A model generated the notes under the pieces. That model was not told the origin of the DNA. It did no database searches and saw nothing but the letters and a program-made list of their open reading frames with translations. This document shows, piece after piece, positions 1-64,000 of a stretch of DNA of 64,000 bases. Every line of letters starts with the position of its first letter. Positions within the stretch are counted from its first letter, which is position 1. A program made the translations under genes and the position numbers. Source of the DNA: Bacillota bacterium (GTDB lineage: Bacteria > Bacillota > Sulfobacillia > Sulfobacillales > Sulfobacillaceae); NCBI GenBank assembly GCA_023511625.1, contig JAIMBD010000003.1, forward strand, positions 186,001-250,000, written 5' to 3'.

Positions 1-1052
1 GGGCCTTGGGCCGAAAGTTGGGGGCGCGCTGGGTGGGCGTGACGGATCCCGAGGCGGGACGGCGCCTTTTCGACCGAGAGGGCGGAGGGCGGCCGGCTGT
101 CTTGGTGGGGTGGGAGGCCATCGTCGCCCAGGGGATCGGAGAGGCTCCGCCCGGCACCAAGGTCGTGGGGGCCATCACCGGATTTGCTGGGCTTTGGCCC
201 ACCCTTCGAGCCCTCGAGCGCGGACTTGACGTGCTTTTGGCCAACAAAGAGACCTTGGTCGCGGCTGGGGAGCTCGTGACGGCGACAGCCCGGCGCAGCG
301 GCAGTCGGCTCGTGCCCGTGGACAGCGAGCACTCGGCGCTCCTGCAATGCCTCGGGTTGGCGCAACCCTTTCGCCGGCTGATCCTCACCTGCTCAGGCGG
401 GCCGTTTCGAGGGTGGAGCCGAAAGGCGCTCGAACGGGTGACGCCCGCCATGGCCTTGGCCCATCCCAATTGGCGCATGGGTCCGAAGATCACCGTGGAT
501 TCGGCCACCTTGATGAACAAGGGCCTGGAGGTGATCGAGGCCCACTGGTTGTTTGGGGTACCCTACGATCAGATTGCGGTGGTGATCCATCCGCAGAGCA
601 TCGTCCACTCCATGGTCGAGTTCGTCGACGGTGCCGTCATGGCGCAACTGGGGTGGCCCGACATGCGGCTGCCGGTGCAAGTGGCTCTGTCCTGGCCGGA
701 ACGGTGGCCGCTCGAGGGCCCCTCGCTCGACCTCGTCGGTCGCCAACTCACCTTTGAGGCAGTCGACGAGGGCACCTTTCCGGCGCTGAGCCTGGCGCGC
801 CAAGCCGGGGAGGCGGGCGGACTGTATCCCGCTGCGCTCAACGCCGCCAACGAGGAGGCAGTGGCGGCCTTTTTGGACGGGCGACTGGGATTTTTGGCCA
901 TGGAAGGGGTGGTGCGGGCGGTCTTGGACCGTCCCTGGCCGACGGGGCCGGTCGAAACTCTGGAACAGGTGGTGGCGGTGGACGCCGAGGCGCGGGCAGT
1001 CGCACGGGCGGCCATGGCCCGATGGGAGGCGGGAACTCCGCCGGTAGGGTAA
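1..1052 (+). CDS. dxr: 1-deoxy-D-xylulose-5-phosphate reductoisomerase, 5'-truncated by the window edge
   Basis: This enzyme converts DXP to MEP with NADPH, the committed step of the non-mevalonate isoprenoid pathway, and is the target of fosmidomycin. About 348 residues are visible. The N-terminal Rossmann motif (GSTGSIG in the family) lies beyond the left edge, so the TTG at 6 is not the true start. Family landmarks are present in order: LLANKETLVAAG, the metal-binding PVDSEHSA, the flexible loop with SGGPFRG and HPNWRMGPKITVDSATLMNK, then IHPQSIVHSMVEF and GWPDMRLP, and finally the C-terminal LNAANEEAV helix. The stop TAA is at 1050-1052, 11 nt before rseP, as in the common dxr-rseP pair. 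Confidence 0.97.
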   Translation, partial: ALGRKLGARWVGVTDPEAGRRLFDREGGGRPAVLVGWEAIVAQGIGEAPPGTKVVGAITGFAGLWPTLRALERGLDVLLANKETLVAAGELVTATARRSGSRLVPVDSEHSALLQCLGLAQPFRRLILTCSGGPFRGWSRKALERVTPAMALAHPNWRMGPKITVDSATLMNKGLEVIEAHWLFGVPYDQIAVVIHPQSIVHSMVEFVDGAVMAQLGWPDMRLPVQVALSWPERWPLEGPSLDLVGRQLTFEAVDEGTFPALSLARQAGEAGGLYPAALNAANEEAVAAFLDGRLGFLAMEGVVRAVLDRPWPTGPVETLEQVVAVDAEARAVARAAMARWEAGTPPVG

Positions 1053-1063
1053 GGAGGGCGTGC

Positions 1064-2107
1064 ATGGCCACAGTGGTGGCATGGGTGTTGGTCTTCGGGG
1101 TCCTCATCGCCGTCCACGAATTCGGCCATTTTGCCGTGGCCAAATGGTTGGACATGCGCGTGGAAGAATTTGCGTTGGGGTTCGGTCCCGCCCTGTGGAG
1201 CGCCAGGCGCGGCGAGACGCTGTACGCCGTGCGCGCGGTGCCGTTGGGCGGCTACGTGCGGTTGGCGGGAATGGAGGGACCGGGCGAAGGGGACCGCGAC
1301 GACCCCCGCCAGTTTCCCAACCGCCCCCTCTGGCAGCGGTTTTGCGTCATCGGCGCAGGGCCGGTCATGAACTTGGTGCTGGCGGCGGTGTTGTACGCCG
1401 TGGTCTTCGGCGGGCTCGGCCTTCCGGAGCCTACCACAGTGGTCGCCCGGACCCTGCCGCAATACCCCGCCTATGCCGCCGGTATCCGTCCCGGCGACCG
1501 CATCGTGGCTGTGGCCGGAGAACCGGTCCACTCCTGGAGTGCCATCCAACGTGCCATCGCCGCCCACCCGCGGCAACCGTTTACGGTGACAGTCGAGCGC
1601 CATGGCCAACAGCTGGTGGTGACGGTACACACCCGCTACGATCCCGCCCAACGCGCGGCCATCATCGGCATCCAACCCACAGTGGCTACCGTGCGCCTTT
1701 CGCCCCTCGCGGCCCTTGGGGCAGGGGTCCAGCACACCGGAGAGCTGACCCGGCTGTGGTTCGTGACCCTGGCACAGTTGGTGACGGGACGCGGCCGGTT
1801 TGACGTGGCCGGTCCGGTGGGCATCGCCGTGATGGTAGGGCAGGCGGCCCAAGCCGGGTTGACGCAGCTGTTGCTGTTGGCGGCAGCCTTGTCGGCCAAT
1901 CTCGGCCTGTTCAACATCCTGCCGGTACCGGTGTTAGACGGCAGCCGGCTCTTCCTCTTGGGGCTTGAGGGCGTGCGCCGACGCGCCTTGGACCCGGCCC
2001 GGGAGAGCTTGATCCACCTGGTGGGCATGGTGGTGCTGCTGTTGTTTGTGGCCGTGGTGACTTACCACGACATCACGTCCCTTTTGGTGCGCGGACGCGC
2101 CTTTTAG
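1064..2107 (+). CDS. rseP: Site-2 intramembrane zinc metalloprotease (RseP/RasP family)
   Basis: A membrane protease that cuts transmembrane segments such as anti-sigma factors and leftover signal peptides. I start at ATG 1064, 6 nt after AGGAGG (1052-1057), which gives 347 residues; a longer frame from 1022 has no ribosome site of its own. The zinc motif HEFGH is at residues 18-22 in the first membrane helix. A single PDZ domain (GIRPGDRIVAVAGEPV) sits in the middle. The third zinc-ligand region, NILPVPVLDGSRL, lies in a C-terminal helix, followed by a last hydrophobic segment. One PDZ domain is usual for the Gram-positive (RasP) form. Its place between dxr and ispG matches many Firmicutes. 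Confidence 0.96.
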   Translation: MATVVAWVLVFGVLIAVHEFGHFAVAKWLDMRVEEFALGFGPALWSARRGETLYAVRAVPLGGYVRLAGMEGPGEGDRDDPRQFPNRPLWQRFCVIGAGPVMNLVLAAVLYAVVFGGLGLPEPTTVVARTLPQYPAYAAGIRPGDRIVAVAGEPVHSWSAIQRAIAAHPRQPFTVTVERHGQQLVVTVHTRYDPAQRAAIIGIQPTVATVRLSPLAALGAGVQHTGELTRLWFVTLAQLVTGRGRFDVAGPVGIAVMVGQAAQAGLTQLLLLAAALSANLGLFNILPVPVLDGSRLFLLGLEGVRRRALDPARESLIHLVGMVVLLLFVAVVTYHDITSLLVRGRAF

Positions 2108-2203
2108 GGCGGATTGCCGCCGGCCGCCGCCAATCGGTAAGATAGGGGGCAGTGGAAAGCAGTGCCTGGAGGAGAGCTCCCGGCCCGGAGAGGAGGAGGC
2201 GCG

Positions 2204-3298
2204 ATGCGGCAGAGGAAGGCGGTCCGGGTCCGCGACGTGACCATCGGGGGCGGGGCACCGGTGGTGGTCCAGGGCATGACCAAGACCGATACCCGCGATG
2301 TCAAGGCGACCCTGGACGAGATCCACCGCTACGCTGCGGTAGGGTGCGAAATCGTGCGGGTGGCAGTCCCCGACCGCGAGGCGGCGGAGGCAGTGGGCAC
2401 GTTGGTCAAACACTCGCCCATTCCGGTGGTGGCCGACATCCACTTCGACTACCGCCTGGCCCTGGAGGTGCTGCGTCAAGGGGTGGATAAGCTGCGGCTA
2501 AACCCTGGCAACATCGGCGGGCGGGAACGCGTAGAGGCGGTGGTCAAGGAGGCCAAGGCGCGGCAGGTGCCGATCCGCATCGGCGTCAATGCCGGCTCCT
2601 TGGAGAAAGAGCTGTTGGCGCGGTACGGGCGGACCGCCGAGGCCATGGTGGAGTCAGCGGCGCGCCACATCCAAATTCTGAACGACTGCGACTACGACGA
2701 GATCGTGGTCTCGCTCAAGGCTTCCGACGTGCCCACCATGATCGAGGCCTACCGGTTGATGGCCGAACGGTACCCTTATCCGCTGCACCTGGGGGTCACC
2801 GAGGCCGGGACGCCGTTTCAAGGTATCATCAAGTCGGCCATCGGCATCGGCACCCTCCTGGCCGAGGGAATCGGCGACACCATCCGCGTTTCCCTCACGG
2901 CGCCGGGCGAGGAGGAGATCCGGGTGGCCTGGGAAATCCTGAAAAGCCTGAAATTGCGCGCCCGCGGGGCGAATCTGGTGGCATGTCCCACCTGTGGTCG
3001 GCTCCAGTTCGACATGTGGCCGGTGGCAGAGGAGCTGGAGCGACGGCTCGCCACCATCGCCGAACCGCTCACGGTGGCCATCATGGGTTGCGCCGTCAAT
3101 GGGCCTGGCGAGGCGCGTGAAGCCCACGTGGGACTGGCTGGGGGCAAAGACATGGGCCTGATCTTCCGCCATGGCCGCATCGTGCGGCGGGTTGACCAAG
3201 CCGACATGGTGGAAGAATTATGGAAGGAGATCCTGGACGCGGCAGAGGAGGTTCGCCTGGGTGGAGAAACCGTCAAAAGCGATCACGCCGAAAACTGA
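2204..3298 (+). CDS. ispG: 4-hydroxy-3-methylbut-2-en-1-yl diphosphate synthase (IspG/GcpE)
   Basis: This [4Fe-4S] enzyme converts MEcPP to HMBPP, the penultimate step of the MEP pathway that dxr begins. It has 364 residues from ATG 2204, just after a run of GGAGGAGG. Visible signatures are VVQGMTKTDTRDV at the N-terminus, LRLNPGNIGG, the iron-sulfur ligands in CPTCGR and further on in GCAVNGPGE. The length fits the compact bacterial form without the plant/Thermus insertion. Its last 38 nt overlap the start of proS, which implies coupled translation. Confidence 0.97.
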   Translation: MRQRKAVRVRDVTIGGGAPVVVQGMTKTDTRDVKATLDEIHRYAAVGCEIVRVAVPDREAAEAVGTLVKHSPIPVVADIHFDYRLALEVLRQGVDKLRLNPGNIGGRERVEAVVKEAKARQVPIRIGVNAGSLEKELLARYGRTAEAMVESAARHIQILNDCDYDEIVVSLKASDVPTMIEAYRLMAERYPYPLHLGVTEAGTPFQGIIKSAIGIGTLLAEGIGDTIRVSLTAPGEEEIRVAWEILKSLKLRARGANLVACPTCGRLQFDMWPVAEELERRLATIAEPLTVAIMGCAVNGPGEAREAHVGLAGGKDMGLIFRHGRIVRRVDQADMVEELWKEILDAAEEVRLGGETVKSDHAEN

Positions 3299-4694
3299 AG
3301 ACTTTTCTCAATGGTATCAGGACGTGGTCAGGAAGGCGGACCTGATGGACTACGCGCCCATCAAGGGGTTCATGGTCATCAAGCCCTACGCCTATCGGAT
3401 GTGGGAATTCATCCAGGCAGAGCTCGACCGCCGATTTCGGGAGACCGGGCACCAAAACGCCTATTTTCCCCTGTTGATTCCCGCCGGCCTCCTGCAACAG
3501 GAGGCGGCGCACGTCGAAGGATTTTCGCCCGAGGTGGCTTGGGTCACCCGGGGCGGGTCGGAAGACTTGGCAGAGCCCTTGGCCATCCGCCCGACCTCCG
3601 AGACCATCATCGGCGCGATGTACGCCAAATGGATCCAGTCCTACCGCGATCTGCCGGTGCTCATCAACCAGTGGGCCAATGTGGTGCGGTGGGAGAAGGC
3701 GACGCGCCCGTTTCTGCGCACGACCGAGTTCTTGTGGCAAGAAGGGCACACCGTGCACCGAACGGCTGAAGAGGCCTTGGCCGAGACGCGGCAGCAGTTG
3801 GCCATCTACCAGGAGACGCTGGAAGGGCTTTTGGCCATTCCAGTGGTGGCAGGGGTCAAGAGCGCGGGGGAGCGGTTTGCAGGGGCCGTCGAGACCTATA
3901 CCCTCGAGGCCCTGATGTCAGACGGTCGCGCCTTGCAGGCGGCGACGTCGCACTTTCTCGGGCAAAACTTCGCCCGGGCCTTTTCCATCCAATTCTTGGA
4001 TGAAGACGGGACCTTGAAGTACGGGTGGACCACGTCTTGGGGCGTCTCCACCCGCCTCATCGGCGGTCTCATCATGGTCCACGGGGACGACCGGGGCCTG
4101 CGCCTGCCCCCCAAGGTGGCGCCCATCCAGGTGGTGGTGGTGCCCATTGCCCGCGGCCACGAGCGCGACGCGGTCTTGGAGTACGCGCACAAAGTGGTGG
4201 CAGCGGCACAGCCCTTGGCCCGCGTCCACCTCGACGACCGTCCGGAATGGACCCCGGGTTACAAGTTTAACGATTGGGAGATGCGCGGAGTGCCGGTGCG
4301 CTTTGAGGTGGGACCGCGAGACCGCGAGCAGGGGACGGTGGTGGTGGCCCGGCGCGATACGGGCACCAAGACCACCTGGGCATGGACCGAGGTTGCCCAC
4401 GCCTTGCCTGCGCTCTTGGAGTCGGTGCAACAAGAGTTGTACCGGCAGGCGCGGGAATTCCTGGAAGCCCACAGTTACGCCGTGACCACCGTCGCGGAGA
4501 TGGCTGCTTTAGGGTACCGAGGCTTCTTTTGGGCCAATTGGTGCGGCGATGAGGCGTGCGCCGACCGGCTCAAACAAGAGACCGGCATCACCATTCGCTG
4601 TCTGCCGTTAGACGCGCGGCCCGAGCCTGGGCTCGGCTGCCTTATGTGCGGCGGGCCGGCCTCGCACCGGGCGGTGTTGGCTCGCGCCTACTGA
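3261..4694 (+). CDS. proS: Prolyl-tRNA synthetase, archaeal/Thermus type
   Basis: Charges tRNA-Pro with proline. The start GTG 3261 follows GAGGAGG in the 3' end of ispG, giving 477 residues. The protein begins TEDFSQWYQDVVRKADL and holds GHQNAYFPLLIP, RPTSETIIG (class II motif 2 region) and FLRTTEFLWQEGHT. These are features of the shorter ProRS type found in archaea, eukaryotes and Thermus. The long bacterial type with an inserted editing domain, as in E. coli and B. subtilis, is different. The C-terminus carries the extra zinc-binding domain (Cys in WCGDEAC and GCLMCGG) and ends in Tyr, as in the Thermus enzyme. Unlike in B. subtilis, the proS at this locus is the non-editing form. Confidence 0.95.
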   Translation: MEKPSKAITPKTEDFSQWYQDVVRKADLMDYAPIKGFMVIKPYAYRMWEFIQAELDRRFRETGHQNAYFPLLIPAGLLQQEAAHVEGFSPEVAWVTRGGSEDLAEPLAIRPTSETIIGAMYAKWIQSYRDLPVLINQWANVVRWEKATRPFLRTTEFLWQEGHTVHRTAEEALAETRQQLAIYQETLEGLLAIPVVAGVKSAGERFAGAVETYTLEALMSDGRALQAATSHFLGQNFARAFSIQFLDEDGTLKYGWTTSWGVSTRLIGGLIMVHGDDRGLRLPPKVAPIQVVVVPIARGHERDAVLEYAHKVVAAAQPLARVHLDDRPEWTPGYKFNDWEMRGVPVRFEVGPRDREQGTVVVARRDTGTKTTWAWTEVAHALPALLESVQQELYRQAREFLEAHSYAVTTVAEMAALGYRGFFWANWCGDEACADRLKQETGITIRCLPLDARPEPGLGCLMCGGPASHRAVLARAY

Positions 4695-4741
4695 GGCGCG
4701 CCGCCCCTGAAGACGCGACTGGGGAAGGAGACGATGGCGGC

Positions 4742-5377
4742 ATGGGGGAGCGGGTCGCGGCCATCGTGCCTGCTTATAACGAGGCGGACCACATCGGAGA
4801 AGTCCTCAGAGCCCTTTTGGCTGTACCCGAGGTGGACGAGGTCATCGTCGTCAACGACGGCTCCACCGATCGCACGGCCGAGGTGGCCCGGTCCTATGGG
4901 GTCCGCGTGATTGACCTGGCCGTCAACCAGGGCAAGGGGGCGGCCTTGAAGGCCGGGGCGGAACACACGGGCGCCGACGTGTTGCTCTTCGTGGACGCCG
5001 ACTTGGTCGGACTTAAGCCGCGCCATGTGCGGGCGCTGATCGACCCCGTGTTGCGCGGCGAGACCGATGCCACCGTCGGCATCTTCGATGGTGGCCGCCC
5101 CTCGACCGATTGGGCCCAGGCCTTGGCCCCCTTTCTGTCTGGCCAGCGGGCGCTGCGCCGGCGGCTGTTAGAAGGGGCAGAGAGCTGGGACGACGCCGGT
5201 TTTGGCGTAGAGCTGCAGATTTATCGCCTCCTCAAACGCCTAGGGACTGCTCCGAAAGAGGTCATCTTGGACGACGTCACCCAGGTAATGAAAGAGGAAA
5301 AGCTGGGGCTGGTCAAAGGATTGGCCGCCCGGATGCGGATGTACTGGGAGATCCTGCGCGAGATTCCGCGCATGTAG
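4742..5377 (+). CDS. Family 2 glycosyltransferase, soluble
   Basis: A 211-residue GT-A fold enzyme that uses a nucleotide-sugar donor. I start at ATG 4742, about 11 nt after GGGGAAGGAG; the open frame extends far upstream into proS, but without family similarity. Motifs are PAYNEADHI (donor site), VVNDGSTDRT, NQGKGAALKAG, and the DXD-like FVDADLVG that binds metal. There are no membrane segments, which separates it from the DPM1/GtrB group with C-terminal helices; the closest general relatives are small cytoplasmic GT2 proteins such as the glucosyl-3-phosphoglycerate synthase group. The acceptor cannot be told. It lies between proS and polC with short gaps and is probably co-transcribed. Confidence 0.85.
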   Translation: MGERVAAIVPAYNEADHIGEVLRALLAVPEVDEVIVVNDGSTDRTAEVARSYGVRVIDLAVNQGKGAALKAGAEHTGADVLLFVDADLVGLKPRHVRALIDPVLRGETDATVGIFDGGRPSTDWAQALAPFLSGQRALRRRLLEGAESWDDAGFGVELQIYRLLKRLGTAPKEVILDDVTQVMKEEKLGLVKGLAARMRMYWEILREIPRM

Positions 5378-5405
5378 GCCGGGGAGCCGAAGGGGGAAGG
5401 CGGCA

Positions 5406-8400
5406 GTGGACGAAAGCCTCAAGGCGTGGTTAGAGGCGCACGGCATCACACCTTCGGAATTTGTCCCCGTGCGGGCCGAATGGTGCGGCGCCGACGCTTC
5501 GGTGCGGCTGGTCCTGGGTCGCTGGCGGCCCGAGTGGGAGGCCGTGCGCACCCCGTTGGCCACATGGCTGGGACAAGCCTTTGGGTGCGCCGTGGAACTG
5601 GTGGCCGCCGAATGGCCATCCGACCCCGAGGCGCGCCTTCGGGCCGTGATGCAGGCGCTCAACCCCGTGCAGGCGGCCTTGTGGGAGACGGTCACGGTGG
5701 TGCCCACTGCCGAGGGACTGACGGTGCACTTCCCGAGTGCCTGGGCACTCGACCTCTTTCAGCGGTGGGGAGGCGCTGCCCGGTTGGCTGCCGTGTGGCC
5801 CGATCTGCCGCCGTTGACGCTCGAGGTCAGGGCCTTGCCGCAACCCGAGCCTGACCCTGTGGTCGCACTATCTGCCGATGCCGGGGGGGCGCGGCGGAGG
5901 CCGCCAGAAGGTCATCCCCAACCGTACGGGGAGTTGCAAGAGGGCCAGCGGGCGCTGGTCGAAGGCCAGGTGTTCCAGCGGGTGGTCCGTACCACCCGAG
6001 AGGGGCGCCGCTTCCTGGTCCTGTCCCTCCACCAAGGACCCAATGCGCTCAAGGCTCGCCTCTTCGAGCGCCAGGAAGGGGATGCGACAGCCCTCGAGGC
6101 AGTGGCCGAGGGCGATTGGTTGCGTCTGGAAGGCGTGTGGGAACGTCCGCAGGGCAGCGAGGAGCCGGAATTGCGGGTGGAGGCCTGGGGCTGGATCGAC
6201 CCTGAGCCTTTGGCCGATGGGACAGATGAGCCACGGGTGGAGATGCACCTGCACACCAAGATGAGCGCCATGGATGGTCTTATCGAGGTAGGCCAGGCCT
6301 TCCAACTGGCTCGGGACCTCGGTCACCCGGCAGTGGCGGTAGTCGACCACGGGGTGGTCCAGGCCTATCCGGAAGCAGACAGCTGGGCCCGGCGGACAGG
6401 GGTCAAAGCGCTTTACGGAGTTGAGGTATACATGGTGCCGGATGCCCTGGCACCGGCCCAAGGAACGCCGCCTGTCCAAGGATGGTGGCAGGGGCCGTGG
6501 GTGGTAGTGGACGTCGAGACCACGGGGCTTACGCCGTGGACCCACGAGGTGATGGAGATCGGGGCGGTGCGCTGGGAGAAGGGCCGCGTGACGGACCGCT
6601 TCCACCGCTTGGTGCGTCCGCGCCGCCGCGTCTCTGAGGCCAGTTTGGCCGTGACCGGTATCGACCCCGGCGACCTGGCCCAGGCGTCCGACCCCGAGTC
6701 GGTCTGGCCAGAATTCTTCCAGTTCTGCCAAGGAGCCGTGCTGGTGGCCCACAACGCCCCCTACGACCTTGGCTTTCTGCGCCGCGCCTGGGCCGCGATC
6801 GCCTCCGACCCCTTTCCCTTTGCCGCCATCGATACCTTGACCTGGGCCCGCCTGTGTCTGCCAGGGCTCAAAAGCTACGGTCTCGAACCGCTGTGCGACC
6901 ATTTCCGCATCGCGCTGACACACCACCACCGCGCCTTGGCCGACGCCGAAGCCACCTTGCTCCTGGCGCACAAGCTGCGCGAGGAGTCGGTCGCCCAGGG
7001 GTGGAAAGAGGACGAATTCGCCGCCAAGCGCCCGGTCGACGTTCAGCTCGTGCGCCCGGTGCCGGTGGTGTTGCTGTTGCGCCAGCAGGCAGGCATCGAG
7101 CCGCTCTACGAGCTGGTCAGCCGTTCGCATCTGGAGACGTTCCACCGCGTGCCGCGGGTGCGGCGCTCCTGGATTGATGCCTTGCGCCCCTGGGTATGGG
7201 TGGGAGCGCCGATGCACGGCGGCGAGGTGTCCGAGGCGCTCTACCGCGCTGCCGACGAGGCCGAGGTGGCCGCGGCGTTGGCGTTTTACGACTACGTGGA
7301 ACTGGCGCCGGTGGAAGGGGCCCACCCTTGGCTGCGCGACGAGGAGTTCGGAACCCCCGAGGCCGTGCAGGCGTTCCAGGCCGCCCTGGTGGCGCGTGCC
7401 GAGGCGGCCCAGGTTCCGGTGGTGGCCGTTTCCGACGCCCACTACCTGCGTCCTGAAGACGCCGTCTTGCGCGAGATCCTGGGCGATACGGCCAAGGGGG
7501 AGCTGCACGAGCGCGGTGCCGCCCTTCACTACCGGACCACCGCAGAGATGTTGGCTGCCTTCGCCTGGCTCGGGCCGGAGCAGGCGCGGGCCATCGTCAT
7601 CGAAAATCCGCGCCACTTCGCCGAGACCGCAGAGGCCATCACGCCGGTGCCGGACGGCCTCCATGCGCCCTCCTTGGCTGAGGCGGAGACGGTGGTCAGC
7701 CAGTTGCCTTGGCAGCGCGCGCGGGCGCTGTACGGCGATCCTTTGCCGCAGGTGGTGGCACAACGACTGGAGCGCGAGATCGCGGCCATCGTCACGCACG
7801 GGTTCGCCAGCATCTATTACATCGCCCATCGCTTGGTGCAAAAGTCCCTGCAGGACGGATACCTGGTTGGCTCGCGCGGCTCGGTGGGGTCGTCCCTGGT
7901 GGCCACTTTGTTGCAGATCACCGAGGTCAATCCCCTGCCGCCGCACTACCGGTGTCCCCAGTGCGCCTTCAGCCAGTTCGAAGGGCCAGAGGTGGAGGGC
8001 TACGGCTCCGGCTTCGATCTTCCGCCGCGCAGGTGTCCCCGCTGCGGGCATGCCCTGGTCGGCGACGGTCACGACATCCCCTTTGAAACCTTCTTGGGAT
8101 TTGAAGGGGACAAGGTGCCTGACATCGACCTCAATTTTTCTGGCGAATACCAGCCCGAGATCCACCGCTACGCCGAGTCGTTGTTCGGCAAAGGCCACGT
8201 GTTCCGGGCCGGCACCATCGCCACGGTGGCCGACAAGACCGCCTACGGCTTGGTCAAGGCGTGGGCGCGCGATCACGGCAAAGCGCTGCGGGGGGTAGAG
8301 GTCGACTGGTTGGCGCGGGGCCTGACCGGCGTCAAGCGCACCACCGGCCAACACCCGGGAGGGCTGATGGTGGTCCCGGAGACGGAGCGAGTCTACCGCT

Positions 8401-9539
8401 TCACGCCGGTGCAGCATCCTGCCGACGACCACGAGGCCGAAGTCATCACCACCCATTTCGATTACCATGCCATCGAGGGCCGGTTGTTGAAGCTCGACCT
8501 GCTGGGGCACGACGACCCAACGGCCATTCGCATGCTGGAAGAGTTGACCGGGGTCGATGCCAAGGCGGTACCCTTTCAAGATCCGGCCACGATGGCGCTG
8601 TTTTCCGGCACCGAGTCCTTGGGGGTGTCCCCGGAGGCCATCGGCACGCCCGTGGGTAGCCTCGGGATCCCAGAATTCGGCACGCGCTTTGTGCGCACCA
8701 TGTTGACCGAGACGCGGCCCACCACCTTTGCCGAATTGGTGCGCATCTCCGGCCTTTCGCACGGCACCGAGGTATGGACCAACAACGCCCAGGATCTGAT
8801 CCGCCGCCAGGTGGCCAATCTCTCCCAGGTCATCGCCACCCGCGACGACATCATGATCTATCTCTTGCGCCGTGGCCTCGCGCCTAAGACCGCCTTCGGC
8901 ATCTCCGAAGCGGTGCGCAAGGGCAAGGGGCTAAGTCCCGATCAGGCCGAGGAAATGCGCCGGCACGGGGTGCCCGAGTGGTATCTCGAGTCCTGCCGCA
9001 AGATCACCTATCTCTTTCCCAAGGCCCACGCCGCCGCCTACGTGATGATGGGTTGGCGCATCGCCTGGTTCAAGGTGCACCATCCGTTGGCCTTCTACGC
9101 GACCTACTTTTCGGTGCGTGCCGACGATTTCGATGTCGACGTAGCCCTCGGCGGCATCCCCGCCGTCAACCAGACGCTGGCGGAACTCGAGGGCAAAGGG
9201 CCGAACCTGACCCCGAAGGAACGCAACTTGGTCACGGTCCTCGAGGTGATGCGCGAGATGATGGTGCGCGGGTTTCATTTCTACCCGGTGGACCTCATGC
9301 GCTCGCAGGCGGCGCGCTTTGCGGTCGAAGAAGGGGGCTTGCGCATTCCGTTCGCGGCCCTGCCGGGATTGGGCGCGGCAGCGGCCGAGGCCATCGTGAA
9401 GGCGCGCCAGGAGGCCCCGTTTTTGTCCGTGGACGACCTGCGCACGCGGGCGCGACTGGCGCGGCCGGTGGTCGACCTGTTGCGCAAGTTCGGCGTGCTC
9501 AAGGGCCTCGGGGAGACGAGCCAACTGGTCTTTTTCTAA
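5406..9539 (+). CDS. polC: DNA polymerase III alpha subunit, PolC type, with built-in 3'-5' exonuclease
   Basis: The main replicative polymerase of Firmicutes. GTG 5406 follows AAGGGGGAAGG. At 1377 residues it is slightly shorter than the B. subtilis enzyme (about 1437). Order: a divergent N-terminal region, an OB fold (about 170-265), a PHP domain (MHLHTKMSAMDGL) interrupted by a DEDDh exonuclease (VVDVETTGL at about residue 365, through the YGLEPLCDHF region). The PolC-specific zinc finger (CPQC near 849, CPRCG near 876) is followed by the catalytic PDIDLNFSGE at about 905. The palm, fingers and a C-terminal beta-clamp-binding end (LVFF) follow. The exonuclease inserted in PHP is diagnostic for PolC over DnaE. 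No frameshift is visible. Confidence 0.98.
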   Translation: MDESLKAWLEAHGITPSEFVPVRAEWCGADASVRLVLGRWRPEWEAVRTPLATWLGQAFGCAVELVAAEWPSDPEARLRAVMQALNPVQAALWETVTVVPTAEGLTVHFPSAWALDLFQRWGGAARLAAVWPDLPPLTLEVRALPQPEPDPVVALSADAGGARRRPPEGHPQPYGELQEGQRALVEGQVFQRVVRTTREGRRFLVLSLHQGPNALKARLFERQEGDATALEAVAEGDWLRLEGVWERPQGSEEPELRVEAWGWIDPEPLADGTDEPRVEMHLHTKMSAMDGLIEVGQAFQLARDLGHPAVAVVDHGVVQAYPEADSWARRTGVKALYGVEVYMVPDALAPAQGTPPVQGWWQGPWVVVDVETTGLTPWTHEVMEIGAVRWEKGRVTDRFHRLVRPRRRVSEASLAVTGIDPGDLAQASDPESVWPEFFQFCQGAVLVAHNAPYDLGFLRRAWAAIASDPFPFAAIDTLTWARLCLPGLKSYGLEPLCDHFRIALTHHHRALADAEATLLLAHKLREESVAQGWKEDEFAAKRPVDVQLVRPVPVVLLLRQQAGIEPLYELVSRSHLETFHRVPRVRRSWIDALRPWVWVGAPMHGGEVSEALYRAADEAEVAAALAFYDYVELAPVEGAHPWLRDEEFGTPEAVQAFQAALVARAEAAQVPVVAVSDAHYLRPEDAVLREILGDTAKGELHERGAALHYRTTAEMLAAFAWLGPEQARAIVIENPRHFAETAEAITPVPDGLHAPSLAEAETVVSQLPWQRARALYGDPLPQVVAQRLEREIAAIVTHGFASIYYIAHRLVQKSLQDGYLVGSRGSVGSSLVATLLQITEVNPLPPHYRCPQCAFSQFEGPEVEGYGSGFDLPPRRCPRCGHALVGDGHDIPFETFLGFEGDKVPDIDLNFSGEYQPEIHRYAESLFGKGHVFRAGTIATVADKTAYGLVKAWARDHGKALRGVEVDWLARGLTGVKRTTGQHPGGLMVVPETERVYRFTPVQHPADDHEAEVITTHFDYHAIEGRLLKLDLLGHDDPTAIRMLEELTGVDAKAVPFQDPATMALFSGTESLGVSPEAIGTPVGSLGIPEFGTRFVRTMLTETRPTTFAELVRISGLSHGTEVWTNNAQDLIRRQVANLSQVIATRDDIMIYLLRRGLAPKTAFGISEAVRKGKGLSPDQAEEMRRHGVPEWYLESCRKITYLFPKAHAAAYVMMGWRIAWFKVHHPLAFYATYFSVRADDFDVDVALGGIPAVNQTLAELEGKGPNLTPKERNLVTVLEVMREMMVRGFHFYPVDLMRSQAARFAVEEGGLRIPFAALPGLGAAAAEAIVKARQEAPFLSVDDLRTRARLARPVVDLLRKFGVLKGLGETSQLVFF

Positions 9540-9567
9540 GGGACTGGCAAGGAACGCCCCAGGCGGG

Positions 9568-9597
9568 TTGGCCCCACTGGCTCGGGTATGGTATGAT
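9568..9597 (+). promoter_or_regulatory. Candidate housekeeping promoter upstream of nusA
   Basis: An extended -10 (TG at 9589-9590, one base, TATGAT at 9592-9597) with a weak -35 TTGGCC (9568-9573) at an 18-nt spacer. It lies 28 nt after the polC stop and would start a leader of about 195 nt before nusA. Confidence 0.5.
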
Positions 9598-9602
9598 CGC
9601 AG

Positions 9603-9799
9603 GGGAATGGGGCGGCTCGTTGCCTCCGCGGGGGCACCCGGGAGGGGGCCGAAAGGCCGGGGCATGGCTCAGGCTCTGGATTCGTCACACGCCGACCGGG
9701 TGGGGCGGCTTCGGGAGTGGGGGGGTTGTTTTCCCACTCTTTCTGCTTGACAGGGGCAATGCGCCGTTTAGCTGGGAGCCACAAAGGGGGGAAGTGGTG
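9603..9799 (+). promoter_or_regulatory. nusA operon leader (no gene seen)
   Basis: About 200 nt between the predicted start of transcription and nusA hold no recognisable gene. A short GAAA-tetraloop hairpin (GGCC at 9647-9650 and 9655-9658) is present. A TTGACA at 9747-9752 has no acceptable -10 behind it. In most bacteria rimP lies here; it is absent. The leader may serve NusA feedback control, as in other nusA operons, but the sequence alone does not show this. Confidence 0.35.
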
Positions 9800-10846
9800 T
9801 TGAACGCCGAGCTTTTGCTGGCGCTGGAAGACCTGGAGCGGGAGAAAGGGATCGACAAGGAGACACTGTTCTCGGCCATTGAGTCGGCGCTGATTTCGGC
9901 CTACCGCCGCAACTTCGGCTCGGCGCAGAACGTGCGGGTGCGCATCGACCGGGAATCGGGCGCTACCCAGGTGTTGGCGCAGAAGACGGTAGTGGAACGC
10001 GTGACCGACCATCGCCTGGAAGTTACCCCCGAAGAAGCCCGCCAGGTCAACCCGATGGCCAACCTCGGCGATATCGTCGAGTTTGAGGTGACGCCAAAGA
10101 ACTTCGGGCGCATTGCCGCGCAGACCGCCAAGCAGGTCATTGTCCAACGCATCCGCGAGGCCGAGCGCGGGTTGGTCTACGAGGAATTTGCCCAGCGCGA
10201 GGGCGACATCGTTCACGGCGTGGTCCACCGCAGCGAGCGCGGATTGGTCTTCATCGACCTCGGCCGCACGGAGGCCATTCTCATGCCCAGCGAGCAGGTG
10301 CCGGGCGAACACCTTCGGGCGGGGGAGCGCGTCAAGCTCTACGTGGTCGAGGTCCGCAAGACCACCAAGGGCCCACAGGTCTATGTGTCGCGCAGCCATC
10401 CTGGACTCATCAAGCGGTTGTTCGAATTGGAGGTTCCGGAGATTCACGACGGGGTGGTGGAGATCAAGGGGATCGCTCGCGAGGCCGGAGCGCGCACCAA
10501 GATTGCCGTGGCGGCCGAGGATCCCAACGTCGATCCCGTCGGCGCCTGCGTCGGCCCGAACGGAGCCCGGGTGCGGTCTATTGTGCAGGAGCTACGGGGC
10601 GAGAAGCTCGACATCATTCGGTGGGACCCCGATCCGGCCACGCTGGTGGCCCACGCCTTGTCCCCGGCGGAGGTCGACGAGGTGACGGTGGAACCGCACA
10701 CGCGGGTGGCCCGGGTGGTGGTGCCCGATGACCAGCTGTCTCTGGCCATCGGCAAAGAGGGGCAGAACGCGCGCTTGGCGGCCAAGTTGACGGGATGGAA
10801 GGTGGACATTCGCTCCCGTTCGCAGGCGGAGCGGGGAGGATGGTAA
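9800..10846 (+). CDS. nusA: Transcription termination/antitermination factor NusA
   Basis: Binds RNA polymerase and nascent RNA to control pausing, termination and antitermination. I choose TTG 9800 ([13 protein letters not shown]), 7 nt after the AGGGGGGA ribosome site, giving 348 residues; GTG 9797 and 9794 are close alternatives. The N-terminal polymerase-binding domain begins ERLEKEKGID-like ([16 protein letters not shown]). Next come an S1 domain ([14 protein letters not shown]), KH1 (with [14 protein letters not shown]) and KH2 ([21 protein letters not shown]). The length fits the Gram-positive form without the acidic repeats of E. coli. The stop TAA shares one base with the rnpM start. 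The frame stays open far upstream into polC, but that part shows no NusA similarity. Confidence 0.96.
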
Positions 10847-11133
10847 TGGCAACAAATCGCAAGGCTCCCATGCGCACCTGCATCGCCTGCCGCCAGACGC
10901 GCCCCAAGCGCGAGCTGGTGCGCGTGGTGCGGACGCCCGAAGCGCGGTTGGTGGTGGATCCCCGAGGCAAGCTGTCGGGGCGGGGGGCATACGTCTGTCC
11001 GACGGTCGATTGTGTGCGGCGTGCCGTTGAAGGGCGCCGATTCGAGCGGGCGTTGGCGGTCGCAGTCCCCCCGGAGGTCGTCGAGTCCCTGTTAGAGGGG
11101 ATCGGAGCGGCGCGTGAACAATCCACCCCCTGA
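10846..11133 (+). CDS. rnpM: YlxR/RnpM family RNA-binding protein
   Basis: A 95-residue protein of the YlxR (DUF448) family; the B. subtilis member was renamed RnpM because it binds and modulates RNase P. ATG 10846 follows GGGGAGG by 7 nt and overlaps the nusA stop by one base. The family core RTCIACRQTRPKRELVRVVR, then DPRGKLSGRGAYVC, is intact. The position between nusA and ylxQ is typical of Firmicutes. Confidence 0.93.
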   Translation: MATNRKAPMRTCIACRQTRPKRELVRVVRTPEARLVVDPRGKLSGRGAYVCPTVDCVRRAVEGRRFERALAVAVPPEVVESLLEGIGAAREQSTP

Positions 11134-11854
11134 GGCGTATCTCAACTGGATCGGGTTGGCCCGCCGGGCCGGTCGCCTCGCTCCGGGTGACCGCGAAGTG
11201 GCCCGGGCGTTGACTCACCACCGCGTCCGACTCTTGTGGCTGGCGGAAGACAGCGGTATGGCTACTCGGCGCAAGTACGGATTTTGGGCCGCCAATTTAG
11301 GGGTGCCGGTGGTGTTGCGCGGGACCAAGGCCGAGCTCGGGCGGGCTGCGGGGATGCGGCCCTTGGCCGTGCTAGCCATCTTGGACGCGCGCATCGCGGA
11401 GCGGATTTTGCAGGTTGTGGATGTCACAGTGGGGGGATGGGAATTTGGCAGAAAAAGACAAGATTCGGGTCTACGAGCTGGCGAAGGAGTTGAAACTAGA
11501 CAGCCGGCGGCTGATCGACCTCCTGCACCGGCTGCACGTCGAGAACATCAAAAATCACATGAGCACCGTGGAGCCGGCGGCGGTTCAGACCGTTCGGGAC
11601 ATCATGCAAGGCAAGTTGCCCCCCGATCCCAAACCCGCCAGTCCGGCCCGGACCAGCGCGCCGCCGCGTCCCGCTCCGCCTCCGGAAAAGCGCCCCGCGA
11701 CGGCCGCGCCACCGCCGAAGCCGCAGCCGGCCCAGGCCGCCAGCACCGCGCCGCCGACCGCAAGGCCGGCCCCGGCGCCGCGCCCGGCTCCCGCCGCAAC
11801 GGCGCCCCGGCCCGAGGTTCGCGCCTCCCAGGCACCGGCCGGCGGCCGCACTGA
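11114..11854 (+). CDS. ylxQ: YlxQ, L7Ae/L30e-family RNA-binding protein with a long out-of-frame tail overlapping infB
   Basis: The first ~104 residues are a normal YlxQ: NWIGLARRAGRLAPG, then AEDSGMATRRK, a V-P-V-V strand and the end of the fold at LAILDARIAERILQVV (about 11425). YlxQ belongs to the kink-turn-binding L7Ae family and always sits between ylxR and infB. GTG 11114 overlaps rnpM by 20 nt. The odd feature is the end: no stop codon occurs until TGA 11852-11854, so the frame runs 410 nt into infB. This adds about 135 residues rich in Arg, Ala, Pro, Gly, Ser and His. Family proteins are about 100 residues. The tail could be a real basic RNA-binding extension, a harmless lost stop, or a sequencing error near 11430. 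Confidence 0.8.
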   Translation: MNNPPPEAYLNWIGLARRAGRLAPGDREVARALTHHRVRLLWLAEDSGMATRRKYGFWAANLGVPVVLRGTKAELGRAAGMRPLAVLAILDARIAERILQVVDVTVGGWEFGRKRQDSGLRAGEGVETRQPAADRPPAPAARREHQKSHEHRGAGGGSDRSGHHARQVAPRSQTRQSGPDQRAAASRSASGKAPRDGRATAEAAAGPGRQHRAADRKAGPGAAPGSRRNGAPARGSRLPGTGRRPH

Positions 11855-14090
11855 GGCCAACCGACCGCCTGCGGCACCGGTTTCGCGGCCGAGCTCACCG
11901 CCGCCCCGCCCGGCGGCGCCGCCGACCGCTGCAGGTCGGCCGCCGGGTGCGGCCCCGCGCCCAGCGGCCCCGGCAGGGACCCGGCCTCCGGCTACGGGAG
12001 CAGGACGGCCGCCGGGTCGTCCGGCAACTGGACCCGGAGGCCCGCGCCCAGCCCCGAGCGGGCGTCCTCCCATGGGGCCTCCGCGCCCGCGTACTGACGG
12101 GCCGCGCCCGGCAGGGCGGCCTACGCCGTTGCCGCCGCCTCCACCCCCGTGGGTTGCCGGCAAGCCGGCCAAGGATGCGGGGCGGCGGGCCGGCGCGCAC
12201 CGCGGGCGGCGCAGCGGCCTGCGCGATGAGGAAGAACGCTTTGGCCGGGGCTGGGAGGAAGAGGAATTTGGCTCCCGGCGCAAGGCCCGCGCGCCCAAGG
12301 CCCATGCCCGCCAGGAGGCCACCATGCCTCCCGTGGCCCGGCACATCGTCATCAGCGGGCCGGTCCTGGTCAAGGACTTGGCGGATCAGCTGGGGATCAA
12401 GGCCACGGAGTTGATCAAACGGCTCATCGCGCTCGGGATCATGGCCGGCGTCAACCAAGAGCTCGACCGCGAGACGGCCGCCATCGTGGCCCAGGAACTG
12501 GGGGCTACGGTAGAAGAGCGCGCCAGCCTGGAGGAACAGCACGAGCAGCTGTTGCAGGGCGAAGAGGACCGTCCGGAGGCACTTCGGCCGCGGCCGCCCA
12601 TCGTGACGGTGATGGGCCATGTCGACCACGGCAAGACGTCGCTGTTGGACCGCATCCGCTCCACGCGGGTGACGGCGTCCGAAGCCGGGGGCATCACGCA
12701 GCACATCGGGGCCTCGGTGATCGAATACCGCGGGCGGGCCATCGTCTTTCTCGACACGCCAGGTCACGAGGCGTTTACCTCGATGCGGGCGCGGGGCGCA
12801 CAGGTGACCGATGTGGCGGTGTTGGTGGTGGCGGCCGATGACGGAGTCATGCCCCAGACGGTCGAGGCCATCAACCACGCCCGAGCGGCCAATGTTCCCG
12901 TGGTTGTGGCCATCAACAAGATCGACCTGCCGGAAGCCAACCCTGATCGGGTGAAGAGCGACTTGGCCCAGCACGGGTTGGTGCCGGACGACTGGGGTGG
13001 AGACGTGCTGATGGTCCCGGTCTCTGCTCGGACAGGCGAGGGAGTGGGCGACCTCCTGGAAGCCATTCTGGTCCAGGCCGACCTCCTGGAACTCAAGGCC
13101 AATCCCGACCGCCCGGCCCAAGGGGTGGTCATCGAGGCCAAACTGGACCGCGGGCGTGGTCCGGTGGCCACGGTACTGGTCAAGCGCGGCACGCTGCGCG
13201 TGGGCGACGTCTTCGTGTCCGGCACCGTGACCGGCCGGGTGCGGGCCTTGATCAACGACCGCGGCCAACGGGTGCGCGAAGCCGGTCCTTCCATGCCGGT
13301 CGAGGTGTTGGGATTCAACCAGCTGCCAGAGGCAGGCGACGACTTCGCGGTTCTGGCCGACGAGCGCCAAGCCAAAGAGGTGGCCGACCTCAGGGCCCAG
13401 CGCAAGCAGGCGCAGCAAGAACCGGTGGCGCGTGGCGTCTCGCTGGAGGAGTTTTACCAGCGCTTGAAGGACGAAAAGGTGCGCGACCTCAACCTGGTGA
13501 TCAAGGCCGATGTCCACGGGTCGGCCGAGGCCTTGGCCCAGGCGTTGGCCAAACTGTCCAACGAGGAGGTGCGGGTCCGAGTGCTGCACGTCGGGGTGGG
13601 GTCCATCACCGAAACCGACGTGATGCTGGCTCAGGCTTCCGGCGCCATCGTGATCGGGTTCGGCGTCGGGCTGGAGTCCAAAGCCCGCCAGTTGGCTGAC
13701 CACGAGCGGGTGGACGTGCGCACCTACCGCGTGATCTACGAGGCCATCGAGGACGTCGAGCGCGCCTTGAAAGGCATGCTGGCTCCCAAGTACCAGGAGT
13801 TGATCCTGGGGCGGGCGGAGGTCCGGGAGGTGTTCCGGGTGCCGAAGGTCGGCGCCGTCGGGGGATGTTACGTCACCGATGGCAAGGTCTTGCGCAACGG
13901 GCGCGTGCGCGTGTTGCGCGACGGCGTCGTCGTGCACGAAGGGCCGATCGCCTCCTTGCGGCGGTTCAAAGACGACGTGCGAGAGGTGGCGGCCGGCTAC
14001 GAATGCGGCATCGGACTCGAGAAGTTCAACGACATCCGCGTCGGCGACGTCCTCGAGGTCTTCACCCAAGAGGAGGTCAAGGCCAGTTGA
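11445..14090 (+). CDS. infB: Translation initiation factor IF-2
   Basis: The GTPase that places initiator tRNA on the ribosome. TTG 11445 ([16 protein letters not shown]) follows GGGGGGATGG and gives 881 residues. Order: a first IF2_N domain (residues 5-55), a very Pro/Ala/Arg-rich linker (about 60-290), a second IF2_N-like domain ([19 protein letters not shown]), and the G domain. The G domain shows [10 protein letters not shown] at about 390-399, switch [17 protein letters not shown] and NKIDLP. Domains II, III and IV follow ([22 protein letters not shown]), ending in [11 protein letters not shown]. The linker is longer than in B. subtilis, as is common at high GC. Its first 410 nt are also open in the ylxQ frame. 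Confidence 0.97.
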
Positions 14091-14151
14091 GGTGGCCCCT
14101 CGGGGATCGGCCTTGGCCCGGGAACGGTTTGCACCAGGAGGGAGAAGGGGC

Positions 14152-14523
14152 ATGAACCAAGCGCGCGCCGAGCGCATCGCCCGTGAGATGCAGGAGGAGC
14201 TCGGAGCGATGCTGCAGCGGGAGGTGAAAGACCCCCGCATCGGCTTTGTTTCCGTCACCCATGTCAAGGTCAGCCGCGACCTGTCTTGGGCCAAGGTGTA
14301 CGTGAGCATCCTGGGTGATGCCGAGGCCGTGCGCCAGAGCCTGGAGGGGCTTCAGAGCGCGGCCGGCTACCTCCGCGGGGAGGTGGCCCGCCGGCTCGGA
14401 TTGCGACTGGCGCCACAACTGGAGTTTCGGCTGGACCCCTCCATCGCGGAAAGCGTTCGCCTCGGGCAGCTGATGAAACAGCTGCCCCCGCCGGCTCCGC
14501 CGGAGCCGGACCAGGCGCCGTGA
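14152..14523 (+). CDS. rbfA: Ribosome-binding factor A
   Basis: A small KH-fold factor needed for maturation of the 30S subunit and 16S rRNA 5' end. ATG 14152 follows AGGGAGAAGGGG; 123 residues. Signature stretches are RAERIAREMQEELGAML, REVKDPRIGFVSVTHVKVSRDLSWAKVYVS, and the C-terminal helix LRGEVARRLGLRLAPQLEF. A Pro-rich tail (LPPPAPPEPDQAP) ends the protein. The TGA overlaps the GTG of truB (GTGA at 14520-14523). The ylxP gene that precedes rbfA in Bacillus is absent. Confidence 0.95.
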   Translation: MNQARAERIAREMQEELGAMLQREVKDPRIGFVSVTHVKVSRDLSWAKVYVSILGDAEAVRQSLEGLQSAAGYLRGEVARRLGLRLAPQLEFRLDPSIAESVRLGQLMKQLPPPAPPEPDQAP

Positions 14524-15410
14524 CGGGTGGCGTTCCCCGGCTCGGGGGCCTCTTAGTGGTGCACAAGCCGGTGGGCATGACTTCGCACGACGTCGTGGCC
14601 CAGGTCCGGCGGCTGACTGGCATCCGGCAGGTGGGACACGCCGGCACGCTTGACCCCGACGCGGAAGGGATCCTGCCGGTGGCCGTCGGCAGCGCCACAC
14701 GGCTGTTGAATTGGCTGGAACTGTCGCCGAAGGTGTACGAAGGGGTTTTGGCTCTCGGCACCTTGACGGCCACCGGAGACGCGGCCGGAGCGGCGGTCGG
14801 CCATTCAGGCCCCCCCTGGCCGACGGCCGACCAGATGCGGTCCGCGGCGCGGTGGCTCACGGGGCGCGGATGGCAGATCCCGCCGCGGGTTGCGGCCATT
14901 AAGCAGGGGGGGATGCCGCAATACCTGCGCGTGCGCCGAGGCGAGGCGGTGGTGCCAGCTCCGCGGCGCGTGGAGGTCATCAACCTGGAGGTAGAAGCCG
15001 AGCCGGACCCGCGCCGGTTCCGATTCCGAGCAGCCGTGGGGCCGGGCCTCTACGTCCGGGCGTTGGTGCGCGATTGGGGGTTTTTGGTTGGCCAGGCGGC
15101 GCACGTCGCCCGCTTGGAGCGAGTCCAGGTGGGGCGCATGGGCCGCGGCCAGGCCATCGCCCTCGATGCCCTGGTGGCGTCTGGATCCGACTGGGTCCGG
15201 GCCCTGCTCTCACCGTTGCCCTACCTGGCCATTCCGGTGGTCGAAGTCGGTCCGCGGCGGGCGGCGGAGATTCGCCACGGGCACATCGGTCCCTGGGGGG
15301 AGCTGTGGGGCCGGCGCGGCCCGGTGGCGCTCGTCGCAGCGGGCGAGGTGCTGGCTGTGGCCGAGGGTCCGCCCTGGCGATACCGGGCGGTGTTGTGGAC
15401 GGGACGATGA
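14520..15410 (+). CDS. truB: tRNA pseudouridine-55 synthase TruB
   Basis: Makes pseudouridine at position 55 of the tRNA T-loop. 296 residues from GTG 14520, which overlaps the rbfA stop by four bases, so translation is probably coupled. The hallmark motif with the catalytic Asp, GHAGTLDPDAEGILPV, is at about 38-53. The substrate motif near SPKVYEGVLALGTLTATGD and the GLYVRALVRDWG stretch of the TruB family are present. A C-terminal PUA-like end (EVLAVAEG) is visible. Confidence 0.96.
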   Translation: MTGGVPRLGGLLVVHKPVGMTSHDVVAQVRRLTGIRQVGHAGTLDPDAEGILPVAVGSATRLLNWLELSPKVYEGVLALGTLTATGDAAGAAVGHSGPPWPTADQMRSAARWLTGRGWQIPPRVAAIKQGGMPQYLRVRRGEAVVPAPRRVEVINLEVEAEPDPRRFRFRAAVGPGLYVRALVRDWGFLVGQAAHVARLERVQVGRMGRGQAIALDALVASGSDWVRALLSPLPYLAIPVVEVGPRRAAEIRHGHIGPWGELWGRRGPVALVAAGEVLAVAEGPPWRYRAVLWTGR

Positions 15411-15477
15411 ACTAGGCAGCGAGCGACGAGGCGACCCGACCCGGATGGGGACAGGCAGCGAGGAAGGGGCGAGGGGC

Positions 15478-16452
15478 ATGCGCATTCTTCACCCGACGGA
15501 ACGGTTGGCAGGGCCGACGGTGGTCACCGTGGGGACCTTTGACGGCGTCCACCTCGGGCACCAGCGGCTCATTGCGGCCGCGCAAGCGTTGGCCGAGCGG
15601 AACCGGGCGACGCTCGTGGTCCTCACCTTCGACCGCCATCCCCTTTCGGTGATCCGTCCGGCCATGGCCCCGCGCCTACTCACGCCCCTCGACCAAAAGC
15701 TGGAAGCCTTGGCCGCCCTGGCAGTGCCCTGGGTCAAGGTGCTGTCGTTCACCCCCGAGCTGGCGCGCACGGGACCGGAGCAATTCTTGGACCAGGAGTT
15801 GGGCCAGGCTTTGGCCGCCTCTGGCGTGGCCGTGGGGTACAACTTCACCTTTGGGGCCGGTGGACGCGGGACGGCAGAAACCCTGGCCCAATGGGGAGCC
15901 CGGCGCGGAGTGACGGTCGAGGTGCTGCCGCCGGTCCAGCTCGAGGGGGTGGGCGTGGTCTCCAGCAGCTGGATCCGGAAGCGGATCGAGGCCGCCGACT
16001 TCGAAGCGGCGCGGGCGGCACTGGGGCGCCCGTATGCGGTGGCTGCGCGCGTGGAGACTGGCATGGGCCGAGGGCGACGCATCGGGGTGCCGACGGCGAA
16101 CCTCACTCCTGACCCTGACCAGGTGATGCCGCCCTTTGGGGTTTACGCCGGATGGGCCTTGGTCGGAAGCGGGGCGCAACCGGTGGCAGCAGTGGCCAAT
16201 TGGGGCCTGCGCCCCACCTTCGGCGACGCCGAAAGTCCAGTCCTCGAGGTGCACCTCTTGGACGGGACAGGCTGGCAGCTCGTGGGCCAAAGGCTGGCAT
16301 TTGGCTTCGTGCGCCGGCTACGGGGCGAGCAACGGTTCTCCTCGGTGGAAGCCTTGGTGGCGCAGATCGGAGCCGACATCGAGACGGCCCGGGCGTCGTT
16401 GGGCGAGGCCAAGCCGGCGATTGCTCCGGGTTTTGGCGGTGTGATACAATAA
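15478..16452 (+). CDS. ribF: Bifunctional riboflavin kinase/FMN adenylyltransferase
   Basis: Phosphorylates riboflavin to FMN and adenylates FMN to FAD. ATG 15478 (MRILHPTERLAG) follows AGGAAGGGG, giving 324 residues; an in-frame ATG at 15445 is a weaker option. The N-terminal nucleotidyltransferase domain shows VTVGTFDGVHLGHQRLI and later SSSWIRKRIEAADF. The C-terminal kinase domain shows GRGRRIGVPTANL and FGVYAGWA. The last bases hold the -10 of the rpsO promoter. Order truB-ribF-rpsO is conserved in Firmicutes. Confidence 0.96.
   Translation: MRILHPTERLAGPTVVTVGTFDGVHLGHQRLIAAAQALAERNRATLVVLTFDRHPLSVIRPAMAPRLLTPLDQKLEALAALAVPWVKVLSFTPELARTGPEQFLDQELGQALAASGVAVGYNFTFGAGGRGTAETLAQWGARRGVTVEVLPPVQLEGVGVVSSSWIRKRIEAADFEAARAALGRPYAVAARVETGMGRGRRIGVPTANLTPDPDQVMPPFGVYAGWALVGSGAQPVAAVANWGLRPTFGDAESPVLEVHLLDGTGWQLVGQRLAFGFVRRLRGEQRFSSVEALVAQIGADIETARASLGEAKPAIAPGFGGVIQ
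16421..16450 (+). promoter_or_regulatory. rpsO promoter inside the 3' end of ribF
   Basis: TTGCTC (16421-16426), an 18-nt spacer and TACAAT (16445-16450) with an extended TG at 16442-16443. The -10 shares its last T with the ribF stop codon TAA (16450-16452). It allows rpsO-pnp to be transcribed apart from the upstream operon. Confidence 0.65.
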
Positions 16453-16461
16453 TCCGGTATG

Positions 16462-16476
16462 ACGCGGTTTCCGCGT
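16462..16476 (+). promoter_or_regulatory. Hairpin in the rpsO leader
   Basis: A perfect 6-bp stem, ACGCGG/CCGCGT, with a TTT loop, just after the predicted transcription start and 40 nt before the rpsO start. S15 represses its own mRNA in several bacterial phyla through unrelated leader structures; this hairpin is a candidate part of such a leader, not proof of it. Confidence 0.4.
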
Positions 16477-16516
16477 GGAGATTCGGACCTAAGGATGGAG
16501 GAAGCGGAGGCGGAGT

Positions 16517-16786
16517 ATGGCCCTCGAATCGCAGCAGAAGCAGGCCATCATTGCGGTCCATCGACTGCATGAGACGGACACGGGGTCGCCGGAGGTGCAG
16601 ATCGCGCTCTTGACCGAACGCATCGCGCAACTCAACGAGCACCTGAAAATCCACAAAAAGGACCATCACTCCCGGCGCGGCCTGTTGAAGATGGTGGGAC
16701 ACCGGCGGGCGCTGTTGAATTACCTGCGCAAGTCGAGCCCGGAACGGTATCAGGCCATCGTCGAGAGATTGGGACTGCGCCGGTAG
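16517..16786 (+). CDS. rpsO: 30S ribosomal protein S15
   Basis: A primary 16S rRNA-binding protein of the small-subunit platform. 89 residues from ATG 16517 behind AGGCGGAG. The family signature is complete: [19 protein letters not shown], then [22 protein letters not shown] and [10 protein letters not shown]. It has its own promoter and leader upstream and an intrinsic terminator immediately downstream, so S15 output can be set separately from pnp. Confidence 0.98.
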
Positions 16787-16789
16787 CAG

Positions 16790-16814
16790 GAGCGGGAATG
16801 CCCCGCTCTTTTTT
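16790..16814 (+). terminator. Intrinsic terminator after rpsO
   Basis: GAGCGGG (16790-16796) and CCCGCTC (16802-16808) form a 7-bp stem with a 5-nt loop, followed by six T (16809-16814). It begins four bases after the rpsO stop and is probably partly read through into pnp. Confidence 0.85.
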
Positions 16815-16865
16815 GGTTTCGCGCCCGGCGCCTGAAGGCGGCGGGCCACGGAACGGAGGAGAACG

Positions 16866-19055
16866 ATGACGGTACATACCACCGAGATCTTGGTCGGAGG
16901 GCGTACCATGACCTTGGAGACCGGGCGAATCGCGCGCCAGTCCAACGGCGCGGTTTTGGTCCGGTACGGGGACACGGTGGTGCTGGTGACGGCCAACGCC
17001 TCCAAAACTCCGCGGGAGGGCGTGGACTTTTTCCCGCTTACGGTGGACTGGGAAGAACGCCTGTATGCCGTGGGTAAGATCCCCGGGGGATTCATCAAGC
17101 GCGAGGGACGCCCCACCGAGAACGCCATTCTCGCGGCCCGGCTCACCGACCGCCCCATTCGTCCCCTGTTTCCGGAGGGGTTGCGCAACGACGTCCATGT
17201 AGTAGCCACCATCTTATCGGTGGACTACGACCATTCGCCGGAAATCTGCGGGATGATCGGGGCTTCGGCGGCCTTGACCATCTCCGACATCCCGTTTGAG
17301 GGGCCCATTGGGGCGGTCGAGGTGGGATTGGTCAACGGCGAGTACATCATCAATCCCACGTCGGCCCAGTCGCAGCAGAGCCAGCTCAAGCTGGTGGTGG
17401 CAGGGACCGAAGAGGCCATCCTGATGATCGAGGCAGGGGCTAATATCGTGCCTGAGGAGCAGATTTTAGAGGCCATCTTCTTCGGGCACGAGGAGATCAA
17501 GCGGGTCATCGCCGGCATCCGCGAGTTCCAGGCCAAGGCCGGCAAGCCAAAGGGCGATTACCCTCGCTTTGCCCCGAGCCCCGAGCTGTTAGAGCGCATT
17601 CGCGAGAAGGCCTGGCCGCGATTTTTGGAGGCCATTCGCTCCGCCGACAAACTGGCGCGAGAAGCCGCCGTGGAGGCCGTCCAGGCCGAGGTGGCGGCAG
17701 AGCTGGCGACCGAGTTTCCCGAGCAGGACAAGCTCATTGCCATGGGGCTGAAGACCGTCCTCAAAGAGGTCTTGCGCCACCTCATCATCCATCACAAGGT
17801 GCGGCCAGACGACCGCGGGTTCAAGGAACTGCGCCCGATCTCCATCGAGGTGGGCATCCTGCCGCGAGTTCACGGCACCGGACTGTTTACGCGCGGACAG
17901 ACTCAGGCGCTGACTGCCATGACGTTGGGCCCGCTCTCCGACCAGCAGGTGTTGGACGGCATCAGCGAGGAAGAGTCCAAGCGGTACATGCATCACTACA
18001 ACTTCCCGCCCTTTGCCACCGGGGAGACTGGTCCCATGCGCGGCCCGAACCGCCGCGCCATCGGCCACGGCGCCTTGGCGGGCCGGGCGCTGGAGCCGGT
18101 GATTCCCTCGGAGGCGGAGTTTCCCTACACGCTGCGGTTGGTCTCTGACATCATGGAGTCCAACGGCTCAAGCTCGATGGCGTCGGTGTGCGGGAGCACA
18201 TTGGCGCTCATGGACGGCGGAGTGCCCATCAAGGCGCCCGTGGCCGGCATCGCCATGGGACTGGTCAAGAACGAAGAAGGGGTGGCCATCCTCACCGACA
18301 TCCAGGGGCTTGAGGATGCCCTCGGGGACATGGACTTTAAGGTGGCCGGCACCCGCACCGGCGTGACCGCCATCCAGATGGACATCAAAATCAAAGGGCT
18401 GGACCGGGCCATTCTGACTGAAGCCCTCTATCAAGCCCGCGAGGCGCGCCTACAGATCTTGGACATGATGGAGGCGGTCATCCCTGCTCCGCGCGAACGG
18501 CTCTCGCCGCACGCGCCGCGGATCATCACCTTGCAGATCGACCCGGACAAGATTCGCGACGTCATCGGGCCAGGGGGCAAGACCATCAACCGCATCATCG
18601 AAGCCACCCGAGTAGGCGACAAGAAGGTGGACATCGACATCCAGGACGACGGCACCATCTACATTGCCGCCATCAACGAAGAGGTGGGGGCCGAGGTAGT
18701 GCGCATGATCGAGGAGCTGACGCGTACCGTCGAGGCCGGCCAGGTCTACACTGGGCGGGTGACGCGCATCACCAACTTCGGCGCCTTCGTGGAGATCCTG
18801 CCCGGCAAGGAAGGGCTGGTGCACATCTCGCAACTGGCCCACGAACGGGTCAACCGGGTCGAGGACGTGGCCCGGGTGGGTGACATGCTCACGGTCAAGG
18901 TGACAGAAATCGACCACATGGGACGGATCAACCTCACCCATAAAGAGCTGATCCCGAAGCCGGAGACGCCTGCGCGGACGAATCGGGGACCGGTCGGCCC
19001 GCGCAAGGTCCCGCGCGCGGCAGAAGGCCCTCATCGCGGGCGGGCCAGTCGCTGA
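16866..19055 (+). CDS. pnp: Polyribonucleotide nucleotidyltransferase (PNPase)
   Basis: A trimeric phosphorolytic 3'-5' exoribonuclease and degradosome part. 729 residues from ATG 16866 behind CGGAGGAGAACG. Order: first RNase PH domain ([20 protein letters not shown]), an alpha-helical linker, second RNase PH domain ([21 protein letters not shown], with [20 protein letters not shown]), a KH domain ([14 protein letters not shown]) and an S1 domain ([19 protein letters not shown]). A short basic tail follows. It lies downstream of rpsO, as in most bacteria, with a terminator between. Confidence 0.98.
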
Positions 19056-19310
19056 CCCCTGGCTCGGGTATCGAGCGGGCGGCCACCACCGGCCCGCATT
19101 GCTTTTTGCGCCGCCTGACCCGGCTTGGGAAAAACGTGACGGGCCGCGTCGTTCCGTCTTGGCCCCGCGCCGTCGGGGGCAGGGGCCCCCATGGCCTGCC
19201 GTTCCCGCGCCTTGGCCTTCCGGAACCAGAAAATTTCCCCTGCCATCCTCATTGCCTTTCGCGGACTGGAGAAGGTAACCCCTGGCATAAGGTGAACGGG
19301 GGGCGAGAGC
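19056..19310 (+). terminator. pnp-ylxY gap with a candidate terminator at 19075-19107
   Basis: GCGGGC (19075-19080) can pair with GCCCGC (19092-19097), followed by ATTGC and five T (19103-19107). A second strong GGGGGC/GCCCCC hairpin lies near 19173-19189 without a T run. No convincing promoter for the next gene was found in the rest of this 255-nt gap. Confidence 0.45.
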
Positions 19311-20021
19311 ATGACCCGGATCAGGCGGTGGTGGATGACGGCAGTAGCGTTGGCCATTGGTCTCGGCTTCGTGGCGGCATGGCGCGGCGTCCTTGCAGGG
19401 GGACCGCCGCCTCCGGTGGCAGGGGTGGTGACCGAAAGCCGGGTCATGGCTTTGACTGTGAACGTGGTGTGGGGCACCGAGTACGTGCCCCAGCTCCTGG
19501 CCATCCTCCGTCGGCACCATGTCGTGGCCACCTTCATGCTGGGCGGGGCCTGGGCCCAAGCCCACCCGGATCTGGTCCGCGCGTTGTACGATGCGGGAAT
19601 GGAGATCGGTAATCACGGGTGGGCTCACCGCCACATGTCCCTCCTCGGCCCAGCCGACGTGGCGGCGGAGATCAGCCGCACGCAACAGGCCGTAGCGGCC
19701 ATCACCGGCAAGGCGCCGCGGCTGTTTGCGCCTCCCTACGGCGAGTACAACGGCACGGTGCTTGGCGAGGCGGCAAGGCTGGGATTGCCGGTGGTCCTCT
19801 GGACCCTCGACACCATCGACTGGCGCCCGTCGTCCTCTCCCACCCAGATCGTCAACCGCGTGGTTTTACGCGCGCGGCCGGGCGCTATCGTGCTACTACA
19901 CCCTACCGACCGCACGGTCGAGGCCTTGCCCCAAATTCTGGATGGCCTTGCTCGCCAAGACTACCGCCTGGTGACGGTGTCCGACCTTCTGACCTTGGGT
20001 CGGCCGACGCCCGAGCGGTGA
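19311..20021 (+). CDS. ylxY: YlxY-type sporulation polysaccharide deacetylase homologue with altered active site
   Basis: A 236-residue NodB-fold protein with an N-terminal signal anchor (VALAIGLGFVAAWRGVLAG). Its place between pnp and the M16 peptidase gene matches B. subtilis ylxY. Family motifs are recognisable but changed. Motif 1 reads ALTVNVVWG, where the catalytic/metal Asp of active members (ALTFDISWG in the PdaB homologue at 57316-58059) is Asn. Motif 2 keeps NHGWAH. Motif 3 reads APPYGEY, lacking the Arg of RPPNGD. VLLHPTD is kept. Deacetylase activity is therefore doubtful; a binding or structural role in the spore envelope is possible. ATG 19311 follows GGGGGGCGAG. Confidence 0.82.
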   Translation: MTRIRRWWMTAVALAIGLGFVAAWRGVLAGGPPPPVAGVVTESRVMALTVNVVWGTEYVPQLLAILRRHHVVATFMLGGAWAQAHPDLVRALYDAGMEIGNHGWAHRHMSLLGPADVAAEISRTQQAVAAITGKAPRLFAPPYGEYNGTVLGEAARLGLPVVLWTLDTIDWRPSSSPTQIVNRVVLRARPGAIVLLHPTDRTVEALPQILDGLARQDYRLVTVSDLLTLGRPTPER

Positions 20022-20098
20022 TGACGGCGGCTTTTCCCGCCCGCGGGCCTGTGGCACAATGGCGTCAAAACGGCATGGAGGCGAGGGGCATCGGTCAG

Positions 20099-21364
20099 GT
20101 GTGGCGACTCGGGAACGGCGCGCGCTTGGTGCGCGAGGCGCGGCCCAGCGAAGGGCCGTTGTCGGTGGCGATTGTGATGGGGGTCGGGTCCCGGCATGAG
20201 GTCGCTGAGGCTGAGTGGGGCGCCGCGCATTTTCTCGAGCACGCCGTCTTCAAGGGGGCCGGGGCGTGGGATGGCAAGGGCCTGGCGGCCTGGATGGACC
20301 GGCTGGGGGGCGAGGTCAACGCTTTTACCACGCGCGACTACACTTGTTACTACGCCAAGGTGCTGCCAGAATTCGGCGACTCGGCCTTCGAGCTTTTGAC
20401 CACGATGGTCTTCGACCCGCGGCTGGACCCCGAGGACTTGGACCGGGAGCGCGCCGTCATCGCGGAGGAGATCCTAGAGGCCGAGGACGACCTCGAGGAC
20501 CGGTGCGAGGCGGCCTACCTGGCGGCGCTGTACCCGGACCCGACCTTTACCCACGAGATCCTCGGCACGGCACAGTCGATTGCCGGCCTCGACCGCGAGC
20601 GGTTGGTCGCCTTTCACCGCCGTTGGTATCAGCCGGCGCACACCATCTTTGCTGTGGCCGGAGAGGGGGCTTGGGAGTTGGCGGAGCGGCTTCTGGCGCG
20701 CCACGGGGGTCGTAACGAGGACGACCGGTACCCGAAGGGGCCCGGCGCGACCTTGCCGGTCCAGCCGCGCGAAGTGGTCGAACGGGTGGATCGGGACCAG
20801 GTGCACTGGATGGTGGGAGCCCCGGCGCCGCCGCCGCCCTCGTGGCGCGCGGCGCTGGTGGGCGAGGTGGCGGCCACGGTGATGGCCGGTCAGAACAGCG
20901 CCCGTCTTTGGCAGCGCCTGCGAGAGGAGCGCGGGTTGGTCTATACGTTGCAAAGCGGCTACAGCGCCCACCGGGACCGGGCAGAGATGTCTGTCTACGC
21001 CGTCGTCAGTCCTGCCAAATTGGAGGAAGCCCTGCGCGTGACCGGCGACGAGATCGCGGCCCTGGCGACGGGGGCACAGCTGGGCGAGGCGGTGGAGCGG
21101 GCGAAGGTCCAGGTGGAGACGGCCGTGCGCTTTCAGTGGGAGACCTCGGATGGGCGGATGTTGCACTTGGTCCGCCACGTTTTAGAGGGCGCGAAGGCGC
21201 CGCCGACCTTGGAAGAAATGGTGGCCGGAATCCGCACCATCGAGGAGCGGGAGGTCCAGGCGGTCTTGGCCGAGACGTGGGGCGACCCGGCGCGGTGGGC
21301 CGTGGCCGCCGTAGGCCCCGTCCCGCGCCGGTGGACCTCGCTCCGCACCCGGTTGGGCGCATGA
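20099..21364 (+). CDS. mlpA: M16-family zinc peptidase (MlpA/YmxG type)
   Basis: An inverzincin-type protease related to mitochondrial processing peptidase. GTG 20099 (MWRLGNGARLVRE) lies 10 nt after GGAGGCGAGGGG and gives 421 residues; ATG 20075 is possible but has no ribosome site. The inverted zinc motif HFLEH is at residues 44-48, with the third ligand in the downstream EILEAEDDLED helix. The C-terminal M16 half holds the family's R-x-x-x-Y region near QRLREERGLVYTLQSGYSAH. The single-domain length (B. subtilis 409) suggests a homodimer. The order ylxY-mlpA-ymxH is conserved in spore formers. The substrate is unknown. Confidence 0.9.
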   Translation: MWRLGNGARLVREARPSEGPLSVAIVMGVGSRHEVAEAEWGAAHFLEHAVFKGAGAWDGKGLAAWMDRLGGEVNAFTTRDYTCYYAKVLPEFGDSAFELLTTMVFDPRLDPEDLDRERAVIAEEILEAEDDLEDRCEAAYLAALYPDPTFTHEILGTAQSIAGLDRERLVAFHRRWYQPAHTIFAVAGEGAWELAERLLARHGGRNEDDRYPKGPGATLPVQPREVVERVDRDQVHWMVGAPAPPPPSWRAALVGEVAATVMAGQNSARLWQRLREERGLVYTLQSGYSAHRDRAEMSVYAVVSPAKLEEALRVTGDEIAALATGAQLGEAVERAKVQVETAVRFQWETSDGRMLHLVRHVLEGAKAPPTLEEMVAGIRTIEEREVQAVLAETWGDPARWAVAAVGPVPRRWTSLRTRLGA

Positions 21365-21400
21365 GGTCCCGGCCGAGATGGGCGGGAAGGAGGCCAAGGG

Positions 21401-21667
21401 ATGCGGTTTTCGGAACTGGCCAGCAAAGAAGTCATCAACCTCCACACGGGGGCGCGACTCGGCGTGGTGGGCGACAGCGACCTGGTCATCGACCCGGCGA
21501 CGGGCGCCATCCACGAACTGTTATTGCCCCGGCGCAATCGCTGGGGACGGTCTGGGCCGTGGATCGCCGTGGCCTGGAGCGCCGTGCGGCGGGTCGGCCC
21601 CGAGGTGGTGATCGTGGACTTCGGCCAGCCGAGTTCGGGTGAAAACCCCGGACCAGGGGGATACTAG
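21401..21667 (+). CDS. ymxH: YlmC/YmxH-family PRC-barrel sporulation protein
   Basis: An 88-residue PRC-barrel-like protein: MRFSELASKEVINLHTGARLG, then VIDPATGAIHELLLP. This is the YlmC/YmxH family restricted to endospore formers. ATG 21401 follows GGAAGGAGG. B. subtilis ymxH holds the same place after mlpA and before the spoVF operon. The molecular role is not known. Confidence 0.9.
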   Translation: MRFSELASKEVINLHTGARLGVVGDSDLVIDPATGAIHELLLPRRNRWGRSGPWIAVAWSAVRRVGPEVVIVDFGQPSSGENPGPGGY

Positions 21668-21711
21668 CTCCCAAACGAAGCGGGGACGCACCCGCGCGGG
21701 GGGAGCAGCAG

Positions 21712-22878
21712 ATGCTGGTGGCCAATCGGTTTCGAACCATGCCGGCGTACGTGTTCGCGGAATTGGCAGAGGCGCGGAAGCAGGTGGAGCGCCAAGGCCA
21801 TCGCGTCATCGACCTGGGCGCCTCCGACCCCGACTGGCCACCGCCGACGGTGGCCGTCGACACGCTTATGCGGGCCGCGCGCGAGCCCGAGTCCCACCAC
21901 TACCCGCCCTATCGGGGGTGGCTTAAGCTGCGGGAAGGGATCGCGCGCTGGTACCGCCGGCGGTTTGGGGTCGAACTCGATCCCGAGCGCGAGGTCTTGA
22001 TTACGCACGGCAGCAAGGAGGGCTTAGCCCATCTGGCGCTGGCCGTCGTGGAACCGGGCGGATTGATTTTGTACCCTGATCCAGGATACCCCACCTACCG
22101 CATGGTCGGCCCGCTGTACGGACTGGCGGCCAAGCCCCTGCCACTCGACCCTGCAGTGGGGTACCTTCCCGACTTTGGACGGGTGAAGGCGGGGGACTGG
22201 GAGCGGGCCCAGCTGATGTACTTGAACTACCCGAACAACCCCACCGGGGCCGTGGCCTCGCTCGACTTCTGGCGCCGAGCCGTAGAATGGGCCCAACGTT
22301 GGGATGTGGTGATCTGCTCGGATCTGGCCTACGTCGACTTCGTCTGGGAAGGCGAGGCCGTCAGCGTTCTGCAGGTGCCCGAGGCCCGCGACCTGGCCGT
22401 AGAGAGCCTGACCTTTTCGAAAAGTTACAGCATGCAGGGGTGGCGGCTTGGGGCTTTGGTCGGATCGGCCGAGATCCTCGAGGCGGTGTACAAGATCGAG
22501 ACGCAAGTGCAGTCGGGCGTCTTCTTGGCCGTGCAGAAGGCAGGCTTGGCGGCGCTGGAGGCCGGTCCCAACCCGGCCGCCCTGGCAGAGTACCGCGCCC
22601 GCCGCGACTGGGTAGGCCGCCAACTGGGTGAGATGGGGTGGCGAGTGGCACCGCCGCAAGCCACTCTGTACTACTGGTTGCCCTTGCCGGGAGGATGGGG
22701 CAGCGAGGAGTACGCCCAGCGCCTGCTACAAGTGGCGCACGTGGCGGTGACTCCGGGTACGGCGTTCGGAGCCTCGGGCCACCACCACCTGCGCCTGAGT
22801 TTGACGCGCCCGAAGAACGAGCTCGAACGCGCCTTCGCCCAGTGGCGAAGCGCCCTGCCCGAGCTGCTCGCCCCTTGA
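21712..22878 (+). CDS. PLP-dependent class I/II aminotransferase, DapL-like
   Basis: A fold-type I aminotransferase of 388 residues. Visible are HYPPYRGWLKLREGIARWY, the LNYPNNPTGAV motif (Asn/Pro of the cofactor site), the SDLAYVDFVW strand and the Schiff-base lysine in TFSKSYSMQGWRLG. The overall pattern (YPPYRG, NPTG, FSKSYSMQGWR) resembles LL-diaminopimelate aminotransferase and its close relatives, which make LL-DAP directly from tetrahydrodipicolinate. It lies between ymxH and dpaA. In Bacillus no aminotransferase is found at this point, and asd and dapA, which are found nearby there, are missing here. The lysine/DAP role is an inference; the enzyme class is certain. ATG 21712 follows GGGGGGAGCAG. 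Confidence 0.85.
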   Translation: MLVANRFRTMPAYVFAELAEARKQVERQGHRVIDLGASDPDWPPPTVAVDTLMRAAREPESHHYPPYRGWLKLREGIARWYRRRFGVELDPEREVLITHGSKEGLAHLALAVVEPGGLILYPDPGYPTYRMVGPLYGLAAKPLPLDPAVGYLPDFGRVKAGDWERAQLMYLNYPNNPTGAVASLDFWRRAVEWAQRWDVVICSDLAYVDFVWEGEAVSVLQVPEARDLAVESLTFSKSYSMQGWRLGALVGSAEILEAVYKIETQVQSGVFLAVQKAGLAALEAGPNPAALAEYRARRDWVGRQLGEMGWRVAPPQATLYYWLPLPGGWGSEEYAQRLLQVAHVAVTPGTAFGASGHHHLRLSLTRPKNELERAFAQWRSALPELLAP

Positions 22879-23000
22879 TCATCACCCTCATTTAGGCAGC
22901 CCCGTATACTGCTACTGCCCCCGACCCCCGACCCGTGGAGATTCCGGGCCGGGGATTGTGGGGAAAAGGGCTGGTGTCGTTCGGCGGGGAGGGCCTAGGG

Positions 23001-23849
23001 GTGAAAACGGCGGTGGTAATCGGGCGCGGCAAGCGGGAACGCGCCCTGTGCCAAGTGTTGGCGGCTCGCGGGTTTGCGGTCTTTACCCATCCACCCGAAG
23101 CCGGGGCCGGAGAACGAGGCCTGGAGCCCATGCGCTGGCCCGAAGGGGCCTGGATCTGGGCTCCCCTAGCCGACATCGGAGCGGATGGGGTCGTGGCCGC
23201 CTCCGGACCTCCCGTCGCGTTGACCCCCGAGGACTTCGACCGGATAGGACCGGATGGGGTGGTCGTCGCTGGACGCGTGGATCCGGTGGTGCGAGGCTGG
23301 GCGGCGTCCTCCGGCGTGCGGGTGGTGGCCCTGCGGGAATCCGAGGCCTTTAACTGGCTCAACGCTGTCCCCACGGCGGAAGGCGCCATCCGCGCAGCCA
23401 TGGGATTAGACGGACGGTCGTTGGCTTCACGCCAGGTCGCCGTCATGGGCTTTGGGCGCGTGGGCACGGTGTTGGCGCTGCGGCTCAAAGGGTACGGGTG
23501 TGCTACGCGGGTGCTGGACGCCCGCCCCTTGGCCCGCATCCAGGCGCGGGCCCTGGGCCTGGATGCGGCTGGCCTGATACCGGCGGCGCTGCACGGCGTG
23601 GAAGTCGTCTTCAACACCATCCCCGTCCCGGTGGTCGCACCGGATTGGCTGGCCGCGCTTGGCGGGGCGTGGTTTTTGGAATTAGCCTCTCCTCCCGGCG
23701 CGGTGCCGCCGGTCCTGCGACCGGCCCTGCGCTATCGCCCCTTGCCCAACCTGCCCGCCGAGGTGGCCGCGGAAGAGGCGGCGCAGATCGTCTGGGACAG
23801 TACCCAGTTGGCCTTGTTTGAGGCCATCAGGGAACCGGCCTCCCGGTGA
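23001..23849 (+). CDS. dpaA: Dipicolinate synthase subunit A
   Basis: With DpaB it oxidises dihydrodipicolinate (or its open form) to dipicolinic acid in the mother cell; the product fills the spore core. GTG 23001 (MKTAVVIGRGKRER) lies 7 nt after GGGGAGGG, giving 282 residues, close to the B. subtilis 297. There are two Rossmann parts. The second shows VAVMGFGRVGTVLALRLKGYG, FNTIPVPVV and ELASPPGA, and ends in PNLPAEVAAEEAA, all DpaA hallmarks. The LNAVPTAEGAI stretch, matching NSIPTVEGTI in Bacillus, precedes it. Expected control is by sigma-K; a TATACT at 22905-22910 is visible but no matching -35. Confidence 0.93.
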   Translation: MKTAVVIGRGKRERALCQVLAARGFAVFTHPPEAGAGERGLEPMRWPEGAWIWAPLADIGADGVVAASGPPVALTPEDFDRIGPDGVVVAGRVDPVVRGWAASSGVRVVALRESEAFNWLNAVPTAEGAIRAAMGLDGRSLASRQVAVMGFGRVGTVLALRLKGYGCATRVLDARPLARIQARALGLDAAGLIPAALHGVEVVFNTIPVPVVAPDWLAALGGAWFLELASPPGAVPPVLRPALRYRPLPNLPAEVAAEEAAQIVWDSTQLALFEAIREPASR

Positions 23850-23911
23850 CCGAGACCAGCCCTACCGACGATGGCACGGTGGGCGGCAGTCCTTGGGGCA
23901 AGGAGGGGGCC

Positions 23912-24502
23912 ATGAAACGATTGGAAGGCGTGCGCGTGGGGTTGGCGATGGCGGCGTCGCACTGCAACATGGGCCGGGCCTTGGAGGCGGTGGGCGGGCT
24001 GGTGGCCGAAGGTGCCACCGTCACTCCCATCCTCTCGGCCAACCTCTTGCGAGAGACGACGCGCTTTGGAGGGCCAGACGACTGGGTCGAAGGGGTGACC
24101 CGGATCACGGGGCGAACGCCCCTGACATCAGTCCCGGAGGTGGAGCCGAGCGGTCCGCAGCATTGGTTCGATGTGCTCCTGGTCATGCCGTGCACCGGAA
24201 ACACCGTGGCCAAGATTGCCAACGCCATCAACGATTCGCCGGTGACGATGGCAGTCAAGGCGCAACTCCGCAACGGCAGGCCGGTGGTGTTGTCCATCAC
24301 CTCTAACGACCTTTTGGGCCTCAACGCGATCAACTTGGGTCGGCTGTTGGCGGTGCGCAACATCTACTTTGTGCCCTTCGGCCAGGACGATCCAGTCGGA
24401 AAGCCGCGGTCGTTGGACGCCCACATGGAATTGGTGGTGCCGACGGTAGAGGCGGCCTTGCGGGGAGAACAGCTGCAGCCGTTGCTGGTGCCGTGGGGAT
24501 AG
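23912..24502 (+). CDS. dpaB: Dipicolinate synthase subunit B
   Basis: The flavoprotein-like partner of DpaA. ATG 23912 follows AAGGAGGGGG and gives 196 residues (about 200 in B. subtilis). It keeps the phosphopantothenoylcysteine-decarboxylase-type flavin fold: VGLAMAASHCNMGRALEAV, VMPCTGNTVAKIANAINDSPV, and RPVVLSITSNDLLGLNAINLGRLLAVRNIYFVPFGQDDP (kept here only in part). It is 62 nt downstream of dpaA and 27 nt before the aspartokinase gene, so the three form one operon. Confidence 0.95.
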   Translation: MKRLEGVRVGLAMAASHCNMGRALEAVGGLVAEGATVTPILSANLLRETTRFGGPDDWVEGVTRITGRTPLTSVPEVEPSGPQHWFDVLLVMPCTGNTVAKIANAINDSPVTMAVKAQLRNGRPVVLSITSNDLLGLNAINLGRLLAVRNIYFVPFGQDDPVGKPRSLDAHMELVVPTVEAALRGEQLQPLLVPWG

Positions 24503-24529
24503 GCGGCGACGGCATGGGGGGCAGGAGGC

Positions 24530-25759
24530 ATGGCCATCGTGGTGCAGAAGTTCGGGGGGACCTCAGTGCGCACGGCTGCGGCCCGGGAGCGGGTATGCGA
24601 CTGGGTGGTCGCCGCCCGCGCCGCCGGAGACCGGCCGGTGGTGGTGGTTTCGGCCATGGGGCGCCAGGGTGATCCTTACGCGACCGACACCCTTTTGGGC
24701 CTGTTGGACACTGCAGGCCCCGTAGACCCTGCTGACCAAGATCTCCTGCTCGCCTGTGGCGAGGTGATCGCGGCGGTGGTCGTGGCCGGACACCTCCGCC
24801 GGCGGGGCGAGCGCCCCCGCGTCTTCACCGGAGGGCAGGCGGGCATCGTTACCGACGATCGGTTTGGCGATGCCCGCATTCTCGCCCTGGAGGTCGAACC
24901 CTTGGCGGCGGCCCTAGAACAGGGGTGGATCCCTGTAGTGGCGGGGTTTCAAGGCCGGACCCGGGAGGGACGCGTCACTACGCTTGGGCGGGGCGGCAGC
25001 GACACCACGGCCGTGGCGCTGGGCGCTGCGCTGGGAGCCGACCGGGTCGAAATCTTTACCGACGTCGACGGCATCAAGACGGCAGACCCTCGCTTGGTTC
25101 CGGAGGCCCGCACTCTGGCGACGGTCGATTACGATGAGGTGTTCCAGCTCGCGCATCTCGGCGCACGCGTCATCCACCCCCGCGCCGTGGAAATCGGGCG
25201 CCAGTTCGGCGTGAAGATCCGGGTCCGTTCAACCTTCGGTGAGGGCGACGGAACATGGATCCTCGCCCCGGGACCCCATCTTGACCCTTGGGCCCATCGC
25301 CGGCCCCATGAGGCCGTGACGGGGATCACCCATCTGACTGGACTGGCCCAAGTCGAAGTGGAGCCTGCGCCCGAGGCAGGGGACGATTGGGCGCTCGACT
25401 TGTTCGCGCGCCTCGGGCGCGCCGGCATCTCGGTGGATTTGATCAATCTCTTTCCCCGGCGCGCGTATTTCTGCGTGCCGGATGGATTGGCTCAAGCCAC
25501 TGCCGACGAGGTGGCGGGTTTGGGTTGCCGCTGCCAGGTGCGAACCGGCCAAGCCAAAGTCTCGGTCATCGGCTCGGCCATCCACGGGCTGCCCGGCGTC
25601 ATGGGCACCGTGATGCAGGCGCTGACCGAGGCAGGGGTGCCGGTACTGCAGTCGTCGGACTCTCATGCCACCATTTCCGTGTTGGTGCCGGGCACGGCTG
25701 TGGCGGCGGCCGTCGCTGCCCTGCACCGCCACTTCGGCCTCGACCAAGAGCGGCCCTGA
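24530..25759 (+). CDS. dapG: Aspartate kinase
   Basis: Catalyses the first step of the aspartate family (lysine, DAP, threonine, methionine). 409 residues from ATG 24530 behind GGCAGGAGGC. The kinase motif KFGGTSV starts at residue 7; LGRGGSDTTAVALGAALGADRVEIFTDVDG lies in the middle; the C-terminal half is a regulatory pair of ACT domains (ISVDLINLF, VSVIGSAIHGLPGVMGTVMQALTEAGV). Its position directly after dpaAB matches the DAP-sensitive isozyme DapG of B. subtilis, which supplies precursor for dipicolinate and cell-wall DAP. I use that symbol on synteny; feedback specificity cannot be read from the sequence. Confidence 0.9.
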   Translation: MAIVVQKFGGTSVRTAAARERVCDWVVAARAAGDRPVVVVSAMGRQGDPYATDTLLGLLDTAGPVDPADQDLLLACGEVIAAVVVAGHLRRRGERPRVFTGGQAGIVTDDRFGDARILALEVEPLAAALEQGWIPVVAGFQGRTREGRVTTLGRGGSDTTAVALGAALGADRVEIFTDVDGIKTADPRLVPEARTLATVDYDEVFQLAHLGARVIHPRAVEIGRQFGVKIRVRSTFGEGDGTWILAPGPHLDPWAHRRPHEAVTGITHLTGLAQVEVEPAPEAGDDWALDLFARLGRAGISVDLINLFPRRAYFCVPDGLAQATADEVAGLGCRCQVRTGQAKVSVIGSAIHGLPGVMGTVMQALTEAGVPVLQSSDSHATISVLVPGTAVAAAVAALHRHFGLDQERP

Positions 25760-25838
25760 CGGGCCAGATCGGCAGTCCTGGGCCCGCCGAGCTGGCATCT
25801 GTCGGTCGTCCGGGAAAGATCAGGGGCAGCGGGCGCCC

Positions 25839-25868
25839 TTGCACCGGCTGTGGGTCCTGGCGTATAAT
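25839..25868 (+). promoter_or_regulatory. Strong sigma-A-type promoter upstream of the RNase J gene
   Basis: TTGCAC (25839-25844), an 18-nt spacer and a perfect TATAAT (25863-25868). The predicted start of transcription near 25875 gives a leader of about 160 nt. Confidence 0.7.
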
Positions 25869-25876
25869 GCAGAGAG

Positions 25877-26029
25877 ATGTCTACTTGCTCGGCGGTAAAA
25901 CCACAGTCTGACCTCCATTCCCGCAGGGACGGACGCGAAGGCGGGAGACGGACAGGCTTTTTACGCGTGCCCCTGGCAGACGACCTCAAGGCCAGGGGCC
26001 TTTCGCAGTGTTTTCCGCGCCGGCTATAG
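25877..26029 (+). CDS. Possible leaderless leader-peptide ORF, 50 codons (speculative)
   Basis: ATG 25877 lies at or within a few bases of the predicted transcription start of the promoter at 25839-25868, so it could be translated without a ribosome site. The frame runs 50 codons and its TAG (26027-26029) overlaps the AGGAGG that serves RNase J. The product is Arg-rich with no recognisable family. A frame open by chance is equally possible at this GC content. Confidence 0.2.
   Translation: MSTCSAVKPQSDLHSRRDGREGGRRTGFLRVPLADDLKARGLSQCFPRRL
25969..25999 (+). promoter_or_regulatory. Stable hairpin in the RNase J leader
   Basis: GCCCCTGGC (25969-25977) and GCCAGGGGC (25991-25999) make a perfect 9-bp stem with a 13-nt loop, 28 nt before AGGAGG. 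It is followed by CTTTCGCAGTGTTTT, too interrupted for a standard terminator. It could be an attenuator or an RNase processing/stability element. Confidence 0.5.
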
Positions 26030-26032
26030 GAG

Positions 26033-27712
26033 GTGGCAAAGCTGGCCAAGTCTGGGGGAGGCAAGCTCCAATTTATTCCCCTCGGCGGACTCGGGGAGAT
26101 CGGCAAAAATATCGCGGCGCTGGTCTACGGCCACGACCTCATCCTCATCGACTGCGGGTTGGCGTTCCCGGAAGAGGATATGCCCGGCATCGATTTGGTG
26201 TTGCCGGACATCAGCTACGTCTTGGAGAATCGCGACCGTGTGCGCGGCATCGTGTTAACGCATGGGCACGAGGATCACATCGGAGGGCTGCCCTACGTCC
26301 TGCGCCAACTGAACGTGCCGGTGTACGGGGCCAAGCTGACCATGGGCATGGTGGAGCTCAAGCTACAAGAGCATGGCGTCAGTTTGCACCCGAAGTCGCG
26401 GGCGGTAGAAGCCGGCGAGGCGGTGCGCTTGGGCAGCTTTACGGTGGAATTTTTCCGGGTGAACCATTCCATCCCCGACGCCATGGGACTCATCATCCGC
26501 AACCCGGTGGGCACGGTGGTGCACACGGGGGATTTCAAGTTTGACCACACGCCGGTCGATGGCAACGTCGCCGACCTGCACAAATTGGCAGCCGTGGGCC
26601 ATGAAGGGGTTCTCTTGCTGCTGTCGGACAGCACCAATGCCGAGCGTCCCGGCTACACGCCGTCCGAGCGCACCGTAGGCGCCACCCTCGACCGCATCAT
26701 CGCTTCCGCCGAGGGCCGCGTGCTGGTGGCCTCGTTCGCGTCGCAGATCCACCGCGTGCGCCAGGTAGTCGAATCGGCCGTCCGCCACGGCCGCCGCGTC
26801 ACGGTGGTGGGGCGCAGCATGGAGAACGTGGTGCAAAAGGCGGTGGAACTCGGATACCTCACCTTCCCCGAAGGCACGTGGGTCGATGTGGACGAAATCG
26901 GCAAACTGCCGGCGGAAAAGGTGCTGGTGTTGACGACGGGCTCCCAAGGGGAGCCGATGTCGGCCCTGACCCGGATGTCGACCTCGGACCATAAAAAAGT
27001 GGAGATCATCCCGGGCGACACGGTGATCATCTCCGCCACGGCCATCCCGGGCAACGAACGCTACGTGGCCCGCACGGTCGACAACCTCTACCGGCGCGGG
27101 GCAAGAGTTTTCTACGGCGCCCAGGCCGGCATCCACGTGTCGGGTCACGCCTGCCAGGAGGAGCTGAAGTTGATGCTCAACCTGGTGCGGCCCAAGTTCT
27201 TTGTCCCGGTGCACGGCGAGTACCGCCATCTGGTCCATCACGCCCAGTTGGCGCGCGATGTGGGCATGGATCCTTCTCACATCTTCATCGGGGAAAACGG
27301 GGCAGTGTTCGAGTTCACGCAAGACAGCGGGGCCATCGTGGGACAGGTGGCCGCCGGGCGAGTCTTGGTGGACGGGATGGGCGTCGGCGACGTGGGCAAT
27401 ATCGTGCTGCGCGACCGCAAGCAGTTGTCTAACGACGGCATTTTGATCGTGGTCGTGGGCATCGACGAGCAGACCGGTCTCATGGTGAGTGGGCCTGACA
27501 TCGTCTCGCGCGGCTTTGTCTACGTCCGCGAGTCGGAGGCTTTGTTGGACGAAGCCCGGCAGCGGGTGCGCACGGCGCTGGCCCAGATGGACGACAGCCA
27601 CCTCACCGAATGGTCGGCCGTCAAGTCCCAGGTGCGCGACACCTTGGGCCGTTTCCTGTGGGAGCGCACCAAACGGCGCCCGATGATTTTGCCCATCATC
27701 ATGGAGGTGTAG
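26033..27712 (+). CDS. rnj: Ribonuclease J
   Basis: A metallo-beta-lactamase/beta-CASP ribonuclease with 5'-3' exonuclease and endonuclease activity in mRNA decay and rRNA processing. It begins LQFIPLGGLGEIGKN and shows LTHGHEDHIGG (zinc ligands), VVHTGDFKFD, LLSDSTNAERPG, the beta-CASP motifs TTGSQGEPMSAL and HVSGHACQEELK, and FVPVHGEYRHL, about 555 residues long. The location after aspartokinase matches B. subtilis rnjB. Start choice is unusual: GTG 26033 overlaps the AGGAGG (26028-26033) itself and cannot be served by it. The next in-frame start-like codon with proper spacing is CTG 26042. The coordinate uses the first standard codon; initiation at CTG is likely. Confidence 0.95.
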   Translation: MAKLAKSGGGKLQFIPLGGLGEIGKNIAALVYGHDLILIDCGLAFPEEDMPGIDLVLPDISYVLENRDRVRGIVLTHGHEDHIGGLPYVLRQLNVPVYGAKLTMGMVELKLQEHGVSLHPKSRAVEAGEAVRLGSFTVEFFRVNHSIPDAMGLIIRNPVGTVVHTGDFKFDHTPVDGNVADLHKLAAVGHEGVLLLLSDSTNAERPGYTPSERTVGATLDRIIASAEGRVLVASFASQIHRVRQVVESAVRHGRRVTVVGRSMENVVQKAVELGYLTFPEGTWVDVDEIGKLPAEKVLVLTTGSQGEPMSALTRMSTSDHKKVEIIPGDTVIISATAIPGNERYVARTVDNLYRRGARVFYGAQAGIHVSGHACQEELKLMLNLVRPKFFVPVHGEYRHLVHHAQLARDVGMDPSHIFIGENGAVFEFTQDSGAIVGQVAAGRVLVDGMGVGDVGNIVLRDRKQLSNDGILIVVVGIDEQTGLMVSGPDIVSRGFVYVRESEALLDEARQRVRTALAQMDDSHLTEWSAVKSQVRDTLGRFLWERTKRRPMILPIIMEV

Positions 27713-27733
27713 CGACCGTCCGGCAGGCCGGGG

Positions 27734-28207
27734 TCAGGAGGCGTGGGCCGGAGCCAACGGTCGCACCGTCACCAGGATTTCGGTGCGCGGCGCCACCACC
27801 AGCGCCCGCACCGAAATGCGGTAGAGGCCGTCTCCGATGGCAACGATCCGCCCGTCAAAGAGGTGGAAGACCGCGTCGGCCGTGAGGCGGTCGATGGCCG
27901 TGCCCAACAGCGCGTCGGCAAAGGGGCGCAAGGCCGCCACCACAGGAGCGGCAGGAACCGGTCCAGGCAACACCGAGATGCTGACCGTCTCAACGGCCGG
28001 CTGCTGGCTGGCTTGCCAGTTGAGCCGATCGAGGTCGCGGCCAAGCCGCGCGGCGGTCGTCTGCCAACGGTAGGCCGTGGCCTGCCAGCTGCGGGCAGCG
28101 GCTTGACAAGCCGAAACTTGGCGGGCCATGACCCCCGTGGCCAGGCCTGCCCCCAAAAGGCCCCCCAATACCATCCCTACCCACCCCGGCCGCCGGCTGA
28201 ACTTCAT
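27734..28207 (-). CDS. Single-pass membrane protein, YtrI-like sporulation protein candidate
   Basis: 157 residues from ATG 28207 on the minus strand. A basic start (MKFSRRPGW) leads into one transmembrane helix (residues 10-27), a helical stretch likely to be coiled coil (about 33-67), and a C-terminal alpha/beta domain with a helix region ending in TADAVFHLFDGR and strands YRISVRALVVAPRTEILVTVRPL. This layout, and the strand pattern at the end, recall the B. subtilis sporulation membrane protein YtrI; that comparison is from memory. It is the only minus-strand gene in the 1-37 kb region, set between rnj and tepA and against their direction. No good ribosome site is visible. Confidence 0.55.
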   Translation of the reverse strand: MKFSRRPGWVGMVLGGLLGAGLATGVMARQVSACQAAARSWQATAYRWQTTAARLGRDLDRLNWQASQQPAVETVSISVLPGPVPAAPVVAALRPFADALLGTAIDRLTADAVFHLFDGRIVAIGDGLYRISVRALVVAPRTEILVTVRPLAPAHAS

Positions 28208-28412
28208 GGCGGGGGTTCCCAAGGCGCGAGATGCGACGGGATCCCGCTCGCCGCCGGTCTTACCTGGCTCGGGCTCTGGCCGTGCCCAGCCCGTGCGCGC
28301 ATCGTCATCCCCTCTCTTGGTCTGGATCAGAACTATGCGCCGGACGCGGTATTAAAACCCGCCGAGCCGAAACACTAATGGCGTGGAGTCCAACCGAGAA
28401 GGGAGGGGTGGT

Positions 28413-29189
28413 ATGCGTCCACCCGGGGTGCGGCAGTTGCGCGAAGAGGTGGGCGAACCGGACCTTTCTCGCGCGCGGCGGGCCGAAGGGCGTGAGAGCG
28501 GGGAACCGGCAGAGGTGACGCCACCCAGGCGGGTCTCATCGATCCACACGTTGGTCATCATCGGGCAGATCGAAGGCCATGTGGTGTTGCCGGCGCAGAA
28601 TAAGACCACAAAGTATGAGCACGTGATTCCGCAACTGGTGGCCATCGAGGAAAATCCCGACATCGAAGGCCTTCTCCTGATTCTCAACACCGTCGGGGGA
28701 GACGTGGAGGCCGGGCTGGCTTTGGCCGAAATGGTGGCCAGCATGTCCAAACCCACCGTTTCTCTGGTCCTGGGTGGCGGCCATTCCATCGGGGGACCGG
28801 TAGCCGTGGCCGCCGACTATTCCTTCATTGCACCCACGGCCACCATGACCATCCATCCCATCCGCATGAACGGGCTGGTCATCGGGGTGCCGCAAACCTA
28901 CGAGTACCTCGACAAGATGCAGGACCGGGTGGTGCACTTCATCACGCAGCACTCGCACATCAGCGAAGAGAAATACCGGGAGCTGATGTTTCGCACCGGC
29001 GAACTGGCTCGCGACATCGGGACGGTCCTGGTGGGCAAAGACGCGGTCGAGATCGGGCTCATCGACGCCGTGGGCGGCGTGGAGGACGCGCTGGACAAAC
29101 TGCACCAATTGGTGGCAGCCCGCCGGTTGGCTCGGCGCCGGGCCGGGCGCGGTCGGCGCGGAGTGGTGCGGCGCGTGCCGGTCCAATAG
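28413..29189 (+). CDS. tepA: TepA, ClpP-like translocation-enhancing/sporulation protein
   Basis: A ClpP-fold protein; B. subtilis TepA acts in the spore and was once linked to protein export. ATG 28413 follows AAGGGAGGGG and gives 258 residues. After a charged, probably disordered N-terminus (1-40) the fold shows [18 protein letters not shown], the nucleophile in GGGHSIGGP (Ser at about residue 125) and the catalytic His in TIHPIRMNG. The C-terminus is Arg-rich ([14 protein letters not shown]). The order rnj-tepA-ylzJ-ftsK is conserved with Bacillus. Confidence 0.93.
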
Positions 29190-29240
29190 CCCCGGACGGA
29201 AGCCGGCTGGATTGCAGTGCGGAAGAGGAGGGGGAAGACC

Positions 29241-29447
29241 ATGCTGTACACGCCGATGCCCTGGGAGATGATCTTTCCCGAGCCGGTCGAGGCACAAGAC
29301 CAGCTGTGGGTCTCCGTCCGCGGGCGCCTATGCCAGGTGCGCCGGGGCCCTGACGGCTGGCCGCGCATCGAGCGCCTGGTATCTACAGACCCCCAAGACT
29401 ACCTGGAACCGGCCCTCAATCCCCATCAGGCGCTGTTTACGCTATAA
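29241..29447 (+). CDS. ylzJ: YlzJ-like protein
   Basis: A 68-residue protein of the YlzJ family, known only in spore formers and without assigned function. ATG 29241 follows GAGGAGGGGGAAG. It begins MLYTPMPWEMIFPEP, the family signature, and ends in NPHQALFTL. It follows tepA, as in B. subtilis. Confidence 0.88.
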   Translation: MLYTPMPWEMIFPEPVEAQDQLWVSVRGRLCQVRRGPDGWPRIERLVSTDPQDYLEPALNPHQALFTL

Positions 29448-29506
29448 GGGCCTCGGCATAAACGCCGTCGCTTCCCATAGCCTTCACTGACGGGGGGGGA
29501 GGGACG

Positions 29507-30271
29507 GTGTGGGAAGCGGTGTGGCTGGGCGTGGTCCAAGGGTTGACCGAGTTTCTCCCGGTCAGCTCTTCGGGCCACCTGGTGTTGCTACGCGCCTTTT
29601 GGGGCCAAGGCGGTGGGGGGGCCGTGACGGAAATCGGGGCCCACCTCGGCACGCTGGTCGCCGTGGTCTTGGCCTATCGCGGGCGCCTTGGGCCCTGGGC
29701 GCTGGGGGTGGTGCGCGGCGAGGCGGCGGCCCGACATCTGTTGGGCCTTTTGGTGGTGGCTAGCCTGCCGGCCGTGGCGGTGGGGCTGGCCGTCAACCGC
29801 TGGTCTTCGGCATGGTTCGTACCGGCGGTGGCGGCTTGGGGATGGCTCGGCAGCACTGTAGCGATTTGGGCCACGCCGCCGCCGGGCAGCCAGCACTCGG
29901 TGCCCCTTCAGGCGTGGACGTGGCGGCAGGCCTTGCTGGTGGGACTGGCGCAGGCGTTGGCGCTATGCCCGGGGCTGTCCCGATCCGGCGCCACCGTCAT
30001 GGTCGCCCGGCGTTTGGGGCTCGAGCCGGAAGAGGCGGCCCTGTTCTCGCTCTGGATGGCGTTGGTGGCCGTCAGCGGCGCTGTGGTGCTCAATCTTCCC
30101 GCCTTGTGGGAACAGGGCGCCCGGTGGCTGCCGACGGCCGCTACGGCGTTGGGCGCGGGCCTTTTAGCCATTCGCTGGTTGCGCGGGGCCCTCTCTGGTC
30201 CCCACTGGGGGCGCTTCGGCTGGTACACCTTGGTGCTGGCCTCCGTGGCCTTCTGGTGGGGGACACGCTGA
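29507..30271 (+). CDS. uppP: Undecaprenyl-diphosphatase
   Basis: A multi-pass membrane phosphatase that recycles the lipid carrier for peptidoglycan and confers bacitracin tolerance. 254 residues from GTG 29507 behind GGGGGGGAGGG. Both active-site motifs are present: VQGLTEFLPVSSSGHLVL near the start and CPGLSRSGATVMVARRLG near residue 165. About seven to eight hydrophobic segments fit BacA/UppP. It lies between ylzJ and ftsK, which is not its place in Bacillus. Confidence 0.96.
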   Translation: MWEAVWLGVVQGLTEFLPVSSSGHLVLLRAFWGQGGGGAVTEIGAHLGTLVAVVLAYRGRLGPWALGVVRGEAAARHLLGLLVVASLPAVAVGLAVNRWSSAWFVPAVAAWGWLGSTVAIWATPPPGSQHSVPLQAWTWRQALLVGLAQALALCPGLSRSGATVMVARRLGLEPEEAALFSLWMALVAVSGAVVLNLPALWEQGARWLPTAATALGAGLLAIRWLRGALSGPHWGRFGWYTLVLASVAFWWGTR

Positions 30272-30293
30272 GCTAGGGCTTTGGGGCAATTTC

Positions 30294-30302
30294 TGGTAGA
30301 AT
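30294..30302 (+). promoter_or_regulatory. Extended -10 promoter for ftsK
   Basis: TG (30294-30295), G, TAGAAT (30297-30302), 40 nt before the GTG start. No convincing -35 is present. The ATG at 30301 falls inside the -10 element, which argues against it as the ftsK start. Confidence 0.5.
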
Positions 30303-30342
30303 GCTGCCCAAAAGCCCAAGGCCGAGGGGGAAGAGGCTAACG

Positions 30343-32523
30343 GTGAAGCGCGACCGGCGCACGGATCGGCATGGTTGGGAGGCACTGGCTCCCGAGGTGC
30401 GGCGGCAGGTCGGCGCCTTGCTGGTGGTGGCAGTGGGCCTCGTAGGGTACGCCGCCTTGATTTGGCCACAAGGCTGGGCGGCGCGGGCCCTAGCGCAGGG
30501 GCTGAAGGTCACGTTGGGCCTGTTGGCGTGGTGCGTTCCGGGCCTGGTGGCGGGATTCGGGGCCTTGCAGCTGATGCGGCCGCAGGGGCCAGGGTGGCAT
30601 CGGCCGACGGGGGTGGCGCTGGCGTCGTTGGGGCTCGACCTCGGGCTGGGTTGGGCCAGTCCCGCCTGGGGCGGCTGGATCGGGGCACATTTGGCCGGCG
30701 CGTTGGAAGAGGCGCTGGGCGCAGCCGGTACGGTGGTGCTGGCGCTGTTGGCGCTGGTGGTGGGGATCGTAGTGGGCGGGGAACTGGAAGCCGCCACCCT
30801 CTTTCGGGGGCTCGGGCAAGGCTTGGCCTGGGCCGGGCAGGGACTGGCCGCCTTGGTCGTCATGGGCGTGCGGGCGCTGCGCGACTGGGTGGCCACACCG
30901 GTGGTCGAGGACGCGCCCGCGGCCACGCCGGTGATTCCCGCAAAAAAACGTCCGGCCGCACGTCAAGCCTCCCCGTCGGGCCCGCCTTCCCCGCCCAAGG
31001 CCTCCGGGGCTTCACCTGCACCCGCCCCCGAACCGCCGCCCCCACCTCCGGCGCCGCCGTGGCCGCGCGCCGGGCAAGGGTGGCGTCCGCCGCCCCTGAC
31101 GTTGCTCGAGGCGCGCGAGGGCCATCGTGGCGGGGGGCGGTCGTCGCCCTCGGCCGCGGAGCGGGCCGAGGTGCTGCGTACAGCGCTGGCCCAATTTGGC
31201 ATCGAGGTCAAGCTGGGAGAGGTCAGCCAGGGACCTGCCATCACCCGCTTTGAGATCATTCCTCCGCCAGGGGTCAAGGTGGCGCGCATTCTCAGCCTGG
31301 CCGACGACATCGCCCTATCCTTGGCCGCTGCGGGGGTGCGCATCGAGGCGCCGATCCCCGGGAAATCGGCCATCGGGATCGAGGTGCCCAATCCGGAGGT
31401 CACCCCGGTGTTGCTGCGAGAGGTCCTCGAAAGCCGAGAGTTCGCCGTCTCGCCTTCGCCGTTGACGGTGGCCTTGGGGAAAGACGTGGCCGGGGCGCCG
31501 GTGGTGACGGCCCTGGACCAGATGCCGCACCTGTTGGTGGCCGGGGCCACCGGTTCGGGCAAGAGCGTGCTCATCAACGTCCTGATCACCAGCCTGTTGT
31601 TCCGGGCCAGCCCCGAGATGGTCCGCCTGTTGCTGATCGACCCCAAGGTGGTCGAGCTCTCGGTATACAACGGCATCCCCCACCTTTTGGGACCGGTCGT
31701 GACCGATCCCAAGAAAGCGGCCATGGCCCTGCGCTGGGCCGTCAAGGAAATGGAGCGCCGGTACCGGTTGTTCGCCGACGTCGGCGTGCGCGACATCCAC
31801 CGGTATAACCAGTGGGCCGGCGAACACCACGAGGAGCCCTTGCCGTATGTGGTGGTGATCATCGACGAGCTGGCGGACCTGATGATGGTGGCGCCAGCGG
31901 ACGTCGAGGAGTCCATCGCCCGATTGGCGCAGATGGCCCGGGCGTGCGGGATGCACCTCGTGGTCGCCACCCAACGCCCTTCGGTCGATGTCATCACCGG
32001 CACCATCAAGGCCAACATCCCCTCGCGAATCGCCTTTGCCGTCTCGAGCCAGATCGACTCCCGCACCATCCTCGATGGTCCGGGCGCGGAGAAGTTGTTG
32101 GGGCGGGGAGACATGTTGTTTTACCCGGTGGGGGCGGCCAAGCCCATCCGCTTGCAGGGCGCCTTAATCCGGGAGAAGGAGATCGAGGCCATCGTGGCGC
32201 ACCTGGCGGCCGAGGGCAAGCCGCCCCCGTCGGCGCTGGAGCTCGATGCCGGCGAAGACGATGCGCCCACCGAGACGCCCGACAGCGACCCGCTGTTCGT
32301 CGATGCCTTGGCGTTGGTGGTGGAGACCCGGCAGGCCTCGGCTTCGATGCTGCAGCGCCGCTTTCGCATCGGCTACGCCCGGGCCGCGCGGCTCATCGAC
32401 GCCATGGAGGAACGCGGATTTGTGGGACCCCAAGAGGGCGCGCGGGCGCGAGAGGTGCGCCTGACCCTGGATCAGTTTCGGCGCCTGTTTTCTTCGTTGC
32501 CGCCGTCCTCGACCTCGGGATAG
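30343..32523 (+). CDS. ftsK: DNA translocase FtsK/SpoIIIE
   Basis: A hexameric membrane-anchored motor that pumps DNA through the division or sporulation septum. GTG 30343 ([11 protein letters not shown]) follows GAGGGGGAAGAGG; 726 residues. Order: four to five N-terminal membrane helices (about 20-185), a Pro-rich linker (about 190-250), the alpha domain, the beta RecA-like motor with Walker [11 protein letters not shown] at about 402-410 and Walker [13 protein letters not shown], and the winged-helix gamma domain ([24 protein letters not shown]) that reads KOPS/SRS sites. The size matches B. subtilis SpoIIIE (787) better than long FtsK. It closes the tepA-ylzJ-ftsK block. Confidence 0.96.
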
Positions 32524-32545
32524 GTCGGACAGAAAGGGGTCGCGG

Positions 32546-33550
32546 ATGCCCACGCCCTCGGTGCCGGGAACGCGCCTTTTGGGACCCGACGCCAATACGT
32601 GGCTCGTCGTCAACCCTGCCGCCCGTCGGGGGGCGGTCGCCTTTGCCGAGGCCCGGGCCTGGCTTAAAGCAGCCGTGCGGCTCTCGGGGGCGTTTATGCC
32701 GACGTCGCTGGAGGCGATGACGGCGCTTTTGCGGCGCGCCGTCGATGTCGGCGTGGAACGGGTGGTGGTGGGCGGGGGCGACGGCACCCTCTCCCACGCC
32801 GCCCAGGTGCTGCAGCAGACGCCGGTGGCGATGGGCGTCTTGCCGCTCGGCACCGGGAACACCTTCGCCTGGGGACTGGGACTCGGCCCGCGGTGGCACC
32901 ACTGGCTGGAGGTCATCCGCCAGGGTTGGGCCGTGCCCATGGACCTTGGCGAAGCCGAGGCCTCGGGGGAGCGCCGAGTCTTTCTCAACTCGGCCACCAT
33001 CGGCGTGAGCGAAGCCCTGGTCGAGTTATTGAGTCAAGAGGCCAAGCGGCGCCTCGGATGGTGGGCCTGGCCGCTCGCGTTCCGCCGGGCGCTGAAGGCC
33101 ACTCCCGCCATCGCCGTGCGCCTGGGCCGGGCGGACGGCGAAGATCGTTTCGTCACGCGCCAGCTGGTGGTGGCCAACGGCCGGACGGTGGCCGGTCCCA
33201 TCCCGACCTCGCCCTTGGCCTCGCCGTGGGACGGGTGGCTGGACGTGTTTTGCCTTGGAGGACCGAGCGAGGGGGAGATCCTCTGCGCCACGGTCCGGGT
33301 GTTGACCGGCCACCACGTGCGGGCTGCCGCCTCGCACTATCAGCGCGCCCGCACCCTGACACTGGAGGCCGAACCTCCGGCACGGCTCGATGTCGACGGC
33401 GAACTGTGGCGGCTGACTCCGGTGCGGTTTTCGGTCAAGCCGCGCGCCTTGTGGGTGGTGGCGCCAGTATCCCCGGAGGCGCCGCAGGGCCGTTCCGCCT
33501 TGCACCTGTTTGTGCCGCCCCCCCGGCCCGGGCACGCCCTTCGCGCGTGA
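32546..33550 (+). CDS. Diacylglycerol/sphingosine-kinase-family lipid kinase
   Basis: A 334-residue member of the DAGK catalytic family (DgkB/YegS type). It shows WLVVNPAARRGA, the phosphate-binding VVVGGGDGTLSHAA and LPLGTGNTFAWGLG, and the C-terminal beta-sandwich strand DVDGELW typical of the fold. The lipid substrate (diacylglycerol, undecaprenol or another) cannot be assigned. ATG 32546 is 22 nt after ftsK and could be co-transcribed with it. Confidence 0.87.
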   Translation: MPTPSVPGTRLLGPDANTWLVVNPAARRGAVAFAEARAWLKAAVRLSGAFMPTSLEAMTALLRRAVDVGVERVVVGGGDGTLSHAAQVLQQTPVAMGVLPLGTGNTFAWGLGLGPRWHHWLEVIRQGWAVPMDLGEAEASGERRVFLNSATIGVSEALVELLSQEAKRRLGWWAWPLAFRRALKATPAIAVRLGRADGEDRFVTRQLVVANGRTVAGPIPTSPLASPWDGWLDVFCLGGPSEGEILCATVRVLTGHHVRAAASHYQRARTLTLEAEPPARLDVDGELWRLTPVRFSVKPRALWVVAPVSPEAPQGRSALHLFVPPPRPGHALRA

Positions 33551-33559
33551 GGCGTCCCG

Positions 33560-33588
33560 GCAAATCCCTAGAGGCCCCTGCATACCCA
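33560..33588 (+). promoter_or_regulatory. Candidate sigma-E (mother-cell) promoter for yhbH-spoVR-prkA
   Basis: GCAAATC (33560-33566) matches the sigma-E -35 KMATATT at 5 of 7 positions. It is followed by a 14-nt spacer and CATACCCA (33581-33588), resembling the CATACAAT -10. All three downstream homologues belong to the sigma-E regulon in B. subtilis. Confidence 0.45.
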
Positions 33589-33612
33589 TCCAAAGGGAAG
33601 GGGGGCAAGAAG

Positions 33613-34719
33613 ATGGCGGCGTGGGACTGGGATTGGGCCCTAGACCGCAAGCCTGCCATCGACGCCGCACGCCATCGCCAGCGGCTGGCCGAGGCCATCC
33701 GTGCCCATCTAGCGACGTTGGCCGTGGCCGAAATCTGGACCGCTGGGGAGCCGGCGGGGACGGTGCGGATTCCCCAGGAGTGGCTTAAGGAACCGGCTTT
33801 TCGGTATCGCGACGGCGAAGAGCGGGAGACGTCGCTCCCTCCGGGTCCCAGAGCCGAGGAGGGCTTGGTTCGGCCAGGCCTAGGAGCCGGCGAGGCGGTG
33901 TGGGACGTCGAAATCGATGCGGCCGAGGTGGAGGCCGTGGCCTTGGCCGAGCTCGGACTGCCCTGGTTGCGGGCGCGCGGAGCGGCCCTGATCCCGGCGG
34001 CGTCGGTCACCTTCGAAGGCCTGGCAACGACGGGGCCCTGGAGCCGACTCGACCGGCGCCGGAGCCTGCGAGAAGCCTGGATTCGCCAGGCGCGAACAGG
34101 GCTTGGGGGACCGGTGCGGCTCCGGCCTCCCGATCTGCGCTTCCGCCGTTGGGCCGACGCCGAGGCGCCCCGACATCAGGCCGTGGTGATCGCCATGCGG
34201 GATGTCTCCGGATCCATGGGGGACTTCAAAAAGCGCATGGTCCGCCTGTTTTCGCATTGGATGTTGCGCTTTCTGCGCTCGCGCTACGAGGCGGTGGAGA
34301 CGGTGTTTTTGGTGCACCACGCGCAGGCGCGAGAGGTGGGGGAAGAGGAGTTCTTCCACCTCGGTGAGAGCGGCGGCACGCGGGTTTCGGCCGTCTACGC
34401 CCTCTGTCGCGAGGTCATTCGCACGCGCTATCCGCCGTGGGCGTGGAATCTTTACCCGCTGCATTTCTCCGACGGTGACAACTGGTCGGAGGCGGACAAC
34501 CGCCGGGCCCGCGACCTCGTGCGCGAGATGCTGCCGTGGGTGAATCGGTTTGGGTACGCGGAGATTCGGGAGCAGAGAAGCCCTTCCCAGCTCATGCGCC
34601 ACCTGACGGCCTTGGCCGATCCGCGGCTGGCGGCCGTGGCCATCGCCCGGGAAACCGATCTCTGGCCGGCGCTCAGGACCATGTTTCCGCGCGGGCTCGA
34701 GTCGGCCGAAGACCGCTGA
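33613..34719 (+). CDS. yhbH: YhbH/YeaH-family protein (UPF0229)
   Basis: 368 residues from ATG 33613 behind AAGGGGGGCAAG. The C-terminal half is a von Willebrand-A-like domain with an intact metal site MRDVSGSMGDFKKRM (near residue 195), then FLVHHAQAREV and GGTRVS. The N-terminal half is charged. YhbH/YeaH genes are almost always linked to prkA and spoVR; the three occur in that order here. The role is thought to be in stress or spore signalling with PrkA, but the mechanism is unknown. A frame open upstream into the lipid kinase gene shows no family match. Confidence 0.93.
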   Translation: MAAWDWDWALDRKPAIDAARHRQRLAEAIRAHLATLAVAEIWTAGEPAGTVRIPQEWLKEPAFRYRDGEERETSLPPGPRAEEGLVRPGLGAGEAVWDVEIDAAEVEAVALAELGLPWLRARGAALIPAASVTFEGLATTGPWSRLDRRRSLREAWIRQARTGLGGPVRLRPPDLRFRRWADAEAPRHQAVVIAMRDVSGSMGDFKKRMVRLFSHWMLRFLRSRYEAVETVFLVHHAQAREVGEEEFFHLGESGGTRVSAVYALCREVIRTRYPPWAWNLYPLHFSDGDNWSEADNRRARDLVREMLPWVNRFGYAEIREQRSPSQLMRHLTALADPRLAAVAIARETDLWPALRTMFPRGLESAEDR

Positions 34720-34803
34720 CTGCGCGCCCACGGCGCCTTCGCGCGGCAACACCGTCACTGCCGTTCAGCCCAGCTGGGTCCAGTCAAGAAGGGAAGAGGG
34801 GCC

Positions 34804-36024
34804 ATGGGGGCGATTCCCGACGATGCCATCCTGTGGGAGCTGGCGCGCGCTCTGGGGCTCGATCCGGGTCCGGTGGCCATCCGGCGGGTGCCGGCCGTTG
34901 CCTTGGACACCTTGGCCGCTTACCTGTTGCCTGGCCGCATGCACCACTGGAGTTTGGGGCGCCGTTACGAGCACATCCGCCGCAGCGGCGTCCGCATCCA
35001 CGAGGTGGTGGTGCCCGGCTGTCCGGCCACGGTGTACCTGTGGGCCGCCAATGCCCCGGTCCTGGACCTGGTCGTGCGCTGCCACGCCCTGGCCCACGCC
35101 GATTTCATTCGTCACAACGCGTATTTTGCCGGCGTTCCCCAAGACTTGACCGAGCGCGTGACCGATCAAGCGGCGCGGGTGCGGCGCTACGCCGCGCGCT
35201 ACGGGCAAGAGGCGGTCGAGGCCGTGCTGGATGCGGCCTTGGCCTTGGCACTGGGGGCGGGCGCCACGGCCCCAGTCCTCGGCCAGGCGACGAGCGACGA
35301 CCTACTCGGTCTCATCGCCGCGCGGGCCCCCGGTCTTCAACCGTGGCAGCGCGATCTGGTGGCCATGGTGCGGGCTGAAACCGTGCCGCTTGCGGCCCAG
35401 TTGCGCACGGCGGTGGCCAACGAGGGGTGGGCCACCTTTTGGCATCGCCGCATGGTCCGGGCGTTGGAGCTGGACGGCGAGGCCTCGGTGGAGTTTGCCC
35501 GCGTGCACGCGATGGTGACCGGCTGCCAGCCAGGGGACCTCAATCCCTATGCCCTGGGAGAGGCGCTGTTTGAGGCGGTGGTCGCCCGCGGGGGCACCGC
35601 GGCCGCATTCCGAGCGCGGCAGGCGGAGGATGACGTAAGCCTCGTGCGCAACCATTGCGATCTTGCCGTGGCGGTCCGCCTGGGAGGGCCCGAAGCCGGG
35701 ACCGCCGAGGCCTTTGGAGCTTGGCGCGACGCCCTCCTGCGCCGCGTGGGTTGGAACCGCTTGCCGCAGATCGCGGTCGAGTCGGTCAACCATCGGGGAC
35801 GCGGGGAACTTTATCTGTGTCATCGGTACGACGGGCGGGAGCTCGACCTCGATGCGGCTGTCGGGGCCTTGGCCTTGGTGGCCCGGCTGTGGGGTCGGCC
35901 GGTGCACCTTCAGACCGTATCTGCCGGTCGCTCCCGACTGCTTTCGCACGACGGCCGGTCGCCAGTGGAGGCGGTGCTGCCGCCCGGGGGAGGAGAGAGG
36001 CCGTGGAGTTGTGGGAAGCCGTAA
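34804..36024 (+). CDS. spoVR: SpoVR family protein
   Basis: 406 residues, shorter than the B. subtilis protein (468). Hallmarks are HHWSLGRRYEHI, the NAPVLDLVVRCHALAHADFIRHN stretch (only part is diagnostic) and the highly conserved ANEGWATFWHRRMV, with VTGCQPGDLNPYALGEALFE. SpoVR is needed for spore cortex formation in Bacillus and works with PrkA and YhbH in many bacteria. ATG 34804 follows GAAGGGAAGAGG. The last 22 nt overlap the prkA start. Confidence 0.92.
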   Translation: MGAIPDDAILWELARALGLDPGPVAIRRVPAVALDTLAAYLLPGRMHHWSLGRRYEHIRRSGVRIHEVVVPGCPATVYLWAANAPVLDLVVRCHALAHADFIRHNAYFAGVPQDLTERVTDQAARVRRYAARYGQEAVEAVLDAALALALGAGATAPVLGQATSDDLLGLIAARAPGLQPWQRDLVAMVRAETVPLAAQLRTAVANEGWATFWHRRMVRALELDGEASVEFARVHAMVTGCQPGDLNPYALGEALFEAVVARGGTAAAFRARQAEDDVSLVRNHCDLAVAVRLGGPEAGTAEAFGAWRDALLRRVGWNRLPQIAVESVNHRGRGELYLCHRYDGRELDLDAAVGALALVARLWGRPVHLQTVSAGRSRLLSHDGRSPVEAVLPPGGGERPWSCGKP

Positions 36025-37877
36025 GTGCCTGGCAGGCCGAAGCGGCCACCTGGACGTGGCGCGGAACCTTCGCCGACTATTTTCGAGCCGTCGTCCAGCA
36101 TCCGACGTGGGCGCGCCTTGCGCACGCGCGCATCTACGACATGGTCGCCGCCAGAGGCGTCGACGTCGATCCCGACGGACGATCCCGCTATCCGTTTTTT
36201 GCCGAGCACCTCTTTGGCCTCGACGAGGCCGTGTCGGCTGTCATGGAATATTTCCGGGCCGCCGCCCTTCGCCTGGAGGTGCGCAAGCGCATCCTCCTTC
36301 TGGTGGGGCCAGTGGGCGGAGGCAAGTCCACGCTGGTGCAGCTGTTAAAGCGAGGGCTGGAGGAGTACAGCCGATCCGAAGCGGGGGCGCTGTTTGCCAT
36401 CGCCGGATGCCCGATGCACGAGGAGCCGCTGCATCTGATTCCCGAGGCGCTGCGGCCCACAGTGCGCGCGCGCTATGGGCTCTACATCGAAGGCGAACTC
36501 TGCCCGCGGTGTCGCCAACGCGTGGCCGAGGAATTCGGAGGGGACATCGCGGCAGTGCCGGTCGAGCGGATTTGTTTGTCGGAAAGCGAGCGGGTGGGCA
36601 TCGGGACGTTCAGCCCGAGCGATCCGAAGAGCCAGGACATCGCCGAATTGACCGGCAGCGTCGACCTTCAGGCCATCGGAGAGTGGGGGGCCGAATCGGA
36701 TCCCCGTGCCTTTCGCTTCGACGGAGAGTTGAACGTTGCCAACCGCGGCCTGATGGAATTCATCGAGGTGTTGAAGTGCGATGAGCGGTTCCTGTACACC
36801 CTGTTGACGTTGGCCCAAGAGCAGCGCATCAAGACCGGCCGCTACGCGCTCATCTACGCCGACGAGGCGGTGGTGGCCCACACCAACGAGGCCGAGTTCC
36901 GCCGTTTTCTAGAGAACCGGCGCAATGAGGCGTTGGTCGACCGGTTGGTGGTGGTGCGGGTGCCGTATACCTTGAAGGTGAGCGAGGAGGAGCGCATCTA
37001 CGCCAAACTCCTCGGCGAGGCCGACCTCGGCGGTCTGCACCTGGCGCCTCACACTTTAAGGGTCGCGGCCATGTTCGCCGTCCTCTCCCGCCTTAGGCCC
37101 TCGCGCCGCTACGGTCTTTCGCTGGTGGCCAAAATGCACCGATACGACGGTCAGGCGGACCTGCAAGACGGAGCCGTAGACCTGGAGGCGCTGCGGGCGG
37201 AGTGGCCCGACGAAGGGATGGACGGATTGTCGCCCCGCTTTGTCTTCAACCGCCTGGCTACGGCCGCGGTGCGTGCCCACGGTCGGTGCCTCGGACCGAT
37301 CGAGGTGATGCGCGCCCTGCGGGAAGGCGTGCAACAGTGGGCGGGGGCCGATGCCGCCGAACGGGAGCGGCTTTTCAACCTGCTCTACGAAGTGCGCCGC
37401 GAATACGAGGAGCTGGCCCGGCACGATGTCCAGCGCGCGCTGGTAGACGCGTACGAAACTGCGGGCCAAGCATTGGCCGACCGGTACTGGGCCCAAGTCC
37501 AGGCCTACCTCGGTCACGGCGGGGCCCGCGACCCTATCACCGGACAGCCGGTAGCCGCCGACGAGGCCCTGATGCGGGCCATCGAAGAGCCCATCGGGAT
37601 CACAGAGGCCGCCAAACGCGCCTTTAGGGAAGAGATCGCCTTTTGGGTCGCGGCTGGCCCCCTACGGGGGCAAGCCTTGCCCTGGCGAGACCACCCTGGC
37701 TTGCGCGAGGCCATCGAACGCCAGCTGTTCGCCGATCTCCGGCGGGCACTGCGCCTGGCCGGCCACGGTCGCGAGGGGAGCCAGGGGGTGGTATCGCGTC
37801 TGGTCGCTGAGGGCGGCTACTGTCCCGTCTGCGCCGAAGGCGTTCTCCACTACCTCAGCACTGCCGAAGGAGGTTAG
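36003..37877 (+). CDS. prkA: PrkA serine protein kinase / AAA+ protein
   Basis: 624 residues from GTG 36003 behind GGGGGAGGAGAGG, close to the 631 of B. subtilis. It has an N-terminal AAA+ domain with Walker A GPVGGGKST at about 103-111 and a zinc-like CPRCRQR pair. Conserved stretches are FSPSDPKSQDIAELTGSVD, NRGLMEFIEVLK and YADEAVVAHTNEAEF. The C-terminal PrkA domain has distant kinase similarity. PrkA affects sporulation through sigma-K; a Lon-like protease activity has also been proposed for the Bacillus protein. Overlap with spoVR points to coupled translation of the triad. Confidence 0.95.
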   Translation: MELWEAVSAWQAEAATWTWRGTFADYFRAVVQHPTWARLAHARIYDMVAARGVDVDPDGRSRYPFFAEHLFGLDEAVSAVMEYFRAAALRLEVRKRILLLVGPVGGGKSTLVQLLKRGLEEYSRSEAGALFAIAGCPMHEEPLHLIPEALRPTVRARYGLYIEGELCPRCRQRVAEEFGGDIAAVPVERICLSESERVGIGTFSPSDPKSQDIAELTGSVDLQAIGEWGAESDPRAFRFDGELNVANRGLMEFIEVLKCDERFLYTLLTLAQEQRIKTGRYALIYADEAVVAHTNEAEFRRFLENRRNEALVDRLVVVRVPYTLKVSEEERIYAKLLGEADLGGLHLAPHTLRVAAMFAVLSRLRPSRRYGLSLVAKMHRYDGQADLQDGAVDLEALRAEWPDEGMDGLSPRFVFNRLATAAVRAHGRCLGPIEVMRALREGVQQWAGADAAERERLFNLLYEVRREYEELARHDVQRALVDAYETAGQALADRYWAQVQAYLGHGGARDPITGQPVAADEALMRAIEEPIGITEAAKRAFREEIAFWVAAGPLRGQALPWRDHPGLREAIERQLFADLRRALRLAGHGREGSQGVVSRLVAEGGYCPVCAEGVLHYLSTAEGG

Positions 37878-37886
37878 GGCGGTGCC

Positions 37887-38984
37887 TCACGGGCCGGGGA
37901 ACCGTGGCCGACCGCCCGGCAACGCAAAGGCCGGCAGTCGGCGGCCCGTGATGGCCGCTGTCACGGCGTCGCCGCTTTGGCCTACCGGGCGCACCCGCAA
38001 TAGCCAGCGCGACCCGTCGGGGCCCGTCAACACTGCCTCCAGCCCGCCCTCGCGGACCGCGACCGGACCGCGATAGACGAGGTGTTGCGCATCCGGTCCG
38101 AGCGCGGCAGACCCGCCGGTCACCACCCATCCGTCGGGCGCCGGTTGGCCCTGCAGGACTAGGGTCAAAGTGGCGTCGACGGGGCTCGGGAGCGAAAACG
38201 TAAACGACACAGCCGAGTCGCCTGGCTCGACGTTTGCCGTGGCCGTGCCGGTGGTGGCGAATTCGAGGGGCAAGGACCAGCTTGGGCTAGCGGCCGGGGG
38301 CACAGCCACAGGAGGTAGCCGGGAGCCGTTGCCGTGACCGTTATTGGCCACCTGGTTCCATCCCGGTCGAAAGGGCCCGGTGGCGGCCCAGGTCGTGCCG
38401 CCGAGGCCAAGGAGGGCCAAGAGGGCAATCCCTACCGGCCCGAACCCACCGCGCCCGGCCTGAACCACCCGCCATCCGGTCAGCCCCAGCACTGCCGCGG
38501 CGGCCGCGGCGTACATCACTGCCATCCACCCGGTGGCGGTATCGCTGCCGGTGCCAAGCCCGTGGACCGTGGCCAACGCCCAGATAAGAAAGGTGGCGTA
38601 GTGAATCCGCCGCCACCAGCGAAACCCGATGTGTGGGCGCAACCAAGTCGACAGGGCCACCACCGCGCCGAGGTCGAACGCCACCACGCCGAGCGCCATC
38701 CACAGGGGCCGGTAGTGGCTGGCCCCGGGGACCCAGATCTCGACGGCAGTAAAGGCCGTGAAGGGGTCGATCCACACCGTCAGGATGTGAAGTGCCGTGA
38801 AGAGCCCGCTCCACAGCAAAAGCCGCTGGTGCAGGTCGTCGTTCAGCATGCGCGGCCAGCGTTGCGGCGACTGCCAGCGCAGGCTGAGCAACAACCCAAA
38901 GACCACGGCCAGGGTCAACAGCGCATAGGCCGTGATCCCTCCTGCTCGCGCCAGGATCCAGTCCCACTCAGCCCACCACGGCAT
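37887..38984 (-). CDS. Ferric-reductase-like haem membrane protein with an exported C-terminal domain
   Basis: 365 residues from ATG 38984, after AGAGGAGG on the minus strand; it overlaps apbE by 17 nt. Residues 10-200 form about six membrane helices. His52 and His66 lie in one helix and His128 and His141 in another, the spacing of a two-haem ferric-reductase/YedZ (MsrQ) type domain that carries electrons across the membrane. After the last helix (about 185-200) comes a domain of about 160 residues rich in beta-strand (EFATTGTATANVEPGDSAVSF, ending in GGRPRFPGP), probably outside the cell. It has no family I recognise. No NAD or FAD domain is present, so electrons must enter from quinol or a partner. 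Confidence 0.75.
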   Translation of the reverse strand: MPWWAEWDWILARAGGITAYALLTLAVVFGLLLSLRWQSPQRWPRMLNDDLHQRLLLWSGLFTALHILTVWIDPFTAFTAVEIWVPGASHYRPLWMALGVVAFDLGAVVALSTWLRPHIGFRWWRRIHYATFLIWALATVHGLGTGSDTATGWMAVMYAAAAAAVLGLTGWRVVQAGRGGFGPVGIALLALLGLGGTTWAATGPFRPGWNQVANNGHGNGSRLPPVAVPPAASPSWSLPLEFATTGTATANVEPGDSAVSFTFSLPSPVDATLTLVLQGQPAPDGWVVTGGSAALGPDAQHLVYRGPVAVREGGLEAVLTGPDGSRWLLRVRPVGQSGDAVTAAITGRRLPAFALPGGRPRFPGP

Positions 38985-39936
38985 GCCGCATCGCCTCCTC
39001 TGGGGGTTCAGGCAGGCCAATCCATTGCACGGAGCCATCGGCCAGGGCCAAGACCCCGCCCAGGCGCCGTGCCTGGAGAAACGCCGCGCCGGCAGCGGCG
39101 CCTAAAATCCAGGCCACTGTCGCGGCCACGTCGGCCTCGGCGCACCGAGGCGCCACCACGCTACACCAAACCAAGTCTGAGGTGGCACAGGTGCCGGCTC
39201 GGGGATCAATCAGATGATGACGCCACCGGTCGCCTTGCCGCCACCGGCGGTGCTGGGGGCCGGAGGTGGCGATGGCCCCCTGCCGCAGCACCAGTCGCTG
39301 CCCCTGGGGCAACGCCACCACCCATCCCGAAAGTCCCGGCGGAGTCCCGGCCACGGCCAGGTCCCCGCCGGCGCTGACCAAGGCCGGCGTGGCTCCCTGG
39401 GCGGTCAGCCGGCGCAAGGCCTCGTCGACGGCCAGTCCTTTGCCGATGCCGCCGAGGTCCAGAGTGGTCTTGGGCGGCAGAAAAAGTCGCGCGCCGCCTC
39501 GGTCGACCATCACGGTGCGCCAGGTTCCCCACACGGTGGCCGCTCGGGCTTGGGGGGAGGGTGCCGGCAAGGGATCGGTCAGGGCAGCAAAGGGGCGGTC
39601 GTACCCCAAGGCGACCAAGACTCCGCCCACGGTGGGGTCGAAGAGACCGCCCGTGGCCTCGGCCGCCGCGAGGGCTTGAGTCACCGCCCAGCCCAACAGC
39701 GGCGGGACCCGGTGCCAGTGGCCCGGTCCATGATTGACCCGAGAGAGCGCACTTTGGGGGTCAAAGCGGCTCAACACCGCCTCAAAGCCTCCGAACACTT
39801 CCCGCAGCACACCGAGCGCGCGCGGCTCCGACGATGCCGGAACCACCGCTTCCACCGTGGAGCCCATGGCCCCAAAGGTGATGCGGGTAAATCCCGCCGG
39901 AGTGAGGAGGCTTTGGGTCTCCGACTCAGGAGACAT
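38968..39936 (-). CDS. apbE: ApbE family FAD:protein FMN transferase
   Basis: Attaches FMN through a phosphoester to Ser/Thr of exported redox proteins. 322 residues. Motifs are FGAMGSTVEAVV, the LDLGGIGKGLAVDEAL segment, SAGGDLAVAG and the metal/FAD site HHLIDPRAGTCA. There is no obvious signal peptide or lipobox, which is unusual for ApbE acting outside the cell, so it may act in the cytoplasm or the start may be mis-set. It lies between a small membrane protein gene (11-nt overlap) and a haem membrane protein gene (17-nt overlap), a tight three-gene operon. Confidence 0.92.
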   Translation of the reverse strand: MSPESETQSLLTPAGFTRITFGAMGSTVEAVVPASSEPRALGVLREVFGGFEAVLSRFDPQSALSRVNHGPGHWHRVPPLLGWAVTQALAAAEATGGLFDPTVGGVLVALGYDRPFAALTDPLPAPSPQARAATVWGTWRTVMVDRGGARLFLPPKTTLDLGGIGKGLAVDEALRRLTAQGATPALVSAGGDLAVAGTPPGLSGWVVALPQGQRLVLRQGAIATSGPQHRRWRQGDRWRHHLIDPRAGTCATSDLVWCSVVAPRCAEADVAATVAWILGAAAGAAFLQARRLGGVLALADGSVQWIGLPEPPEEAMRHAVVG

Positions 39937-40204
39937 GGGTCATCGCCATCGGGGGAGGACTGGCGGGCGGGATGCCGACGTCATAGCCCCCGGAATTGCT
40001 GGAAAAGAAGCCGCCGTCTTCTGGGACCAGGCTTGATGTCGGTGGCGGGGGGCTCGGGCGCACTGTGCCCACTGGATGGTGCAAGACCAACACCAAAAGG
40101 GTGGCAAAGCCGCCCAGACTGACCCACGCCACCCCCTGCCGCAGGCGCGCGCGCCAACGCAGCCACCGTTCTCGTGGGCCTGCCCCTCTAGGTGTCGGGT
40201 TCAT
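39926..40204 (-). CDS. Small single-pass membrane protein of the ApbE operon
   Basis: 92 residues from ATG 40204, 7 nt after AAGGAGGG on the minus strand. A basic N-terminus (MNPTPRGAGPRERWLRWRARLRQ, shown in part) precedes one transmembrane helix (about 26-42). The C-terminal 50 residues are probably outside and low-complexity (Pro, Ser, Gly: GGFFSSNSGGYDVGIPP). No CXXC, haem or flavinylation motif is visible. It is the first gene of the ApbE operon. I do not recognise a family; an anchor or assembly partner is the best guess. Confidence 0.65.
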   Translation of the reverse strand: MNPTPRGAGPRERWLRWRARLRQGVAWVSLGGFATLLVLVLHHPVGTVRPSPPPPTSSLVPEDGGFFSSNSGGYDVGIPPASPPPMAMTHVS

Positions 40205-40299
40205 GGTCGTCCCTCCTTGCTCGCCGCCTCTTTCGGGGGCCATCGGGAGCGCGATGCGGCCTTGCGCCCCCAAAGCCTCCTCAGAGGCGTTTCGGGTCG

Positions 40300-40327
40300 C
40301 TCTTACCGTACCCAGGGAAGATTACAA
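40300..40327 (-). promoter_or_regulatory. Possible promoter of the ApbE operon
   Basis: On the minus strand, TTGTAA (40327-40322), a 16-nt spacer and TAAGAG (40305-40300), about 95 nt before the first gene. Matches are modest. Confidence 0.3.
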
Positions 40328-40399
40328 AATCATGACGGGGAGCTAAGAGCCTCCTGAACTGCTGCCGGTTGCAGGGACACGCGCCCGAAGACGCACCAA

Positions 40400-40420
40400 G
40401 GCCGCCCGCGAAGGGCGGCC
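40400..40420 (-). terminator. Strong hairpin after the peroxiredoxin gene
   Basis: A perfect 8-bp stem GGCCGCCC/GGGCGGCC with a 5-nt loop, 30 nt past the stop of the minus-strand peroxiredoxin gene. No T run follows on either strand, so termination would be weak or Rho-assisted. Confidence 0.5.
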
Positions 40421-40450
40421 TGGAAAGCGCCCGGGCGGACTCCGGGGCTG

Positions 40451-40897
40451 CTACAGGGCGCGGACGGCCCTTACCACCTCGTCGGCGTGACCGTCCACTT
40501 GGCCCACCTCGAAGATGCGGCGCACCCGTCCCGCTTTGTCGAGGATGAACGTGGTGCGGCGCGCCATCTGTCGCTCGTTGAGGATGCCGAGCTTTTCTGC
40601 CAGGGCCCCGCCCTCATCGGTCAGCAGCGGGAAATGCAGGCCGCACGCCGTGGCAAACGTCTCGTGGGAGCCTGGCGGGTCCACGCTCATCCCGATGACC
40701 ACGGTGTCGAGCGATTCCAACTCCCCCAACTTGCGGTCAAAGTCAATGGCCTCGCGCGTGCAACCGGGCGTAAGGTCCTTGGGGTAGAAATACAGGACCA
40801 CGTTCTTGTTTCCGCGGTAATCCTCCAGGCGAATGGTCTTTCCGTCGTATGTAGTCCCGACCACTTCCGGAAACAGGTCGCCCTCTTTGATGTTCAT
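40451..40897 (-). CDS. bcp: Thiol peroxidase of the Bcp/PrxQ family
   Basis: Reduces hydrogen and organic peroxides with thioredoxin or a similar donor. 148 residues from ATG 40897 behind GAAGGAGG. Peroxidatic Cys46 is in LTPGCTREA. The partner Cys usually five residues on (E. coli Cys50) is missing; Cys85 in ATACGLHFP fits the alpha-3 resolving Cys of the other PrxQ subtype, so a disulfide Cys46-Cys85 is likely. It is last in a minus-strand cluster with an HTH protein and a LON-domain protein. Confidence 0.95.
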   Translation of the reverse strand: MNIKEGDLFPEVVGTTYDGKTIRLEDYRGNKNVVLYFYPKDLTPGCTREAIDFDRKLGELESLDTVVIGMSVDPPGSHETFATACGLHFPLLTDEGGALAEKLGILNERQMARRTTFILDKAGRVRRIFEVGQVDGHADEVVRAVRAL

Positions 40898-40947
40898 TGG
40901 CGCGCTCCTCCTTCGCGTTCGGCTCGGTACGGGGTCGCCGGTGCGAG

Positions 40948-41211
40948 CTACCGCCGGTCTGGGGCGGGACGTCCTTTGGGACCCAAAGGTCCGTTTTCGA
41001 AGAAGTAGAGCGAGTACAGGTACGGGTCCACGACTGCGCGGTAGGCCTTGATGATGCCGATCTCTTCCAGCTGCGCGATGCGCCGTTCGACCTCTTCCAC
41101 CGTCAGGTCGAGCTCGTCGGCCAAGTCTTCGGCCGGAATGCGGGCGTTGTCGACGATGCGCTGCATGATTTCCCGGTCGATCCGGTCCACGCGAAAACCG
41201 GTTTCCGTCAT
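40948..41211 (-). CDS. Small Lrp/AsnC-type winged-helix DNA-binding protein
   Basis: 87 residues from ATG 41211 behind AAAGGAG. It consists of the Lrp/AsnC HTH only: DRIDREIMQRIVDNARI, EDLADELDLTVEEVERRIAQLEEIGIIKAYRAVVD. The effector-binding RAM domain that follows in full Lrp proteins is absent; the protein ends with a short Pro/Arg tail. It probably controls itself or neighbours. The genes on either side encode a LON-domain protein and a peroxiredoxin in the same direction. Confidence 0.75.
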   Translation of the reverse strand: MTETGFRVDRIDREIMQRIVDNARIPAEDLADELDLTVEEVERRIAQLEEIGIIKAYRAVVDPYLYSLYFFENGPLGPKGRPAPDRR

Positions 41212-41239
41212 CTTTTGGCTCCTTTCCCGCTCGGACGCC

Positions 41240-41848
41240 TCAAGAATTCATCGGCTCGGAGCGGTACGAATCCAGCAGGCCTCTGAGCAGCGCCACCTCT
41301 TTGGCCAGGCGGGCTTGGGTGGTGCGCAGCTCCAAGAGTTCTTGGCGCTCCTCGGGGCCTAAGGGGAGGTGTTGCGCGATCCAGTAGGAGACGGCCTCCG
41401 GGTGGCGCGGCAACACCGGGTGGGGGATCCCGAGGTCGACGACGCTCCACAGCTCCGACCCCAGGGCACGGGCCTCCTCGACCAACAGGGGAGACACCGG
41501 CTCGTCCAGGTCTGGCAAAAACCGCGCCTGACCCACCAGATAGCGGTCGCCATGGCGGTAGGATAGCAGATGCACGCGGCTGATGCCAATCAGCGCCAGC
41601 GGCGAGGAGGTCCGCTCCAGCGTTCCGTGCACCACCCGGGCGATGGTGGCGATGGTGTGCGGCAATTCTGGGCCCTCCGGGTGGGGCCGGCGAGCCAGAG
41701 CCACAGCCACTGGCAGGTCTTGACGCATGGCCTCGAACAGGACCGGCGGAAGGGTGGAATCCTCGGCCAGCGGCACCCGCATCCCCGGGAAAATCACGGC
41801 TTGGGCGGCATAGATGGGCAAGGTGATGGTTTCCCGACTGACTGGCAC
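41240..41848 (-). CDS. LON substrate-binding-domain protein (no protease domain)
   Basis: 202 residues from GTG 41848, which lies 8 nt after GGAGGAGG on the minus strand; the frame is open further upstream without a ribosome site. It starts TITLPIYAAQAVIFPGMRVPL, matching the N-terminal domain of Lon (LPLRDVVVFPGMVVPL-like), with ARVVHGT and IGISRVHLL later. The ATPase and Ser-Lys protease domains are absent, as in the family of free-standing LON-domain proteins. The C-terminus is helical (EERQELLELRTTQARLAKEV, possible coiled coil). Function unknown; substrate recognition is a guess. Confidence 0.82.
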   Translation of the reverse strand: MPVSRETITLPIYAAQAVIFPGMRVPLAEDSTLPPVLFEAMRQDLPVAVALARRPHPEGPELPHTIATIARVVHGTLERTSSPLALIGISRVHLLSYRHGDRYLVGQARFLPDLDEPVSPLLVEEARALGSELWSVVDLGIPHPVLPRHPEAVSYWIAQHLPLGPEERQELLELRTTQARLAKEVALLRGLLDSYRSEPMNS

Positions 41849-41943
41849 CCGTCTCGCCTCCTCCGTCACGGTCGAGGGCGGCTTTAGGGACCTCGGCGCC
41901 GGGGTCGGCCTGGACCCTCCGGCGCGGGCAGCGGTGGGCAATC

Positions 41944-41952
41944 TGCTACAAT
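41944..41952 (+). promoter_or_regulatory. Extended -10 promoter for asnS
   Basis: TG (41944-41945), C, TACAAT (41947-41952), 64 nt before asnS. No good -35. No T-box element is visible in the short leader. Confidence 0.5.
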
Positions 41953-42015
41953 AAGTATACCCGATCCAGCACACCTGGCGTACGGGGAAACCGACATCGG
42001 CGGAGGGAGTCCGAG

Positions 42016-43308
42016 GTGCGGGTGCGCATCGCAGAGTTGCCCCAGTGGGTGGACCAGACAGTCACTGTGAGCGGGTGGGTCTGGCACTGGCGGTCGTCCG
42101 GACGCATTGCCTTTGCCGAGGTGCGAGACGGAACGGGCGTGGTGCAGTGCGTGGTGCGCGCCGCGGCCGGTCCGAGGGATGCCGGAGAGCTGCGCCTGCC
42201 GCTGGAAACGGCCGTGACCGTGCAAGGCCGGGTGCGGCGCGATGCCCGTGCTCCTGGAGGCGTGGAGCTGGAGGTGGCGTCGCTCGAGGTGGTGGGAGCC
42301 AGCGACAGCAGCTATCCCCTTCAGCCCAAGAGCCACGGCATCGATTTTTTGCTCGACTGGCGCCACCTGTGGGTGCGCAGTCCGCGTCAAGCCGCCATCC
42401 TCCGCCTTCGAGCTGAGGTGGTGCGCGCCATCCGCGGGTTTCTCGACGGGGCCGGTTTTGTGGCGGTCGATCCGCCCATTTTGACTCCATCGGCCGCGGA
42501 AGGCACCACCACCTTGTTTGCAGTGGATTACTTTGGCCAGCCGGCGTACCTCTCCCAGTCTGGGCAACTATACCTCGAGGCGCTGGCCATGGCCCTGGGC
42601 CGGGTCTACGCGTTTGGTCCCACCTTTCGCGCCGAGCGCTCGAAGACGCGCCGGCACCTGACGGAATTTTGGATGGTGGAGCCGGAGATGGCGTTTTGCC
42701 GGTTCGAGGAGAACCTGGCCTGGCAGGAGCGGCTTATCACGGCCGTGGTCGAACACGTGCTAAGCCACTGCGCGTCGGAACTCGCCCAGTTGGGGCGGGA
42801 CCTCACACGGCTGGAGCAAGTGCGCCCGCCATTTCCTCGGTTGACCTACGACGAGGCCATCCGCCTGCTTGAGGCCCAGGGTTTTGCCATCGCCTGGGGG
42901 GAAGACCTGGGAGCCCGCGAGGAGCAAGCCCTGGCCTCCTTGAGCGACCGTCCGCTCTTCCTGACCCACTTTCCCACGGCCCAAAAGGCGTTCTACATGC
43001 AGCCGGACCCCGAGCGCCCCGAGGTGGTGTTGGCGGCAGACCTATTGGCTCCGGAAGGATACGGGGAGATTATCGGCGGCAGCGAGCGCATCGCCGACCT
43101 TCCGCTGTTGCGGCGGCGGATGATGGAGACGGGGTTGGACCCGGAGGCGGAGGCGTATCGGTGGTACCTCGACCTTCGCCGGTGGGGCTCGGTGCCGCAC
43201 AGCGGCTTCGGCCTGGGCCTTGAGCGCACCGTGGCGTGGCTCGGGGGACTCGAGCACGTGCGCGAGGCGTCGGCGTTTCCGCGCATGCTGTATCGGTTGC
43301 GACCGTAA
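42016..43308 (+). CDS. asnS: Asparaginyl-tRNA synthetase
   Basis: A class IIb synthetase of 430 residues. GTG 42016 follows CGGAGGGAG. It has an N-terminal OB-fold (VTVSGWVWHWRSSGRIAFAEVRDG), then the class II core with PPILTPSAAEGTTTLF, motif 2 FRAERSKTRRHLTEFWMVEPEM and motif 3 GFGLGLERTVAWL. The GEIIGGSER segment and the FPTAQKAFYM stretch distinguish AsnRS from AspRS. A free-standing gene with its own promoter, divergent from the LON/HTH/peroxiredoxin cluster. Confidence 0.94.
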   Translation: MRVRIAELPQWVDQTVTVSGWVWHWRSSGRIAFAEVRDGTGVVQCVVRAAAGPRDAGELRLPLETAVTVQGRVRRDARAPGGVELEVASLEVVGASDSSYPLQPKSHGIDFLLDWRHLWVRSPRQAAILRLRAEVVRAIRGFLDGAGFVAVDPPILTPSAAEGTTTLFAVDYFGQPAYLSQSGQLYLEALAMALGRVYAFGPTFRAERSKTRRHLTEFWMVEPEMAFCRFEENLAWQERLITAVVEHVLSHCASELAQLGRDLTRLEQVRPPFPRLTYDEAIRLLEAQGFAIAWGEDLGAREEQALASLSDRPLFLTHFPTAQKAFYMQPDPERPEVVLAADLLAPEGYGEIIGGSERIADLPLLRRRMMETGLDPEAEAYRWYLDLRRWGSVPHSGFGLGLERTVAWLGGLEHVREASAFPRMLYRLRP

Positions 43309-43323
43309 CGGGGAGGCGCGTCG

Positions 43324-44196
43324 ATGGAAACCGAGAATGCGGCCGTGGCGATCGGCGCGGCCTTAAAGGCCGCGCGCGAGGCGCGGGGGCTGTCGATCGT
43401 GGCCGTGAGCCAGGAACTGCGCATTCCACCGCATTACCTGGAGGCCTTGGAGGTGGGCAACTGGAGCCGATTTCCGGCCGAATTCTACGGGCAGGGGTTC
43501 TTGCGCTCCTATGCCCGGTATCTGGGTTTAGACGCCGAGGCCTTGGTGGCGCAGCGCCGGGCCATGCTGGCGGCCCAGGCGCCTGCCCCCTTCGGTTCCG
43601 GAAGCGGGAGCGGACGGGGGATGCCCCCCGGGACGATGGCGGGAGCGCCGGTGCTGAACGGGCGGCGCCGTGGGGGCAAGCCCCTGGGGGGCGGAGCCGG
43701 GATCGGCGTCCTTGCCCTGTTGGTCCTCTTTGCCGGCGGGTTGTGGCTTCTACGTCACCACCCTCCGCATCCCCTTCGACCTCCGGCGGCAGGCGCGCCC
43801 GTGGCCGCGTACCCAGGCGGCCAAAAGACGACCCGGCGGGCCCGCCCCGTCCCCTCCCCACCGGTGACGGCCTCCACGGCTCCCCCCGTGGCTGTGGTGA
43901 GTCGGAGCGGTGGCCCCACGGTCATGGTGGCCTCGCCGCCGATTCGGGTGGTCGTTCATTTCGTAGGGCCGTGCTGGGTCCAGGCGTGGAGCAACGGGCA
44001 AGAGGTGGATGCCGGCACGTTGTTCCAGGCCGGTCAGCGCTATGCGGTGTCGGGCGGGCAGTCGGTGACGATGCTTTTTGGCAACAGCGGCGCGGCGCTG
44101 GTGACGGTTAACGGCCAGACTTTGGGCAGCCTTGGCCCGAAGGGCGCCGTGCGGACGGTGCACTTTGAGGTGGGCGACACAGCGCTGGCAGGATAA
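43324..44196 (+). CDS. rodZ: RodZ-like membrane protein with HTH domain
   Basis: 290 residues from ATG 43324. An HTH_25 domain (about 10-75: GAALKAAREARGLSIVAVSQEL, then PPHYLEALEVGNW and GFLRSYARYLGLD) is joined by a Gly-rich linker to one transmembrane helix (about 120-141). After a Pro-rich spacer comes a beta-rich outer domain (VVVHFVGPCWVQAWSNGQEV, then YAVSGGQSVTMLFGNSGAALVTVNG), matching DUF4115. RodZ links MreB to the cell-wall elongation machinery. In B. subtilis the homologue YmfM lies directly before pgsA; here about 15 kb separates the two. Confidence 0.88.
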   Translation: METENAAVAIGAALKAAREARGLSIVAVSQELRIPPHYLEALEVGNWSRFPAEFYGQGFLRSYARYLGLDAEALVAQRRAMLAAQAPAPFGSGSGSGRGMPPGTMAGAPVLNGRRRGGKPLGGGAGIGVLALLVLFAGGLWLLRHHPPHPLRPPAAGAPVAAYPGGQKTTRRARPVPSPPVTASTAPPVAVVSRSGGPTVMVASPPIRVVVHFVGPCWVQAWSNGQEVDAGTLFQAGQRYAVSGGQSVTMLFGNSGAALVTVNGQTLGSLGPKGAVRTVHFEVGDTALAG

Positions 44197-44233
44197 GGGA
44201 TTTTGCCCGAGCATGGAAGAAGGAGGCAGGAGG

Positions 44234-45124
44234 GTGGAAGAACCGCGGCTCGAGTTGGTGCGGGCGCGCAGCGAGGATGGGTATGAACTAGAAGGCGCCG
44301 CTTGGGTGCCCAGAAGTCCGAAGGGCCCGGCCTACATCCTGATTCACGGCATGGCCGGGCGGTTTTACTCGCGGACTCTGGTCGAGTTGGCCCAGGGATT
44401 GGCAGGAGTCGGCCATCCTGCCGTCAGCGGACACACCCGCGGCCATGATTTCGGCGCCCTCATGACCCGACGGGGGGGAGGGCTCGCGCTCGGCGGGGCC
44501 GCGTTCGAGGATGTGACGGAGGCGCCCTACGACGTCGGCGGGTGGGTGGACTGGGCCGAGGCGCGCTGGCCCGGCTGCCCGCTGGTACTGGTCGGGCACA
44601 GCCTCGGGGGGTTCAAGGTTGCGGTGTACCAAGCGTGGCGCCAAGATCCCAGAGTCCACGGGCTGGTGTTGCTCTCGCCGGCTTGGAGCGGAAGCCCGCG
44701 ATTTTGGCCGCCAGACATTTTCGACCAGGCCCGTGCGGCCGAAGCGGCGTCTGGTCCCTGGACCCTGTTGCCCGTTGCCCGAAGCCCGGTGACGCCGCTC
44801 AGCGCGCGCACCATTTTAAGCCGAGTGCCAGCGGCCTGGCCACGCATGCTGCCGGACCTGGTGGCCGAGGCCGCGGTGCCGGTCCTGGCCACCTACGGGA
44901 GCGAAGCCGACCTCGGTGGGTGGCCAGAGCTCCGCGCCCTTCAGGCGGTCGGAGCGACCGTGCGCTGGTTCGGGGCCACCGACCATCACTACCGGGGCGC
45001 CGCAGAACAGGTGGCCTTCGTCATCCGCCGCTGGTGGCAGTCCCAGGCGCCAGAAGGCTCGCCAACGGCGGCGGGGACTACGAACCCAAAAAAGGAGGCT
45101 CGCGATGAATCGCCGCATCGATGA
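44234..45124 (+). CDS. Alpha/beta-hydrolase
   Basis: 296 residues from GTG 44234, 7 nt after AGGAGG (44221-44226); ATG 44213 is an in-frame alternative. It shows the oxyanion strand ILIHGMAGRFY, the nucleophile elbow VGHSLGG (Ser at about residue 123), VLLSPAW, a DLG acidic region and the catalytic His in GATDHHYRG. The family includes esterases and acyl-peptide hydrolases of the UbiE-neighbour type; the substrate cannot be told. It overlaps the dienelactone-hydrolase gene by 20 nt. Confidence 0.82.
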   Translation: MEEPRLELVRARSEDGYELEGAAWVPRSPKGPAYILIHGMAGRFYSRTLVELAQGLAGVGHPAVSGHTRGHDFGALMTRRGGGLALGGAAFEDVTEAPYDVGGWVDWAEARWPGCPLVLVGHSLGGFKVAVYQAWRQDPRVHGLVLLSPAWSGSPRFWPPDIFDQARAAEAASGPWTLLPVARSPVTPLSARTILSRVPAAWPRMLPDLVAEAAVPVLATYGSEADLGGWPELRALQAVGATVRWFGATDHHYRGAAEQVAFVIRRWWQSQAPEGSPTAAGTTNPKKEARDESPHR

Positions 45125-45830
45125 GACCTTGGAGGGGGTCCGAGTGGTGGGGCACTTGGCCACCCGTACAGACCGGGGAAGACAGCCCGGGGTTTTGGTC
45201 ATGCCGGCCATCCACGGCTTGAGCCCTTACGTGGAAGCCGTGGCCGACCTTCTCAGCCAAGCGGGCTACGCGGCGCTGGTAGTCGACTACTACGACGGGG
45301 GAGGGCCGCCGCCTTTAGGGTCGCCAGAGGAGGTCAATCGGGCGGTGGCTGCGCTGTCGGATCCGCTGGTTTTGGCCAAAGGGCGCGCCGCTGCCCAGTA
45401 CCTCCGCCACCATCCGGACGTCGACGGTACCCGGCTCGGGGCCATCGGCTTTTGCATCGGCGGGATGTACGCCCTGCAGCTGGCTTGTGAGCCCATCGAC
45501 CTTTTGGCGGCGGTCGATTTCTATGGCATGATCCGCTACGACGGGCTTTCCGCCGCAAAGCCGGTGCATCCGTTGGACCGGGTGTCCGATCTGGGGGCGC
45601 CGCTGTTGGCCCACTTCGGCACCGAGGACCACCTGATCCCCCTTGACCACGTCGACGCCCTCCACCAAGCGTTGGCCGCGGCGCGCAAGGTCTTCGAGCT
45701 ATACCGATACCCTGGCGCCGGGCACGCCTTCCACGACTGGACGCGGCCCGGGTACCGGCCGGTGGCCGCGCGGGAGGCTTGGCAGCGCACGCTGGCTTTC
45801 TTGGACTGGTATCTCCAGGGTAGGCGCTAG
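45105..45830 (+). CDS. Dienelactone hydrolase family protein
   Basis: 241 residues from ATG 45105 behind AAAAAAGGAGG. The Cys-Asp-His triad is present: Cys117 in GAIGFCIGGMY, an Asp in FGTEDHLIP, and His in GAGHAFHDW. The N-terminal PGVLVMPAIHGLSP and DYYDGGG strand are typical. Real dienelactone substrates are unlikely outside aromatic degradation operons; members with other ester substrates are common. Paired with the alpha/beta-hydrolase upstream. Confidence 0.9.
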   Translation: MNRRIDETLEGVRVVGHLATRTDRGRQPGVLVMPAIHGLSPYVEAVADLLSQAGYAALVVDYYDGGGPPPLGSPEEVNRAVAALSDPLVLAKGRAAAQYLRHHPDVDGTRLGAIGFCIGGMYALQLACEPIDLLAAVDFYGMIRYDGLSAAKPVHPLDRVSDLGAPLLAHFGTEDHLIPLDHVDALHQALAAARKVFELYRYPGAGHAFHDWTRPGYRPVAAREAWQRTLAFLDWYLQGRR

Positions 45831-45864
45831 GCATGGCGCCGGGGGCAACGAGGAGGTGGCCAAG

Positions 45865-47040
45865 GTGGCCGAAGCCGTGCAGGCGGTGCCGACGCGCACC
45901 GGGCGGTGGGGGTTCTGGGGCCTGACCTGGGCCCATTTTCTTAACGATGGCATGGCCAACTACTTGCCCGGGGTGCTGCCGGTGCTGGCGGCAGTGCGCC
46001 ACGTGCCGGTGGCGTGGGCAGGTTCCTTTATGACGGCACTGCTCTTGGGGCAGGGCCTGCAGCCGCTCGCGGGATGGTGGGCCGACCGGGTCGGCGGCCG
46101 CCGCTTTGTGCTGGCAGGAGTGACGCTTTCGACCTTCAGCGCGGCCCTGGTGGGATGGGTGCGACCGCTCCCGGTCATCTGGGGCCTGTTGTTGCTGACC
46201 GGAATCGGCAACACCTTGTTTCATCCCCAGGCCATGACGGCAGCGCGCACCTTGGCGGGGCGACGCGAAGGGACCTCGATGTCGGCGTTTTTGGTGGGCG
46301 GGGAGGTCGGTCGCGGGATCGGGCCCTTGGCCGCTACGGTGGTGGCCGTGCACTGGGGGTTAAGCCGCCTGTGGCTTTTGGCCTTGCCGCTGGCCGTGAC
46401 TTGGTTGCCGCTGTGGCGGGTGACCCCGTCGGCGCCCCGCCGTCGTCCGGCCGTCGGTGGCATCCACTGGCGCCAACACCTGGGGCCGGCGGCGGCGTTG
46501 GTGGGCTTCGCCGCGCTGCGCTCGGGCGCCACCTACACCGTCGTCACGCTGGCCCCGCTGATCTGGCACCACCGCGGAGGCACCCTGGTAGCCGGAGCCG
46601 GCCTCGTGACGACGTTGATCGGCATCGGGATCGTGGGCAATCTGGGTGGGGGAGTGGTCTCGGACCGGTTGGGACGGGGGGCAGTGCTGCTCGGGTCTAC
46701 GGTCCTGACGGCAGTGATGCTGGCCTTGTTTACCGCCGCCGACCACTTCTGGATCTGGCCCACCTTGGCCCTGTTGGGCATCGCGCTCTTCGCGTCCAGT
46801 CCCGTCACGCTGCTGATGGGCCAAGACATCTTTGCCGAAAATCCTGCGTTCGGTTCGGGAGTGGCTTTGGGGCTCGCCAACGGCATCGGCGCGCTGATGG
46901 TCTTTCCGCTCACCTATGTCGCCGCGCGGATGGGATACGACACCGCCATCTGGGTGTTGGTGGCGATGACGGTGGCCTCATGGCCGCTCGTAGCCTGGCT
47001 CGTGCGCCATCGCGGCGGCGTCAGGCCCAAGCCGGCCTAA
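45865..47040 (+). CDS. MFS transporter, fosmidomycin-resistance (Fsr)-like
   Basis: 391 residues from GTG 45865, 8 nt after AGGAGG (45851-45856), with about twelve membrane helices. It shows LTWAHFLNDGMANYLPGVLPVL, the loop motif GWWADRVGGRRFVLAG and GIGNTLFHPQAMTAARTLAGRREGTSMSAFLVGGEVGRGIGPL (only short parts are diagnostic). The H-F-x-N-D start and FHPQA helix are typical of the Fsr subgroup. The substrate in this organism is unknown. Its stop overlaps the yjbQ stop on the other strand. Confidence 0.85.
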   Translation: MAEAVQAVPTRTGRWGFWGLTWAHFLNDGMANYLPGVLPVLAAVRHVPVAWAGSFMTALLLGQGLQPLAGWWADRVGGRRFVLAGVTLSTFSAALVGWVRPLPVIWGLLLLTGIGNTLFHPQAMTAARTLAGRREGTSMSAFLVGGEVGRGIGPLAATVVAVHWGLSRLWLLALPLAVTWLPLWRVTPSAPRRRPAVGGIHWRQHLGPAAALVGFAALRSGATYTVVTLAPLIWHHRGGTLVAGAGLVTTLIGIGIVGNLGGGVVSDRLGRGAVLLGSTVLTAVMLALFTAADHFWIWPTLALLGIALFASSPVTLLMGQDIFAENPAFGSGVALGLANGIGALMVFPLTYVAARMGYDTAIWVLVAMTVASWPLVAWLVRHRGGVRPKPA

Positions 47041-47444
47041 GGCCGTGGCGTGCCGACGCAGTCCACGCGGTACTGGCGGGTCCTGGGCCCGTCCCACTCG
47101 GCGAAGAAGATCCCCTGCCAGCGACCGAGGGCCAGGCCCCCCTCGGCGATGGGCACGGTGACGGCGGAGCCAAACCACGAGCAGAGGAGGTGTGCGGCGG
47201 AGTTGCCCTCGAGGTGGCGGAAATGCGGCCACGTTGCCGGAAGTTGCTGCTCTAGCCAGCGCAGGACGTCGTCCACCACCTGAGGGTCCCAGTGTTCGTT
47301 GAGGACGACAGAGGCGGTGGTATGCGGGCTGAAGACCAGGCAGAGGCCGTCCTGCACGCCGCTTTGGCGTACGGCGCGGGCCACGTCGTCGGTGATGTCG
47401 ATCCACTGGCGCGGCTTTTGGGTGTGCAGGGTCAAAGTCGGCAT
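47037..47444 (-). CDS. yjbQ: YjbQ/UPF0047 family protein
   Basis: 135 residues on the minus strand. It shows the family core FSPHTTASVVLNEHWDPQVVDDVL and HFRHLEGNSAAHLLCSWFGSAVTVPI, then GRWQGIFFAEWDGPR. E. coli YjbQ has weak thiamine-phosphate-synthase activity; the true role is unclear. It converges with the MFS gene and the two stop codons share bases 47038-47039. Confidence 0.92.
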   Translation of the reverse strand: MPTLTLHTQKPRQWIDITDDVARAVRQSGVQDGLCLVFSPHTTASVVLNEHWDPQVVDDVLRWLEQQLPATWPHFRHLEGNSAAHLLCSWFGSAVTVPIAEGGLALGRWQGIFFAEWDGPRTRQYRVDCVGTPRP

Positions 47445-47497
47445 GACGCCACCTCCCAGAGGCGGAAATGGACCGGCGGAACCGGCGTACAGTCCTT

Positions 47498-47543
47498 ATT
47501 CTACGCCAATCGGGCGGAGGCTCGGCTTTCGGTGTGATAAGCT
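47498..47543. promoter_or_regulatory. Divergent yjbQ / HbpS-like promoter region
   Basis: On the minus strand TAGAAT (47503-47498) lies about 55 nt before yjbQ. On the plus strand an extended -10, TG-A-TAAGCT (TG 47535-47536, TAAGCT 47538-47543), lies 51 nt before the HbpS-like gene. Neither has a good -35. Confidence 0.35.
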
Positions 47544-47594
47544 AGACCCGAAGACGGCCGGGCCGGCGGTCGGCCGGCAAGGGAGGCGCGGGCT

Positions 47595-48029
47595 ATGGCA
47601 TATGGATATGGGATCACGTTGGCCGAGGCGGAGGCAGTGGCCAATGCGGCCCTGGCCGAGGGACGGCGGCAGGGATTTCCGCCTTTGGGGGTAGCCGTGT
47701 TGGACCCCGGCGGCCATCCGGTGGTGGTCAAGCGCGACGACGGCGCCACCTTCTTTCGCATCACTGTGGCATGGGGCAAGGCCTGGGGCGCCTTGGCCAT
47801 GGGGGTCTCGTCGCGGGGGCTCGGGGAGCGTCTGGGGGACCGACCGCTGTTCCTGCAGGCGCTGTCCGACCTGGCAGGCGGCCGTATGGTGCCGGTCGCC
47901 GGCGGGCTGTTGATCTGGCGCCAGGGCCAATTGGTGGGGGCCGTAGGCGTCTCCGGAGCCACCTCGGACCAAGACGAAGACGCCGCCCGAGCGGGGATCG
48001 CCGCCGCAGGCCTTTCCGCCGAGCCGTAG
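47595..48029 (+). CDS. HbpS/GlcG/DUF336 family haem-binding-like protein
   Basis: 144 residues from ATG 47595, behind GGGAGGCGCGGGCT. It shows LAEAEAVANAALAEGRRQGFPPLGVAVLDPGGHPVVVKRDDG, of which short parts (AVLDPGGHPVVVKRDD) are diagnostic, followed by PVAGGLLIW and VGAVGVSGATSDQDEDAARAG. Members include the extracellular haem-degrading HbpS of Streptomyces and GlcG-like proteins. There is no signal peptide, so a cytoplasmic role is expected. Confidence 0.88.
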   Translation: MAYGYGITLAEAEAVANAALAEGRRQGFPPLGVAVLDPGGHPVVVKRDDGATFFRITVAWGKAWGALAMGVSSRGLGERLGDRPLFLQALSDLAGGRMVPVAGGLLIWRQGQLVGAVGVSGATSDQDEDAARAGIAAAGLSAEP

Positions 48030-48069
48030 GCCACGGAGATCGGCACGCCCATTTAAGGAGGCGAAGGCG

Positions 48070-48264
48070 ATGTGGTGGTGGAGACGGCCGCGCATGCCGT
48101 GGTGGGTTTGGTTGTTGGGATTGTGGGGATTCGGGCGCTGGCTTCGCTGGCAATCGCTGACCGCAGGCGAGCGTGAGGCGTGGCGCCAGCACAAGGCACA
48201 GTGGCGAGATAAGGTGCGCCGCACGGTAGCCCTGTGGACCGAGTCTGACGGCGAGGAGCATTGA
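48070..48264 (+). CDS. Small Trp-rich membrane protein upstream of the UbiB-like gene
   Basis: 64 residues from ATG 48070 behind TAAGGAGGCGAAGG. A Trp-rich membrane segment (MWWWRRPRMPWWVWLLGLWG) is followed by a charged cytoplasmic tail (EREAWRQHKAQWRDKVRR). The stop TGA overlaps the TTG start of the next gene. No family recognised; the tight coupling suggests a partner for the UbiB-like protein. Confidence 0.6.
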   Translation: MWWWRRPRMPWWVWLLGLWGFGRWLRWQSLTAGEREAWRQHKAQWRDKVRRTVALWTESDGEEH

Positions 48265-49943
48265 CCACAGGACGCCGCCTCCTGCTGAGCCGGGCCGCCG
48301 CCTTGCGGCGCACCCTTGCCGTCTTGGCACTGGCGTGGACGTTCTGGCGCGATGCCCGCATCTTGGCGCGAATCCGGCGGCAAGGCAGTCCGAAGCGCAG
48401 TGCAACCGAAGCGGCTGTCTGGCAGGCCGCCGGCGAGCGCTTGCGCGATCGGGCAGTGGCCCTGGGGGGTCTCATTATCAAGGTCGGACAGTTTTTGAGC
48501 GCCCGGGCCGACCTTTTCCCCCCCGAGTTTCTCGGCCCCCTCAAGGCGTTGCAAGACCAGGTTCCGGGAGCGCCCTGGGAGGCTGTCGTCCAGCGGCTTC
48601 AGGCGGCCTTCGGTCCGAGCTGGCGGGAATGGCTGACGGATGTCGAACCGCAACCGGTGGCCGCAGCCTCCTTGGGACAAGTCCACCGGGCCCGTCTGGC
48701 CAAAGACGGCCAGCCCGTGGCCTTGAAGATTCAGCGGCCGGGGATCGAGGCCGTGGTGGCGGCAGACCTTTGGGCCCTGGCCGTGGTGGCGTGGGTCCTG
48801 GAGCGGTGGACCGCCGCCGGCCGGCGCCTTGGGCTGATGGATCTGTGGCGCGAATTTCAGGCCATGGTGGCCCAAGAGCTGGATTACGTAGCCGAGGCCG
48901 AGCACCAAGCCATCTTTGCCGACCGCTACGGGTCACGGCCCGGATTGTACGTGCCCAAGGTCTATCCAGCATACACGCGGCGCACGGTTTTGGTGATGGA
49001 ATACGTGGACGGCCAGCGCCTTGAGGCCGAGGCAGACGAAACCCTCAGCCGCCGGTTGGTCGACCTGTACCTCGACCAGCTGTTGGAGGCCGGTTGGGTG
49101 CAAGTAGACCCCCATCCCGGCAATTTTCTCCGCGACGCCGAGGGCCGCTTGGTGTTGCTCGACTTCGGCATGGTGATGGCGTTTTCCCCCGAGGAGCGGC
49201 GCTCCATGACCGAGTTGGTGCTGGCCGCCGTGACTGGAGACGCGGTGGGCGTCGTGGACGCGCTCGACGCTCTGGGATTCGTGCGGCCGGAGGCCGACCG
49301 CGGACTGTTGGCGCGCGCGGTACGGGGGTTGCTTCGGCAGATCGGTCGCCCGGCGCTCCAGCCGGGGCCCGAAACCCAGCGCCTGGCCAACCTGGTCCAA
49401 GAGTTTGTGTACGAAAAACCGCTGCGCTTTCCCGCCCGCTATCTGTTTTTGGGTCGAGCGCTCGGTATCCTCTTCGGCCTTGCGGCCCGCTGGGCTCCAG
49501 ACCTCGATTGGGTCGCGCTCCTGCGCACCCAGGCTCTGCCGCGACTCGAGCGCCTGATCGAGGCCGATACGGCTTGGGCCAAAAGTCTGCGCGATCGGCT
49601 CGAGACCGTCGCCGATCCTGCCGTGGCGGCGCAAATCGTGGCGTGGCTGGAGCAGTGGGTGCGCCGCGGTCAGCGCTGGGCACGCCTACCCGATCGCCTG
49701 GATCGGGTGCTGACGATGCTGGAAGAGGAGGCCCTTCCCACCCGGCCCTACTGGGCGCCGTTGATGGGGCGCCTGGAGCGACTCGAACGCCGCCTGCAGG
49801 CTTTGGTGTGGATCGGCTGGGCCGTGGGCGCGGCGTTGGCGGCTCGTTTCGCGTTGCCGCCGCCCTGGTCGCGATGGGCGTGGGGGGCGAGCGCGGCGGC
49901 CGCCCTCTGGGCGTTGCACAAGACCTTCGGCCGGCGACCGTAG
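48261..49943 (+). CDS. ABC1/UbiB/COQ8 atypical kinase-like protein
   Basis: 560 residues from TTG 48261, which overlaps the previous stop (TTGA). It shows the family KxGQ motif in IKVGQFLSARADLFPPEF, the Ala-rich loop AAASLGQVHRARL, VALKIQRPG, AQELDYVAEAEHQ, the catalytic-loop-like VQVDPHPGNFL and the metal site LLDFGMV. The C-terminus has one or two membrane helices (about 515-555). UbiB/COQ8 proteins have ATPase activity and support quinone synthesis; this group is expected to use menaquinone. It converges with the MFS gene at 49963. Confidence 0.93.
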   Translation: MTTGRRLLLSRAAALRRTLAVLALAWTFWRDARILARIRRQGSPKRSATEAAVWQAAGERLRDRAVALGGLIIKVGQFLSARADLFPPEFLGPLKALQDQVPGAPWEAVVQRLQAAFGPSWREWLTDVEPQPVAAASLGQVHRARLAKDGQPVALKIQRPGIEAVVAADLWALAVVAWVLERWTAAGRRLGLMDLWREFQAMVAQELDYVAEAEHQAIFADRYGSRPGLYVPKVYPAYTRRTVLVMEYVDGQRLEAEADETLSRRLVDLYLDQLLEAGWVQVDPHPGNFLRDAEGRLVLLDFGMVMAFSPEERRSMTELVLAAVTGDAVGVVDALDALGFVRPEADRGLLARAVRGLLRQIGRPALQPGPETQRLANLVQEFVYEKPLRFPARYLFLGRALGILFGLAARWAPDLDWVALLRTQALPRLERLIEADTAWAKSLRDRLETVADPAVAAQIVAWLEQWVRRGQRWARLPDRLDRVLTMLEEEALPTRPYWAPLMGRLERLERRLQALVWIGWAVGAALAARFALPPPWSRWAWGASAAAALWALHKTFGRRP

Positions 49944-49962
49944 TGCATCCCGCCGCGGGCCG

Positions 49963-51234
49963 TTACGCCTGCGGCAGGCGAGCCGGGGCCCGAAACACCG
50001 CCCGGTAGACCCAGACGGCGTCGAGGCTCAAAATGGCAGCCGTGGACAGGAACACCAGAGGGATGCCGAAGGCCGCGCTGACAAATCCGCCCAGGTTCGG
50101 ACCGACGAGGTTGCCCACCATCATGGAGCTCGCGTTAAAGCCGTAGACGCGGCCGAGGAGTGTGGTCGGGGTGTGGCGCCGTATGAGAGCCTGGACCGAA
50201 GGTTGCAATCCCCCGAGGGCCAAGCCCAGGAGAAAGCGAAGGGCCATCAGCTGGTAGGCGGAGCGGACAAACGCCTGCGGGACGTACAGGGCAGCCGCTA
50301 CCACGAGCGACCACCACAGCACGCGGTCCGAGCCGATGCGGTCGGCGAGCCGGCCCAGCCTAGGCGCAGAGAGTACGTTACCGACCCCGATGGCGGCGAA
50401 GGTGGCGCCGGCCAAGGTAGCGAGGTGGGGCGTGTGCGGGTTCAGAAGGTGCACGTAGATAGTCACGATGGGTTCGATGCTGAGGTAGCCCATTTGGATG
50501 AGCATCGTCACCACAAAGAGGGGGATGACGATGCCAGTGGCCGCCAGCTGGCGAAAGAACGGACCAAGCGCCAGGTTGGAGACTTCGGGATCCGGTCGGA
50601 AGCGTTCGTGGACGAAGAAGATGACCAACACCGCGGCCAGCACCTCGGCGGCGCCGGTAAAGAAAAAACAATTGCGGATGCCCACCCATTCCGAAAGGAC
50701 GCCACCGATCAAGGGGCCGACCAGCGTCCCTGACACGGCTCCCGTTTGCAAGGTGCCCAAGGCTCGCCCGGCGTCTTGTCGGGGGGTTTGACTGGCCTGC
50801 AGGGCGATGGCGGCGCCCACGAAGCCCGAGACAGTCCCCATCAAGGCCCTTAAGACCAATAGCTGCCAGACGCTGTGCACCAAGCCCAGACTGGCCATGA
50901 CGATCCCCATCCCCATGCCGGAGCGAATCAGCATGGGTTTTCGGCCCACCCGATCGGCCAGCTTTCCCCAGATCGGTTGCGCCACGGCCGACAGCAGAAA
51001 CGTGGAGCTGTAGACCACCCCCGACCACCGCTCCACGGCCGCCAGCTGGTGGACGCCGAGCTGTTCGATGTAGAGGGGGAGAAAGGGGATCACCAGGTTG
51101 GTGCCGGCCGCGATCAAAAACTCGCCCACCCACAGCACCGCTAGCATCTGCGCCCAATCTGGTCGCTCAGCCCAGCGGGCGGCCACCCTCGGCAGCCGTG
51201 GGGCCCATTTCCGCGATTTTCGAGCTTGTTCCAT
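49963..51234 (-). CDS. MFS multidrug-efflux-type transporter
   Basis: 423 residues from ATG 51234. About twelve membrane helices. Motif A reads GKLADRVGRKPMLI in the first half and GRLADRIGSDRVL in the second; motif C-like GTVSGFVGAAIALQAS and TGAVSGTLVGPLIGGVLSEW suggest a drug:H+ antiporter of the DHA1 type. B. subtilis has a similar MFS gene (ymfD) downstream of ftsK. The promoter -10 ends only 6 nt before the ATG, so the mRNA would be leaderless. Confidence 0.88.
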   Translation of the reverse strand: MEQARKSRKWAPRLPRVAARWAERPDWAQMLAVLWVGEFLIAAGTNLVIPFLPLYIEQLGVHQLAAVERWSGVVYSSTFLLSAVAQPIWGKLADRVGRKPMLIRSGMGMGIVMASLGLVHSVWQLLVLRALMGTVSGFVGAAIALQASQTPRQDAGRALGTLQTGAVSGTLVGPLIGGVLSEWVGIRNCFFFTGAAEVLAAVLVIFFVHERFRPDPEVSNLALGPFFRQLAATGIVIPLFVVTMLIQMGYLSIEPIVTIYVHLLNPHTPHLATLAGATFAAIGVGNVLSAPRLGRLADRIGSDRVLWWSLVVAAALYVPQAFVRSAYQLMALRFLLGLALGGLQPSVQALIRRHTPTTLLGRVYGFNASSMMVGNLVGPNLGGFVSAAFGIPLVFLSTAAILSLDAVWVYRAVFRAPARLPQA

Positions 51235-51240
51235 ACCTCG

Positions 51241-51246
51241 ATTATA
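51241..51246 (-). promoter_or_regulatory. Perfect -10 element 6 nt before the MFS start
   Basis: TATAAT on the minus strand at 51246-51241, then CGAGGT and ATG 51234. No recognisable -35 at 17 or 18 nt. The predicted transcription start falls at or near the A of ATG. Confidence 0.5.
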
Positions 51247-51560
51247 GCCCACGGGGTGGGATCCAGCGTCGGCCGTCCGCATTTGCCTTCTGCGGGCGAC
51301 TTTCCTGCGCACTGCCATTCACAGGGCCGCCCGACGGGCAGCCCGCCCTTTAGGGACGATGGCCTGCCGGGAGCGGCCCCGGCCTATCTGGCCGGCTGGG
51401 GGACGGCAGCGATGGGCCGCCGGGGATCGCGTTTACGGCATCTTTTGACCGAGACCCTCCCACTCAGGTGTCGCCAGACTGCCTCACCTGCCAGGAGGCC
51501 CGAAGCTCGAGGCGCCGATGCCGGGCGCGGGGTGCGTCGAGGCAGGCCCGTGGGCGGCGG
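51247..51560. other. Intergenic stretch with no gene seen
   Basis: 314 nt between two minus-strand genes. Open frames here have no ribosome sites or family similarity. It holds upstream sequence of the MFS promoter and the 3' flank of the molybdoenzyme gene. No T-run terminator was found. Confidence 0.5.
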
Positions 51561-52661
51561 TTACACCGACCATGGGCGGTAGGAACCCAGGAAGGCATCT
51601 TGGGGGTAGCCGCGCACCTCCCAGTACCCCAGCCGATCGTGCCGACCGCAGTCGATCTGGACCAGCCATTTGATCGACTTGTAGCCGTACATGCCGGGCA
51701 CTACCAGTCGGACGGGGTAGCCCTGCGCGACCGGCAAGGGTCGGCCATCCATGGACCAAATCACCAAGGGGTGGAATTGGCGGATCTGGCCTGCGGACAA
51801 GCTCTCGGTATACACGCCGTCCCCGGACAAAAAGCGGACCCAGGGAAACCGTCCCGGATCCCAGCCTGCTCGGCGAAGCAGCTCCGCCAGCTCCACTCCT
51901 TCCACCTGCAAGCCCGGCACGGCCCACCCGGTCACGCAGTGGAACGTAAAGCGGCGGCGAACCCGAGGCATCGCCTTGAGGGCCGCCAGGGACCACTCCT
52001 TTCGCGGTGCGCCGGCTACTGTCCACTTGAGGCGGTACTGGACCGCGGAAATGGTGGGAAAGCCACCGACCACCGTATAGGGGATAAATCCAGGCAGGGC
52101 CTCGATGGGGCCAGATTGGGGCGGAGGTTGGATCAAGGGACCGGTCGCGACCCGCACGAGATCCGGCAGCGCCCCCAAGGCCGGCAGGGACACCAAGGCG
52201 GCCCCGGCCCAACGCAGAAAGCGCCGGCGCGACCACCGCCGACCGGCCGGCGTGGCCGACCTTCGCCGCCGCGGCCGCTGTTGCACCAGATGCCACAGCG
52301 TCCACAGGACCAAGGCGGCGGCAAAGCTGGCGTGTCCTACTGTGGCCAAGGCGTGGACCCAAGTTGGGCCCACCAACAGGCCGATCCCGGTGACACTCAG
52401 TCCCGCAAGCCACGCGAATCCCCAGCGGGCCCAGCCCGCCGATTGGGGGGGCCAGGGGAAAAAGCGCGCCGCCCACCCCACCAAAGCCACTCCGTAGGCC
52501 ATCCCTCCGAGGTCGTGCAGGGCTTGCACCCAGGGCAACGCGCCGCCCAACGCCGTGCGCCAGTTCGGCAAGAACAGCCCGAGCCCGGTAAACGTCAGCC
52601 CGGCCAAGATGGCGGCGTGCCGCCAGTGCCGGCGTCGCCACCGGGACGCCTCCACCGCCAC
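51561..52661 (-). CDS. Membrane cytochrome b fused to a sulfite-oxidase-family molybdopterin domain
   Basis: 366 residues from GTG 52661 behind AGGAAGGAGG on the minus strand. Residues 16-126 form four membrane helices with His at 49, 103, 110 and 124, consistent with a b-type cytochrome. A twin-arginine motif SRRRFLR (144-150) precedes a fifth hydrophobic segment (151-166), like a Tat signal in the middle of the protein. Residues about 190-366 are a sulfite-oxidase/MsrP-type Mo domain with the Mo-ligand Cys242 in FHCVTGW and GMYGYKSIKWL near the end. Separate MsrP and MsrQ proteins do this job in E. coli (repair of methionine sulfoxide); here donor and catalytic domain are one chain. The substrate is unknown. 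Confidence 0.85.
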   Translation of the reverse strand: MAVEASRWRRRHWRHAAILAGLTFTGLGLFLPNWRTALGGALPWVQALHDLGGMAYGVALVGWAARFFPWPPQSAGWARWGFAWLAGLSVTGIGLLVGPTWVHALATVGHASFAAALVLWTLWHLVQQRPRRRRSATPAGRRWSRRRFLRWAGAALVSLPALGALPDLVRVATGPLIQPPPQSGPIEALPGFIPYTVVGGFPTISAVQYRLKWTVAGAPRKEWSLAALKAMPRVRRRFTFHCVTGWAVPGLQVEGVELAELLRRAGWDPGRFPWVRFLSGDGVYTESLSAGQIRQFHPLVIWSMDGRPLPVAQGYPVRLVVPGMYGYKSIKWLVQIDCGRHDRLGYWEVRGYPQDAFLGSYRPWSV

Positions 52662-52739
52662 GGGCCCACCTCCTTCCTGGGGGAACCCCTGCCGAAGAGC
52701 CCGCCGCCGATAGAAAAAGGTCTGGCCTCTTTGCCTGTT

Positions 52740-52768
52740 ACTATAGGCCGCCCGGCAAATCCGGTAAA
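52740..52768 (-). promoter_or_regulatory. Promoter of the molybdoenzyme gene
   Basis: Minus strand: TTTACC (52768-52763), a 17-nt spacer, TATAGT (52745-52740), 79 nt before the GTG. A TAAAGT on the plus strand (52765-52770) overlaps it and may serve the divergent dehydrogenase gene. Confidence 0.55.
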
Positions 52769-52828
52769 GTAAAACCGACGAGCCCAAGGCAACGAGATCG
52801 GGAAGAGCGGGGAGAAGGAGGTCGCACG

Positions 52829-53830
52829 ATGGCCGAGGTGTTGTGGATAGGCGGCGGCAACCTGCCCGTCGCCGAGGTGATGGCCGAGGTGGGCGCCCCG
52901 GTGGCGTGGGACAGGGTGGCGCCGGACCCGGTGGAGGTGCGCCGCCGCATCGGCGCGGCGGAGGTGGTGGTGACGGCCGTCTTTACCCGGGAGATGGCGG
53001 AGGCCGCCCACCGCTTGCGCTTCATTCAGTGCTATACCAATGGGCTCGACGGTCTCGACTGGAGTGCCATTCCCCCCGGCGTGACGGTGGCGCGGGTCTC
53101 GGGGCACGGCACCTCCGTGGCCGAACATGCGTTGGGCTTGTGGTTAGCCGTGGCCAAGCAGATCGCACTGAGCCATCGCCACCTTTTGGCCCATCAATGG
53201 ACCGATGGGTATTGGGGCAACGGCCCGTTCCTGCCCGAGCTTTCGGGGCAGCGAGCGCTGGCCGTGGGACTCGGAGAGATCGCGCGGGCCTTCATGGCTC
53301 TGACGGCCGGGTTCCGGCTCACGTGGCGGGCAGTGCGGCGTCATCCCGAGCGCGGTGGTCCCCCGGGGGTTGAGGTGGCGGGCGTGGAGGCCCTGGCCGC
53401 TTGGTGCGAGTGGGCCGACCTCATCCTGGTGGCGGCGCCCCTGACCGATGAGACCCGCGGGCTCATCGGCCGCGACGTGTTGCGGCACGCCAATCCCCGC
53501 GCCATCTTGGTCAACGTGGCGCGAGCCGACCTCATCGACCACGCCGCCCTCTATGAGGCGTTGACCAGCGGGCGGCTGGCCGGAGCAGGACTGGACCTGC
53601 CCACGACGGTTCCCGGTAGGGCCGGCGAGGCACCGGCGCCGTTTGGGGACATTGGACTGGAAGCGCTGCCCAACGTGGTGGTGACGCCGCACGTGGCGGC
53701 TTGGACCGAAGCCACCCAGCGCCGCCGTCTGAAAGCAGTGGCGTCAAACCTGCGCGCCTGGTTTGCCGGGGCTCCCTTGCGCCATCAAGTGGCCGGGCCG
53801 GCCGCCTCTTCGGAGGTCGACGAAGAATGA
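52829..53830 (+). CDS. D-isomer-specific 2-hydroxyacid dehydrogenase
   Basis: 333 residues from ATG 52829 behind GGAGAAGGAGG. It follows the D-2-hydroxyacid dehydrogenase plan: a substrate domain, then the NAD(P) motif ALAVGLGEIARAF (Ala where the third Gly is usual), NVARADLIDHAAL with the catalytic Arg, and VTPHVAAWT with the catalytic His. The acid residue lies in the GAGLDLPTT region. The overlap ATGA with lrgA and the following lrgB suggests a joint role with the LrgAB membrane pair, perhaps on pyruvate or a related keto acid. Confidence 0.88.
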   Translation: MAEVLWIGGGNLPVAEVMAEVGAPVAWDRVAPDPVEVRRRIGAAEVVVTAVFTREMAEAAHRLRFIQCYTNGLDGLDWSAIPPGVTVARVSGHGTSVAEHALGLWLAVAKQIALSHRHLLAHQWTDGYWGNGPFLPELSGQRALAVGLGEIARAFMALTAGFRLTWRAVRRHPERGGPPGVEVAGVEALAAWCEWADLILVAAPLTDETRGLIGRDVLRHANPRAILVNVARADLIDHAALYEALTSGRLAGAGLDLPTTVPGRAGEAPAPFGDIGLEALPNVVVTPHVAAWTEATQRRRLKAVASNLRAWFAGAPLRHQVAGPAASSEVDEE

Positions 53831-54216
53831 GAGCCGCTGCGGTGCTGTTGGGGTTCGAGGCCTTGGGTTATGTGCTGAGCCGCCTGTTGCCGTGGCCGGT
53901 TCCCGATACCGTGCTGGGCATGGTGCTTTTGGCGGTGGCCCTAAACCGCGGATGGATTCCCCTCAGTTGGGTGCAGGCGGGCGCCGATTTTCTCTTGCGG
54001 TGGCTGGCCCTTTTTTTCGTGCCCCTGGTGGTGGCGGGAATTCCAGTGCTGACGGCATTAGGCGGGCGCGCAGCGGCCTTCGTCGCAGTCGTGGCCGTCT
54101 CGACGGCGGCCGGGCTCTTTACGGCCGGCTGGGTGGTGGCAGGTGGCCGGGAGAACGTAGCCCCCAACCGCACAGCCCGAGACGCCGAGGAGCCTTTGGG
54201 GGGAGCCGGGCGATGA
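53827..54216 (+). CDS. lrgA: LrgA/CidA family membrane protein
   Basis: 129 residues from ATG 53827, overlapping the previous stop by four bases. Four membrane helices; PVPDTVLGMVLLAVAL and FFVPLVVAGIPVL match the LrgA/CidA holin-like family (PIPGTIIGMILL, LFFVPAGVGVM). With LrgB it forms a pair that, in B. subtilis (PftAB) and Streptococcus, imports pyruvate. Its stop overlaps the lrgB start (ATGA). Confidence 0.85.
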   Translation: MRAAAVLLGFEALGYVLSRLLPWPVPDTVLGMVLLAVALNRGWIPLSWVQAGADFLLRWLALFFVPLVVAGIPVLTALGGRAAAFVAVVAVSTAAGLFTAGWVVAGGRENVAPNRTARDAEEPLGGAGR

Positions 54217-54869
54217 ATGCGGTGTGGTTGGCCGTGACGGTGCTTTTGTTTGGCGGGTTGCGCCGGGCAGAGCGCCCATGGAGCCGGGGTTGGGCGCTGC
54301 CGGTGGCGGCCGTGGCGCTGTGGGGAGGGCTCAACGTGTTTGGCGTGCCCCCGGCGGCTTACAGCGCCGCCACCGGCCTTCTGACGTTCTGGCTCGGTCC
54401 GGCCACGGTGGCCATGGCGGTGCCGCTCGTGCGCCACTGGCCCGCCATTGCGCGCCGGTGGCCGCGGGTCTTGGTCGGTGTAGGCGCGGGGGCAGCAGTC
54501 AGCACCGGCATTGCGGCCCTCCTCTCGTGGTGGTGGGGGCTGGGCCCGCTCTGGCGGTCGGTGTTGCCCCACACCGCCACCACGCCCATCGCGCTGCCAT
54601 TGGTGGCGGCCTTGGGAGGCACTCCGGCCTTGGGCGCCGTGGCCACCGTCCTGACCGGATTGGTAGGGAGCTTGATTGGACCGGCCGGGCTGGGGCGAAT
54701 GGGGATCCAGGACCCCTTGGCGCAAGGCGTGGCACTGGGAGCTGCCAGTTCCGGGATCGGCACCGCTCGGGCGTTGGCCGAAAGCCCGGCCATGGGGGCT
54801 GTAGCCGGGCTGGCCATGGCCTTGGCGGGCCTTGCAGTGACGGCGATGGTCTTGCCGTGGGCGCGGTGA
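54213..54869 (+). CDS. lrgB: LrgB/CidB family membrane protein
   Basis: 218 residues from ATG 54213. Several membrane helices. Family motifs GPATVAMAVPLVRHW, LPHTATTPIALPLVAALGG (SVTTPIA in most members) and GVALGAASSGIGTARALAES (shown in parts) are present. It is the second part of the LrgAB pair and the last gene of the dehydrogenase-lrgAB operon. It converges with the acyltransferase gene 15 nt downstream. Confidence 0.9.
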   Translation: MNAVWLAVTVLLFGGLRRAERPWSRGWALPVAAVALWGGLNVFGVPPAAYSAATGLLTFWLGPATVAMAVPLVRHWPAIARRWPRVLVGVGAGAAVSTGIAALLSWWWGLGPLWRSVLPHTATTPIALPLVAALGGTPALGAVATVLTGLVGSLIGPAGLGRMGIQDPLAQGVALGAASSGIGTARALAESPAMGAVAGLAMALAGLAVTAMVLPWAR

Positions 54870-54884
54870 CGGCGGACCGTTGGG

Positions 54885-56033
54885 CTAAGCCTCGGCCTTC
54901 CGGGCTTGCGACCGGGGTAGGGCAGGGCTCGCGGCCCATCCCCAGCGCTGAATCAGCCGGCGGCCGAGCGCCTGACCCGGCCGTTCCACCAATTGATACC
55001 CCACCTCGCCCGCTGCGGCGGTAAGGAGCAGGGCTGCGCCTAAGCGAATCCAAAAAGCCGCTGTCCCGCCGCCTGCAGCCGGTCCCCACTGCAGGACGAC
55101 CTTGGTCAAGAGGATCCAGTGGGTGAGGTACCAGCTATAGCTGCGCAGTCCAATGTAGCGCAAAAGGCGCGAGCGGGCGATCCACTGGAACCATGGCAGG
55201 CCATGCCAGACCCCCCAGGTCAGGCCCGCCACCGGCACTGCCCACACCGCTGCCGTGACCGCCAGCGGCCACCGCCTGAGCGCTGTCAGGGCAAACAGCG
55301 CCGCCACCGCCCACGGACCGAAGCGGCGCAGCGCGCCTTGGGGCGGCGCCGAGCGAAAGACCCAAAGCCCTACCAAGAACGCCGGCAACTGGGTGAAAAA
55401 CGACCACGCCGGGTAGCCGGTGGCCCACACCGGCCAAGGCCCACCCCGCCAAGCCCGCAGAATCCACGGCCAAGCCAGGGCCAGGCCCCAGCCCCAAATC
55501 GCCACGCGACGCCATCGGCCTTGCGCCTGGAGGTTCATGATCCACGGGAAGAGGGCGTAGAAGCTCACCTCTACGGCGATCGACCACTCGACCCCAATCC
55601 AGGAGTTCTGGGTGGCCGGGAGCCATCCAAATATGAACGTCAGATGAGCCAGTAAATTCTGCCAAGAGAACACCGCCCCCGGGGGACCCGGAGGAGCTGC
55701 TTGGGGATTCCCGGCTCCGACGCCCCAAGTCACGCCCAAGACGACGTAAAACAAGGGGGCGATGCGCCACCAACGCCGCGCCCAGAATGCCCACTGCGGG
55801 CGCGGGTCGCGCGCCGCGCGCCGCTCCCACGTCAGGGCCAACGTCAGCGCGCTGACGGCAAAAAACAAGCCCACGCCGTGGGCCCCGTGCTCGACGGTGT
55901 GCCGCCACCACCAGCCCCACTGGGCCCGCACCACCCAAACGTGAAAGGCCACCACGCCTAAAATGGCAAGTCCCCGGAGCGCATCCAGTCCGGGATTGCG
56001 CATCGCTCCCGGCCCGGTGTCGCCGTGGTTCAC
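54885..56033 (-). CDS. Acyltransferase family 3 membrane protein
   Basis: 382 residues from GTG 56033, 7 nt after AGGAAGGAGAGG on the minus strand; an internal ATG at 56003 (MRNPGLDALRGLAIL) is the alternative. About ten membrane helices. It begins GLDALRGLAILGVVAFHVWVV with the conserved Arg and His, and has SWIGVEWSIAVEVSFYALFPW, both hallmarks of the OafA/YrhL family that O-acylates surface sugars. The target sugar is unknown. Confidence 0.88.
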   Translation of the reverse strand: MNHGDTGPGAMRNPGLDALRGLAILGVVAFHVWVVRAQWGWWWRHTVEHGAHGVGLFFAVSALTLALTWERRAARDPRPQWAFWARRWWRIAPLFYVVLGVTWGVGAGNPQAAPPGPPGAVFSWQNLLAHLTFIFGWLPATQNSWIGVEWSIAVEVSFYALFPWIMNLQAQGRWRRVAIWGWGLALAWPWILRAWRGGPWPVWATGYPAWSFFTQLPAFLVGLWVFRSAPPQGALRRFGPWAVAALFALTALRRWPLAVTAAVWAVPVAGLTWGVWHGLPWFQWIARSRLLRYIGLRSYSWYLTHWILLTKVVLQWGPAAGGGTAAFWIRLGAALLLTAAAGEVGYQLVERPGQALGRRLIQRWGWAASPALPRSQARKAEA

Positions 56034-56057
56034 CGTTGCCCCTCTCCTTCCTTTCGC

Positions 56058-56087
56058 AGGGTAAACGCGCCACGTCGGCGGTGTCAA
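56058..56087 (-). promoter_or_regulatory. Candidate promoter of the acyltransferase gene
   Basis: Minus strand: perfect TTGACA (56087-56082), an 18-nt spacer, TACCCT (56063-56058), 24 nt before the GTG start. The -10 is poor. Confidence 0.4.
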
Positions 56088-56153
56088 TTGGGTGGCCAGA
56101 GCCGGGGGATCGACCGCACTGCAATGGGGATACTGGGCCAGGGAGGGGAGAGC

Positions 56154-57299
56154 ATGGCCCTATGGGCAAAGCGACTGGCGGCGGCGCTTTTGGCCTGGGT
56201 GGGCGTCGCAGGCGCAACGGTTCCGGTGCGGGCGGCCGCGGCTCCGCCGGCATTGAGCGCACGGGCCGCCGTGCTCATCGATGCCCGTACCGGCGCCATC
56301 CTGTACGAGAAAGACGCCTTTCGGCAGATGGACCCCGCCAGTCTGACCAAGATGATGACCGCCTACTTGGTGATTCGGCACGGAAATCTGGGGCGGACCG
56401 TCACAGTGTCCAAGGCGGCGGCCCAGGTGGGGGGATCCCGCATGCACCTGGACGCTGGGGATGAATACACCGTGCACGACCTGTTGAGGGGGCTACTGGT
56501 GCGATCCGGCAACGATGCCGCCGTGGCCCTGGCGGAGGCAGAGGCCGGGACGGTGGAACGATTCGTGGCGCAGATGAACATGACGGCCCAGGCGTTGGGA
56601 GCGTTCAACACCCAGTTCGAGAACCCCAATGGGCTGACAGCGCCGGGCCACGTGTCCACGGCCTACGACCTGGCTCTGATCGCCCGCGCCGCCCTCAACC
56701 TGCCCGAATTCCGAGAGATCGTGCGGCAGCGCGAAGTAGCCGTGACCGAACTTCGGCGCGGGCGGCGTCGCGTGTTGCACAACACCAACCTTTTACTCGA
56801 GGCCTTTCCCGGCGCCGACGGGGTCAAGACCGGAACCACCACGGCTGCTGGTAAGTGTCTTGCGGCCTCCGCCACGCGCGAGGGCCAGCAGCTGATCGCC
56901 GTGGTCCTGAAAAGTCGCGACCGCTGGCAGGATGCGGCGCGCCTGTTGCAGTGGGGCTTCGACTACTGGCAGACGGTGCAAGCGGTGGCTCCCGGACAGC
57001 CGTGGGGAACCGTGGCCGTCCGCGACGGCCTCCGCCCGTCCGTGGCGGCCGTGGCGGCCCGGGCGGTGTGGACCGTCCTGCCTCGCGGGGAGGAGCCCAC
57101 GGTGCGCGTGGTGTTGCCGGCCACGGTGCAGGCGCCGGTGGCCCGGGGCCAGCGTCTGGGCCAGGTGGCCGTGCTCTCGCCGGTGGAACCCGTCGCGCGC
57201 AGCCCTTTGGTGGCGGCAGAGGCCGTACGGTCGAGAGGGTGGTGGTCCTGGTGGGTCCACTGGCTCGGATGGCTCAACTACGGCGACGGGGCGGGCTGA
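56154..57299 (+). CDS. dacF: D-alanyl-D-alanine carboxypeptidase (DacF/PBP5 type)
   Basis: A class C low-molecular-weight penicillin-binding protein that trims peptidoglycan stem peptides. ATG 56154 follows GGGAGGGGAGAG; 381 residues. A signal peptide (MALWAKRLAAALLAWVGVAG, cleavage near AAAAPPA) precedes the catalytic domain. It has SLTK at 63-66, SGN at 118-120 and KTG at 225-227. A C-terminal PBP5-type beta domain and a Trp-rich amphipathic end (WWSWWVHWLGWLN) that would bind the membrane follow. The sporulation isozyme DacF or the vegetative DacA role cannot be separated from sequence alone. Confidence 0.93.
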   Translation: MALWAKRLAAALLAWVGVAGATVPVRAAAAPPALSARAAVLIDARTGAILYEKDAFRQMDPASLTKMMTAYLVIRHGNLGRTVTVSKAAAQVGGSRMHLDAGDEYTVHDLLRGLLVRSGNDAAVALAEAEAGTVERFVAQMNMTAQALGAFNTQFENPNGLTAPGHVSTAYDLALIARAALNLPEFREIVRQREVAVTELRRGRRRVLHNTNLLLEAFPGADGVKTGTTTAAGKCLAASATREGQQLIAVVLKSRDRWQDAARLLQWGFDYWQTVQAVAPGQPWGTVAVRDGLRPSVAAVAARAVWTVLPRGEEPTVRVVLPATVQAPVARGQRLGQVAVLSPVEPVARSPLVAAEAVRSRGWWSWWVHWLGWLNYGDGAG

Positions 57300-57310
57300 C
57301 GGCCCGCCCC
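57288..57310. terminator. Perfect inverted repeat across the dacF stop codon
   Basis: GGGGCGGGC (57288-57296) and GCCCGCCCC (57302-57310), a 9-bp stem whose 5-nt loop TGACG contains the dacF stop TGA. It lies between two converging genes and ends 6 nt before the pdaB stop. No T run on either side. It probably ends or slows transcription from both directions. Confidence 0.55.
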
Positions 57311-57315
57311 GCCAT

Positions 57316-58059
57316 CTACCCCCGGAAATCCGGCCGCCCGTAAGTCAGGAGTTGCTTTAACGTGACCAACCGCCAGCCGCGGGCTTGGAGCCCGGACAAG
57401 ATGGCCGGCAGGGCTTGGTCGGTCTGGCGACAGGTGTCGGAGGCGTGAAGGAGGATGATGTCGCCAGGAAAGGCCCGATCTACCACGCGGCGGACGATGG
57501 TCTGGACGCCAGGATTCATCCAGTCGCGGGAATCGGTGCCCCAGGTCACCGTGGTGTAACCCAAGGATCGCGCGGCGCGGATGGAGGTAGGAGAAAAGTC
57601 CCCGTTGGGCGGGCGGATGAAGGTGGGCTTCTGTCCACTCAAGGCCCGCAACACCGCGTCGGCCCGGCGAATGTTATCGACCACGCCTTGGTAGGAGAGC
57701 TGCGAGAAGTTGACATGAGCCCAGCCGTGGGACTCGATTTCATACCCGGCTTGGGCCATTTGCCGCACCAGTTGCGGGTTTTGGGCCGCCCACGGGCCCG
57801 AGAGGAAGAACGTGGCCGGGACGTGGTCATGCTCTAAGATCGCCAAGATCTTGGGCGGCATGCGCGTGCCCCATGAGATGTCAAACGTCAATGCCACCAC
57901 TTTGTCTTGGGTAATGACTTGGCGCAGGCTATATCGGTCCTGCGGCGGAAGCGGTGCCGCGCGGCCCTGACCTCCGAGGGCCACCACCAAGGCCGCGACG
58001 GCGGCGAGGACCGCCCCCACGGCCGCGCGCCGGATCCACGGCGCATGAGCGCGGGTCAT
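57316..58059 (-). CDS. pdaB: PdaB-type sporulation polysaccharide deacetylase
   Basis: 247 residues from ATG 58059 behind CAAAGGAGGAG on the minus strand. A signal anchor (AAVGAVLAAVAALVVALGG) precedes a NodB domain with intact motifs. Motif 1 is ALTFDISWGT (Asp present), motif 2 SHGWAH, motif 3 RPPNGDF, then VTWGTDSRDW and ILLHASD. PdaB is needed to keep spores dormant and stable in B. subtilis. It is the catalytic-looking counterpart of the YlxY homologue at 19311-20021. Confidence 0.9.
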   Translation of the reverse strand: MTRAHAPWIRRAAVGAVLAAVAALVVALGGQGRAAPLPPQDRYSLRQVITQDKVVALTFDISWGTRMPPKILAILEHDHVPATFFLSGPWAAQNPQLVRQMAQAGYEIESHGWAHVNFSQLSYQGVVDNIRRADAVLRALSGQKPTFIRPPNGDFSPTSIRAARSLGYTTVTWGTDSRDWMNPGVQTIVRRVVDRAFPGDIILLHASDTCRQTDQALPAILSGLQARGWRLVTLKQLLTYGRPDFRG

Positions 58060-58099
58060 GCCATCTCCTCCTTTGCTTTGGCTTCTTACTCTTTCCTTC

Positions 58100-58135
58100 T
58101 TGCTTCATTTGCTTCTCTTGCTTCTCTTGCTTCTC
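58100..58135. repeat. Tandem 9-bp repeat upstream of pdaB
   Basis: Plus strand: TTGCTTCAT once, then TTGCTTCTC three times in a row (58100-58135). On the minus strand this is a purine-rich GAAGCAA series in the presumed leader of pdaB, starting 41 nt from its ATG. A GAAGCAA copy at 58144-58150 in the opposite sense can pair with TTGCTTC at 58127-58133. Confidence 0.85.
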
Positions 58136-58150
58136 TTCTTGGGGAAGCAA

Positions 58151-58505
58151 AAGGACTTCGTACCTGCGCCGGGACCGCTGATGGCGTCGGGAGGCCATGG
58201 AGACCCCAGCGACGTCACGCCGCTTTGTGGCAGGCGGGCCGAGTCCGCAGGGCGGGGGGCGCGCGCCGCACTGCAGGGACGCGCCACCGAATGCCGGGCC
58301 CCAGGCGGTCCTTCGGCATGCCTTTGGGCGCGGGAAAATTCTTCCGCCCGCGGCAGGATCGGCGGGAGGGCATCGGGAATCTTCTCTGCCGGATGCCCAA
58401 GCCCGTCCCCGGCTAGCGTCTGGGGTAAAGTCGGCGATTATGCGCGCCCGGGACGGGTTTTGCTGGGGACGCGGGAACCCCGGCCGAAAGAGGAGGGAGT
58501 CGGGC
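58151..58505. other. Divergent intergenic region, no gene seen
   Basis: 355 nt between the repeat upstream of pdaB (minus) and the MFS gene (plus). The frames that are open here show no family similarity. AAGAGGAGGGA near 58489 is the ribosome site for the MFS gene. I found no clear promoter for either gene. Confidence 0.5.
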
Positions 58506-59756
58506 ATGCCGGGCCGATGGATGTGGGCCTATCCGAACTTTGTGCGGCTTTGGGCAGGCCAGACCTTGTCGCTGGCCGGCGACGCCTTCACTGAGGTGGC
58601 TCTGACGGTGTGGGCCTTGCGGCTCGGCCACGGGTCGGGGTTGGCCGTGGGCACCATGTTGCTCGCCGCCAGCGTCCCACGGATAGGGCTCGGGTGGTTG
58701 GTGCCGCTGGTCATCGACCGTTGGGACAAGCGCCGATTGATGTGGTGGGCAGACGCGGCGCGGGCGGCGGTGGTGGCGGCCATCCCGTTTCTCCCCGGCC
58801 TTGGAGCTATGTGGGCAGCAGTGTTTGGGGTACAGGCCTTGGGCATGTTCTACCTGCCGGCGGTCCGCGCGGTGGCGCCGGAAACGGTGCCGACGACGCA
58901 GATCCCGGCGGCTACTGCTGCGTTGGCCGCCAGTCAAGCCGCCGCTCAGATTGCCGGCTTTGTGTTGGCAGGAGCCGTGGTGTGGCGATGGGGGCCGACG
59001 GTGGCGTTTTGGGCCGACGCCGCCAGTTACCTCGTCTGCGGGGCCAGTGTATGGACTCTGACCCTCGACCGGCGGGTATGGCAGCCGCGGCCGGGGCCGA
59101 CCGGCGATGGCTTTGTCCAGGAATTGCGGGAAGGGCTGGCCTACCACCTCCGGGAACCCCGCGTGCTGCACTTGTTGGCGGTGTCGGCGTGGGCAGGGCT
59201 GGCCCTAAACGGGTTGACGGTGCTGGGCGCCGTCGCGGTGTTGCGGCTTTGGCACGAGACTCCGGGCTTCTACGGCCTATTGATGGCGGCCATGGCGGGG
59301 GGCTTTTTGTTCGGCAGTACCGGATTCAGCCGATGGCACCCAAAAGGGCGCTACGGGTGGTGGATCGCGGGAGGGCTCGGGTTGGGCGGAGGCCTGTCGG
59401 TGGCCTTGGCCTGGACGCCTTCTCCGTGGGCCGCGGCCGCGCTGTTCGGGGGTATGGGCTGGAGTAACGCGGCGTTTCTCTTGCCCATGCGCAGCTGGAT
59501 CGGGCAGGTGGTGCCCCTGGAATATCGCGGACGGGTTTACGCTACCCGGTCGGTGGTTTTGGCCGCTGCTGGCGCGCTGTCGGCCGTAGCCGGGGGATGG
59601 CTGGCCCAGGTGGCCGGGGTGCGCCTGGGCCTCGAGGTCCTCGGCGCGACCCTGGTCGGCGCAGGGTGGTACGCCTGGCGCGTCCCCGCCATTCGAGCCA
59701 TCGCCGTCCCTGCCTGGACCGGAGGGCCGTCTCGGCCGGCGACCGGGAATGACTGA
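58506..59756 (+). CDS. MFS transporter (enterobactin-exporter/MFS_3-like)
   Basis: 416 residues from ATG 58506 behind AAGAGGAGGGA. About ten to twelve membrane helices. It begins NFVRLWAGQTLSLAGDAFTEVALTVWAL, the usual pattern of the MFS_3/EntS-like group (FRLLWxGQxxSxxGD). WRWGPTVAFWADAASYLV and PLEYRGRVYATRSV further support this. The substrate is unknown. The stop overlaps the pgsA start by 8 nt. Confidence 0.87.
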   Translation: MPGRWMWAYPNFVRLWAGQTLSLAGDAFTEVALTVWALRLGHGSGLAVGTMLLAASVPRIGLGWLVPLVIDRWDKRRLMWWADAARAAVVAAIPFLPGLGAMWAAVFGVQALGMFYLPAVRAVAPETVPTTQIPAATAALAASQAAAQIAGFVLAGAVVWRWGPTVAFWADAASYLVCGASVWTLTLDRRVWQPRPGPTGDGFVQELREGLAYHLREPRVLHLLAVSAWAGLALNGLTVLGAVAVLRLWHETPGFYGLLMAAMAGGFLFGSTGFSRWHPKGRYGWWIAGGLGLGGGLSVALAWTPSPWAAAALFGGMGWSNAAFLLPMRSWIGQVVPLEYRGRVYATRSVVLAAAGALSAVAGGWLAQVAGVRLGLEVLGATLVGAGWYAWRVPAIRAIAVPAWTGGPSRPATGND

Positions 59757-60309
59757 ACGCGACCGCCGGTCGGCGCGCGGGCAGTGGGCCGTGGGTCTTT
59801 CCTGGGGGCGGGCCGCAGCCGGCCCGGCCGTGGCTGCCTTGTGGAGCGCGCCGCACCCGCCATGGCGGGTCCTCGGCACCGTTTTGTTCCTGATGGCTGC
59901 AGCTTCCGATGCCCTAGATGGGTGGCTGGCACGCAGTGGGCGGTCCACCACTGCCTGGGGGGCGTACCTGGACCCGGTGGCCGACAAGATCCTGGTCTTG
60001 GGCGGAGCTTTGGCCCTGGTTTCGGCGGGGCGGTTCGGTCTTTGGCAACTGTATCCGTGGTTGGTCCGAGAATTGGCCGTCACGGGGCTGCGCGCGCTTC
60101 GGCCGCAGGGGCAGCTCTTGGCGGCCAGCCGGTGGGCCAAAGTCAAGATGGCGGCGCAGGTGGCGGCGTTGGCGGCGGCGGCGCTTTGGCCGGGCCGGTG
60201 GAGCGAGGGACTGTGGGCCGTGGCCACGGCGTTGACGCTCTTCAGCGGGGCGCAGTATCTCTGGACGGGCCGAGGGCTGGCAGCGGCTGGCGAGGCCGGC
60301 AACGATTGA
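59749..60309 (+). CDS. pgsA: CDP-alcohol phosphatidyltransferase, phosphatidylglycerophosphate synthase type
   Basis: 186 residues from ATG 59749. The family motif DG-x2-AR-x8-G-x3-D-x3-D is complete: SDALDGWLARSGRST, then AWGAYLDPVADK. Membrane helices flank it. The order pgsA then cinA, with a RodZ gene in the same region, parallels B. subtilis (ymfM-pgsA-cinA), so a role in phosphatidylglycerol synthesis is favoured. The N-terminus is more basic and shorter than usual. Confidence 0.87.
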   Translation: MTERDRRSARGQWAVGLSWGRAAAGPAVAALWSAPHPPWRVLGTVLFLMAAASDALDGWLARSGRSTTAWGAYLDPVADKILVLGGALALVSAGRFGLWQLYPWLVRELAVTGLRALRPQGQLLAASRWAKVKMAAQVAALAAAALWPGRWSEGLWAVATALTLFSGAQYLWTGRGLAAAGEAGND

Positions 60310-60331
60310 CGCCGCGACGCCGTTCGACGTA

Positions 60332-60340
60332 TGGTATACT
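60332..60340 (+). promoter_or_regulatory. Extended -10 promoter before the FtsH-like pair
   Basis: TG (60332-60333), G, TATACT (60335-60340), about 120 nt before the first gene. A TTGACG at 60306-60311 lies 23 nt upstream, too far for a normal -35. Confidence 0.5.
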
Positions 60341-60462
60341 GCTTTCAACTTCGCCCTGCCCGATTCGGGGACGCGGATTTGCAGGAAAAGCCGGACCAAT
60401 ATGCCGGTTTGCAATCCCCTGCCGAAGGCCGACCCGGGGCTGGGGCCGGAAAGGGTGAGTGG

Positions 60463-60984
60463 GTGAAGCTTTCGGTCAAACAGATTGTGGTCATGGCCCT
60501 GACGTTCCTCCTGACGGTGGGAATCCTGCGCCTGGGCCAGTGGCTGTATACCCAGTCGGCCATCGACGCTCCGCTGTTGCAAGCGGTGCGGGCCGTGCCG
60601 GGTGTCCAGAGCGCCACCTGGCTCAATCCGGACACGTTGACCATCGCCCTTTCGCCTTCTGCCGACCTCATGGCGACCTATGAAGCGGTGAAGCTGAGGG
60701 CCAGCGCGCTGGGGATGACGGTGACCCCGGTGGTGGCGCCGGGCCGTCCTGACGCGGTGCTGCGCCAACTGGACAACCAGATCCACTTTGCCGTGGCCCA
60801 AGGGGAGGCCACCGGGCAGTACGTTGCGATGGACCAAGCCATCTTGGCCATGGCCCGCGCCCGTGGAGTCACGGCCTCCGTGGAGTTGGGGCAGAGTCAT
60901 CTCTTCATTACCCTCCGGCGCGGTGCGGCGTACTACTTTGAGGTGTTGCCGGTGGCGCTGGGAGGAGGCGGGGCGCATGGCTAA
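60463..60984 (+). CDS. Single-pass membrane protein paired with the FtsH-like protease
   Basis: 173 residues from GTG 60463 behind GGAAAGGGTGAG. One N-terminal membrane helix (about 8-28) with a positive start (MKLSVKQ), so the rest should lie outside. The outer part looks like two alpha/beta units: VPGVQSATWLNPDTLTIALS and, later, GVTASVELGQSHLFITLRRG. No family recognised. Its last 8 nt overlap the FtsH-like gene, and the two probably form one machine. Confidence 0.65.
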   Translation: MKLSVKQIVVMALTFLLTVGILRLGQWLYTQSAIDAPLLQAVRAVPGVQSATWLNPDTLTIALSPSADLMATYEAVKLRASALGMTVTPVVAPGRPDAVLRQLDNQIHFAVAQGEATGQYVAMDQAILAMARARGVTASVELGQSHLFITLRRGAAYYFEVLPVALGGGGAHG

Positions 60985-62452
60985 GGAGATGGCAGTGGCT
61001 GCGGGGCTCGGAGTCCTCGCATTCTTGGGGTGGAGCGGGGTCGATATCTGGCCGGTGGTCTTGCTGTTGGCGCTGGTGGGGCTGGTGATGGCCGTAGCGT
61101 GGTACCAGCACTGGCTGCCGCGGCCCGGCCGGCGGGTAGAGGCCGCAAGGCAATTGGTCACCTTTGACGACATCGGCGGGCAGGCGACGGCCAAACAAGA
61201 ATTAAAGGAAGCGCTCCAATTCCTGTTGCACCCCGATGCCACGGAGCGGCTCGGCATCCGGCCTTTGAAGGGCATCCTTTTGACGGGTCCTCCCGGCACC
61301 GGGAAGACCCTCTTGGCTAAAGCCGCCGCTAGTTTTACGGGTTCGGCGTTTTTAGCCGCCTCCGGGTCGGAATTTGTAGAGATGTATGCCGGGGTGGGCG
61401 CGCAGCGGGTCCGCCAACTGTTTGCCGAGGCGCGGCGTTTGGCCCGACGCGAAGGGCGTGGCAGCGCCATCGTCTTCATCGATGAGATCGAAGTCATGGC
61501 CGGCAAGCGGGGACAGCACCACAGCCATCTGGAGTACGACCAGACCTTAAACCAGCTACTGGTGGAAATGGACGGCATGACGGTGCACGATGATGTGCGC
61601 CTGTTGGTCATGGCCGCTTCCAACCGCGCCGACCTGCTAGATCCGGCGTTGTTGCGCCCAGGCCGATTCGACCGGGTGGTGCGCGTCGACCTGCCTGATT
61701 GGCAGGGGCGGTTGCAGATCCTCCGCCTGCACACCCGCAACAAGCCGTTGGCCGAGGACGTGGACCTCGAGCGGATCGCCCGCGAAACCTTTGGCTTTTC
61801 CGGTGCCCACTTGGAGAGCGTCTGCAACGAGGCGGCCATCTTGGCCTTTCGCGAGGGTGCGCGGGAGATCTGCATGGAGCACCTGAAGAACGCCGTAGAC
61901 AAGGTGCTGTTGGGCGAGAAGCTCGACCGCACCGTGCAGCGGCAAGAGCGGGAACGGGTGGCTGTGCACGAAAGCGGCCACGCTGTCATCGGCGAACGCC
62001 TTCAACCCGGATCGGTGGCCTCCGTGACCATCGTCCCGCGGGGCATGGCGCTGGGGTTCGTGCGCCCAGCGCCCGAGCCTGACCGCTGGTTGAAAACCGA
62101 CGCCGAGTTGCGGGCCGAAATCGCGGTGCTGTTGGCCGGATCGGCGGCCGAACGCCTGATCCTGGGCGAGGCCAGTACCGGCGCCGCGAACGACTTCGAG
62201 AAGGCATGGGAACTCGCCCGGCAGATGGTGCTGGCGGGACTGTCTTCGCTCGGCGTGGTCCAGGCCGAGGCGTTGTCTCCGGAAGCCCTGTATCGCGCCG
62301 TGCAGGAGATCCTGTCGGCGGAAACGGCGCGCGTGGAGGCGTTGGTGGAACGCGACCGCGCGCAGATCTGGGCCCTGAGTCGACGGCTCTTGGAAGAGGA
62401 GACCGTAGGCGGCGAGGCGGTGCGGGCGCTGGTCTCGCCCGACGTGGCCTAA
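60977..62452 (+). CDS. FtsH-like AAA+ zinc metalloprotease lacking the extracytoplasmic domain
   Basis: 491 residues from ATG 60977 behind GGAGGAGGCGGGG. It has two N-terminal hydrophobic segments (about 6-20 and 25-44) separated by only a few residues; normal FtsH has a domain of about 70 residues there. The AAA+ module shows FDDIGGQATAKQELKEAL, Walker A GPPGTGKTLLAKA (about 103-110), Walker B IVFIDEIEVMAG and the second region of homology RPGRFDRVV. The M41 protease follows with the zinc motif HESGH at 331-335, and the third ligand lies in the ASTGAANDFEKA region. Full FtsH is 600 or more residues. It is a paralogue or lineage-specific variant; the standard ftsH is presumably elsewhere. Confidence 0.9.
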   Translation: MAKEMAVAAGLGVLAFLGWSGVDIWPVVLLLALVGLVMAVAWYQHWLPRPGRRVEAARQLVTFDDIGGQATAKQELKEALQFLLHPDATERLGIRPLKGILLTGPPGTGKTLLAKAAASFTGSAFLAASGSEFVEMYAGVGAQRVRQLFAEARRLARREGRGSAIVFIDEIEVMAGKRGQHHSHLEYDQTLNQLLVEMDGMTVHDDVRLLVMAASNRADLLDPALLRPGRFDRVVRVDLPDWQGRLQILRLHTRNKPLAEDVDLERIARETFGFSGAHLESVCNEAAILAFREGAREICMEHLKNAVDKVLLGEKLDRTVQRQERERVAVHESGHAVIGERLQPGSVASVTIVPRGMALGFVRPAPEPDRWLKTDAELRAEIAVLLAGSAAERLILGEASTGAANDFEKAWELARQMVLAGLSSLGVVQAEALSPEALYRAVQEILSAETARVEALVERDRAQIWALSRRLLEEETVGGEAVRALVSPDVA

Positions 62453-62472
62453 AGGCGTGCCTACCCTTCCAT

Positions 62473-62507
62473 CCCCCCGCGTCCCGGTTTTCGGGGCCGG
62501 GGGTTTT
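62473..62507 (+). terminator. Terminator after the FtsH-like gene
   Basis: CCCCC (62474-62478) pairs with GGGGG (62499-62503) and CCCG (62483-62486) with CGGG (62492-62495), with an internal loop; four T follow (62504-62507). It lies 21 nt after the stop. Confidence 0.65.
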
Positions 62508-62563
62508 CGCTTCGCGGTCGGGGAGGTCTAAAAGTTTCCCAGGATGTTGGTGACAGAATCGGA

Positions 62564-62569
62564 TATACT
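62564..62569 (+). promoter_or_regulatory. -10 element before cinA
   Basis: TATACT (62564-62569), 16 nt before the GTG. No clear -35. It would give a very short leader. Confidence 0.35.
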
Positions 62570-62584
62570 TGGGATGACGGGGGC

Positions 62585-63853
62585 GTGCCGGTGATTACGC
62601 AGGCGGCAGTGATAGCGGTCGGAGATGAGGTGTTGCATGGCGAGACCATCAACACCAATGCGGCGTATTTGGCCCAGCAGCTGATTGCCCACGGCGTGCG
62701 CGTGGCCTACCACCTGACGGTCGGCGACGACCGGAAGCAGGTGGCCGAGGGCGTGCAGCGGGCGTTGGAGGCCGTGGATCTGGTGCTGGTGGTGGGAGGG
62801 CTCGGGCCGACCCATGACGACATCACGGCCGAGGCCGTGGCCCAAGCCGTCGGGGCCTCGTTGGTGTTCAGCCCCACCGTCGACGCCTGGATCCGAGCCC
62901 GACACGGCACCGGACCGGGGCGCGAGGCCTCCATCCGCCGCCAGTCTACCGTCATCCAGGGTGCCGACCTCCTCCGAAACCCGCGTGGAACGGCCCCAGG
63001 CCAGCGGTTGGCGGTGGGTTCCCGGTGGGTGGTACTGTTGCCGGGACCACCTCGGGAGATGCAAGCCATCTTTGAGACCCATCTTTCCCCTTGGTTGGCC
63101 GGATTGGGACAGCCAGCGGTCCTGCGCGACACCTGGACCAGCTACGAATGGGGCGAGTCGGCAGTGGCCCATCTGGTGTCCGAGTTGGTACACGGCCAGC
63201 ATCCGCGTGTCGGGCTGTACGCCAGTCCGGGGGTGGTGGAGATTCGGCTGGAAGGCCAGGCCGATATCGGGCCCGGGCAAAGCCTGGTCGTGGCCCGCGC
63301 CGGGGCGTGGCTGGTCGGCCGCTTTCCGGGACGGCTGTATCACCACGCCCGCCAGGCTCCGTTGGCCACTTGGATCGTCGAAGCCCTTCAACGTCGCGGG
63401 TGGCGCATCGGCGTCATGGAGTCATTGACCGGCGGGCTGGTGGCTTCGCGGTTGATCGAGGTGCCAGGCGCCTCGACCGTGCTGCCGATGGCAGTGGTGG
63501 CTTACAGCGATGCCGCCAAGGTAGCCATGGGCGTACCGGCCGCGACGGTCGAACGGTACGGAGCCGTTAGTCCCCAGGTGGCCGCTGCCATGGCCCAAGC
63601 CGCTCGCGATCGGGCTGGCGCCGACCTGGGATTGAGCACCACAGGCTATGCCGGGCCGGGAGGGGGTACCGCGCGCTATCCGGTGGGAACCTATTTTGTT
63701 GGCATCGCGTGGGGCGAAGGCGTGCGCGTTCGCCGACGGCAGCTCGGTGTCGAACGCCAGGGGGTCCGTGCCGGCGCGACCGAGCTGGCTTTGGCGCTGT
63801 TGTGGGAGACGCTGCAACACCCCTGGCCCCCCATGCTGGCCCAAGACCGTTGA
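62585..63853 (+). CDS. cinA: CinA family protein (competence/damage-inducible, nicotinamide-nucleotide amidase type)
   Basis: 422 residues from GTG 62585; GTG 62591 is a close alternative. The N-terminal MoaB-like molybdopterin-binding domain (COG1058) shows VIAVGDEVLHGETINTNAAYLAQ and VVGGLGPTHDDIT. The LPGPPREM motif follows. The C-terminal PncC amidase domain shows MESLTGGLVASRLIEVPGAS, with the E-S-x-T-G signature, YSDAAKVAMGV, and ISTTGYAGPGGGT-like GLSTTGYAGPGGG. These proteins remove damaged pyridine nucleotides; the name comes from competence regulons. The order pgsA-cinA fits Bacillus, though recA does not follow here. Confidence 0.95.
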   Translation: MPVITQAAVIAVGDEVLHGETINTNAAYLAQQLIAHGVRVAYHLTVGDDRKQVAEGVQRALEAVDLVLVVGGLGPTHDDITAEAVAQAVGASLVFSPTVDAWIRARHGTGPGREASIRRQSTVIQGADLLRNPRGTAPGQRLAVGSRWVVLLPGPPREMQAIFETHLSPWLAGLGQPAVLRDTWTSYEWGESAVAHLVSELVHGQHPRVGLYASPGVVEIRLEGQADIGPGQSLVVARAGAWLVGRFPGRLYHHARQAPLATWIVEALQRRGWRIGVMESLTGGLVASRLIEVPGASTVLPMAVVAYSDAAKVAMGVPAATVERYGAVSPQVAAAMAQAARDRAGADLGLSTTGYAGPGGGTARYPVGTYFVGIAWGEGVRVRRRQLGVERQGVRAGATELALALLWETLQHPWPPMLAQDR

Positions 63854-63871
63854 TAATTAAAGGAGCAGTGC

Positions 63872-64000
63872 ATGATCAACACCGAAACCCAATCGTTTCA
63901 AGGCATGGGGTTGTCTCAACCGGTTCTTCGCGCCCTGGCGGAGATGGGGTTCGAGGAGCCTTCTCCCATTCAAGCCCGCACCATTCCGCTGATTCTCAGT
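63872..64000 (+). CDS. DEAD-box RNA helicase, 3'-truncated by the window edge
   Basis: ATG 63872 follows AAAGGAGCAG. The 43 codons visible run to the edge without a stop. The Q motif of DEAD-box proteins is seen: the F upstream in QSFQGMGLSQPVLRALAEMGFEEPSPIQARTIP is partly shown by GFEEPSPIQ, where the Gln contacts adenine. The Walker A motif lies beyond the edge. CshA/DeaD-type helicases of mRNA decay and ribosome assembly start in this way. Confidence 0.85.
   Translation, partial: MINTETQSFQGMGLSQPVLRALAEMGFEEPSPIQARTIPLILS

Follow-up and report, generated by a model that had tools for sequence, protein, structure and literature searches.

A one-chain cytochrome b and molybdenum oxidoreductase with an internal twin-arginine motif: a probable Sco3746-type protein of dual Sec-Tat assembly

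Our analysis concerns a protein of 366 residues encoded in the window, the whole 64,000-nucleotide stretch of DNA that was analysed, in which a four-helix membrane cytochrome is followed by a twin-arginine motif, a fifth transmembrane helix (TM5) and a molybdenum (Mo) domain. Judged from its sequence and its homologues, this protein very probably belongs to the Sco3746 family and is assembled by the Sec and Tat machineries in turn. The Sco3746 (Q9L0V6) family was found in a search for internal Tat motifs by Tooke et al. (2017, eLife; PMC5449189), who reported homologues from actinobacteria, firmicutes, chloroflexi and euryarchaeota and tabulated C8WRE4 of Alicyclobacillus acidocaldarius. The proposed membership is based on a shared architecture and on Alicyclobacillus relatives common to both sets. 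Proteins of this type are among the few membrane proteins built jointly by two export machines, and any of them lends itself naturally to testing the handover from Sec to Tat. The features of the gene and its product are as follows.

51561..52661, minus strand: complete gene for the fused diheme cytochrome b / Mo oxidoreductase, 366 aa (open reading frame, PF00174 match, AlphaFold2 model)
52662..52678, minus strand: ribosome-binding site AGGAAGGAGGTGGGCCC, immediately before the GTG start (read from the sequence)
52281..52661, minus strand: four-helix cytochrome domain, aa 1-127, FdnI/Ni_hydr_CYTB type, with conserved His 12, 49, 110 and 124 (profile and fold matches, alignment)
52212..52232, minus strand: internal twin-arginine motif SRRRFLR, aa 144-150 (alignment of homologues)
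52143..52229, minus strand: TM5, aa 145-173, weakly hydrophobic, proline-kinked and predicted to be Tat-dependent, with R170 after its core (dG estimate, AlphaFold2)
51621..52064, minus strand: Oxidored_molyb domain, aa 200-347, whose invariant C242 in CVTGW aligns with the E. coli MsrP cysteine (PF00174, alignments)

The open reading frame runs from 52661 to 51561, from a GTG start to a TAA stop, and the strong Shine-Dalgarno sequence that precedes the GTG makes this start firm. A first-pass annotation had described the product as a membrane cytochrome and a sulfite-oxidase-type Mo domain in one chain, and this description is borne out by the match to PF00174 (Oxidored_molyb, E 6.7e-28) and by the helices and fold of an AlphaFold2 model. 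The model, built from an alignment of 45 homologues and with a mean pLDDT of 85.5, has helices at residues 2-30, 32-67, 76-97 and 100-127, then a broken or kinked helix at 145-173, and C-terminal to this an alpha/beta Mo domain. A search of the 64-kb window for Rfam elements and tRNA genes found none.

Residues 144 to 150 (S144-R145-R146-R147-F148-L149-R150) read exactly SRRRFLR, which had been proposed to be a Tat signal inside the protein. The loop before TM5 is rich in arginine, with 11 such residues between positions 126 and 150, and an RR pair by itself would therefore mean little. Columns 145-146 are nevertheless RR in all 59 fused homologues (56 distinct, 39 of them at <70% identity), and F148 and L149 are mostly kept, while the rest of the TM4-TM5 loop differs in both sequence and length; because the pair is fixed within a loop that varies around it, its conservation exceeds chance. 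In every split homologue examined, where the Mo protein and the cytochrome are separate chains, the RR pair is as far from the Mo domain as in the fused chains, and sits within an ordinary N-terminal signal. The assignment of an internal Tat-type motif thus holds, with no loss of the pair in the 56 distinct fused sequences. Four loci at first taken for fusions (L048, L058, L061 and L064) proved to be split forms whose reading frame extends upstream by chance, and were left out of the final fused set. One fused homologue (L116, G048:C16:4900-6600) has a very long Pro/Ala-rich TM4-TM5 loop, with the RR still in place.

The distribution of positive charge, with 11 charges in the TM4-TM5 loop, five at the N-terminus and none or one in the outer loops, predicts that the N-terminus and the TM4-TM5 loop lie inside and the Mo domain outside. 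Structure prediction gives four helices, then TM5, then the Mo domain, and no result puts the Mo domain in the cytoplasm. The estimated dG of TM5 is +0.7 in the window protein, with a family median of +0.4 against -0.5 for TM1; these values are approximate. At least one positive charge follows within 20 residues of TM5 in 46 of the 46 genuine fusions tested, R170 being that of the window protein. The loop between TM4 and the RR pair spans 13-41 residues among the fusions, and the minimum in the study of Sco3746 was eight (PMC5449189). The same estimate gives TM4 an equally low hydrophobicity, so this property alone fails to single out TM5. Nor is a weak TM5 a strict rule, since three members from Aneurinibacillus and Peribacillus (L067, L076 and L080) have a hydrophobic TM5, with an estimated dG of -0.7 to -1.7, yet carry two to four positive charges after it; these three are natural tests of the Sec-release model.

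The published work on Sco3746 bears directly on this arrangement. Like the window protein, Sco3746 has five TMDs, an RR directly before a weakly hydrophobic TMD5 and a C-terminal Moco domain (PMC5449189), together with conserved membrane histidines and positive charges after TMD5. When MBP or AmiA was placed after its five TMDs, export required the RR and Tat; insertion of Sco3746 into the membrane occurs without Tat, TMD5 being Tat-dependent and the remainder Tat-independent (PMC5449189). The window protein differs in lineage and in details, and the present analysis adds H12, in helix 1, as the conserved fourth histidine and the link to FdnI. The idea of dual Sec-Tat insertion is thus right but not new, since Tooke et al. 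described and tested the family and its two-machine assembly in 2017, and the earlier remark that this mode of insertion would stand out in a molybdoenzyme is outdated (PMC5449189). The actinobacterial Rieske protein Sco2149 offers a second parallel, with Sec-inserted helices, an RR and a Tat-dependent last helix bearing a cofactor domain; it differs in having three helices and an Fe-S domain.

We propose that helices 1-4 would be inserted by Sec, with YidC if needed, and that Sec would release the weakly hydrophobic TM5, with the RR before it and positive charge after it. TM5 would then stay in the cytoplasm until the Mo domain has folded and acquired Moco, after which Tat would move the folded domain out and leave TM5 in the membrane, so that the Mo domain of the finished protein would face the outside. 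The genome carries one tatC and one tatA, as well as moaA and two moeA genes. The dual route is supported by the invariant RR, the positive-inside charges, the weak TM5, the presence of both tat genes and the published experiments on Sco3746.

Two other routes were weighed against this one. The Mo domain might remain in the cytoplasm, the RR pair being a chance product of the arginine-rich loop, and the same genome does encode a PF00174 paralogue with neither a helix nor an N-terminal RR that is presumably cytoplasmic. This is highly improbable given that the pair keeps one position in an otherwise variable loop, that it is retained in the N-terminal signal of the split forms, and that export of the Sco3746 reporter depends on RR and Tat (PMC5449189). 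It is also conceivable that Sec inserts all five helices and passes the Mo domain across the membrane unfolded, to gain Moco outside, as the hydrophobic TM5 of some relatives might allow. Moco insertion takes place in the cytoplasm, however, and an all-Sec route is scarcely tenable alongside an invariant RR. Avoidance of Sec and dependence on Tat have, in addition, been published for the Sco3746 family (PMC5449189). We therefore retain the handover from Sec to Tat as the very probable route for the window protein.

On its sequence matches the cytochrome is of the FdnI/Ni-hydrogenase type (PF01292), without a match of the MsrQ type. A profile built on the N-terminal domain gives a match to E. 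coli FdnI (1kqf_C) with E 5e-5, and PF01292 matches 28 of the 45 members, the best at 6e-7, while the window protein alone gives no PF01292 match. The MsrQ-type, ferric reductase-like family PF01794 is absent among the 25 families listed for the 45 members. The AlphaFold2 model has four helices before TM5, against six in the MsrQ-type cytochrome, and its top membrane-protein fold match is again 1kqf_C (Z 8.3, rmsd 3.6, 132 aligned residues), a modest Z for a helical bundle; no MsrQ structure appears among the fold matches of the model, which by itself is no evidence.

The first-pass annotation had counted four histidines in this domain, and there are indeed four that are conserved, although H103 is not one of them, being kept in only three of 56 sequences with Arg in most relatives. 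H49, H110 and H124 are invariant among the fused homologues, and the fourth is H12, placed at the start of helix 1 and present in 55 of 55. In the profile alignment H12, H49, H110 and H124 align with FdnI histidines 18, 57, 155 and 169, of which we take 57 and 155 to hold the outer heme and 18 and 169 the inner one. Because of this pairing we predict, by analogy, that H49 and H110 are the ligands of the outer heme and H12 and H124 those of the inner heme. FdnI, the cytochrome b556 of E. coli formate dehydrogenase-N, thus resembles the window protein in its four helices and four aligned heme-ligand histidines, and in carrying electrons between a Mo enzyme on the outside and menaquinone, a path that we infer here for the window protein. 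It differs in being a separate subunit that serves an unrelated Mo enzyme of the DMSO reductase family via an Fe-S subunit, whereas the cytochrome of the window protein is fused directly to a SUOX-fold domain. Electrons would pass between Mo, the outer heme (H49/H110), the inner heme (H12/H124) and menaquinone, both the pairing and the quinone link being predictions, and would most likely run from menaquinol to an external oxide. This assignment gives the family a concrete route for hemes and electrons that can be tested.

A parallel with MsrPQ (YedYZ) was drawn by Tooke et al. for their family (PMC5449189). MsrPQ and the window protein probably have in common an MsrP-like Mo domain, from which the dimerization domain is absent, and a heme b membrane protein as presumed quinol partner. 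The window protein differs in being one chain instead of two, in its four-helix FdnI-type cytochrome instead of the six-helix MsrQ, and in its shorter Mo domain. The earlier suggestion of a fusion of MsrPQ functions is half right: it probably holds for the Mo pocket, which resembles that of MsrP, and fails for the cytochrome, which is of the FdnI/PF01292 type; in the split form of the family, too, the partner of the Mo protein is a cytochrome of PF01292.

The reading of the substrate and of the direction of electron flow depends on few aligned columns of the Mo domain. The alpha/beta domain has fold matches to SorA, SoxC, chicken sulfite oxidase and MsrP at Z 19-20.5. The columns of SorA Arg55 and His57 correspond to positions 194 and 196, which among 56 sequences have no Arg or Lys at 194 and no His at 196, and hold mostly Pro/Tyr/Leu/Ile and Thr/Ser respectively. 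MsrP aligns through the Cys loop without a large insertion, while SorA requires two, and the motif around the invariant C242 is CVTGW against CVEAW of MsrP; the NCBIfam MsrP model scores 41 against a cut-off of 207. No C-terminal dimerization domain is present, the protein ending at residue 366, 19 residues past the PF00174 match. The missing SorA residues and the MsrP-like Cys loop, with the absence of sulfite oxidase activity in E. coli YedY/MsrP (PMC4228395), slightly favour oxide reduction over sulfite oxidation. Our tentative preference, at a little under an even chance, is for an enzyme that uses menaquinol to reduce an external oxide, for example methionine sulfoxide, on which MsrPQ acts.

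The opposite direction, in which a sulfite:menaquinone oxidoreductase would oxidise sulfite outside and send electrons inward to the quinone pool, seems somewhat unlikely, though it would suit a Sulfobacillus-like acidophile lineage, in which a published comparison found no periplasmic sulfite oxidase. SorA, chicken sulfite oxidase and SoxC are among the best matches in sequence and fold, and SorA Tyr236 is retained as Y352. A Sulfobacillus genome paper, moreover, set aside a 'possible sulfite oxidase' with Mo binding and a Tat signal because a heme domain was not seen (PMC4062416), and the fused family has such a domain; if that protein belongs to the Sco3746 type, the missing heme domain is its own N-terminal half. 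The consistent lack of Arg or His at the SorA Arg55/His57 columns in 56 sequences weighs against sulfite, as do the missing dimerization domain, the scores of NCBIfam sulfite dehydrogenase models far under their cut-off, and the attribution of sulfite oxidation in S. acidophilus TPY to SoeABC (PMC5114278). As a speculative possibility, the window protein may be a single-chain extracytoplasmic oxide reductase driven by quinol, or else a sulfite:quinone enzyme, and may fill the role of MsrPQ by means of an unrelated cytochrome of the FdnI type; that cytochrome would have been placed before an existing Tat signal rather than joined by simple fusion of neighbouring genes.

This last point draws on the split forms of Actinomycetota, found in Acidimicrobiia, Nanopelagicales, Streptomyces and Kitasatospora, in which a Mo gene with a Tat signal lies just before, or overlaps, the gene for a cytochrome of PF01292. 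The order from Mo gene to cytochrome gene is the reverse of that in the fused chain, so simple read-through would not yield the fusion. Split and fused forms offer a clean comparison of two-chain and one-chain solutions. The gene in the three Streptomyces/Kitasatospora plasmid records examined is of the split form.

Of 61 relatives, close and distant, 42 contain a match to the window protein, and within its own taxonomic family and order most such matches are full length. Across the class, 84 of 151 genomes match the family profile in some form, many at full length and others by the Mo domain alone. Around the fused loci no conserved neighbours hint at a substrate, the real neighbours being common to few loci, and a neighbour cluster common to 49 loci was rejected as a clue because it consists of antisense reading frames. 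An IS3-type insertion that includes orfA and orfB interrupts the orthologue close to the C-terminus in one near-complete genome from the same taxonomic family (L112, G005 C1:3430600-3434000, positions 618-1783).

The genome that carries the window holds further genes of related type. The second PF00174 protein, of 186 aa (G000:C8:249305-249838; L103 3767-4327, minus strand), has neither a helix nor an N-terminal RR, is presumably cytoplasmic, and provides a natural within-genome comparison. A third PF00174 match (L110, G000:C14:121237-121494) is partial, covering profile positions 69-161, and may be a remnant. Within the window itself, at 37887-39936 on the minus strand, a 383-aa membrane protein has a weak ferric-reductase (MsrQ-like) match of 22.6 bits, under the cut-off, and its gene is adjoined by one for an ApbE-like FMN transferase.
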